From the NCBI GenBank assembly GCA_013214635.1, contig JABSSC010000047.1:1-35588 (forward strand): a stretch of 35,588 nt of DNA, given 5' to 3'. Source of the DNA: Paracoccaceae bacterium. GTDB lineage: Bacteria; Pseudomonadota; Alphaproteobacteria; Rhodobacterales; Rhodobacteraceae. This document shows, one piece after another, positions 1 through 35,588 of the stretch. Each line of letters begins with the position of its first letter. The first letter of the stretch is position 1. The notes under the pieces were generated by a model. The model was given only the letters and a program-made list of their open reading frames with translations, made no database searches and had not been told where the DNA came from. The position numbers were made by a program, and so were the translations under genes.

Positions 1-189
1 AACGCGCAAACGGATCTTGTGCGCGATTTGACCGCGCGCATGATCGCCGAAGGCAAGGAGCCGCAACCAACGATGAATGTGGAGGATGCCGCCAAGTCGG
101 TACTGCACATGGCGGATATGCCGCCGGAAGCGAACGTTCAGTTCATGACCGTGCTGGCAACAAAGATGCCCTATATCGGCCGTGGCTAG
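1..189 (+). CDS. Short-chain dehydrogenase/reductase family protein, C-terminal fragment
   Basis: The frame is open from the left edge and ends at TAG (187-189), giving the last 62 residues of a protein. The stretch reading NVEDAAKSVLHMADMPPEANV followed by a C-terminal ATKMPYIGRG is typical of the C-terminal end of SDR NAD(P)-dependent oxidoreductases, where the final hydrophobic strand carries the VQFMTVLATKMP segment. The catalytic YxxxK motif and the Rossmann GxxxGxG motif lie outside the window, so the substrate cannot be judged. The gene converges on the TIGR02186 gene and their stop codons share the palindrome CTAG at 186-189. Family assignment is inferred from the tail only. Confidence 0.7.
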   Translation, partial: NAQTDLVRDLTARMIAEGKEPQPTMNVEDAAKSVLHMADMPPEANVQFMTVLATKMPYIGRG

Positions 190-941
190 CTGCGGATATA
201 GGTGAAGACGGCTGAGGCAGTCCAACCAGCCGCGATCGCGATGAACAGGGACAGAAGTCCGTACATCAACGGTTGCTGATGGGCGAGATTGTAGAGCAAC
301 CGCTCAAGCCCAACTTTTTGCACGAAGATCGTGGTCTCTGAGTTATCTACGACATCGCCGTCGCGGATCAGGAAGAACCGGGTCGCATACTCCCCTTCCC
401 GCAAGTTCGCGGGGAGTGCGACACGCGTACTAAAGAGCGTCTCATCTGTCAGTTCGACCGCGCCCTCAAGCGTCTGGTATGTCTCATCTTCCAATTTGAT
501 GTCGATCAGCGCCTGAATGAAGTTGGGGCTGTCCGTCACATCTTCTGGCGCGCCAACGGCACGGATCGCCCGGTTGATCGAGATGTGGTGACGCAAGTCT
601 TCGGTTTCGCTGAGGATGTCGGTGAGAGGGCCGGTCGTTGCCACAGCATAAAATGACGGCGCTGCGTCAACTTCGACAGCCGCTGTGTTCACCCAAATAC
701 CTGCCACGCGGTCCTTGCGGCGCACGGTCATGGGCTCACTCGGGCCAGACACAGTGACAATCACGTCGAGTGGTGCGGTGTCGTCAACCGCCTGCTCGCG
801 TTTGACCGCGCCAAAGATCAAAATCTCGGATCCGTCAAAGTTTGTCGTGATCGCCACTCGGTCCTGAGACAGGTCGGCCACGACCTCTTCCGCCTGAGCG
901 GGCAGTACCAGCAGTATCAGCATCAGAACAAGGCGCAGCAT
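186..941 (-). CDS. TIGR02186 family membrane-anchored protein
   Basis: A 251-residue protein with a signal peptide (MLRLVLMLILLVLPAQA, about 1-17), a soluble beta-rich region exported to the periplasm and one C-terminal transmembrane helix (about 226-248). This layout matches the alphaproteobacterial TIGR02186/Alph_Pro_TM family, whose biochemical role is not known to me. The ATG (939-941) overlaps the TGA of the upstream TauE/SafE gene in an ATGA junction, so the two are probably translated together and the protein may be an accessory of that exporter. The stop overlaps that of the convergent SDR gene. The family match is recognition from sequence; the partnership with the exporter is inference from gene order. 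Confidence 0.8.
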   Translation of the reverse strand: MLRLVLMLILLVLPAQAEEVVADLSQDRVAITTNFDGSEILIFGAVKREQAVDDTAPLDVIVTVSGPSEPMTVRRKDRVAGIWVNTAAVEVDAAPSFYAVATTGPLTDILSETEDLRHHISINRAIRAVGAPEDVTDSPNFIQALIDIKLEDETYQTLEGAVELTDETLFSTRVALPANLREGEYATRFFLIRDGDVVDNSETTIFVQKVGLERLLYNLAHQQPLMYGLLSLFIAIAAGWTASAVFTYIRS

Positions 942-1855
942 CAGTGCCCTCCCGTTCCGATGGAATAGAGGTTGCTCGGCATCAGCAGTAGGTCAAGCGC
1001 GAGCTTGCCGCAGACGACAAGCACCAGTGCAGCCAGCAAGATCCGCAACTGTTCTGCTTTGAGGCGGGCACCCAGCTGGGCCCCGAATTGCGCCCCAACG
1101 ACGCCGCCGACCAACAGAAGAACGGCCAGCACCATGTCGACGGTAAAGTTTGTCGTTGCATGGAGCAGGGTGGTGAAAGCTGTCACAAAGATGATCTGGA
1201 ACAAGGATGTTCCAACGACCACTTTGGTCGGCATGCCCAAAAGATAGATCATGGCAGGGACCATGATAAAGCCCCCACCAACGCCCATGATGGCCGACAA
1301 GATGCCCACGAACACGCCAACGAGTGCAGGTGGGATCACCGAGATATAAAGGCCCGAGGTGCGGAACTTCATCTTGAACGGGAGGTTGTGGACCCAGTTG
1401 TGCTTGCGACGCGTCGGCACGGGGGCGCCTTTGGCGGACTTGCGCAACGCGTTGAGACTTTCGACAAACATCAAGCTGCCGATGATGCCGAGGAAAACAA
1501 CATAGCTCAGCCGGATTAGTAGATCGACCTGACCGAGGCTTTTGAGGTAATTGAAGATCGCCACGCCAAGCGCGGCGCCGATCAGGCCACCGATCAAAAG
1601 AACGGTGCCCATTCGGAGGTCCACCGTCTTTCGCCGGAAATGCGCCAGTACACCCGAAAAGGACGACGCGACAATTTGATTGGCTTCGGTCGCGACGGCG
1701 ACCGCAGGTGGAATCCCGATAAAAAACAGCAAGGGCGTCATAAGAAACCCGCCGCCGACCCCAAACATGCCAGACAGAATACCCACCATGCCCCCGAGTC
1801 CCAAAAGCAGGAACGCGTTGACCGAAACTTCGGCGATGGGCAGATAGATTTGCAT
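941..1855 (-). CDS. TauE/SafE family sulfite/organosulfonate exporter
   Basis: A 304-residue polytopic membrane protein. Two homologous halves each begin with the family repeat: GILSGMFGVGGGFLMTP near the N-terminus and GILSAIMGVGGGFIMVP in the second half, the hallmark of TauE/SafE (DUF81) transporters that export sulfite, sulfoacetate or similar anions. About eight hydrophobic helices are visible. I chose the ATG at 1853-1855 (protein beginning MQIYLPIAEVSVNAF) rather than the upstream alternative start at 1915, because the extra 20 residues are polar and not family-like. It is translationally coupled to the downstream TIGR02186 gene. The substrate cannot be read from the sequence: no sulfur-oxidation genes lie next to it. 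Confidence 0.88.
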   Translation of the reverse strand: MQIYLPIAEVSVNAFLLLGLGGMVGILSGMFGVGGGFLMTPLLFFIGIPPAVAVATEANQIVASSFSGVLAHFRRKTVDLRMGTVLLIGGLIGAALGVAIFNYLKSLGQVDLLIRLSYVVFLGIIGSLMFVESLNALRKSAKGAPVPTRRKHNWVHNLPFKMKFRTSGLYISVIPPALVGVFVGILSAIMGVGGGFIMVPAMIYLLGMPTKVVVGTSLFQIIFVTAFTTLLHATTNFTVDMVLAVLLLVGGVVGAQFGAQLGARLKAEQLRILLAALVLVVCGKLALDLLLMPSNLYSIGTGGH

Positions 1856-1930
1856 ATGCGTCCCTAGACCCGTTTGCGGGTCAGAGACAAGCACCCCGAT
1901 GCCGCAACGCGGCAATATATATCAAAAGGC

Positions 1931-2899
1931 CTATCTTTCTTTGACGTAAGGTTCGCCACCTGCGCGGGGCGGAATGGCTTTGCCGACAAATCCTGCAAGG
2001 ATCACGACCGTCAGAATATAAGGCAGGGCATCAAGGAGTGAGCTTGGAACTTTGAAGCCCACAATGCCTTCGACCACGTCCGTGCGTAGGGCCAATGCCT
2101 GAAGGAATCCAAAGAGAAGGGTTGCAAACATCGCGTACCACGGACGCCACTTGGCAAAGATCAGCGCAGCGAGTGCTATAAAGCCGCGACCGGCGCTCAT
2201 GTCCTTCACAAAGCCCGCAGCCAGGCCCGTGGACAGGTAGGCCCCGGCAAGACCGCACAAGACACCACAAATTGCTACAGCCGCGTAGCGTAGACCGGTG
2301 ACCGAGATACCCGCTGTATCCACGGCTTCAGGGTTTTCACCCACCGCACGAAGGCGAAGGCCAAACCGTGTTCTGAACAGCAGATACCACGTTGCCGGAA
2401 CGGCAAGGAACGCGACATAAACCAGGATCGTGTGGCCTGAGATCAGCTCTGCATAGATCGGCCCAAGGATGGGGACGCCGCTCAGAGTTTCCGCGAACGG
2501 CAGTGTAATGGGCTGAAACCGTTCAGCCCCACTGAGCGATGGGGTGCGTCCGCCCTGACTGAACCACGCTTGCGCGATCAGGACCGTCAGACCTGCCGCG
2601 AGAAAGTTGATTGCGACGCCTGAGATAAGCTGATTGCCGCGGAACGTGATCGACGCAACACCATGCAAGGCTGCGAGAACAAGCGAGGATGCAATCCCCG
2701 CCATCAACCCAAGCCACACATTTCCATAAAGCGACGCGAAAGCGGCGGAGAAAAAGGCCGCCATCAACATCTTGCCTTCAAGCCCGATATCAAAGATGCC
2801 GGCGCGTTCTGAGTAAAGGCCAGCCAGACATGCAAACAGAAGTGGTGTCGCCAGACGAATGGTCGAGTCCAGGATTTGAAGGAGGGTTAGAAAGTCCAT
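1931..2899 (-). CDS. BMP-type (nucleoside-like) ABC transporter permease, second permease
   Basis: A 322-residue inner-membrane permease of the BPD_transp_2 family with about eight to ten hydrophobic segments. The N-terminal LFACLAGLYSERAGIFDIGLEGKML and the GENPEAVDTAGI and AGRGFIALAALIF stretches are characteristic of the second permease of BmpA/PnrA-linked nucleoside importers (NupC/YufQ-like). It is the last gene of the transporter operon. The ATG at 2897-2899 touches the TGA of the LysE gene (2899-2901), and a GTG one codon upstream (2900-2902) is an alternative start. It should pair with the permease at 3534-4622 to form the channel. Confidence 0.9.
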   Translation of the reverse strand: MDFLTLLQILDSTIRLATPLLFACLAGLYSERAGIFDIGLEGKMLMAAFFSAAFASLYGNVWLGLMAGIASSLVLAALHGVASITFRGNQLISGVAINFLAAGLTVLIAQAWFSQGGRTPSLSGAERFQPITLPFAETLSGVPILGPIYAELISGHTILVYVAFLAVPATWYLLFRTRFGLRLRAVGENPEAVDTAGISVTGLRYAAVAICGVLCGLAGAYLSTGLAAGFVKDMSAGRGFIALAALIFAKWRPWYAMFATLLFGFLQALALRTDVVEGIVGFKVPSSLLDALPYILTVVILAGFVGKAIPPRAGGEPYVKER

Positions 2900-3537
2900 C
2901 ACACGCGCTCCGTCGCAAGGCTGAAGGCGAAATAGGCGAAGAGCGAACCGAGCGCCGCTTCAATCCAACGTCGCGCGCGACCGTAGGCCGCTCTGAATGG
3001 GTTGGACGACAGCAAGAGCGCCCATGCACCGTGGCAGCCAAAGGAGATCAACCAAGCACCGGCAATGTAAAGACCGATCACCAACGCACCGCCGCCTTGC
3101 GTGGCTGCAATCGCGTTGATCGCGATCCAGAATACGATGGCTTTGAGGTTGGTCACCTGTAGCGCCATTCCGGCAAGGAACAATCGCCAACGAGACGCGG
3201 CTTTGACCCGGACCGCAGACGGTGGTGGGCTTTCGCTCGCAGCCTTTTTGAAAGCGCCGTAGGCAAGCCAGGCAAGATACAAGGCCCCGACGATGCGGAT
3301 GGCCGTCATGGCCCAAGCTGCTTCGGCCAGAATTATTCCGATCCCGGCCATGGTGCCGATGTTCAGAACAACGCTGCCCGTCGCGATACCGGCGGATGCT
3401 GTCAGCGCCGCAGCCCGTCCCTGCCCCAGCGAAATACCCATGAGCATCGCCACCGCGGGTCCCGGGGATGACGCCGCGACCAGCAAAATTGCAAATGCCG
3501 CGAGAAAGCAGGGAAGATAGGTTGCCAGTTCATTCAT
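2899..3537 (-). CDS. LysE family amino-acid exporter (translocator)
   Basis: A 212-residue membrane protein with about six hydrophobic segments and the LysE/RhtB signature SPGPAVAMLMGISLGQGRAAAL at about residues 25-46; this family exports amino acids and their derivatives. Residues around 125-145 contain the conserved NLKAIVFWI-like stretch (NPKA in most members). It is unusual in sitting between the two permease genes of the BMP-type importer: its ATG (3535-3537) overlaps the TGA of the upstream permease, and its TGA overlaps the start of the downstream permease. It is therefore almost certainly co-translated with the importer. The exported substrate is unknown; a link to the imported compound is inference. 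Confidence 0.9.
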   Translation of the reverse strand: MNELATYLPCFLAAFAILLVAASSPGPAVAMLMGISLGQGRAAALTASAGIATGSVVLNIGTMAGIGIILAEAAWAMTAIRIVGALYLAWLAYGAFKKAASESPPPSAVRVKAASRWRLFLAGMALQVTNLKAIVFWIAINAIAATQGGGALVIGLYIAGAWLISFGCHGAWALLLSSNPFRAAYGRARRWIEAALGSLFAYFAFSLATERV

Positions 3538-4622
3538 GACGATTTTTCCGAACGCATCGCAAGAAACAGACGTTCAAGCGGGATACGCACCATGTTGTCC
3601 AGCGCTCCGGTCAGAAGGATAACCAGTGCCTGGATCACAACGATCAACTCACGCGGAATGTTCGTCCATAGCGAAAGCTCAGCCCCGCCCTGGTACAAAA
3701 AGCCAAAGAGAAGTGCAGCCAGAAACACGCCAAACGGATGGGAGCGGCCCATCAGTGCCACGGCAATTCCGATGAACCCGGCCCCTTCGACGGAGTTCAG
3801 GACAAGACGTTCCGCTTCGCCCATCACATTGTTGATGGCCATCAGACCCGCCAGACCGCCCGAGATCAGCATCGCAATCATGATGATTTTCGTCGGCGAT
3901 ATGCCAGCATAGACCGCCGCAGGCTCAGACTGTCCGAAGGCGCGAATTTCATATCCGAGACGCGTGCGCCAGATCAGCAGCCAGACGAGATAGCAGGCGA
4001 GTATCGCGACAAAGAACGTCACGTTGGCCGGTGCGCCGCGGAAGAGAGGGTTCTCAGCGGTAGAGAACATTTGCTGGAACGTCGGCAGGTGCGCGCCTTC
4101 TGGGAACAATCGGCTGGCCGGATCCATGGAGCCCGCTGGGCGCAAAAACTCGTTCAGGACATAAACAAGCAAGGCTGCGGCAATGAAGTTGAACATGATC
4201 GTCGTGATGACGATATGGCTGCCTCGCTTGGCCTGAAGGTAAGCAGGGATCGCGGCCCAGGCCGCGCCAAAGAACGCGCCGCCGATCATCGCAGCGGGCA
4301 GTGCAATCAACCAATGCGGCCATTCGACAGAAAGGCACACAAGCGCCACGCCAAGCCCGCCCAACATCGCCTGCCCTTCGCCACCGATGTTGAACAGACG
4401 TGCGTGGAATGCCACCGCCACTGCAAGGCCTGTGAACATAAAGTTTGTCGCGTAATAGAGCGTGTAGCCCCACCCGTAAGTCGAAGCGAGTGAGCCCGAG
4501 ACCATGGTGTTCATGGCCGCAATCGGATCTTCACCGATGGCCAATATTACAAGCCCTGACAGCACGAAGGCGATCAGGATACTGATCAACGGTATCAGCA
4601 GCACGTCAGCCCATTTTGGCAT
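3534..4622 (-). CDS. BMP-type (nucleoside-like) ABC transporter permease, first permease
   Basis: A 362-residue permease with an N-terminal hydrophobic anchor (about 8-30) and about ten membrane segments. The stretches FHARLFNIGGEGQAMLGG and QSEPAAVYAGISPTKIIM are typical of the larger permease of BmpA-linked nucleoside/purine importers (NupB/YufP-like, BPD_transp_2 family). The start at 4620-4622 lies 17 bases inside the 3' end of the ATPase gene, and its own stop overlaps the LysE start. It forms the channel together with the permease at 1931-2899. Substrate class is inferred from family resemblance. Confidence 0.9.
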   Translation of the reverse strand: MPKWADVLLIPLISILIAFVLSGLVILAIGEDPIAAMNTMVSGSLASTYGWGYTLYYATNFMFTGLAVAVAFHARLFNIGGEGQAMLGGLGVALVCLSVEWPHWLIALPAAMIGGAFFGAAWAAIPAYLQAKRGSHIVITTIMFNFIAAALLVYVLNEFLRPAGSMDPASRLFPEGAHLPTFQQMFSTAENPLFRGAPANVTFFVAILACYLVWLLIWRTRLGYEIRAFGQSEPAAVYAGISPTKIIMIAMLISGGLAGLMAINNVMGEAERLVLNSVEGAGFIGIAVALMGRSHPFGVFLAALLFGFLYQGGAELSLWTNIPRELIVVIQALVILLTGALDNMVRIPLERLFLAMRSEKSS

Positions 4623-6183
4623 TTTCGCCCCCCGTTTTGGCCGCCGACGCGTCGGATGTTGTCATCCCCGCCATCAGAAGCCCCAGTTCTTTCTCATCGG
4701 TTTCACCCGCTGCGCGCTCGCCCATGATCTGCCCGTCGAACATAACCGCGATGCGGTCGCTGAGCGAAAGGATCTCATCAAGTTCAACAGACACCAACAA
4801 GATCGCCTTGCCCTGATCCCGCAGCTCGACAAGCCGCTGGTGAATGAATTCAATCGCACCGATATCCACGCCCCGTGTTGGCTGACCAACAAGCAGCAGA
4901 TCGGGATTACGCTCAATCTCGCGCGCAAGGACGATCTTTTGCTGGTTTCCACCAGAGAAGTTTTTGGCCTCAAGCCATGGATTGGGCGGTCGAACGTCGA
5001 AACGCTCCATCTTGCCTTCGGTGTCCCCGCGCAACGCGACGTTGTCCATCAGCGCGCGGTTTTTGTTGTATTCGTCGGCATTGTGATAGCCAAAGGCGAC
5101 GTTTTCCCACGCCTTGAATTCCATAATGAGACCAAGGTGCTGCCGGTCTTCAGGCACGTGGCTGATCCCCCGCAGGCGGCGCGACTGCCCATCTGAGGTC
5201 TTGCCAGTGAGGTCGATCTGTTCGCCGCGTATCCGGATGTTGCCGGTTCCAGACGCGATCCCGCCCAGCACTTGCAACAGCTCAGACTGGCCATTGCCCG
5301 CCACGCCGGCAATCCCAAGGATTTCGCCGGCCCGCACGTTGAGCGAGACGTCTTTGACCCGATGTACACCCTTGTCATCGGTCACATTCAGTTTGTCGAT
5401 CTCAAGGATCGAGTCGCCGGGTTGCGCGGGTTTCTTGTCAACGCGCAACAACACTTTCCGGCCGACCATCAATTCGGCCAGTTCCTCGGGGTTGGTTTCC
5501 GAGGTTTTAACGGTCGCCGTCATTTCCCCACGCCGCATCACACTCACCGTGTCGGTGATCGCCATGATCTCGCGCAGTTTGTGGGTGATGAGGATAATGG
5601 TTTTCCCCTCTTCGCGGAGCCGCTCGAGGATACGGAACAACTGATCCGCCTCTGCCGGGGTCAGCACCCCGGTCGGTTCATCGAGGATGAGAATATCGGC
5701 ATGCCGATAAAGCGCCTTGAGGATTTCGACACGCTGCTGCATGCCAACGCCAATTTCTTCGATCAAGGCGTCGGGATCGACGTTAAGCTCGTATTCCTGC
5801 GCGAGTTGCACGAGGGATTTGCGGGCTTTCGCAAGGGACGGTTTGAGGAACGCGCCATCTTCGGCGCCAAGAACGACGTTCTCAAGAACGGTGAAGTTGT
5901 CGACCAGTTTGAAATGCTGGAACACCATCCCGATCCCCGCGGCAATGGCTGCCTGACTGTCAGGGATCTGTGTCTTCTGGCCGTTAATAAAAATCTCGCC
6001 GGCGTCAGCTTTGTAAAAGCCGTAGAGGATCGACATTAGCGTCGATTTCCCTGCGCCGTTCTCACCAATGATGCCGTGGATTGTGCCCGGCATGACACGG
6101 ATCGAAATGTCTTTGTTGGCTTGGACCGGTCCGAAGGCTTTGGAAATGCCTTTGAGTTCAATCGCGGGGGCGTCGCTCACCAC
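4606..6183 (-). CDS. BMP-type ABC transporter ATP-binding protein with two nucleotide-binding domains
   Basis: A 525-residue cytoplasmic ATPase with tandem ABC domains, as in the simple-sugar/nucleoside import ATPases (RbsA/NupA-like). The first domain has Walker A GENGAGKST (about 39-47) and the Walker B region ILDEPTGVLTP. The second has the degenerate Walker A usual in this family (GVAGNGQSE), signature FSGGNQQKIVLARE and a Walker B ending in VGQPTRGVD, where Q replaces the usual D/E-region residue. The start is a GTG at 6181-6183. It lies 77 bases downstream of the binding-protein gene, across a strong hairpin, and overlaps the first permease by 17 bases. Confidence 0.93.
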   Translation of the reverse strand: MVSDAPAIELKGISKAFGPVQANKDISIRVMPGTIHGIIGENGAGKSTLMSILYGFYKADAGEIFINGQKTQIPDSQAAIAAGIGMVFQHFKLVDNFTVLENVVLGAEDGAFLKPSLAKARKSLVQLAQEYELNVDPDALIEEIGVGMQQRVEILKALYRHADILILDEPTGVLTPAEADQLFRILERLREEGKTIILITHKLREIMAITDTVSVMRRGEMTATVKTSETNPEELAELMVGRKVLLRVDKKPAQPGDSILEIDKLNVTDDKGVHRVKDVSLNVRAGEILGIAGVAGNGQSELLQVLGGIASGTGNIRIRGEQIDLTGKTSDGQSRRLRGISHVPEDRQHLGLIMEFKAWENVAFGYHNADEYNKNRALMDNVALRGDTEGKMERFDVRPPNPWLEAKNFSGGNQQKIVLAREIERNPDLLLVGQPTRGVDIGAIEFIHQRLVELRDQGKAILLVSVELDEILSLSDRIAVMFDGQIMGERAAGETDEKELGLLMAGMTTSDASAAKTGGENAKMG

Positions 6184-6209
6184 GGGGCCTCGTTCGTCTC
6201 ATAAAGGAA

Positions 6210-6233
6210 CCGCGCCATCATGGGATGGCGCGG
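6210..6233 (-). promoter_or_regulatory. Intercistronic stem-loop between binding-protein and ATPase genes
   Basis: A perfect 10-base inverted repeat (CCGCGCCATC at 6210-6219 with GATGGCGCGG at 6224-6233) and a 4-base loop. On the minus-strand transcript it falls after the binding-protein stop and before the ATPase GTG. There is no proper U-tract, only TTCCTTT, so a full terminator is unlikely. Such hairpins after binding-protein genes usually protect the upstream mRNA 3' end or cause partial termination, giving excess binding protein. The structure is seen; the role is inferred. Confidence 0.65.
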
Positions 6234-6260
6234 CCAGTGTTTTACCACGAAGGGCGCAAC

Positions 6261-7265
6261 TTAGAACTCGTGCGCTGGGCAGGAGTTGTTGGCATAGTAT
6301 GCTGCAACTTCGAGATCGCCTGAAATTATCGCTTCGCGTGCGGCTTCAACCTCGGCCAGCATCTCGGCGCTCAGTAGCGCTTCGTTGTTTTCATCAACGG
6401 CATAGCCGACACCTTCTTCAGCGAGACCAAGAACCATGCCTTTGCCGGTCTCGATGTCTGCGCCAGCTTTCATCGATTCGTATACGGCGACGTCAACGCG
6501 CTTGAGCATCGAGGTCAGGACCGAACCGGGGTGCAGGTAGTTCTGGTTGCTGTCCACGCCGATTGAGAAGATGCCTTCATCGGCTGCGGCTTGAAGTACG
6601 CCAACGCCAGTACCACCAGCGGCGGCATAAACGACATCAGCGCCCTGGCTGATCTGAGCTTTGGTCAATTCCGACCCTTTCACCGGGTCATTCCATGCAG
6701 CAGGCGTCGTGCCCGTCATGTTTGAAATGATCGTGATGTCGGGGTTCACCGACTTGGCACCCTGGGCATAGCCGCAGCCAAAGTGACGGATCAGGGGAAT
6801 GTCCATGCCGCCAACAAAGCCAACGGTACCGGATTCGGATTTCATCGCGGCCAGCATGCCCACAAGGTACGAGCCCTGATGTTCTTGGAAGCTGATCATC
6901 AGCACGTTTTCAGGGATTTCGGGCAAGAAGCCATCGATATTGACGAACTTGGTGTCCGGGTAATCACCCGCAACAGCTTCGACAGGCGTCGCAAATGCAA
7001 AGCCAGTGGTGATGATCGGGTTGGCGCCAGCCTCGGCAAAGCGGCGCAGCGCCTGCTCGCGCTGGGCTTCCGAGGTCAATTCGATCTCAAGGAACTTACC
7101 GCCTGTCTCGTCCGCCCAACGTTGAGCACCGTTGAAGGCCGCTTCGTTGAACGACTTGTCGAATTTGCCGCCAAGGTCAAAGATAACTGCGGGCTCGGCA
7201 AGCGCACCGACTGCGCTAAGCGCAAGCGCGGCCGCACCGCCAAGAAGTGATTTCACAAATGTCAT
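6261..7265 (-). CDS. BMP family ABC transporter substrate-binding protein (PnrA/Med-like)
   Basis: A 334-residue periplasmic binding protein. The chosen ATG (7263-7265) begins with a clear Sec signal peptide ending GALAEP (cleavage near residue 23), whereas the upstream alternative start at 7349 would add a non-signal extension. The mature protein starts with AVIFDLGGKFDKSFNEAAF and contains the FVGGMDIPLIRHFGCGYAQG segment, both diagnostic of the BMP/PnrA family that binds purine nucleosides or related purines. It is the first gene of the importer operon and is separated from the ATPase gene by the 6210-6233 hairpin. Purine-type ligand is inference from family. Confidence 0.93.
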   Translation of the reverse strand: MTFVKSLLGGAAALALSAVGALAEPAVIFDLGGKFDKSFNEAAFNGAQRWADETGGKFLEIELTSEAQREQALRRFAEAGANPIITTGFAFATPVEAVAGDYPDTKFVNIDGFLPEIPENVLMISFQEHQGSYLVGMLAAMKSESGTVGFVGGMDIPLIRHFGCGYAQGAKSVNPDITIISNMTGTTPAAWNDPVKGSELTKAQISQGADVVYAAAGGTGVGVLQAAADEGIFSIGVDSNQNYLHPGSVLTSMLKRVDVAVYESMKAGADIETGKGMVLGLAEEGVGYAVDENNEALLSAEMLAEVEAAREAIISGDLEVAAYYANNSCPAHEF

Positions 7266-7348
7266 GGTTTTCTCCCAGTTACAGCGTTTTTTGGGGCCGA
7301 AAGCTCGAACCCTTCGGCGCGGGGCAGAACCGCACCAAGTACCGCGCA

Positions 7349-7378
7349 ATTAAGGCCGTAGCCTCCCGTTGGGGTCAA
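7349..7378 (-). promoter_or_regulatory. Candidate sigma-70-type promoter for the BMP transporter operon
   Basis: On the minus strand a TTGACC box (7373-7378) lies 18 bases from CTTAAT (7349-7354), about 84 bases upstream of the binding-protein ATG. The -35 is five of six to consensus but the -10 is poor. A short hairpin (GCCGAA...TTCGGC, 7296-7318) lies in the predicted leader. This is pattern matching only. Confidence 0.25.
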
Positions 7379-7417
7379 TAGCAATTCTGCACCTTCGCGC
7401 CATAGAGCGCAGATGTC

Positions 7418-7834
7418 TTAGGAGTTAAGCAGTTTGCGCAGGATCAGGGCATCTTCTGCGGCGCGATTTGTGGGCTTGTAGTAGTTTTCCCGGCGTCCAA
7501 CCTCTTCAAATCCCAACTTTTGGTAGAGACGTCGTGCCGGTGCGTTCTGTTCGGAGACCTCCAGAAAAACCAAGGAGGCACCGCGTTCCCTAACCTGCGC
7601 CACAAAATCGCGCAAAAGGCGCTCTCCGTGCCGTTGGCCTTGGGCCTTGGGATCAACCGCGATGGTATGAATTTCCGCTTCGTCTAAGATCAGACGCCCC
7701 AGCACAAATCCGTGTGGGCTGACGACTTCCACATGGCCAGTCTCTGCTCGCATGTCTTGGAACGTATCAGCGCCCCAGGCGGTTCCGTGCACCATGGCTG
7801 TGCTGTGAAGCTTGGCCATTTCTGCGGCCGTCAT
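7418..7834 (-). CDS. rimI: Ribosomal protein S18-alanine N-acetyltransferase RimI
   Basis: A 138-residue GNAT-fold acetyltransferase. The acetyl-CoA binding stretch IAVDPKAQGQRHGERLLRDFV (about residues 59-79) is the GNAT motif A, followed by FLEVSEQNAPARRLYQKLGFEEVGRRENYY, which is highly characteristic of RimI. It acetylates the N-terminal alanine of ribosomal protein S18. The ATG (7832-7834) overlaps the tsaB TGA, and the tsaB-rimI pairing is a widespread gene order that supports the name. It is the last gene of the nfuA-tsaB-rimI run. Confidence 0.9.
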   Translation of the reverse strand: MTAAEMAKLHSTAMVHGTAWGADTFQDMRAETGHVEVVSPHGFVLGRLILDEAEIHTIAVDPKAQGQRHGERLLRDFVAQVRERGASLVFLEVSEQNAPARRLYQKLGFEEVGRRENYYKPTNRAAEDALILRKLLNS

Positions 7835-8481
7835 GGAATGATCCTCGGCGCCGGACGGCTTGGTGGGGCCGCATCTGGAGGGCGAACATAGAGCGGGGCA
7901 GGGCGGTCAAAGGGGCCACCTTCTTGGAACCTGGACAAGGCCCGCTCGGCAATCGCCGATGCTGGATTGTCGATGATCACATCGTCACCGGTCATCCCCA
8001 GTGTATCCGCTACTGCCGCAGCGCCCTCTCCGCGTATCGGGGGCACGAGCGACCCCGCCGACTTCAACGCGGCGGCCTCTCCGAGATGTGGTGGTGCGGC
8101 ATGCCCATTGGTGTCAAACGATTGCACGTAGATCCGGTCGCGGGGCGCTTTGAGAACAATCGTTTCAGCGTTTCCCGACCTTAAAATCTCGAAACTAGAG
8201 ATCCCGATGGCGGGTATGTTCAACGACATTGAAAGCCCGCGCGCTGTCGCGACCGAAATGCGCAACCCAGTGAAGTTGCCCGGACCAATACCAACACCGA
8301 TCGCATTCAGGTCGCTCCAAGTCAAAGCGGCTTCCAGAAGGAGTTCGTCGAGAAGTGGGACCAGCCTTTCGGCTTGCCCGCGGGCCATGGGTTCAAGGCG
8401 TGACAAAGCTAGACCGTTGTCAGAAACGATAGCGGCCGCGCAATGCGCGGCCGATGTGTCAAATGCCAGTACGGTTGTCAG
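7831..8481 (-). CDS. tsaB: tRNA threonylcarbamoyladenosine biosynthesis protein TsaB, probable CTG start
   Basis: A 216-residue member of the ASKHA-fold YeaZ/TsaB family, partner of TsaD and TsaE in t6A synthesis on ANN-decoding tRNAs. The frame reads TVLAFDTSAAHCAAA at the N-terminus, the canonical first strand of TsaB, followed by MARGQAERLVPLLDELL and GIGPGNFTGLRISVATARGL. No ATG, GTG or TTG precedes the FDTS strand in frame. The first conventional start, TTG at 8404-8406, would remove about 25 essential residues. The best placed codon is CTG at 8479-8481, eight bases after the nfuA TGA, which suggests coupled initiation. A one-base sequence error is the alternative. Family assignment is secure; the start is inference. 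Confidence 0.88.
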   Translation of the reverse strand: MTTVLAFDTSAAHCAAAIVSDNGLALSRLEPMARGQAERLVPLLDELLLEAALTWSDLNAIGVGIGPGNFTGLRISVATARGLSMSLNIPAIGISSFEILRSGNAETIVLKAPRDRIYVQSFDTNGHAAPPHLGEAAALKSAGSLVPPIRGEGAAAVADTLGMTGDDVIIDNPASAIAERALSRFQEGGPFDRPAPLYVRPPDAAPPSRPAPRIIP

Positions 8482-8489
8482 GACAAATC

Positions 8490-9053
8490 TCAGGCGGCAA
8501 CAGGGCGAACTTCGACCACTTCCGGAATGTAGTGCCGCAAGAGGTTTTCAATGCCCATTTTCAGTGTAAGCGTTGACGAAGGGCAACCCGCGCAAGCACC
8601 CTGCATATGCAGATAGACGATGCCGCGATCGAATCCGTGGAAAGTGATATCGCCGCCATCCTGCGCAACGGCCGGACGGACGCGCGTGTCGAGGAGTTCC
8701 TTGATCTGGCCCACAACTTCGGCATCTGGTCCGTCGTGGTCTGCGTGACCCGAGTTTCCACTATCCTCGCCCTCAATCGCGGGTTGGCCAGACTGAAAAT
8801 GCTCCATCACCGCGCCAAGAATGGCCGGTTTGATATGGTCCCATTCGACATCAGCCGTTTTTGTGACAGTCACAAAGTCGGAGCCCAGAAAGACGCCCGA
8901 GACACCGGCAACGCCAAACACGCGGCTGGCCAATGGCGAGCTTTGTGCACTGTCTGACGACGGGAAATCTGCCGTTCCGGCACCAAGCACGGACTGACCG
9001 GGCAGGAATTTCAAGGTGGCCGGGTTTGGGGTGGCCTCAGTTTGAATGAACAT
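8490..9053 (-). CDS. nfuA: NifU/Nfu-type Fe-S cluster scaffold protein
   Basis: A 187-residue protein with an N-terminal Nfu_N domain (MFIQTEATPNPATLKFLPG) and a C-terminal NifU domain ending in the cluster-binding motif GACAGCPSS, with cysteines at about 154 and 157. It carries and delivers [4Fe-4S] clusters to target apoproteins in the cytoplasm. I chose the ATG at 9051-9053 because the family starts with MFIQTE; the alternative at 9080 adds nine unrelated residues. It heads the run nfuA-tsaB-rimI, and an Irr-box-like palindrome lies 56 bases upstream (9109-9123). Confidence 0.93.
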   Translation of the reverse strand: MFIQTEATPNPATLKFLPGQSVLGAGTADFPSSDSAQSSPLASRVFGVAGVSGVFLGSDFVTVTKTADVEWDHIKPAILGAVMEHFQSGQPAIEGEDSGNSGHADHDGPDAEVVGQIKELLDTRVRPAVAQDGGDITFHGFDRGIVYLHMQGACAGCPSSTLTLKMGIENLLRHYIPEVVEVRPVAA

Positions 9054-9108
9054 CGCGCGTCTCCATGGCTTTCCCGACATATGCGCTCGGGCAATCAGGA
9101 TTCAAAAC

Positions 9109-9123
9109 TTGGAACTATTCTAA
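9109..9123 (-). promoter_or_regulatory. Irr-box (ICE)-like palindrome upstream of nfuA
   Basis: On the minus strand the site reads TTAGAA-TAG-TTCCAA, matching the alphaproteobacterial iron control element TTAGAANNNTTCTAA (bound by the Fur-family regulator Irr) at 11 of 12 defined positions. It lies about 56 bases before the nfuA ATG and overlaps the stop codon of the upstream stress-protein gene. Control of an Fe-S scaffold by iron status is biologically sensible, but binding is inferred from the pattern only. Confidence 0.45.
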
Positions 9124-9584
9124 ACGGGACCGCTGATGGCCTCAAGCCTCTCTTTTGACAACTCGCCCGGCACAATCGTGATGGGTACGGGCAGCGAGCC
9201 CGCGCTTTTAGTCAGTTGTGACACCAGTGGGCCGGGCCCTTTTTTATCGCTTCCCGCCCCCAAGACGAGGATACCAACTTCGTCGTCCTCGCGGATTTGC
9301 GCCAATATCTCGGGCACAGGTTCCCCTTCCCGTATGATGAGTTCGGGGTCAATTTTCTGACGGTCACGCATCCATTTGGCAAAAACTTCGAAGTGAGCGA
9401 CGATACGTTCGCGCGCTTCTTCGCGCATCACGTTACCAACACCGAGCCAATGATTGAATTCTTCGGGCGGGATAACGGCAAGCACTTGCACCCCGCCTCC
9501 GGTATGAGACGCCCGCATCGCCGCGAACCGCATCGCATTGAGGCATTCGCGGCTGTCGTCGAGAACGACCATAAATTTTCGCAT
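9120..9584 (-). CDS. Universal stress protein (UspA family)
   Basis: A 154-residue cytoplasmic protein with the UspA alpha/beta fold: the first strand KFMVVLDDSRECLNAMRFAA and the nucleotide-loop region VLGAGSDKKGPGPLVSQL, which approximates the GxxGxxxxxxxxxG(S/T) ATP-binding pattern of the family. I chose the ATG at 9582-9584 (MRKFMVVLDD); the upstream alternative at 9647 would add a 21-residue non-conserved extension. The gene sits 59 bases downstream of the aminotransferase. The specific role is unknown. Confidence 0.88.
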   Translation of the reverse strand: MRKFMVVLDDSRECLNAMRFAAMRASHTGGGVQVLAVIPPEEFNHWLGVGNVMREEARERIVAHFEVFAKWMRDRQKIDPELIIREGEPVPEILAQIREDDEVGILVLGAGSDKKGPGPLVSQLTKSAGSLPVPITIVPGELSKERLEAISGPV

Positions 9585-9643
9585 GTCACCGCTCCACTTG
9601 GTGTCAAGAAATGATGGTCGAACGCCCGGCCCAGAGCAAGCGC

Positions 9644-10507
9644 TCACTGGTCAGACAGCGCCCAGTCCCAATACATTTCGCGAACGCGGGCCGTTACGGG
9701 GCCGGGTTGGAAGTGCGTCCCCTCAAACTCGGTGACCGGTGTCACCTTGTTCATGTTGCCGGAGAGAAACACCTCATCAGCGGCGCGAAAATCATCGAAA
9801 CTCAGCACCGTTTCGTGGATCGTAACGCCCTCTTTTTCCAAATTAACAAGATGGCGCGCGCGCGTGATCCCAGCAAGGAACGTGCCGTTGGCAATGGGCG
9901 TAAACACTTCTCCGTCACGCACCATGAACACGTTACTGGTCGCACTTTCGGCGACATTCCCCATGGCATCGGCGACCAGTGCGTTCGCATAGCCTTTGGC
10001 GTTCACCTCGGCCAACATGCGGGCATTGTTGGGATAGAGGCAGCCCGCTTTTGCATTCACGACGGAGCTTTCCAGCACCGGGCGACGAAAGCGCGTGGTT
10101 CCCAGCGTCACCACGGCATCGGCAGGTGCCAGCGCGATTTCTTCAAGGCAGATGGCAAACCCAGTGCGTTCTGGCTGCGGCACAATTGCCGTTCGGTCTC
10201 CGTCAATCGCCCAGTACATAGGGCGGATGTAAACTGCACTATCGCCAGAATATCGCGTGAGACCCTCCCACACGATCTCAACCATCTCTTCGGTTGTTAC
10301 GGTCGGAGTGATCATCAATGCCTCTGCGGATCGATTGACCCGCGCGCAATGCGCCTCCAAATCAGGTGCCACCCCGTCAAAGTAGCGCGCACCATCAAAG
10401 ACATTGGAGCCTAACCAGGCCCCATGATCGGCAGCGCGCATGATCGGCACGTCACCGTCGTGCCAGGCGCCTTCGAAATATGTGCTGATATTTTGTCCGA
10501 CTGCCAT
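9644..10507 (-). CDS. ilvE: Branched-chain amino acid aminotransferase-like class IV PLP enzyme
   Basis: A 287-residue fold-type IV aminotransferase. The PLP lysine lies in VVNAKAGCLYPNNARMLAEV (K153), followed by the class IV signature ending NVAESATSNVFMVRDG. The N-terminal half contains GSNVFDGARYFDG and YIRPMYWA, as in branched-chain transaminases, which interconvert valine, leucine and isoleucine with their 2-oxo acids. The family also contains D-amino acid transaminase and aminodeoxychorismate lyase, so the exact substrate is not proven. The gene is not in an ilv biosynthetic cluster, so it may be a secondary paralogue. Confidence 0.8.
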   Translation of the reverse strand: MAVGQNISTYFEGAWHDGDVPIMRAADHGAWLGSNVFDGARYFDGVAPDLEAHCARVNRSAEALMITPTVTTEEMVEIVWEGLTRYSGDSAVYIRPMYWAIDGDRTAIVPQPERTGFAICLEEIALAPADAVVTLGTTRFRRPVLESSVVNAKAGCLYPNNARMLAEVNAKGYANALVADAMGNVAESATSNVFMVRDGEVFTPIANGTFLAGITRARHLVNLEKEGVTIHETVLSFDDFRAADEVFLSGNMNKVTPVTEFEGTHFQPGPVTARVREMYWDWALSDQ

Positions 10508-10560
10508 GATCCGTACCTCCGGGCGCAGACGCTAGGCCGGGGGCGCGGGGGCGTCCAGCC

Positions 10561-11043
10561 CTAAGTCGCTTCAGACAGCAGTTCGTCCAGATCAAGCGGC
10601 GCGTTATAAAGCGCTAAACCACCCTTTGCGTCGCGCGGCCAGACTGAGGGGTCGCGATCACGGTAAATCTCTACGCCGTTGCCATCCGGGTCATCAAAGT
10701 AGATGGCTTCACTCACCCCGTGATCGGCAGCGCCAGTGATCACGACACCAGCGTCCAGAACGCGCTTATATGCGCGCGCAAGGCTGCTGCGATCGGGATA
10801 GAGAACGGCTGTATGGTACAATCCAGTGTGCCCTCGCGGAGCGGGTGTGCCGCCCAGACTGTCCCAAGTGTTCAGACCTATGTGATGGTGATAACCATCC
10901 GCGCCGAGAAACGCAGCGCGGTCGCCGTAACGTTGCTGAAGATCGAACCCTAGAACATCGCGGTAGAACGCGATTGACCGTTCAAGATCAGCGACGCGCA
11001 GATGAATATGGCCGATTTTGGCGCTTGTGAGCGTTTGAGACAT
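10561..11043 (-). CDS. VOC family (glyoxalase/extradiol dioxygenase-like) protein
   Basis: A 160-residue protein with paired beta-alpha-beta-beta-beta modules of the vicinal oxygen chelate superfamily. Probable metal ligands are H14 in GHIHLRVADL, H77 in GLYHTAVLYP and E125 in GNGVEIYRDR, the arrangement seen in catechol 2,3-dioxygenase (CatE)-like members. HHHIGLNTW at about 52-60 is also typical of that subgroup. The reaction cannot be named from sequence. The gene stands alone behind a 272-base intergenic region with several inverted repeats. Confidence 0.85.
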   Translation of the reverse strand: MSQTLTSAKIGHIHLRVADLERSIAFYRDVLGFDLQQRYGDRAAFLGADGYHHHIGLNTWDSLGGTPAPRGHTGLYHTAVLYPDRSSLARAYKRVLDAGVVITGAADHGVSEAIYFDDPDGNGVEIYRDRDPSVWPRDAKGGLALYNAPLDLDELLSEAT

Positions 11044-11132
11044 CAGACGATTCCTTTCACCCGCTCAAGTAGTCATTTGCGCAGATGCTGATAACTCTGA
11101 CTTCTGTCCCGTCGCTGTGCATTTATGAACAA

Positions 11133-11162
11133 GGCCCCCCTGATCTGGGGATCAGGAGGGCC
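11133..11162 (-). terminator. GC-rich hairpin between trpS and the VOC gene, possible terminator
   Basis: GGCCCCCCTGAT (11133-11144) pairs with ATCAGGAGGGCC (11151-11162) with one mismatch and a 6-base loop. On the minus strand the stem is followed by TTGTTC, a weak U-run, so it could end transcription from trpS or from a small RNA upstream. The position, 154 bases beyond the trpS stop, is rather far for a simple trpS terminator. Confidence 0.45.
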
Positions 11163-11200
11163 GCGCAGAACCGCGGGGAGCCGGCCTGCCGTTTGCATTT

Positions 11201-11245
11201 GGGCAATCGCGATCTGTGTAAACCGCGCTGGGGATGGAATTGCCC
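11201..11245. repeat. Inverted repeat with internal loop in the trpS-VOC intergenic region
   Basis: GGGCAAT-CGCG (11201-11211) is complementary to CGCG at 11224-11227 and ATTGCCC at 11239-11245, giving an 11-pair stem interrupted by an 11-base one-sided bulge. A third small palindrome, AACCGCCGGTT, lies at 11262-11272. Together with the hairpin at 11133-11162 these fill most of this 272-base gap. I see no convincing gene here: a 15-codon minus-strand ORF at 11257-11304 lacks a ribosome binding site. Confidence 0.5.
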
Positions 11246-11315
11246 ACCACAACGATTCAAGAACCGCCGGTTGCGAGGAGATAGTAAGTGCGACGTGAAT
11301 CCATTTTGTGACGGA

Positions 11316-12335
11316 TCAGGCGCCGACCATCCCGACAATCTCGTAAGTCTTTTTGAGGATTGGTGCCGCGATTTCACGCGCGCGGCCAGAACCAGTGGCG
11401 AGGATCCGGTCAATCTCGGCCGGGTCCGCCATCAAGCGCGACATCTCTGTCGAGATTGGCGTCAGCTTTTCGACGGCCACTTCGGCCAGACGGGGTTTGA
11501 ACTGCCCAAATTGCTGGCCCGCAAACTCCGCGACTACGGCCTGCGGCGTCGTATCTGCGAGCGCGGCATAGATATTCACGAGATTGCGCGCTTCGGGGCG
11601 TTCGGAAAGACCCTCAAACGTTTCGGGCAATGGTTCGGGATCGGTCTTTGCCTTGCGGATTTTCTGCGCGATTGCGTCCGCATCATCGGTCAGGTTGATC
11701 CGGCTCATATCGGACGGGTCTGACTTTGACATCTTCTTTGAGCCGTCACGAAGGCTCATAACCCGCGTCGCCGCGCCCTCGATAACGGGCTCGGTGACAG
11801 GAAAGAAATCCACGCCAAAATCGTTGTTAAACTTGATCGCGATATCGCGTGTCAGTTCAAGGTGCTGTTTCTGATCTTCACCCACAGGCACATGGGTCGC
11901 GTGGTAAATCAGAATATCCGCCGCCATGAGTGCCGGATAAGCGAAAAGGCCCACGCTTGCATTCTCGCGGTTCTTCCCGGCCTTGTCTTTGAACTGGGTC
12001 ATGCGGTTCAACCATCCCATGCGCGCGACGCAGTTAAAGATCCACGCAAGCTGCGTGTGCTCGGCGACTTGGCTTTGGTTGAAGAGAATGGACTGTTCAG
12101 GATCAATGCCGCTGGCGATGAACCCCGCACAGAGCTCACGCGTTGCGTGGACCAGTTGTTCGGGATCCTGCCAGACCGTGATCGCGTGCAGATCGACCAT
12201 GCAATAGATCGTCTCAAAGTCACTGCCTTGCATATCGACGAAGCGCTTGATCGCGCCAAGGTAATTGCCAAGCGTCAACCCGCCGGACGGCTGAATGCCG
12301 GAGAAAACGCGGGGCGTGAAAGACGTCGTGCTCAT
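11316..12335 (-). CDS. trpS: Tryptophan--tRNA ligase
   Basis: A 339-residue class Ic aminoacyl-tRNA synthetase that charges tRNA-Trp. The HIGH-equivalent lies in [16 protein letters not shown] (TLGN at 21-24), and the KMSKS loop is intact at 201-205 within [12 protein letters not shown]. Length is normal for bacterial TrpS. The gene is divergent from the rhomboid-like gene across a 75-base spacer that must hold both promoters, and is followed by the repeat-rich gap at 11044-11315. Confidence 0.97.
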
Positions 12336-12410
12336 TGCATGTGACCTGTCGGTGGATTTCTGCGCCCGCGTCGCTTAACGATGCCACCGAGAGGCGTCAA
12401 GGAACCCGGC

Positions 12411-13097
12411 ATGGCAGATCATCAGGAAGAGCTTCCCTTTAACCCCATGCCGCCGGTCGTGACGGTGCTTGCGTTGACGCTGTTCGGGATCGAAGTTTTC
12501 CTGTCGGCAGGTGAACGCGGTCTCATCGGTGGCGCCGCCGCAATAGGATGGCGCGCGGATGCATTCCGCGATTATGGCTTCTTCCAACCCATCCTGGGAT
12601 ACATGATGCAGACAGGCCAATGGCCGCTGCAGGATGTGGGACGGTTTGTGACCTACGCGTTTGTCCATGTTGGTTTCATCCATTTGGTGATGGTGCTCGT
12701 GTTTCTCCTGGCCTTGGGCAAGATGGTCGGCGAACGCTTCAGCACATTGGCATTCCTGACGATATTCTTCGGCTCGGCAATTTCTGGCGCCCTAGCCTAC
12801 GGACTGCTTGTCGAAACCAATCGCGTGCTTGTTGGAGCTTATCCCGCCGTTTACGGCCTGATTGGCGCCTATACCTATATTCTTTGGATCGGTTACGGCC
12901 TTGTCGGTGCGCCGCAAGCGCGGGCGTTCACATTGATCGGTGCGCTCATGGCAATCCAGTTGCTTTTTGGGATTGTGTTTGGAACCGGTCCGGACTGGAT
13001 CGCCAATGTTTTTGGCGCAGCCGCTGGCTTCCTTTTGTCATTTCTGGTCAGCCCGGGCGGCTGGGCCCGGATTGTGGTGCGACTTCGTCAGCGCTGA
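12411..13097 (+). CDS. Rhomboid-family membrane protein lacking catalytic Ser and His (pseudoprotease)
   Basis: A 228-residue polytopic protein with about six membrane segments and the rhomboid landmarks FTYAFVHVGFIHL-like helix 2 (about 80-100) and a helix 6 packed with small residues (FGAAAGFLLSFL). The active-site motif GxSG is replaced by GAYPAVYG (Y144 where Ser is expected, P145 for Gly), and the helix-6 catalytic His is N199 in DWIANVFG. Proteolysis is therefore not expected. I chose ATG 12411, preceded by AAGGA, over 12381. The gene converges on murJ with a 10-base overlap. A binding or chaperone role is conceivable but unproven. Confidence 0.85.
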   Translation: MADHQEELPFNPMPPVVTVLALTLFGIEVFLSAGERGLIGGAAAIGWRADAFRDYGFFQPILGYMMQTGQWPLQDVGRFVTYAFVHVGFIHLVMVLVFLLALGKMVGERFSTLAFLTIFFGSAISGALAYGLLVETNRVLVGAYPAVYGLIGAYTYILWIGYGLVGAPQARAFTLIGALMAIQLLFGIVFGTGPDWIANVFGAAAGFLLSFLVSPGGWARIVVRLRQR

Positions 13098-14674
13098 CGT
13101 TTCAGAATCTGCCGCAGCTCGCCCAAGTTCAACGCACCGATGATATGTGCGATCGCAAAGTACGAGACAATCCCGGCAAGCACGATTGCGGTGATGGTTG
13201 GATAACGAAGGCGCCGTGTGTTTAGGGCGGTCTCCCAAAGTTCGGCCAAACCCAAAATGACGAAGCCCATCAGCACGGACGCCACGAAGATCCTAAGTAG
13301 GCGGCGCATCAGCTCGGGCTCAAATTCTGCGGCTGACCCGAACCGCCGCGAGCCGCGCCAGAGCAGCCAGACCATTGCCCAGGCCGCCAAGGTTGTTCCG
13401 ATTGCGGCGGCGCTGTAGCCGATGACTGGCGCCAGCCCGATTGCAACAGCCGCATTCACCACCATCGAAACCAACGCGTATCGAAACGGGCTCACCGTAT
13501 CTTCACGCGCAAAGAACAGCGGTTGAAGGATCTTTTGGAGTACGAAGGCGGGCAGCCCCGCACCGTAGATGGCCAGAGCCAGCGCGGTCGCGGCAACATC
13601 GTCCGCCCCGAATTCACCCCTCTGAAAGAGAACCGAGATCAATGGCACCGGAATGACCATAAGTGCGACCGCTGCCGGGACGGTCAGCGCCAGCGATATC
13701 TCGGTCGATTTGTTCAAAGCCGAACGGCTGCCAATCTCGTCCCCCGCGCTCAGGCGGCGAGAGAGATCTGGCAAAAGGACAATACCAATCGCAATGCCGA
13801 CAACGCCCAAGGGCAGTTGGTACATGCGGTCCGCAACGCTGAGCCATACGATCGCGCCATCAAAGAAACTGGCCACTTGGCGACCCACCAGCAGGTTTAC
13901 CTGCACCACACCTGCGGCGAGCGCCGCTGGCGCCGCGACGATGGCGAGTTGCTTCATCTCCGGCGACAGGGTCGGCCATCCGGGTTTGATTGAAATCCCC
14001 GCACGCTTTGCCGCGACCCACAGCATTCCGAACTGAAGCACGCCAGCAATAATGACACCGACCACCAGAACAGAACCATAGGCCGGCCTGTCCAGTTCGA
14101 GTTCCGGAGCAAGCGAGAACTCTTCGAGGCCACCGGCACGAGCAAGAACCAAAAGCGAAACGAGGGTAACGTTCAACAGAACCGGCGCAGCTGCGGCGGC
14201 GGCGAACCGGCCACTTGCGTTCAGAACGCCACCCAGAAGTGCGCCGAGGGAGATAAACAGGATGTAAACGAACGCGTAGCGCCCATAGATGACGGCAAGG
14301 TCGAAACGGGCATCTCCGACAAAGCCGCTGGCCATTGCAACGACAAGTGCTGGCATCGCGATGATCGCGACGACGCAAAGCCCTATTAGGATGACACCCA
14401 GCAGGCTGAACGCCTGACTTGCAAACTCATCGGGTCTTTCGCCCGATTCCAACCGCTTGGAAAACATCGGCACAAAGGCCGAATTAAAAGCGCCTTCGGC
14501 AAAGAACCGGCGGAACATGTTTGGCAATGAGAACGCGACAAAGAACGCCTCTGCAACAGGACCGGCACCTAGATATGCTGCTATCATGATGTCGCGCGTA
14601 AACCCCAGAACCCGGCTGGCGAGTGTCCAAAAGCCCACCGTCAAGAAGCCTGTCACCAGCCTGACACGACTCAT
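13088..14674 (-). CDS. murJ: Lipid II flippase MurJ (MviN)
   Basis: A 528-residue MOP-superfamily membrane protein with about 14 helices that flips lipid II across the inner membrane for peptidoglycan synthesis. The N-terminus (GFWTLASRVLGFTRDIMIAAYLG) and the following FSLPNMFRRFFAEGAFNSAFVP segment are signature MurJ sequences. Its ATG (14672-14674) overlaps the glnD TGA, so its translation depends on glnD. The glnD-murJ pairing is common in alphaproteobacteria. The stop overlaps the rhomboid-like gene end on the other strand. Confidence 0.96.
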   Translation of the reverse strand: MSRVRLVTGFLTVGFWTLASRVLGFTRDIMIAAYLGAGPVAEAFFVAFSLPNMFRRFFAEGAFNSAFVPMFSKRLESGERPDEFASQAFSLLGVILIGLCVVAIIAMPALVVAMASGFVGDARFDLAVIYGRYAFVYILFISLGALLGGVLNASGRFAAAAAAPVLLNVTLVSLLVLARAGGLEEFSLAPELELDRPAYGSVLVVGVIIAGVLQFGMLWVAAKRAGISIKPGWPTLSPEMKQLAIVAAPAALAAGVVQVNLLVGRQVASFFDGAIVWLSVADRMYQLPLGVVGIAIGIVLLPDLSRRLSAGDEIGSRSALNKSTEISLALTVPAAVALMVIPVPLISVLFQRGEFGADDVAATALALAIYGAGLPAFVLQKILQPLFFAREDTVSPFRYALVSMVVNAAVAIGLAPVIGYSAAAIGTTLAAWAMVWLLWRGSRRFGSAAEFEPELMRRLLRIFVASVLMGFVILGLAELWETALNTRRLRYPTITAIVLAGIVSYFAIAHIIGALNLGELRQILKRQR

Positions 14675-17469
14675 TCGGAAAGGGCCCGCTGTCGGCCTGC
14701 GTCAATGGCTTGGCGCAGCTTGTTCTCAAGCGATGTGCGCCGTGCGTCGGAATGGAATTTCAACCCGAACATGTCCTTGACATAGAAGGTATCCACGACC
14801 TGCTCGCCATAGGTGGCAATGACCGCCGAGGCGACATAGACGTTCGAGTTTGCCATTGTCCGTGCGAGGTCAAACAGCAATCCCGGTCGGTCTCGGGTAT
14901 CGACCTCGATGATCGTGTAAATCTCCGACCCTTCGTTGTCGAACGAGATTGACGTGGGAACGTTGAAGGGACGTTCGCGCTTTTTCAGCTTGTCCCGTCC
15001 AACCAGTTCTTGCTGCGCGACCACCTCGCCTTTGAGCGTCCGTTGGATCATGCGTTCCAGACGCGGTAGCCGATTGGCGGCAAATGGGTGTCCTTCGATA
15101 TCCTGTACCCAGAATACGGCGGTCGCATATCCGTCCTTTGACGTGTACGTCCGTGCATCGACCACATTTGCGCCCACCAGCGCCAGCGCTCCAGTAAGAC
15201 GGGCAAATATTCCGGGATGATCGGCGATCGCAAAAGCCACGCGTGTTGCGTCCCGGTCATCATCGGGGTGCAGGTCAATCCGGACATCTTTGTCGGTGAT
15301 GTCTCTCATCAGCTTGGCAAAGACCACATGCGTCGCCGTGGGCAATCCTTGCCAATAGGGGCCGTAGTGTCGCGCGACTTCTGCCCTAAGTTCTTTGGAT
15401 GGCCAATCAGAGAGCGCATCGCGCAAGGCGCGCTTTGCCTCGTTCTCCCGCGAGTCGCGATTGAGATCCTCAAGTCCGCCAGCCAGCGCATTTGAGGTCT
15501 CGCGATAAAGCCCGCGCAAAAGCTGCGCTTTCCAGTTGTTCCATACACCTGGACCGACACCACGGATGTCGCAGACGGTTAGCACAGTCAGCAGATCGAG
15601 GCGCTTTTGGTTTTTAACGGCCTTGGCAAAATCCCGCACGGTGCGCGGGTCTGAGATATCGCGCTTTTGTGCAATGTCCGACATCAGAAGATGGTACCGG
15701 ACAAGCCATTCGACGGTTTCTGCTTCTTCCTTCTTCAGGCCAAATCTTGGCGCCACCCGCCGAGCGATTTGAGCGCCAAGAACAGAATGATCCTCGGGGC
15801 GCCCTTTGCCGATGTCATGCAGGAACAAGGCGGCGTATAGCACGCGTCGGTTCACGCCGTTTTCCAGAATTCTACTGGCGACGGGCAATTCCTCGACCAA
15901 CTCGCCGCGCTCAATCTGCGCCAGCGTCGAAATGCACTGAATAGTATGCTCATCGACCGTGTAGTGATGGTACATGTTGAACTGCATCATAGCGACGACG
16001 GGGGCAAATTCGGGCACAAAGGCCGACAACACACCGAGTTCGTTCATCCGCCGCAAAGCGCGCTCGGGATTCCCGTGTTTCAGGAGCAGATCCATGAAAA
16101 TTCGGTTGGCTTCGGGGTCTTCTCTGAAGGTATCGTCAATCAGGTCGATATGCGCTGAAATCTCGCGCATGGCGTCCGGGTGAATAAGATATCCGGTGCG
16201 CAATGCTTCTTCGAAGATCCGCAGCATGTTGAGGCGGTCGTCGAAAAAGGTCGATGGATCTTCGATATCCAGCCGGTTGTGAACGATCTGATAGCCCGGT
16301 TTGACCTTACGCCTGCGGCGGAACAAACCCTGCAGCATCGGTGCGCGCTTGGCATGTGTTGCCTCAAGCGCAGTTAGCAGAATGCGCGTCAGTTCCCCCA
16401 CCATTGTGGCGTGACGGAAGTAGTCCTGCATGAAATGCTCGACCGCGCGCCGCCCGTCATGGTCGGTATAGCCAAGCCGGGCCGCTATCTCGACTTGCAT
16501 ATCAAAGGTGAGCTGATCCATCGCGCGATCGGCGAGGATATGCAGATGGCAACGCACGGCGGTCAGAAATTCTTCTGCCTCACGGAACCGGTCATATTCG
16601 TCCTGGCGATACACTCCGATCCCAACAAGATCTGCCGGTTCGCGTACGTCGTTGACGTACTTCGCGATCCAGAACAACGTCTGTAGGTCGCGAAGGCCGC
16701 CTTTACCCTCTTTCACATTTGGCTCGACAACATATCGCTGGCCGCCCTGTTTGAGGTGGCGTTCGGCCCGCTCTTGCAGCTTTGCCTCGACATAGTCGGA
16801 TCCCGTGCCGGTAAAGAGCTCGGCCCAGAGCCGTTGTTCCAGTGTCTCGGCAAGGTCGCTATCGCCGCAAATGTACCGGTTTTCCAACAGGGCCGTCCGG
16901 ATGGTGTAATCCTCCCGCCCGAGCCTCAGACAGTCCTTAACCGTGCGCGATGAATGCCCCACTTTGAGGTGCAGATCCCAAAATATGTAGAGCATCGATT
17001 CAATCGTGCTCTCCGCCCAACCGGTGATTTTGTAGGGCGTCAAAAACAAGAGATCGACGTCGGAGTATGGCGCCATTTCACCGCGCCCATACCCGCCCAC
17101 GGCGAGGACTGACAGCCGCTCGGCGTCTGTGGGCGTGGGGAGGGGGTGCAGGTATGTGGTCGCAACGCGAAAGACTTCGCGAACGATGCAATCGGTCAGG
17201 TAAGCGTACGCCGCCGTTGTGGGCCCCGCCGCGAATGGGTCGGACAAGAATGCGGCTTCAATTGCCTGTCTTCCCGACGCATTTGCGTCTTTCAAGACGG
17301 CAACGGTTGTTGCCCGGATATCGGCCGCCGACTTATCCGACGAGATACCGGTATCCACGGCAGCGCGCACTGCCGTGACATCAAAGATTAAGTTGGGTGC
17401 ACAGATCAGCCGCGGCGCGGTGAGCTGATCAGAACCCTGAGCCGCTGAAGCTTCTTGGGGCAGGGTCAA
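14671..17469 (-). CDS. glnD: Bifunctional [protein-PII] uridylyltransferase/uridylyl-removing enzyme
   Basis: A 932-residue nitrogen sensor that uridylylates PII when glutamine is low and removes UMP when it is high. Visible domains: nucleotidyltransferase with GGYGRGEMAPYSDVDLLFL (about 118-136), the HD hydrolase motif LHDIGKG in the middle, and two C-terminal ACT domains (ADHPGIFARLTGAL; DTRDRPGLLFDLARTMA). The start is a TTG at 17467-17469: the codon immediately upstream in frame is TGA, no ATG exists before the conserved region, and an AGGTGA Shine-Dalgarno precedes it by about six bases. The start lies about 40 bases inside the end of the lpoA-like gene. Confidence 0.95.
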   Translation of the reverse strand: MTLPQEASAAQGSDQLTAPRLICAPNLIFDVTAVRAAVDTGISSDKSAADIRATTVAVLKDANASGRQAIEAAFLSDPFAAGPTTAAYAYLTDCIVREVFRVATTYLHPLPTPTDAERLSVLAVGGYGRGEMAPYSDVDLLFLTPYKITGWAESTIESMLYIFWDLHLKVGHSSRTVKDCLRLGREDYTIRTALLENRYICGDSDLAETLEQRLWAELFTGTGSDYVEAKLQERAERHLKQGGQRYVVEPNVKEGKGGLRDLQTLFWIAKYVNDVREPADLVGIGVYRQDEYDRFREAEEFLTAVRCHLHILADRAMDQLTFDMQVEIAARLGYTDHDGRRAVEHFMQDYFRHATMVGELTRILLTALEATHAKRAPMLQGLFRRRRKVKPGYQIVHNRLDIEDPSTFFDDRLNMLRIFEEALRTGYLIHPDAMREISAHIDLIDDTFREDPEANRIFMDLLLKHGNPERALRRMNELGVLSAFVPEFAPVVAMMQFNMYHHYTVDEHTIQCISTLAQIERGELVEELPVASRILENGVNRRVLYAALFLHDIGKGRPEDHSVLGAQIARRVAPRFGLKKEEAETVEWLVRYHLLMSDIAQKRDISDPRTVRDFAKAVKNQKRLDLLTVLTVCDIRGVGPGVWNNWKAQLLRGLYRETSNALAGGLEDLNRDSRENEAKRALRDALSDWPSKELRAEVARHYGPYWQGLPTATHVVFAKLMRDITDKDVRIDLHPDDDRDATRVAFAIADHPGIFARLTGALALVGANVVDARTYTSKDGYATAVFWVQDIEGHPFAANRLPRLERMIQRTLKGEVVAQQELVGRDKLKKRERPFNVPTSISFDNEGSEIYTIIEVDTRDRPGLLFDLARTMANSNVYVASAVIATYGEQVVDTFYVKDMFGLKFHSDARRTSLENKLRQAIDAGRQRALSE

Positions 17470-18613
17470 TCACATTCACCTGGTTGTTCTGGACTTGCGC
17501 AACGGCAAGCCCGCGTTCGTTGGAACCATCGGGTAGCAGGCGGAACACACCATTCGCCCCCACAAAGCCGCCGCCTCTGGTCAGCGAACCGGTGGTGAGC
17601 GCATTGCTGTCGCCGGTCGCGATCAGCGCCCCGATGGCTGCAATGCCATCATAGGCCAATCCGGCAAGCGGGTGTGGTTGGCTGTCATAGGTTTGCGTGT
17701 AGCGCGACGCGAACTGGTTCGCGAGGCCCGGGTCGGGCAGAGCAAACCACGCGCTTTGCAGGCCCGTCAGGGACAGCGCGCTTGCAGGAATGTCCAGCCG
17801 CTGCAAACCGATCATCTGTGTTGCCGCGGGATCAAGCCCGGCCTCTGGCAAGAGATCCGCGAGGAAGGGAAGTGCACCACTGGTCCCCGAGGTCAAAAAG
17901 ACCGATGTGGCGCCTGAAAGCTGGACTTCGTTGGCGATTGTGGGGACGGCGGAAATAACACCCTCCTGCGACAGCTCAAAGGAACTGTTGCCAGCATAGG
18001 TTGCCCCATTGGTCTGAATGGCTGAAATAATGGCATCACGCCCGATCTCTTCCGACGTGTCCTCGGCGTTCACGATGTAGACGTTGCCGCGCCCCTGACC
18101 CATGGCGTAGCCGACCAGCCGATCCGCAGTGTTTCGAAATGTCGTGCCCAATACGAACACGTTGCCACCCGCAATCGCGGTATTGTTGGAGAAGGACAGA
18201 ACGTTCACGTTGCCGCGCGCGGCTTCAACACCCGCCGCGTTGGCCGCTTCGGCAAAAACCGGCCCAATGATGATTTGAGCGCCTGCATCCAAGGCCTCTC
18301 GCGCAGCTTGCGTGGCCAGCGCCGGGTCGCCGCCAGTGTCGTGAACCGTCAACGCAATTTCGACGCCTTCAAGGTCAGATATTGCAAGACGGGCCGCGTT
18401 CTCGAGGCTTCGAGACAGGAACACGCCGTTCTCGCCGGAGCTTTGCGGCACGAGGAGCGCAACACGCACGGTATCCCGCGTGTTCACGGATGGACCGGTA
18501 TTAATTGCACCGGGTTCACAGGCTGAAAGCGCGGCAAAAAGCAAAAGCGCGGCGCCAACGGTTCTCAGCTTGCGCAGCGACGACAAAAAAACGACCATTG
18601 CGAAGGATCCCAT
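17429..18613 (-). CDS. Penicillin-binding protein activator, LpoA-like lipoprotein
   Basis: A protein of about 394 residues with a lipoprotein signal peptide ending in the lipobox LSAC, so it is probably anchored to a membrane facing the periplasm. The mature part is a type I periplasmic-binding-protein fold (Peripla_BP_6), starting VRVALLVPQSSGENGVF and continuing with GAQIIIGPVFAEAANAAG. This is the domain of LpoA/LppC activators of class A penicillin-binding proteins, and location beside rsmI and yraN matches the conserved yraL-yraM-yraN neighbourhood. ATG 18611-18613 (MGSFAM) or 18596-18598 (MVVFLSS) are both plausible starts. It leads into glnD and murJ. Activator function is inferred from family. 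Confidence 0.85.
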   Translation of the reverse strand: MGSFAMVVFLSSLRKLRTVGAALLLFAALSACEPGAINTGPSVNTRDTVRVALLVPQSSGENGVFLSRSLENAARLAISDLEGVEIALTVHDTGGDPALATQAAREALDAGAQIIIGPVFAEAANAAGVEAARGNVNVLSFSNNTAIAGGNVFVLGTTFRNTADRLVGYAMGQGRGNVYIVNAEDTSEEIGRDAIISAIQTNGATYAGNSSFELSQEGVISAVPTIANEVQLSGATSVFLTSGTSGALPFLADLLPEAGLDPAATQMIGLQRLDIPASALSLTGLQSAWFALPDPGLANQFASRYTQTYDSQPHPLAGLAYDGIAAIGALIATGDSNALTTGSLTRGGGFVGANGVFRLLPDGSNERGLAVAQVQNNQVNVIDPAPRSFSGSGF

Positions 18614-18651
18614 CCGGCCTAAAGGTTTGGCGGGACAGTATTCTGAACGAC

Positions 18652-18670
18652 CGCGCATGTAAATTGCGCG
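18652..18670. repeat. Small dyad in the divergent lpoA-like/rsmI spacer
   Basis: CGCGCA (18652-18657) and TGCGCG (18665-18670) form a perfect 6-base inverted repeat with a 7-base AT-rich loop, directly before the TTGGAGG ribosome binding site of rsmI. It could be a regulator half-site pair in the 67-base divergent promoter region or a small leader hairpin; nothing further supports either. Confidence 0.3.
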
Positions 18671-18680
18671 TTGGAGGCTC

Positions 18681-19541
18681 ATGCCTGATCAAGCTCCCAC
18701 GTCGCTTCCCGCCGGTCTTTATTTGGTCGCGACACCAATTGGAAACGCGCGCGACATAACTCTGCGCGCGTTGGACGTTCTCACTGCAGCTGAGATTTTG
18801 GTAGCCGAAGACACGCGCGTTCTGCGCAAGCTTCTGGCGATACACGGCGTCGCAATCCGTGATCGGAAGGTACAGTCTTACCACGATCACAGCCCAGATC
18901 GAATCCGCAGTATGATACTGAACGCTGTGAAAGATGGTGCCGCAGTCGCCTATACCTCCGACGCGGGAATGCCCTTGATCGCGGACCCTGGCTTTGCGTT
19001 GGTGCGCGACGCTGTTGATATGGGGTTAACCGTGACGTCTGTGCCCGGACCGTCTGCCGCGCTCACGGGTCTTTCGATCTCCGGTCTCGCGACGGATCAG
19101 TTTTTCTTTGCCGGCTTCATTCCATCAGCCAAAGGCGCACGCGCAAAGTTTTTGACTGACTTGGCGAACGTGCCCGCCACGCTGGTTCTCTACGATACAC
19201 CCCGTCGCGTTTTGGAAAGTCTTAACCAAGCTGCGACAATATTGGGGCCGGACCGTCGATTTGCGGTCTGCCGCGAACTGACCAAACGCTTTGAGAGTGT
19301 TTTGCGCGGGCGTCTGGGGGATGCGGCTTCGGTTCTCGCGGACATGCCCGAAAAGGGAGAATGCATCGTGGTGATTGAATATGTCCCGGCTGAAGTAAAC
19401 GACGCGGACGTGGAATCCGCGCTGACGACAGCACTTGATACGATGTCGGTGAAGGACGCCGCGAGCCATGTTGCATCCGCGCTGGGCGTCGCGCGCCGCG
19501 ACGTGTACCAGCGCGCGCTTGAACTAACGCGCGACAAATGA
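18681..19541 (+). CDS. rsmI: 16S rRNA (cytidine1402-2'-O)-methyltransferase RsmI
   Basis: A 286-residue SAM-dependent methyltransferase of the tetrapyrrole-methylase fold that modifies C1402 in the ribosomal P site. The motifs are canonical: LVATPIGNARDITLRAL near the N-terminus, ILVAEDTRVLRKLL, and SDAGMPLIADPGFALV followed by SVPGPSAALTGLSISGL. The start ATG is preceded by TTGGAGG. Its TGA overlaps the yraN ATG (ATGA at 19538-19541), so the two genes are coupled. Confidence 0.96.
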   Translation: MPDQAPTSLPAGLYLVATPIGNARDITLRALDVLTAAEILVAEDTRVLRKLLAIHGVAIRDRKVQSYHDHSPDRIRSMILNAVKDGAAVAYTSDAGMPLIADPGFALVRDAVDMGLTVTSVPGPSAALTGLSISGLATDQFFFAGFIPSAKGARAKFLTDLANVPATLVLYDTPRRVLESLNQAATILGPDRRFAVCRELTKRFESVLRGRLGDAASVLADMPEKGECIVVIEYVPAEVNDADVESALTTALDTMSVKDAASHVASALGVARRDVYQRALELTRDK

Positions 19542-19888
19542 GCGGAGCGCTTGGATACCACGCCGGATTGGCCGCAGAAGACATCGTCGCGCGCCATTAT
19601 CAAGCCTCAGGAGCGCGCGTGCTGGCGACCCGTTGGCGTGGACGCGCCGGTGAGGTCGACTTGGTTCTACAAGACGGATCTGATGTGATTTTTGTCGAGG
19701 TGAAGGCCTCTGCCACACATGATCAAGCCGCACAGCGTCTCACGCCACGACAGATTGGGCGGGTAACACTGGCTGCGCAGGAGTATCTTGAAGCCCATTC
19801 AAAGACAGGTAGCGGCATGCGCATCGATGCCGCCCTGGTCGATCGTCAGGGTCGCGTCGAGACGCTCAAAAACATATCCATGGTCTGA
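19538..19888 (+). CDS. YraN family (UPF0102) endonuclease-like protein
   Basis: A 116-residue protein with a predicted restriction-endonuclease-like fold. The catalytic-type residues are present: E39 and D41 in GEVDLVL, and E54-x-K56 in IFVEVKA. The N-terminal [16 protein letters not shown] helix is typical of UPF0102. The family's cellular role is not established. The gene order rsmI-yraN beside an lpoA-like gene is widely conserved. Confidence 0.92.
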
Positions 19889-19950
19889 CACCTTGCGGCG
19901 CGGTGCCGCATGCGCCACATACCCTTTCGACCGGAAAGGGAAGGCTGGCC

Positions 19951-20889
19951 ATGAAAATAGCGTTTCAAATGGACCCGATTGAGGCAGTGGATATCGCTGC
20001 CGACAGCACCTTTCGGCTTGCAGAAGAGGCGCAGGCGCGTGGGCATAGCATCTTTACCTATCACCCGGATGATCTTGCCTTTGAAGAGGGTGTGATCACC
20101 GCCCGTGGCCGGGACACAACCGTCCGGCGCGAAACTGGGAACCATGTCAGCTTTGGTGCGCGCCGTAAGGTGGATCTGCGAGATTTTGATGTCGTCTGGC
20201 TCCGCCAGGATCCGCCGTTTGACATGGGCTATATAACGACCACGCATCTTCTGGATTTTCTTGCTCCTGATACGCTGGTGGTGAATGATCCCTTTTGGGT
20301 GCGAAACTACCCTGAAAAGCTTCTCGTGCTTGAGTTTCCGGACCTGATCCCGCCCACCACAATTGCCCGCAACTTGGACACCCTGCGGGAATTTAAGGAG
20401 AAGTACGGCGATATCATTCTCAAGCCGCTTTACGGAAATGGCGGCGCAGGGGTGTTTCGCCTGACCGAGGGGGACAAGAACATCACGTCCCTGCACGAGC
20501 TGTTTTCTGGCATCAATCGGGAACCGCTGATCGCTCAACAATTCGTGCCCGATGTGTCCAACGGCGACAAACGCGTGATCCTTGTCGATGGAGAGCCGGT
20601 GGGCGCGATCAACCGTATTCCAGCGGAAGGCGAAACCCGGTCAAATCTGCACGTTGGCGGACGCGCTGAGAAAATCGGTCTGACGGATCGCGATCTTGAG
20701 ATTTGTGCGGCGATCGGACCAACACTCAAAGAGAAGGGCCAGATCTTTGTCGGGATCGACGTGATCGGGAATTATCTTACCGAGATCAACGTGACATCTC
20801 CCACGGGTATTCAAGAGCTTGAACGCTTTGACGGGACCAATGTTGCGGGCATGGTTTGGGATGCCATTGAAGCGCGGCGCGCGACCTAG
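19951..20889 (+). CDS. gshB: Glutathione synthase
   Basis: A 312-residue ATP-grasp ligase that joins gamma-glutamylcysteine and glycine. The N-terminus [20 protein letters not shown], the [20 protein letters not shown] stretch and the glycine-rich [10 protein letters not shown] loop are diagnostic of bacterial GshB, as is the C-terminal [21 protein letters not shown] 19951 is chosen for its GGAAAGGGAAGG-like ribosome binding site and family start; the alternative at 19903 lies in the spacer. The gene converges on comM, and the two stop codons share CTAG at 20886-20889. Confidence 0.96.
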
Positions 20890-22397
20890 GCCGTCTGTCC
20901 CGGCAATCTGAAAGCCAAAGCCTCGGCGATGTGGGGTTGTCGGACCTCTTCGGAGTGCGCAAGGTCCGCAATTGTGCGCGCCACACGCATCACGCGGTGA
21001 TAACCGCGGGCGGACAGCCCAAACCGTTCTGCAGCACGGGCGAGCAGGTCGCGACCCTCAGCGTCCGGTGTCGCAGCCTCTGTAAGAGCCTGCCCTTCAA
21101 GATCGGCGTTACTGCGAATTCCGTCGTTTCCGTCGAAGCGCGCCACCTGAACATCCCGCGCCGCCAGAACGCGCGCGGCCACGTCTGCGCTGCAATCGCC
21201 GGATTCAGGCAAGTCGAGATCTTGGTAGGTCACGGGCGGTACATCCACGCGCAGATCAAACCGGTCCATCAGAGGTCCTGATACCCGTCCCATATAGTCC
21301 TCGCCACATATGGGTGCGCGCGAGCAGGCGCGGCCAGCGTCAGTGAGATATCCGCATTTGCACGGGTTTGCCGCAGCAATCAGCATGAACTTGCAGGGAT
21401 ATCGCACATGCGCATTTGCCCGCGCCACCACGACGTCGCCTGTTTCAATGGGCTGGCGCAAGGTCTCAAGCACATTGCGTGAGAATTCCGGGAACTCATC
21501 CATGAACAGAACGCCGTTATGCGCAAGCGAGATCTCTCCTGGCTTCGCGCCCTTTCCTCCTCCAACAATCGCAGCCATCGAGGCGGTGTGATGCGGTTCG
21601 CGAAACGGGCGGGCGCGGGAAATGCCCCCTTCATCGAGGAGGCCGCAAAGAGAATGGATCATCGATGTCTCCAACGCCTCCGATGCGCTCAGCGGTGGTA
21701 GGACCCCGGACATGCGTGCGGCAAGCATTGATTTCCCCGATCCCGGCGTGCCGACCAAAAGCGTGTGATGGCGGCCTGCGGCTGCAATCTCTAAGGCGCG
21801 TTTTGCCCGTTCCTGCCCCTTCACGTCTCGAAAATCGCGCAAGGCCGTTTCGCTGACCACTTCGCCGGGCTCAGATGGGGTCAATGGACGTTTGCCTGTC
21901 AGGTGAGCGATCATTTCGGTGAGCGTCTTGGCCGCAAAGACTGGGGTGCTCCCGACCCACGCCGCTTCGTTGCCGCAGGCCGCAGGACAAAGAAGCTGCC
22001 GATCAGACTCAGCGGCCGCCAGCGACGCGGGTAACGCACCAGCGACGCCCACCAACGAGCCGTCCAGCGACAGTTCGCCCAACGCCACAGAGTTTTCGAT
22101 TTGATCGGCGGGCAGGACGTCCATCGCTGACAGTACGGCAAGAGCAATGGGAAGATCGAAATGTGACCCTTCCTTTGGCATGTCCGCCGGAGACATGTTG
22201 ATCGTCAAGCGGCGCGCCGGCAAGGCAATCGCCATCGACGTCAACGCCGCTCGCACCCGTTCCTTTGCTTCAGATACCGCCTTGTCAGGCAACCCAACGA
22301 TCGAGAAGGCCGGGACGCCTGGTGCAATTGCACACTGCACCTCGACCAGACGTGCGTCGATTCCGTCAAACGCAACAGTATAGGCGCGCGCGACCAT
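20886..22397 (-). CDS. comM: YifB/ComM family Mg-chelatase-like AAA+ ATPase
   Basis: A 503-residue protein of the ComM family, a hexameric helicase-type AAA+ ATPase that promotes branch migration during natural transformation in other bacteria. It has the N-terminal Lon-like ChlI domain ([33 protein letters not shown]), Walker A GTPGSGKS at 216-223, Walker [10 protein letters not shown], the cysteines CKCGY that mark this family, and the C-terminal ChlI_C region. The ATG at 22395-22397 ([10 protein letters not shown]) is the family start; 22433 would add 12 residues. Whether this organism is transformable is not shown here. Confidence 0.94.
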
Positions 22398-22441
22398 TTT
22401 ACCCCCGTTCTCAATCGAACGAGAGGTACCCACTCAAGCGT

Positions 22442-23038
22442 TTAAGAAGTGTTAACCATATCTGGCGCAAGGTTTACGGCATGCAGCGTCGTGGTGGCGC
22501 CGCTGTGACCAATCACGGTCGTGCTCAAGGGCGAGACGCGTTGGCTCAGCGTGTCATACGTGCTTGTGCCGCGCGCTGCCTGAACCCGGGTCAGGATTAC
22601 GCCCATATGCGCCACGACGATAAAGTTTCCGCCGATATCAAGAAGGCCGCGCTCGACCTGGTCCACACGTTGTCCAAGATCGTGCCAGCTTTCTCCGTTA
22701 GGGGGCGCAAGGTGGTCTTCCCCGGTCCAGAATCGGCGCGACAGGTCCGGGTCGCGCGACGCGACCTGATCGGCCGTTTGGCCCTCCCAATCGCCAAAGT
22801 TCAATTCGCGCAAGCCCGGCTCATGCGCGCGTCGTGCACGGTTGCCCATGATCGCGTCCGCAGTTTGCCTTGCGCGCAAAAGGTCCGAGGAAACGACCGT
22901 TGCATCCTTGGGCAGCGCTTTGGCGAGCGTTTCGATGGCGGCATGATCGGACAGATCCGCCGGGATATCGCCCCAACCGTTAATGGTCTTTGCGTGGGTC
23001 GGCCCGTGACGCACCCACCAGATCCGCGTTTCCTTCAT
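22442..23038 (-). CDS. Histidine phosphatase family protein, candidate alpha-ribazole phosphatase (CobC)
   Basis: A 198-residue member of the histidine phosphatase superfamily with the phospho-acceptor motif VRHGPTH (H11), the SSDLLRARQTA segment and LRELNFGDWEGQTADQ, which resembles the alpha-ribazole phosphatase subgroup. Its ATG (23036-23038) overlaps the TGA of cobU, so it is co-translated with a nucleotide-loop assembly enzyme. Removal of phosphate from alpha-ribazole-5'-phosphate or adenosylcobalamin-5'-phosphate is therefore a reasonable inference, but the superfamily is functionally broad. The alternative start at 23101 would lie inside cobU and is not family-like. Confidence 0.85.
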   Translation of the reverse strand: MKETRIWWVRHGPTHAKTINGWGDIPADLSDHAAIETLAKALPKDATVVSSDLLRARQTADAIMGNRARRAHEPGLRELNFGDWEGQTADQVASRDPDLSRRFWTGEDHLAPPNGESWHDLGQRVDQVERGLLDIGGNFIVVAHMGVILTRVQAARGTSTYDTLSQRVSPLSTTVIGHSGATTTLHAVNLAPDMVNTS

Positions 23039-23568
23039 ACGGGTAAAGTACCCTTGAGCGTCATCGGTAGGCCCGCAGTCACGCGCACCACAAGGTCGCA
23101 CTGGGCCGCGAGCACCTGGTTCATATGACCGTGCGCTTGTCGAAATTGACGCGTAATTGCGTCACTGGGCACGATCCCGTCGCCCACCTCGTTCGTGACG
23201 ATGACAACAGGCACTGGTGTGTTGGTTACCATATCGCCAAACTGCCCGATCTCCGCATCAAGATCCGAACCACCCAACAAGTGATTGGTCAGCCACAAAG
23301 TCGCGCAGTCGATAAGGGCGATGGATCCCGTTGGGCAGTTCGAAATTGCTGCCTCAAGGCGCAAAGGTTCTTCAATAACGGTCCATCGCGCATCACGGCG
23401 AGATCGATGAATATCGATTTTTTTAATCATTTCGTCATCGAAGGCTTGGGCGGTCGCAACATAAGTTGGGACAATTTCGCTTTTAAGAACAAAGTCTTCC
23501 GCCCATCGGGATTTTCCGGAAGCCGCTCCACCTATCACGAGCGTTCGCAGCGGCAAGTTTTTTTTCAT
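23035..23568 (-). CDS. cobU: Bifunctional adenosylcobinamide kinase/adenosylcobinamide-phosphate guanylyltransferase
   Basis: A 177-residue enzyme of cobalamin nucleotide-loop assembly. The P-loop GGAASGKS lies at 13-20, and the guanylylation histidine is in IDIHRSRRDARW, equivalent to the active-site His of CobU. The later IDCATLWLTNHL and VTNEVGDGIVP stretches are diagnostic. ATG 23566-23568 is preferred because an N-terminal extension from 23643 is non-conserved and would fill the spacer shared with rpoH. It is divergent from rpoH and coupled to the histidine phosphatase. No cobalamin riboswitch fits in the short leader. Confidence 0.95.
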   Translation of the reverse strand: MKKNLPLRTLVIGGAASGKSRWAEDFVLKSEIVPTYVATAQAFDDEMIKKIDIHRSRRDARWTVIEEPLRLEAAISNCPTGSIALIDCATLWLTNHLLGGSDLDAEIGQFGDMVTNTPVPVVIVTNEVGDGIVPSDAITRQFRQAHGHMNQVLAAQCDLVVRVTAGLPMTLKGTLPV

Positions 23569-23576
23569 GCTTTTTC

Positions 23577-23606
23577 TGATCCGTTGCCGAAGTGCCTGCG
23601 TATCTC
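23577..23606 (+). promoter_or_regulatory. RpoE/ECF11-type promoter candidate upstream of rpoHII
   Basis: TGATCC (23577-23582) is followed after 18 bases by TATCTC (23601-23606), 62 bases before the rpoH ATG. TGATCC is the -35 element recognised by the RpoE (ECF11, ChrR-controlled) sigma factor of Rhodobacter relatives, which is known to drive rpoHII during singlet-oxygen stress. The -10 match is loose. The element is seen; sigma usage is inferred from family knowledge. Confidence 0.5.
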
Positions 23607-23667
23607 CTGCAACAAACAACAAGCGGTGCGCAACACCCGCCAAACAGTTTAGACCGGGAGATTTGCG

Positions 23668-24546
23668 ATGGCCCTTGACGGCTTCTCAGACCAGACCTTG
23701 TCCCGCCGGGCAATGAAGGCGGAACTTCTAGATGCTGAAACCGAGCTTCGGCTTGCTTATGCGTGGCGCGACGAGCGCGATGAGGCAGCGCTTCATCGAT
23801 TGATCACCGCCTACATGCGCTTGGCTATTTCGATGGCCGCGAAATTCAAACGTTACGGCGCGCCGATGAATGACCTCATTCAGGAGGCGAGCCTGGGCCT
23901 GATGAAGGCCGCAGACAAATTTGATCCCGACCGTGGGGTTCGGTTTTCGACCTATGCGGTATGGTGGATCAAAGCGTCGATCCAAGACTATGTGATGCGC
24001 AACTGGTCGATGGTACGGACAGGTTCGACATCCTCTCAAAAGTCGCTGTTTTTCAACATGCGCAGGGTACAGGCCCGTCTCGAGCGTGAAGCGCTGGCGC
24101 GGGGGGAAAACCTCGACAAACATCAGATGCGCCAACTGATCGCAACCGAAGTCGGTGTCCCCCTCCATGATGTAGAGATGATGGAAGGTCGGCTGTCTGG
24201 GTCGGACTTCTCGCTCAACGCCACGCAGTCGACAGACGATGAAGGCAGGGAGTGGATTGAAACGCTCGAGGATGAGGGCGCACAGCAGTCGGCCGAAGTC
24301 GAGCACGAGAAAGACATTGAGACGCTGCGGAGCTGGCTGGTGACAGCATTGTCATCGCTGAATGATCGTGAGCAGTTTATCGTGCGCGAGCGCAAACTGC
24401 GGGATGCCCCGCGCACACTGGAAAGCCTTGGCGATGAGCTTGGGCTGTCCAAAGAACGCGTGCGGCAGCTTGAGGCGGCAGCATTCGGCAAGATGCGTAA
24501 GTCTCTGGAATCCCAATCGAACGAGGTGCATCACTTCTTTGCGTAA
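23668..24546 (+). CDS. rpoH2: RNA polymerase sigma-32 factor, RpoHII type
   Basis: A 292-residue alternative sigma factor. Region 2 contains FDPDRGVRFSTYAVWWIKASIQDYVMRNW (about 85-113), the RpoH box is SQKSLFFNMRR (about 123-133), and the region 4 helix-turn-helix is LESLGDELGLSKERVRQLE near the C-terminus. The N-terminus (LSRRAMKAELLDAETELRLAYAWRDERDE) and the DFSLNATQSTDDEG stretch resemble the RpoHII paralogue of Rhodobacteraceae rather than the classical heat-shock RpoHI. GGGAG precedes the ATG. RpoHII genes in relatives act in singlet-oxygen and oxidative stress. Paralogue assignment rests on remembered family sequences. Confidence 0.9.
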   Translation: MALDGFSDQTLSRRAMKAELLDAETELRLAYAWRDERDEAALHRLITAYMRLAISMAAKFKRYGAPMNDLIQEASLGLMKAADKFDPDRGVRFSTYAVWWIKASIQDYVMRNWSMVRTGSTSSQKSLFFNMRRVQARLEREALARGENLDKHQMRQLIATEVGVPLHDVEMMEGRLSGSDFSLNATQSTDDEGREWIETLEDEGAQQSAEVEHEKDIETLRSWLVTALSSLNDREQFIVRERKLRDAPRTLESLGDELGLSKERVRQLEAAAFGKMRKSLESQSNEVHHFFA

Positions 24547-24622
24547 CGACGCATTGGCAGATGCCATTGTCAGCTACGGCTGCGACGCATAAACATGGCT
24601 CACTGCAAATAGGTGGTGCGCC

Positions 24623-25822
24623 ATGTTGGCTGGAAAGCGAATTCTACTGATTATTGGCGGCGGAATCGCGGCATTTAAGTCGCTGGACCTTATTCGTCGC
24701 CTCCGAGAGCGAGGTGCAACCGTCGTTCCGGTGCTGACAAAGGCCGGACAAGAGTTCGTGACGCCATTATCCGCCTCGGCGCTCGCCGCCGAGAAAGTGT
24801 ACACCGATCTTTTTAACCTGACCGATGAAGCGGAAATGGGGCATATCGAACTGTCACGCGATGCCGACCTTGTTGTTGTTGCGCCTGCAACCGCTGACTT
24901 AATGGCGAAGATGGCGGGTGGTCACGCCAACGATCTTGCTTCGACGATACTGATGGCGACGGACAAACGCGTGTTGATTGCCCCGGCCATGAACGTGCGC
25001 ATGTGGGATCACGCCGCCACTCAGCGCAATGCAACGACGCTGCAGCAAGATGGTGTCATCATCGTGGGGCCGAACGAAGGTGATATGGCCTGTGGCGAAT
25101 ACGGCCCCGGTCGGATGGCAGAACCGCTGGAGATTGTGGCGGCGATTGAGGCGGCGTTGAATGATGGACCGCTCAAGGACAAACGTATTGTTGTGACTTC
25201 GGGGCCGACGCATGAACCGATCGATCCCGTGCGGTATATCGCAAATCGATCTTCTGGGGCGCAGGGCAGCGCCATCGCGCGGGCGCTGTCCGCACTCGGT
25301 GCAGAGGTCGTCTTCGTTACCGGTCCGGCAGAGGCTCGCCCCCCCGATGGCGTTTCGGTGGTGCCGGTCCAAACGGCCCAAGAGATGCATGATGCCGTCC
25401 ATAAAAACCTGCCCGCGGATGCGGCCGTGTTCGCCGCTGCGGTCGCGGATTGGCGGGTTGAGAATTCTGCAGAACAAAAGATCAAGAAGGGACCCGACGG
25501 AACACCTTCCCTGAAATTCACGGAAAACCCCGACATTCTTGCGTCGGTGGCCGGGCTAGAGGTTGGACGTCCGCGTTTGGTCGTTGGTTTTGCGGCCGAG
25601 ACCACCAATGTCACCGAACATGCTACTGCCAAGCGTTTGCGCAAAGGATGCGATTGGATTGTTGCAAATGACGTGTCACCCGGCACGGGGATCATGGGGG
25701 GATCGGAAAACGCGGTCACCATGATCACCGATCAGGGCGCGGACGCGTGGCCTCGGATGACGAAGGATGAGGTTGCCCGCAAGCTCGCCCATCAAATCGC
25801 AGAAGCGCTCAACGATGCCTGA
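24623..25822 (+). CDS. coaBC: Bifunctional phosphopantothenoylcysteine decarboxylase/phosphopantothenate--cysteine ligase
   Basis: A 399-residue coenzyme A biosynthesis enzyme. The N-terminal flavoprotein decarboxylase domain has GGGIAAFKSLDLIRRL, the active-site His at 74 (MGHIELSRDAD), the PAMN motif at 121-124 and C157 in MACGEYGPGRM. The C-terminal ligase domain begins VTSGPTHEPIDPVRYIANRSSG and contains the KIKKGPDG and NDVSPGTGIMG segments. AGGTGG precedes the ATG. The 3' end overlaps dut by 8 bases (ATGCCTGA), the common coaBC-dut arrangement. Confidence 0.97.
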   Translation: MLAGKRILLIIGGGIAAFKSLDLIRRLRERGATVVPVLTKAGQEFVTPLSASALAAEKVYTDLFNLTDEAEMGHIELSRDADLVVVAPATADLMAKMAGGHANDLASTILMATDKRVLIAPAMNVRMWDHAATQRNATTLQQDGVIIVGPNEGDMACGEYGPGRMAEPLEIVAAIEAALNDGPLKDKRIVVTSGPTHEPIDPVRYIANRSSGAQGSAIARALSALGAEVVFVTGPAEARPPDGVSVVPVQTAQEMHDAVHKNLPADAAVFAAAVADWRVENSAEQKIKKGPDGTPSLKFTENPDILASVAGLEVGRPRLVVGFAAETTNVTEHATAKRLRKGCDWIVANDVSPGTGIMGGSENAVTMITDQGADAWPRMTKDEVARKLAHQIAEALNDA

Positions 25823-26285
25823 CTGCGTTGTGCGATGCAGTCACGAAGACTGGGCGGATACAGCCATCGCCTTACCTGCCTATGCGACTTCAGGGGCTGC
25901 GGGTGCGGATGTCAGAGCGAATTTTCCCGATACTGATCGAGCCAACGGCATTGAGCTTGCGCCGGGCCAACGCGCGCTTATCCCCACGGGTCTGCGCGTC
26001 GAGATACCGACCGGGTATGAAATGCAATTGCGCCCGCGCTCTGGTCTTGCTTTGAAACAGGGCCTCACACTTCTCAACACTCCCGGAACTATCGACAGTG
26101 ACTATCGCGGCCCGCTGGGCGTTATTCTGATCAACCTTGGGCAAAAAGCAGTTCAAGTGTCACATGGCGACAGGATCGCACAGGCTATCGTAAGCCCGGT
26201 TATTGAGGCGCAGTTCGCTTCTGTTGATACGCTGTCCGACAGCGATCGCGGTGTGGGCGGATTCGGATCGACCGGGGTCGTTTGA
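25815..26285 (+). CDS. dut: Deoxyuridine 5'-triphosphate nucleotidohydrolase (dUTPase)
   Basis: A 156-residue trimeric dUTPase that converts dUTP to dUMP and pyrophosphate. All the motifs are visible: SGAAGADVRA (about 26-35), RPRSGLA (73-79), GTIDSDYRGPLGVILIN (91-107), GDRIAQ (118-123) and the C-terminal arm RGVGGFGSTG (145-154). ATG 25815 is the family start and overlaps the coaBC stop. The TGA (26283-26285) abuts the ATG of the moeB-like gene in a TGATG junction. Confidence 0.97.
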   Translation: MPDCVVRCSHEDWADTAIALPAYATSGAAGADVRANFPDTDRANGIELAPGQRALIPTGLRVEIPTGYEMQLRPRSGLALKQGLTLLNTPGTIDSDYRGPLGVILINLGQKAVQVSHGDRIAQAIVSPVIEAQFASVDTLSDSDRGVGGFGSTGVV

Positions 26286-27319
26286 TGGTGGTTTTTCTGG
26301 CGGGATGCGCCGCGATTTGGTTCATCGGGCGCTATATGAACGCGCCGACGTCCGCGCGGTGGACCATGATTGGGCTGCTTTATGTCGTCGTCCTTGCCAC
26401 GACCATCATTTTTTCAGAAGGCCACCCGGGTCGGCAAATCTTTGGTGGATCACTGTCAGAATGGTTGGTGATCGGTTTCATCGCCGGGGCCGTGTGGGCT
26501 TATCGGCAAGTGCTTGCCAGGCTTCGCGCTCGGGTTAGACCCGAGAACCTTCCCGATTCTTCAGAGACCAAGCAAGCGCCCCTGGAACGCTATGCGCGCC
26601 ATATCGTCCTGAGGGAAATCGGTGGGCTGGGTCAGCGCAAGCTCACTGAGGCTTCGGTGCTTGTGCTTGGTGCCGGCGGGCTTGGATCCCCCGTCCTTCA
26701 ATATCTCGCCGCAGCGGGTGTGGGCACGATCGGTGTGATCGATGACGATGTTGTTGAGGGCACGAACCTGCAAAGACAGACGATCCATACCGACGCGCGG
26801 ATCGGTATGCCCAAGGTGTTCTCCGCACGCGAGGCCATGATCGCGCAAAACCCTTTTGTCACGGTGAAACCCTATAACCGTCGCCTCACCGAAAGCATCG
26901 CGGCTGACCTGTTTGCCGAGTATGATCTGATCATCGACGGTACAGACGATGTTGAAACCAAATACCTTGCCAATCGTGTCGCAGCACAACTTGGATTGCC
27001 GCTTATCTTTGGTGCCTTGACCCAATGGGAAGGGCAGATCTCGGTCTTTGACGTGCGCGCCGGAACGCCCTGCTATGCGTGCGTGTTTCCAAACCCGCCC
27101 GCACCCGGCGCCGCACCAAGCTGCGCCGAGGCCGGGGTCGTGGGGCCGTTGCCCGGTGTTGTCGGGACGATGATGGCGGTCGAAGCGATCAAGGTGCTCA
27201 CCGATGCGGGCGAGGCCCTGCGAGGCCGTATGATGATCTATGACGCGTTGTACGGCGAGAACCGGACGATCACTTTAAAGAAACGGGCCGATTGTCCGGT
27301 CTGTGGAACGCAGAGATAG
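26285..27319 (+). CDS. moeB: Membrane-anchored MoeB/ThiF/HesA-type adenylyltransferase
   Basis: A 344-residue E1-like enzyme that adenylates the C-terminal Gly-Gly of a ubiquitin-fold sulfur carrier such as MoaD or ThiS. Residues 1-15, 27-43 and 58-74 are hydrophobic, forming an N-terminal membrane anchor absent from E. coli MoeB. The enzyme domain starts RYARHIVLREIGGLGQ and has the ATP loop GAGGLG (129-134), the catalytic-type IDGTDD, zinc cysteines C263/C266 and C337/C340, and a possible catalytic C280. No rhodanese domain follows. ATG 26285 is used; a TTG one codon earlier is possible. Whether it serves molybdopterin or thiamin cannot be read here. Confidence 0.85.
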   Translation: MVVFLAGCAAIWFIGRYMNAPTSARWTMIGLLYVVVLATTIIFSEGHPGRQIFGGSLSEWLVIGFIAGAVWAYRQVLARLRARVRPENLPDSSETKQAPLERYARHIVLREIGGLGQRKLTEASVLVLGAGGLGSPVLQYLAAAGVGTIGVIDDDVVEGTNLQRQTIHTDARIGMPKVFSAREAMIAQNPFVTVKPYNRRLTESIAADLFAEYDLIIDGTDDVETKYLANRVAAQLGLPLIFGALTQWEGQISVFDVRAGTPCYACVFPNPPAPGAAPSCAEAGVVGPLPGVVGTMMAVEAIKVLTDAGEALRGRMMIYDALYGENRTITLKKRADCPVCGTQR

Positions 27320-27386
27320 CGCTGATTTTATTGGCTAAGCTGCCCAAGCGAACATACCTGTGTAGCGCAGGAGACAAGGATACCGC

Positions 27387-29411
27387 ATGACCAACACGCT
27401 TCTTCAGGACTGGACGACACCCTTTGGCATTCCGCCGTTTGCGGACATTTCGGACGAGGATTTCAAGCCCGCGTTTGAAGCGTCTTTGAGAACCGCGCGC
27501 GCGGCGATTGAAGAGATTGCAAACGCGTCCGAAGTTCCGACATTCGCCAATACGATCGAGGCGCTTGAACAGGCGGACGCTGAACTGTCCAAAGTGCTGG
27601 GGGCATTCTATGCGTTGGCTGGCGCCGACACCAACGACGCGCGAAACGCCCTGATGCGTGAGTTCTCGCCCGCTCTCGCTGCATATGGCAGCGACATAAC
27701 TCGGAACGAGAAACTGTTTGAACGGATCGATGATCTCTGGACGCGCAAAGACGCACTTGGGCTGACCGACGAACAGGAACGCGTGTTGATGCTGACGCGG
27801 CGCGGATTTGTGCGCGCGGGTGCTCAACTCAAAGGTGCCGCGGCCGACCGTCTCGCCGAGATAAAAGAACGGCTTGCGGTCTTGGGGACGTCGTTCACAC
27901 AAAACCTGCTCAAGGACGAAGCTGATTGGTTCATGGATCTTCAAGAGAACGACCTTGAAGGATTGCCGGACTTTGTCGTCGCTGCCGCGCGTGCAGCGGG
28001 TACAGAGCGGGGTGCTGCCGGGCCCGTCGTGACGCTGTCGCGATCCCTGATCGTTCCGTTCCTGCAATTCTCATCCCGCCGCGATCTGCGCCAACGCGCG
28101 TTTGAGGCTTGGGCAGCCCGCGGGGCAAATGGCGGCGAAACCGACAATCGCGGTATTGCCACCGAGATTTTGGCGCTGCGCGAAGAGCGCGCAAAACTCC
28201 TTGGTTATTCGAGCTTCGCTGATTTTAAGCTTGAGACTGAAATGGCGGGCAACCCAGGTGCTGTCCGTGACCTTCTGATGCAAGTCTGGGAACCGGCCAA
28301 AGCAGCCGCCGATGCAGATGCCGTAATCCTTGAAGCCATGCTGCATCAGGACGGCGTCAATGATTCACTGGCACCGTGGGATTGGCGGTATTACTCAGAA
28401 AAGCGCCGTCAGGCGGAGTTTGATCTCGATGAGGCCGAGCTCAAGCCGTATTTCCAATTGGATCGGATGATCGATGCTGCGTTCGACTGTGCGACGCGCC
28501 TGTTTGGTCTGACGTTCACGCCGCTCGAAGCGGAAAGCTATCACCCCGATGTGCGGATGTGGGAGGTCACACGGGGCCGCAAGCATTTGGCTGTTTTTAT
28601 TGGTGACTATTTCGCGCGTCCGTCAAAACGGTCGGGGGCATGGTGTTCCGCAATGCGAAGCCAACAACGTCTTGCGGGCGACATCAGGCCGATTGTTGTC
28701 AACGTCTGCAACTTTGCCAAACCAGCTGACGGGGAACCGGCCTTGCTGTCTTATGACGATGCAAGGACGCTGTTTCATGAGTTCGGTCATGCATTGCACC
28801 AGATGTTGTCTGACGTGACCTATGAGCGGATTTCAGGAACCTCAGTCGCCCGAGATTTCGTTGAACTGCCCAGCCAGCTTTATGAGCATTGGCTGGACGT
28901 GCCCGATGTGCTCAAGACCTATGCAACGCATGCGAAAACCGGGGAGCCGATCCCAGAGGCTCTGCTGGAGCGGTTGATGGCTGCCTCCACGTATGACACC
29001 GGGTTTCAGACCGTGGAATACGTCGCCTCGGCGCTGGTCGATTTGGCATTTCATGATGGGGCAGCACCTGCTGATCCGATTGAGTATCAAGCCAAGGTTT
29101 TGGCTGATCTGCAAATGCCTGCGGCCATTACAATGCGCCACGCAACTCCGCACTTTGCCCATGTCTTTGCAGGCGACGGATATTCAAGCGGCTACTACAG
29201 TTACATGTGGTCAGAAGTAATGGACGCTGATGCGTTTGAAGCCTTTGAGGAGGCGGGTGGCCCCTTTGACCCAGCCATGGCGAAAAAGCTAGAGCAACAC
29301 ATCCTGTCTGCAGGCGGATCTCAGGAGGCGGACGAACTCTATGTCGCGTTCAGAGGGCGCATGCCGGGGGTTGATGCGCTGTTGAAGGGTCGTGGATTGG
29401 CGGCTGCCTAA
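27387..29411 (+). CDS. M3 family oligopeptidase (oligopeptidase A/Dcp-like)
   Basis: A 674-residue zinc metallopeptidase of the thimet oligopeptidase family, cytoplasmic (no signal peptide), that trims short peptides. The HEFGHALH motif lies at about 464-471, and the third zinc ligand is expected in DFVELPSQLYEHW. The N-terminus TPFGIPPFADISDEDFKPAFEASL and the SSGYYSYMWSEVMDADAFEAF segment are typical of PrlC/Dcp. AGGAGACAAGG precedes the ATG. PrlC (oligopeptidase A) versus peptidyl-dipeptidase Dcp cannot be decided by eye. Its TAA overlaps the stop of the convergent SH3 gene. Confidence 0.95.
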   Translation: MTNTLLQDWTTPFGIPPFADISDEDFKPAFEASLRTARAAIEEIANASEVPTFANTIEALEQADAELSKVLGAFYALAGADTNDARNALMREFSPALAAYGSDITRNEKLFERIDDLWTRKDALGLTDEQERVLMLTRRGFVRAGAQLKGAAADRLAEIKERLAVLGTSFTQNLLKDEADWFMDLQENDLEGLPDFVVAAARAAGTERGAAGPVVTLSRSLIVPFLQFSSRRDLRQRAFEAWAARGANGGETDNRGIATEILALREERAKLLGYSSFADFKLETEMAGNPGAVRDLLMQVWEPAKAAADADAVILEAMLHQDGVNDSLAPWDWRYYSEKRRQAEFDLDEAELKPYFQLDRMIDAAFDCATRLFGLTFTPLEAESYHPDVRMWEVTRGRKHLAVFIGDYFARPSKRSGAWCSAMRSQQRLAGDIRPIVVNVCNFAKPADGEPALLSYDDARTLFHEFGHALHQMLSDVTYERISGTSVARDFVELPSQLYEHWLDVPDVLKTYATHAKTGEPIPEALLERLMAASTYDTGFQTVEYVASALVDLAFHDGAAPADPIEYQAKVLADLQMPAAITMRHATPHFAHVFAGDGYSSGYYSYMWSEVMDADAFEAFEEAGGPFDPAMAKKLEQHILSAGGSQEADELYVAFRGRMPGVDALLKGRGLAAA

Positions 29412-29911
29412 TCCCGCAACTCGTCCGGTGTGACACCCCAGAGAGCGGTTTTCTCGACCCAGCCGCGGCGACCATCCGCACTCACCCGGCACCATTCGAT
29501 ACTGCACTCGCCCAGACGTGCCACAACACCGGCTTCGGCGTACGCATTGATCTGGGCGGTTGGGTCCGGCTTGACCATCATCGGCGTCAGGTCGGATTCG
29601 ACGATGACGGTTCGCACGCCAGACAGAAGTGAATAGTGCACCCAACCGCCTTGACCGTCGCGGTCTTGGACCCGCCGCCAATGCCCATGCTCGGCCACGA
29701 TCCGCAGCGGCATATCACGCCGTGTAAATACCCAATCAATCCGGTGAGACAGCGAAGGGCCACGGCGCACGTTACCTTCGGACGCCTTGAGTGACACGAA
29801 ACGAGGTAGGGGAAGGTTGGTTTCTTTCCCGCGAACGACATCGCACCACGCCATCTGCGCGGCAACGACCAATGCGGTCGAGGCTGAAATAACTCTGAAA
29901 ACGCCGATCAC
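29408..29911 (-). CDS. Secreted bacterial SH3-domain protein
   Basis: A 167-residue protein with an N-terminal signal-like segment (about 5-23) and tandem bacterial SH3 modules of the SH3_4 type. One module contains RFVSLKASEGNVRRGPSLSHRIDWVF and WRRVQDRDGQGGWVHYSLLSG; a second ends in CRVSADGRRGWVEKTALWGV. Such proteins act in the periplasm, often near peptidoglycan. The start is a GTG (29909-29911) preceded by AGGACGG. The gene converges on the M3 peptidase with the stops sharing CTAA (29408-29411). The ligand is unknown. Confidence 0.88.
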   Translation of the reverse strand: MIGVFRVISASTALVVAAQMAWCDVVRGKETNLPLPRFVSLKASEGNVRRGPSLSHRIDWVFTRRDMPLRIVAEHGHWRRVQDRDGQGGWVHYSLLSGVRTVIVESDLTPMMVKPDPTAQINAYAEAGVVARLGECSIEWCRVSADGRRGWVEKTALWGVTPDELRD

Positions 29912-30034
29912 ACCGCCGTCCTGCCTGTTTCGTCTTCAAATTGCACTCAATCGGTCCGGCCTCTCTTGTGCCGGTTCCCGTTCCTTGCCACTTTGCCATT
30001 CAACGCGGGTCTGGAAAAGATCGGGAGGCGCGGA

Positions 30035-31021
30035 ATGCCAACAGAACGCCTGAGTGTTGTCGTGACGCGACGCTTGCCGGAGGCCGTTGAGACTCGGATG
30101 ACCGAGTTGTTCGATGTCGAGCTTCGTCCCTCGGACAAAAAAATGACCCGAGACGAGCTTGCGCAGGCACTTCAGCGCGCCGACGTTCTTGTGCCGACGA
30201 TCACTGACACGATTGATGCGCCGCTTTTGGCGCAAGCCGGAGAGCGGTTGAAGCTGATCGCAAACTATGGTGCCGGGGTCGATCACATCGACGTCGCGAC
30301 CGCCCGGCAACGTGGCATTCTTGTGTCGAACACGCCCGGTGTCATGACCGAAGATACGGCTGACATGACGCTTGCCCTGATCCTAGCAGTCGCGCGCCGG
30401 ATTCCGGAAGGCCTGTCCGAGATGCAGGCAGGCGATTGGGTGGGCTGGTCGCCAACCGCTCATTTGGGTGGCCGCGTCGGCGGGCGGCGCTTGGGCATCC
30501 TTGGTATGGGGCGCATTGGCCAAGCGGTGGCGCGTCGCGCCCGCGCGTTTGGGATGCAGGTTCATTACCATAATCGCAAACGCCTCCGACCTGAGATCGA
30601 AGAAGAGCTTGAAGCGACCTATTGGGACAGTCTGGATCAAATGGTTAGCCGCGTTGACGTGCTATCGATCAACTGCCCCCATACCCCATCTACCTTCCAC
30701 CTGATGAATGCGCGGCGGCTCAAGCTGATGAAGCCGAGCGCAGTGTTGGTCAATACCTCTCGCGGGGAGGTGATTGACGAAAACGCCCTGACCCGAATGC
30801 TGCGCGCGGGAGAGATTGCGGGAGCGGGCCTTGATGTGTTCGAGCATGGGCATGAGATCAATCCCCGCCTGCGTGAATTGTCGAACGTCGTGCTGTTACC
30901 TCACATGGGGTCCGCAACCGTCGAAGGGCGCGCCGAGATGGGTGAAAAAGTGATTATCAATATCAAGACATTTGACGATGGCCATCGACCCCCTGATCTG
31001 GTCGTGCCGTCCATGACCTGA
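30035..31021 (+). CDS. D-2-hydroxyacid dehydrogenase (glyoxylate/hydroxypyruvate reductase or D-glycerate dehydrogenase type)
   Basis: A 328-residue NAD(P)-dependent dehydrogenase. The Rossmann motif GMGRIG lies at 157-162, followed by HYHNRKR, where the basic residues suggest NADPH. The catalytic triad is R243 (NTSRGEVID), E270 (LDVFE) and H290 (LLPHMGSAT). It probably reduces glyoxylate or hydroxypyruvate in the cytoplasm. ATG 30035 follows GGGAGG; the alternative at 29966 would add a non-family extension. It is divergent from the SH3 gene and heads a plus-strand run with the lipoprotein gene 11 bases downstream. Confidence 0.92.
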   Translation: MPTERLSVVVTRRLPEAVETRMTELFDVELRPSDKKMTRDELAQALQRADVLVPTITDTIDAPLLAQAGERLKLIANYGAGVDHIDVATARQRGILVSNTPGVMTEDTADMTLALILAVARRIPEGLSEMQAGDWVGWSPTAHLGGRVGGRRLGILGMGRIGQAVARRARAFGMQVHYHNRKRLRPEIEEELEATYWDSLDQMVSRVDVLSINCPHTPSTFHLMNARRLKLMKPSAVLVNTSRGEVIDENALTRMLRAGEIAGAGLDVFEHGHEINPRLRELSNVVLLPHMGSATVEGRAEMGEKVIINIKTFDDGHRPPDLVVPSMT

Positions 31022-31032
31022 CGGGTGTTTCT

Positions 31033-31677
31033 TTGCGCATTTGGCTGCTGATCGTCGCCATCGCCCTGTCTGCCTGCACACGGCCGATGACCGAGGCCGA
31101 GGTTGCGCTTGCGACAGACGTTTTTGGAGACGGGCTTGATACCGCGCCAGTTCGCATTGGCAAAGATATCGGACTGGCGCCTCCGCCACGGCGGGCCGAG
31201 GTCAGTGTTGAGGTGCGCCGCCCGGCTGAGGACCCGTGTGTGCGCGTTCCGACGCCACCGCGAAATGCGGCACCTCCAGCCTTTGCCGTTGGCAATTCGA
31301 TCTACTTCTCTGGACAATTCTATTCCGTTGATGGTGGCTTTTTGTGGCCCGATGCCGTGCGCTTGCCGCACACCCTGATTCTCGTGCACGAATTGGTTCA
31401 TGTGTGGCAGTGGCAAAACCGAGATCTGACAAATTACACCCCGTTCAAAGCCCTCTCGGAAGGGTTCTCCGGGGACGCCTATTTCTATGGTGCGGACGAC
31501 GCCCCCGACCTTTTCAGATTTGGGTATGAGCAACAGGCGTCAATCGTCGAGGATTACCTTTGCTACCTGATCCTGGATCCTAGCGACCCAGTACTAGGTG
31601 ACTTGCGCACACTGGTAGAACCGATGATCGATGTGGAGCGACTTGAGGCGAGCATCGATGCCGCACGGCGGCAGTGA
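31033..31677 (+). CDS. Putative lipoprotein with HExxH zinc-metallopeptidase motif
   Basis: A 214-residue protein I cannot assign to a named family. A short signal peptide ends in the lipobox LSAC (Cys15), so it is probably lipidated. The LVHELVHVWQWQ stretch (H119, E120, H123) is a gluzincin-type zinc site resembling the HELTHVWQ of DUF4157-like domains, and GYEQQASIVEDYL (E166, E173) offers a third ligand. The start is a TTG at 31033-31035; no in-frame ATG or GTG fits the signal peptide. It lies 11 bases after the dehydrogenase and 59 bases before the HAD gene. Peptidase activity and substrate are inference. Confidence 0.7.
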   Translation: MRIWLLIVAIALSACTRPMTEAEVALATDVFGDGLDTAPVRIGKDIGLAPPPRRAEVSVEVRRPAEDPCVRVPTPPRNAAPPAFAVGNSIYFSGQFYSVDGGFLWPDAVRLPHTLILVHELVHVWQWQNRDLTNYTPFKALSEGFSGDAYFYGADDAPDLFRFGYEQQASIVEDYLCYLILDPSDPVLGDLRTLVEPMIDVERLEASIDAARRQ

Positions 31678-31736
31678 ATTTTGGTTTGGGCCGCACGCCA
31701 ACCGGGTTAGGCTTGGTCGTATTTTGGAGATTCCCT

Positions 31737-32714
31737 ATGCTTGATCGAGCCTTACTCGCCCTATCGTTGATCCTTGCCGCGAATTATGCAGCCGCCGATC
31801 CGCTCCCGTCTTGGGCTGAGACAGATGCCCGCGCTCGCATCATCGACTTTGTGGACTCAGTAACCAATGCGGGTAGCCCCGATTATGTAACCCCGGCGGA
31901 TCGTGTGGCCGTTTTTGACAATGACGGCACGCTATGGGGCGAGCAGCCGGTGTATTTTCAGCTTATCTTTGCTGGTGATACTGTTCAGAAAATGGTCGAT
32001 ACCGATCCAGATTTTGCGTCAAGCGACGCGCTAAAGGCTGCCGCCGCAGGTGATTATCAGGCGTTGGCCGAGGGCGGCGAGGCGGCCATTATTGAGGTCG
32101 TGACGGCGACGCACTCCGGGTTGAGCGTTGATGATTTTCAGGCCAGCGTTGCCGACTGGATTGCAACCGCGCGCCATCCCACCACCGGCCTGCCTTACAC
32201 CGGCATGACGTATCAGCCTATGGTCGAGCTTTTGTCATATCTACGTGACGAGGATTTCAAGACGTACATCGTCTCTGGTGGGGGTCTCCATTTCATGCGC
32301 GTTTTTGCGGAAGAGGCTTACGGCATCCCACCTGAAAACGTGCTCGGGACGTACACGGAAACCTCGTATGAGGTCGTTGATGGCGTGCCGGTGATTTCAA
32401 AAGAACCGGCGATTGCCTTTGTCGATGACAAGGAAGGCAAGCCGATCAACATTGAGCGGACGCTCGGAAAGCGACCGATCCTTGCAGGCGGTAACTCTGA
32501 TGGCGATTTTGCCATGTTGGAGTGGACAACCGCGGGCGAGGGGGCACGGTTAGGATTGATCGTGCATCACACAGATGCCGAACGCGAAGTGGCCTATGAC
32601 TGTGACAGCCATATTGGAAGACTATGCGATGGTTTAGAGCAAGGGCCTGATCGCGGCTGGCTTATCATCGATATGGCCAATGATTGGGATCGGGTCTTTA
32701 CCGGTGCTCGGTGA
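31737..32714 (+). CDS. Secreted HAD-superfamily phosphatase
   Basis: A 325-residue HAD-fold hydrolase with an N-terminal signal peptide (about 1-20, ending AAADP), so it is probably periplasmic. Motif I is VAVFDNDGTLW (D61, D63), and motif IV is GGNSDGDFAML. The long insert between motifs I and II is an alpha-helical cap. ATG 31737 is preceded by TTGGAGA and gives the signal peptide; the in-frame GTG at 31674 would mask it. The substrate is unknown. The preceding HELVH lipoprotein is also exported, so the two may work in the same compartment. Confidence 0.85.
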   Translation: MLDRALLALSLILAANYAAADPLPSWAETDARARIIDFVDSVTNAGSPDYVTPADRVAVFDNDGTLWGEQPVYFQLIFAGDTVQKMVDTDPDFASSDALKAAAAGDYQALAEGGEAAIIEVVTATHSGLSVDDFQASVADWIATARHPTTGLPYTGMTYQPMVELLSYLRDEDFKTYIVSGGGLHFMRVFAEEAYGIPPENVLGTYTETSYEVVDGVPVISKEPAIAFVDDKEGKPINIERTLGKRPILAGGNSDGDFAMLEWTTAGEGARLGLIVHHTDAEREVAYDCDSHIGRLCDGLEQGPDRGWLIIDMANDWDRVFTGAR

Positions 32715-32799
32715 ACGGGCTGGCATGACTGACGTGCGCGCTCGACCGGCCTTCTTGCACCTCGTTGTGTTGGAGCGGCACAGTCACCACCGGCGCAAG

Positions 32800-32849
32800 C
32801 GGTTCGCGGGTTAGCGAGGGTACGCCACCCCTAACCCCCACGCGAACCG
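32800..32849 (+). promoter_or_regulatory. Structured 5' leader hairpin abutting the ribosome binding site of the 2OG oxygenase gene
   Basis: Three stacked complementary blocks: CGGTTCGCG (32800-32808) with CGCGAACCG (32841-32849), GGTTAG (32809-32814) with CTAACC (32831-32836), and GGGT (32818-32821) with ACCC (32827-32830). A one-sided CCCA bulge (32837-32840) separates the first two. The GGAG ribosome binding site begins at the last paired base (32849), eight bases before the ATG region. The 144-base gap 32715-32858 has no gene. It could be a riboswitch-like or protein-binding translational control element; no known class is confirmed. Confidence 0.55.
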
Positions 32850-32858
32850 GAGACGAAT

Positions 32859-33812
32859 ATGACAGAATTTTCGCAGATCCCTGTGTTGGATCTTGGACCG
32901 CTGATGCGCGGTGAAGACACTCAGGCCTTGGCCCGCGAATTTGCCGCTGGCTACGGCACCGTCGGGTTTGGCTATGTGATCGGCCACGGGATCGATCCCG
33001 CCCTGCGCACCGCCATTTTCGCGGCGTCGCGCCAGTTCCATCAGATGCCTGCTGCCGAAAAAGAGGCGATCGCGCTCGATCGCAGTCACCGTGGCTATAT
33101 TGCAATAAATACCTCAACAGACGTCAATTCCGACTTGGCCGAGGTCACCAAACCCAACCAGTCCGCGTCGTTCATGATGATGCGCGAAGATGAAGCTGCC
33201 GACCCCGGCGTCTATCTGTCCGGCCCCAATCAATGGCCGGAACTCGAAGGATTTCGCGAGGTTTGTGAAGCCTATGTCGCACAGATGACGGTTCTTGGTC
33301 AGAGGTTGATGGCACTTGCGTTAGAAGCATTGGAGGTGACGGACCGATCGATCCTCTCTGCATTTGTTACCCCGACGACTTGGCTGCGCCTACTGCATTA
33401 TCCTCCGCAACCACCGCAATCTCCGGACGATCTATACGGTTCGGCGCCGCACAAGGATTTTGGGTGCCTGACGCTTCTTGCCCAGGATGACGTTGGCGGG
33501 CTTCAAGTTCAGACCCCGCAAGGCCATTGGGTCGATGCGCCGCCGATGCCGGACGCCTTTGTGGTCAATGTGGGGGACATGCTCCATGCGATGTCAAACG
33601 GGCGCCTCTTATCGACGCCACACCGCGTGATAAACACCTCAGGTCGAGAGCGTTACTCAGTCCCTTTTTTCTTCGATCCGCATGTTTCTACCCGGATCGC
33701 ACCCTTACCCGGAACAGGAGATCCGCGGTTTAGGCCCGTAGAGTTCGGGTCATTCCTGCGGTCAGAGCTCGAAGCAGGTTATGACGCGCACAAATCCGAT
33801 AGTGCGGATTAG
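32859..33812 (+). CDS. 2-oxoglutarate/Fe(II)-dependent oxygenase, isopenicillin N synthase family
   Basis: A 317-residue non-heme iron oxygenase with an N-terminal DIOX_N region (IPVLDLGPLMRGED; GFGYVIGHGID) and a C-terminal double-stranded beta-helix. The iron ligands are H198 and D200 (PHKDFGCLTLL) and H255 (TPHRVI), and the 2-oxoglutarate-binding pair is R265/S267 (RYSVPFF). The substrate is unknown: family members hydroxylate or cyclise many small molecules. GGAG precedes the ATG and touches the leader hairpin at 32800-32849. The flavoprotein gene follows 125 bases downstream on the same strand, with operator-like dyads between. Confidence 0.9.
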   Translation: MTEFSQIPVLDLGPLMRGEDTQALAREFAAGYGTVGFGYVIGHGIDPALRTAIFAASRQFHQMPAAEKEAIALDRSHRGYIAINTSTDVNSDLAEVTKPNQSASFMMMREDEAADPGVYLSGPNQWPELEGFREVCEAYVAQMTVLGQRLMALALEALEVTDRSILSAFVTPTTWLRLLHYPPQPPQSPDDLYGSAPHKDFGCLTLLAQDDVGGLQVQTPQGHWVDAPPMPDAFVVNVGDMLHAMSNGRLLSTPHRVINTSGRERYSVPFFFDPHVSTRIAPLPGTGDPRFRPVEFGSFLRSELEAGYDAHKSDSAD

Positions 33813-33848
33813 GCAACCGGCATGCAGGCGACAAGTCTGCGTCGGTTT

Positions 33849-33865
33849 CGACCCATCATGGGTCG
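33849..33865. promoter_or_regulatory. 17-base operator-like palindrome upstream of the flavoprotein gene
   Basis: CGACCCAT-C-ATGGGTCG is a perfect inverted repeat with 8-base arms around one central base, 72 bases before the ATG of the flavoprotein. The absence of a T-run argues against a terminator. The symmetry fits a dimeric regulator (for example GntR or LacI type), but no regulator gene is in the window. Confidence 0.45.
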
Positions 33866-33886
33866 TCTGAACCGTGCGGAAATCCG

Positions 33887-33899
33887 GTGCCTTTGGCAC
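33887..33899. promoter_or_regulatory. Second short dyad upstream of the flavoprotein gene
   Basis: GTGCC-TTT-GGCAC is a perfect inverted repeat with 5-base arms, 38 bases before the flavoprotein ATG. It may be a second regulator site near the expected promoter; it is short enough to occur by chance in this base composition. Confidence 0.25.
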
Positions 33900-33937
33900 A
33901 TTGCACGCGGTCAAGTTACGCGCTGGGAGGGTCCCAA

Positions 33938-35588
33938 ATGAAAACGCATGTCAAAGCACTGGTGGTCGGCGGTGGCGCCGTCGGAACCTCCATCGCCTAT
34001 CACCTCGCGCGCGCGGGTTGGAAGGACGTCATGCTTTTGGAGCGAGATGAACTGACCAGTGGGTCGACTTGGCACGCAGCCGGTCTCCTGCCGTATTTCA
34101 ACATGAGCTATGCCACGACCCACATCCACGACTATTCGATCAAGTACTACAAAACGCTTGAAGAAGAGACGGGCCTGAACCCTGGTTTTTCCGTCGTGGG
34201 CAATCTGCGGATGGCGCAGACACAAGACCGCATGGATGAGTATATGCTTTACGCGTCCACGGCTGAGACTTGTGGCGTTCCCTATGAATGGATGACGCCC
34301 GCGCAGATCAAGGATCGTTGGCCGCTCGTGCGTACCGATGATTTGAAGGGTGCGATTTATCACCCGACAGATGGGTACATTAACCCGGCAGACGTAACGC
34401 AAGCGATGGCCAAGGGCGCGCGGCAACATGGCGCTGTGATAGAACGTAAGTGGCAGGTCGACGGATATCATTGGACAGGCGATCATTGGGACGTCACCGT
34501 CACCAAGATGATCGAAAAGGGGGGGAACCTGATCCCCTCTGATGAGCAGATGGTTATCCACGCCGAACATGTTGTGACGGCCACGGGGAACCATTCACAG
34601 CGCACCGCCCAGCTTTTGGGGATCAAAATTCCGGCTATTCCGGTCGAACACCAATACATCGTCACCGAACCCGACCCAGCATTGGTTGAATACCGCAAGA
34701 CGATGCCAGAACACCCGGTTCTGCGTGATGCAGATGCCAAATGGTATGTGCGCGAAGAGCGTGGGGGATGGATTCTCGGCCCTTACGAATACGGCGCTCC
34801 GGCGCGTTTCGAATACGCGGTCCCAGACAGCTTCCGCGCGGATTTGTTCCCGCTCGACCTGGAGCGCATTGAAGAAGAATACATGTCCATGATCCACCGT
34901 ATTCCGTCCTCGGAAACGGCGGGTCTCAAAGACGACTATAACGGGCCGATTTGCTACACGCCTGACGGCAACCCGCTTCTTGGGCCAGCGCCCGGTTTGC
35001 GAAATATGTGGCTGGCCGAGGGCTTTTCCTTTGGCATCACGGCTGCAGGCGGCACGGGGTATTACCTTGCACAGCTTATGGTCAACGGCGAGGCCGAGAT
35101 CGACATGGCAAGCCTCGACCCCAAACGGTACGGGTCCTGGATGACGACCGAATACGCCATGCGTAAGAACGAGGAATGCTATTCCCACGTCTATATCCTG
35201 CACCATCCCGACGAAGAGCGTGAGGCCTGCCGCCCGCTTAAGACCGCTCCGGCGTATGATCGGCAAAAGGCACTGGGCGCGCAGTTTGGTCAAGTCAACG
35301 GGTGGGAGCGCCCCAACTACTATGGCCCAATCGATGCGCCTGACAGCTTCGACCATGATGCGCGTAGTTTTCGTCGGGGGGGCTGGTGGCAATACGCCCA
35401 CGATGAAGCCAAAGCCATCCGCGAAGGTGTCGGCCTGATCGATGCATCAGCCTTCACCAAGCACGTCGTGCGCGGGCCGGGCGCCACGGCCTTTTTGGAC
35501 TACTTCACTTGCAACAAGCTTCCGCGCGTTGGGCGGATCAATCTGACTTACGCGCTCACCTCCGCCGGAACGACGCGCACTGAATATA
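33938..35588 (+). CDS. Dimethylglycine/sarcosine dehydrogenase-type FAD oxidoreductase with GcvT domain, 3' end outside window
   Basis: The frame is open from ATG 33938 (behind GGGAGG) to the right edge: 550 codons without a stop. The N-terminal DAO-type FAD domain has VVGGGAVGTSIAYHLARAG (about 9-27) and SGSTWHAAGLLP with H46, the histidine that binds FAD covalently in dimethylglycine and sarcosine dehydrogenases. The C-terminal part of the visible sequence (FRRGGWWQYAHDEAKAIREG, GLIDASAFTKHVVRGPGA) starts the folate-binding GcvT-like region. It probably oxidises an N-methylated amine such as dimethylglycine or sarcosine, passing one-carbon units to tetrahydrofolate. The exact substrate is not determined. 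Cytoplasmic; no signal peptide. Confidence 0.92.
   Translation, partial: MKTHVKALVVGGGAVGTSIAYHLARAGWKDVMLLERDELTSGSTWHAAGLLPYFNMSYATTHIHDYSIKYYKTLEEETGLNPGFSVVGNLRMAQTQDRMDEYMLYASTAETCGVPYEWMTPAQIKDRWPLVRTDDLKGAIYHPTDGYINPADVTQAMAKGARQHGAVIERKWQVDGYHWTGDHWDVTVTKMIEKGGNLIPSDEQMVIHAEHVVTATGNHSQRTAQLLGIKIPAIPVEHQYIVTEPDPALVEYRKTMPEHPVLRDADAKWYVREERGGWILGPYEYGAPARFEYAVPDSFRADLFPLDLERIEEEYMSMIHRIPSSETAGLKDDYNGPICYTPDGNPLLGPAPGLRNMWLAEGFSFGITAAGGTGYYLAQLMVNGEAEIDMASLDPKRYGSWMTTEYAMRKNEECYSHVYILHHPDEEREACRPLKTAPAYDRQKALGAQFGQVNGWERPNYYGPIDAPDSFDHDARSFRRGGWWQYAHDEAKAIREGVGLIDASAFTKHVVRGPGATAFLDYFTCNKLPRVGRINLTYALTSAGTTRTEY

Follow-up and report, generated by a model that had tools for sequence, protein, structure and literature searches.

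A conserved leader peptide overlapping an RBS-proximal hairpin upstream of a 2OG-Fe(II) oxygenase gene in Rhodobacterales

In the DNA of a Paracoccaceae bacterium analysed here (35,588 nt, positions 1 to 35,588 of the forward strand of contig JABSSC010000047.1, hereafter the window), the gene of a 2OG-Fe(II) oxygenase is preceded by a short upstream open reading frame (uORF), whose last codons constitute the 5' arm of a hairpin extending to the ribosome-binding site (RBS) of the oxygenase. Comparison with related sequences establishes the conserved uORF, the covarying hairpin, their overlap, and the link of both to the oxygenase. Taking these together, we propose with moderate confidence that the leader acts as a regulatory uORF coupled to the translation of the oxygenase through the hairpin, possibly with sensing by the nascent peptide. 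Regulatory uORFs with an RBS-proximal hairpin are a kind of element already known, to which we rate this uORF family as a new addition. Among the titles and abstract beginnings of the open-access matches listed, the uORF is not named, and a search of the open-access literature with the letters of the peptide returned no paper. The element enlarges the set of Rhodobacterales leader-peptide families by a conserved one, and represents a clear case in which the wobble positions of peptide codons covary, preserving an RNA hairpin under an unchanged peptide sequence. It also provides a handle on the pathway of the oxygenase, since whatever alters the translation of the uORF is likely linked to it, and it illustrates that intergenic leader elements can be overlooked if only noncoding structure is considered.

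The uORF occupies positions 32725-32814 of the plus strand, and consists of 29 codons (MTDVRARPAFLHLVVLERHSHHRRKRFAG) followed by a TAG stop at 32812-32814. Its C-terminus reads ...FLHLVVLERHSHHRRKRFAG, and the final codons plus the UAG stop form the 5' arm of the hairpin. A comparison of the DNA upstream of 52 related oxygenases brought out a coding pattern that recurs and closes with ...LVVLERHSAHRRKRFAG-stop, to which the window uORF belongs. Searched in its own genome with the peptide profile, the window uORF matches with an E value of 1.1e-12. A repeat element was rejected, a single match being present in its own genome. The ATG of the window gives 29 codons, and the other ATG-started uORFs have 23-27.

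Conservation is concentrated in the C-terminal 16 codons (32764-32811, plus strand; consensus VVLERHxxHRRKRFxG), for which per-codon counts were made on 34 rows, the decayed copy L037 being omitted from the 35. Counting back from the stop, R-7, R-6, K-5, R-4, F-3, and G-1 are invariant in 34 of 34 aligned copies, and H-11, H-8, and R-12 are kept in 33 of 34; if L037 is counted, it is the one copy of 35 that departs from RRKRF and the final Gly. This conservation extends right to the stop, and the N-terminus is variable. The differences among the aligned uORFs are largely silent: 3362 of 4835 codon differences are synonymous in frame, vs 398 of 4738 and 393 of 4698 in the shifted frames, and third positions hold 4174 of 6305 base differences, these counts being pairwise over distinct sequences and thus not independent events. 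As judged from these codon patterns, the uORF is under protein-level selection. It is not a readthrough extension of the oxygenase. The spacer from its stop to the oxygenase start measures 44-77 nt in 33 of the 35 loci (L034 and L037 have lost the stop) and holds no fixed frame relation, its length modulo 3 being 2, 0, and 1 in 15, 14, and 4 of the 33. Stop-codon readthrough or a frameshift fusion with the oxygenase was therefore rejected.

The end of this peptide coincides with the hairpin. The predicted fold of 32715-32858 is a bulged hairpin with helices of 9 bp (P1), 6 bp (P2), and 4 bp (P3), all on the plus strand. The 5' arm of P1 (32800-32808), assigned from folding and covariation, covers Arg-Phe-Ala codons, and the 5' arm of P2 (32809-32814) consists of the last Gly codon and the TAG stop (GGTTAG). 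Folding further places the apical hairpin P3 at 32818-32830 (GGGT-ACGCC-ACCC, with 32818-32821 pairing with 32827-32830), the 3' arm of P2 at 32831-32836 (CTAACC, pairing with 32809-32814), a one-sided CCCA bulge at 32837-32840, and the 3' arm of P1, CGCGAACCG, at 32841-32849, pairing with 32800-32808. This last arm includes the first base of the Shine-Dalgarno (SD) sequence, as the GGAG RBS of the oxygenase is found at 32849-32852 (plus strand). The earlier note on this DNA had described the 9+6+4 bp hairpin with its CCCA bulge, which folding reproduced with the arm coordinates verified, and had the stem ending exactly where GGAG begins; the stem does adjoin the RBS, but its last P1 pair occupies G32849, the first G of GGAG, so that stem and RBS overlap by one base. 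The 5' arm and the segment 32789-32803, which had been proposed to compete for that arm, both lie within the conserved uORF. Regarding stability, neither the whole 144-nt leader (z -1.37; 18 of 200 shuffles equally good) nor 32725-32861 (z -0.92) is unusual, and the hairpin by itself (32798-32852) is unusually stable (z -3.47; 1 of 200 shuffles).

Conservation and covariation of the paired blocks in orthologous leaders, which the earlier note had set in advance as a test of its structured leader element beside the RBS, were both found. With a two-helix score designed after inspection of the data, the loci's own arms scored 22.8 vs 17.8 for arms exchanged between the 35 loci (z 7.1), and the same swap on the 27 loci below 82% identity gave z 6.0, none of 20000 permutations reaching the observed value in either set; shuffling synonymous codons on the 27 loci gave z 6.2 (0 of 1000). 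With the 5' segment moved off the arm as a control, z ranged from -0.9 to 3.2, and reversing the arm gave 2.6; since these values still rise to 3.2, composition and kinship explain part of the score. On 30 loci, a generic RNAduplex comparison of own and swapped arms was not significant (p 0.14), and no locus of the 30 outdid its shuffled 3' segments at the 0.05 level. Comparing the longest stems in 30 loci gave modest values (p 0.017 in the swap comparison, 0.006 with synonymous codons, and 0.07 combined). Folding free of any register, from the uORF end to the SD, gave a mean z of -2.13 over the 35 loci, with 20 below -2 and 13 below -3, and in three control regions only 1, 3, and 3 of the 35 fell below -2. 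In 27 of the 35 loci, five or more pairs join the arms in the predicted fold, and arm pairing is not predicted in the other eight (L001, L002, L006, L009, L010, L016, L094, and L098). The apical loop and the bulge vary between loci.

An alignment of 16 hairpins with MAFFT left the 3' arms unaligned and was replaced by eight rows, selected for folding and aligning well. In these eight leaders, 81% of the cells are paired, vs 34-47% when the partner is slid, and the paired cells, the doubly changed cells, and the covariation score each beat all 500 shuffles. Two other counts did not beat the shuffles: pairs changed on both sides (5 vs 3.4; 84 of 500 shuffles) and further pair types (11 vs 10.3; 219 of 500). 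The double changes in P1 and P2 affect three pairs, which involve the wobble bases of an Arg, a Phe, and a Gly codon, and two more are located in P3; in the wider set, the pair at the Arg wobble position occurs as C-G, U-A, G-C, and A-U. A covariance model built from the eight leaders, with the window excluded, recovered the window hairpin with 30.2 bits (E 9.3e-5 over 731 kb), and a sequence-only model from the same alignment gave it 14.5 bits (E 0.026). At E 10, the structured model returned 40 matches: 25 in sense at uORF hairpins, eight of them its own training rows and only nine of the others with E < 0.05, 10 antisense to the same hairpins, and 5 elsewhere. No sense match at E 10 was obtained at 10 of the 35 uORF loci. 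Judged from these alignments, the hairpin is conserved along with the peptide, with the double changes in P1 and P2 falling on synonymous wobble positions.

A homologous uORF precedes the orthologous oxygenase at 35 of 79 loci, counted as matches of the peptide profile A1 with E < 1e-3 within 400 nt upstream of the oxygenase, after loci with identical 600-nt oxygenase stretches had been merged; two further same-contig pairs, L025/L089 and L038/L103, remain among the 79, so that two of the loci are second copies of already counted contigs, all of them without uORF, and L005, which carries a decayed copy (E 0.26), is counted as uORF-less. Some distant loci begin inside the gene and L007 has 302 nt upstream, so that a uORF could escape detection there. 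In a survey of 394 genomes, one per genus of the family, 28 of which carry the oxygenase (E 1e-80 or better), there are 13 strong uORF matches (E 3.1e-8 or better), and all 13, plus a decayed copy in G145 (E 0.005), are found directly upstream of the oxygenase. At E 0.1 the uORF profile has matches in 73 of the 394 genomes, the weak ones ranging from E 6.6e-5 to 0.1; the two best of these, in G079 and G128, look like chance, neither genome having an oxygenase match. With a threshold of E 0.001, the sole match in 385 genomes of the class apart from the window's own genome (in G446), which lies inside a long frame and has no stop after the motif, is likewise chance-like.

The uORF and the oxygenase stay together while their gene neighbourhoods differ between loci. 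Some of the pairs are placed between genes that we take, from their sequences, to be dnaB and an alanine-racemase-like gene, and others lie in unrelated places. In a tree of 78 oxygenases, from which L111 was omitted, the 35 rows with a uORF fall in three subclades and 43 of the 78 have no uORF; the uORF label needs 13 changes on this tree, vs 26 for shuffled labels. Because of this reduced number of changes and the three subclades, the pattern suits an old trait lost several times, as far as can be read from the tree. L119 and L120, from two of the five genomes of the genus of G031, have the oxygenase without a recognisable uORF, which would be a recent loss.

The start of the mRNA was approached through promoter-like sequences. 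A TTGAY box starts 33-40 nt before the ATG in 26 of 33 ATG-start uORFs (19 of 26 representatives), and at control positions its mean frequency is 1.4% and its maximum 6.1%. Since this -35-like box, about 35 nt before the ATG, would set transcription to start at or near the ATG, most of the relatives' uORFs are probably leaderless. This would resemble trpL of Sinorhizobium, an alphaproteobacterial uORF whose RNA begins with the ATG itself, whereas trpL is a Trp attenuator with another peptide and another gene (PMC7298713). In the window, no TTGAY box is present at -40 to -33 from the uORF, and no promoter is predicted in 32500-32900. The uORF starts 10 nt after the end of a gene for a HAD-type hydrolase (31674-32714, plus strand; from the list of open reading frames, with the Pfam domain HAD). 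Because of this proximity, and of the absence of both the box and a predicted promoter, the window uORF may be read from the transcript of the upstream HAD gene. The protein cluster of this hydrolase was not found among the 20 other loci listed.

According to the mechanism we favour, coupling through the hairpin, the short uORF would be translated first, in most relatives probably from a start on or close to the mRNA 5' terminus, which is not evident in the window. It would end in HRRKRFxG-UAG within the 5' half of the hairpin, the 3' half of which reaches the RBS of the oxygenase. The free mRNA would fold into the hairpin and thereby hinder loading of the 30S subunit. A ribosome reaching the end of the uORF, or pausing there, would instead cover the 5' arm and open P1 and P2, allowing the translation of the oxygenase by translational coupling. 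That the uORF is translated, that the effect has this direction, that ribosomes pause, and that any signal modulates the effect, is inferred. In a folding model, a ribosome placed at the uORF stop raises the accessibility of the SD from 0.30 to 0.35 (p 0.003), and one placed early in the uORF gives 0.39; pairing between the SD region and the 5' part of the uORF also occurs in many loci. Three copies have frames that run on towards the oxygenase. Both L034 (5932-6003) and L037 (5931-6004) have lost the conserved stop, and their frames cross the hairpin, the next stop beginning 23 nt before the oxygenase start in the former and overlapping that start as ATGA in the latter; the decayed L005 uORF (Aestuariivita boseongensis, 150 nt upstream of 6001) lacks the conserved stop too, and its next stop begins 22 nt before the oxygenase start. 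Such frames fit what coupling would favour, the cases being few. Against the coupling count the small gain in modelled SD accessibility at the uORF stop, the non-significant RNAduplex comparison, the loci lacking predicted arm pairing or a sense match to the covariance model, the many uORF-less oxygenases and 13 label changes of the tree, and, in the window, the missing promoter signals and the longer uORF.

Similar arrangements have been described in other bacteria. Translation of the uORF mgtQ, upstream of mgtB in Salmonella, frees the RBS from an inhibitory stem-loop, and it shares with the window a short open reading frame overlapped by stem-loops and an RBS held in one of them; however, mgtQ encodes 8 amino acids, lies inside an operon, and owes its effect to ribosome-destabilising Asp/Glu codons, in another organism and before another gene (PMC8092293). 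Ribosomes on toiL, the uORF of topAI in E. coli, similarly alter the RNA structure around the downstream RBS, but toiL, again from another gene and organism, responds to ribosome-stalling antibiotics (PMC12121999).

In a stronger form of this coupling, the nascent peptide would itself be the sensor, its C-terminus making the ribosome stall on the UAG codon once a small molecule, such as a basic amino acid, is sensed, with the stall setting the state of the hairpin. By analogy with known arrest peptides we regard this as possible, if rather doubtful. The conservation up to the stop, behind a variable N-terminus, is what such a sensor would leave, and the last two codons are more uniform than local codon usage. 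Of the 35 uORFs, 33 stop at TAG, compared with 44 of 227 long frames from these loci; GGA is the last codon in 30 of 34 and GGT in 4 of 34, and the commonest Gly codon of the oxygenases is GGC (404 of 810), with GGA accounting for 123 of 810. On the other hand, TAG is common in the oxygenases too, ending 16 of 35, and pairing in P2 could account for part of the GGWTAG constraint. Pairing alone fails to explain the near-fixation of GGA/GGT-TAG, because GGATAG is retained in all 8 loci without predicted arm pairing. SpeFL, which senses ornithine, and TnaC undergo arrest at termination, by inhibition of RF1 in the case of SpeFL; as would hold for the window uORF, these are short leader peptides ending at a regulated stop, but their arrest has been demonstrated, whereas the uORF described here is known from its sequence (PMC8429421). 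The conserved C-terminus and fixed stop thus match the arrest-peptide type, a likeness that is suggestive but not sufficient.

In the most specific version, a leaderless uORF would encode, with HRRKRFxG-UAG, an arrest peptide that senses a metabolite, namely the substrate or the product of a 2OG oxygenase similar to ethylene-forming enzymes, which might be arginine or a related compound; uORF, hairpin, and oxygenase would then be passed on jointly as one self-regulating cassette in Rhodobacterales. We hold this to be unlikely. The nearest solved chain to the oxygenase is 9ovh_A (200 bits, E 5e-58), named 2-oxoglutarate-dependent ethylene/succinate-forming enzyme. Further chains listed under this name reach at most 78 bits and rank after a thymine dioxygenase (120 bits), so that a substrate read from the name of 9ovh_A would be tentative.

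Two further explanations are rather improbable. According to the first, the peptide would be a functional small protein, with the oxygenase as its target or with an action in trans, and the hairpin would be secondary. The strong selection at the protein level and the linkage to the oxygenase would agree with this role, and a trans-acting leader peptide has been reported in Sinorhizobium (PMC7298713); a variable N-terminus and a hairpin covarying over the C-terminal codons suit a role in cis better, and the 43 uORF-less oxygenases of the tree manage without the peptide. According to the second, control would be transcriptional, with translation of the uORF, or arrest on it, governing Rho-dependent termination, an outcome of uORF control in CruR (PMC9426467) and toiL (PMC12121999). 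In the window, the position of the hairpin beside the SD favours control of translation instead, and no intrinsic-terminator-like site is predicted in 32500-32900.

This lack of a terminator-like site in the same interval also speaks against an amino-acid attenuator, in which scarcity of charged tRNA would slow ribosomes at Arg or His codons and open the hairpin, and which we consider decidedly improbable. The density of conserved Arg (-12, -7, -6, and -4) and His (-11 and -8) codons would suit such a device. The Rhodobacterales do have one, the uORFC-8-2 motif upstream of cysS, which resembles the window in being a uORF embedded in a structured leader but differs in being a Cys-codon attenuator with an intrinsic terminator, before another gene and with another peptide (PMC8632094). 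In the uORF family described here, however, Leu, Lys, Phe, and the final Gly are conserved too, which counting codons would not need, and several Arg codons are in use at each Arg position.

A metabolite-binding riboswitch, of the NMT1 (xanthine) class or another, is very improbable. In its favour stands a compact bulged hairpin adjoining the RBS of an oxygenase, the earlier note having named NMT1 as one design of this architecture, and NMT1 RNAs do have a bulged hairpin, control by RBS sequestration, and an association with dioxygenase genes (PMC7373994); the window leader differs from them in having no Rfam match and a coding 5' arm. At the gathering thresholds, no Rfam model matches anywhere in the window. 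At E 10, the only match in 32650-32900 is a chance-level snoRNA on the other strand, and no credible match was returned at E 5 on the leader of one relative or at gathering on those of ten relatives. The Rfam models include one for NMT1. Moreover, the 5' half of the hairpin is the end of a peptide selected as protein, with free wobble positions, and neither the apical loop nor the bulge is constant between loci. The proposal of a small-molecule riboswitch was thus abandoned, and a leader-peptide element fits the sequences better, because of the absence of an Rfam match, the coding 5' half, and the double changes at synonymous wobble positions. Finally, a chance hairpin in GC-rich DNA is scarcely credible, since the marginal stability of the whole leader relative to shuffles and the non-significant RNAduplex test are contradicted by its conserved position and architecture, its covariation, and its match to the covariance model.

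The oxygenase that this candidate regulatory uORF would control comprises 317 aa (32859-33812, plus strand), and the identification of the gene as a 2OG-Fe(II) oxygenase, previously made from its letters, is supported by the Pfam domains DIOX_N and 2OG-FeII_Oxy. Downstream of it, a gene cut by the window end (33887-35587) encodes DAO, FAO_M, and GCV_T domains, a combination that we take to resemble sarcosine/dimethylglycine dehydrogenases. Elsewhere in the window, the regions 3534-6183 and 17429-18682 (minus strand) encode parts of ABC transporters, namely a BPD_transp_2 permease with an ABC ATPase, and, apart from these, a Peripla_BP_6 binding protein.
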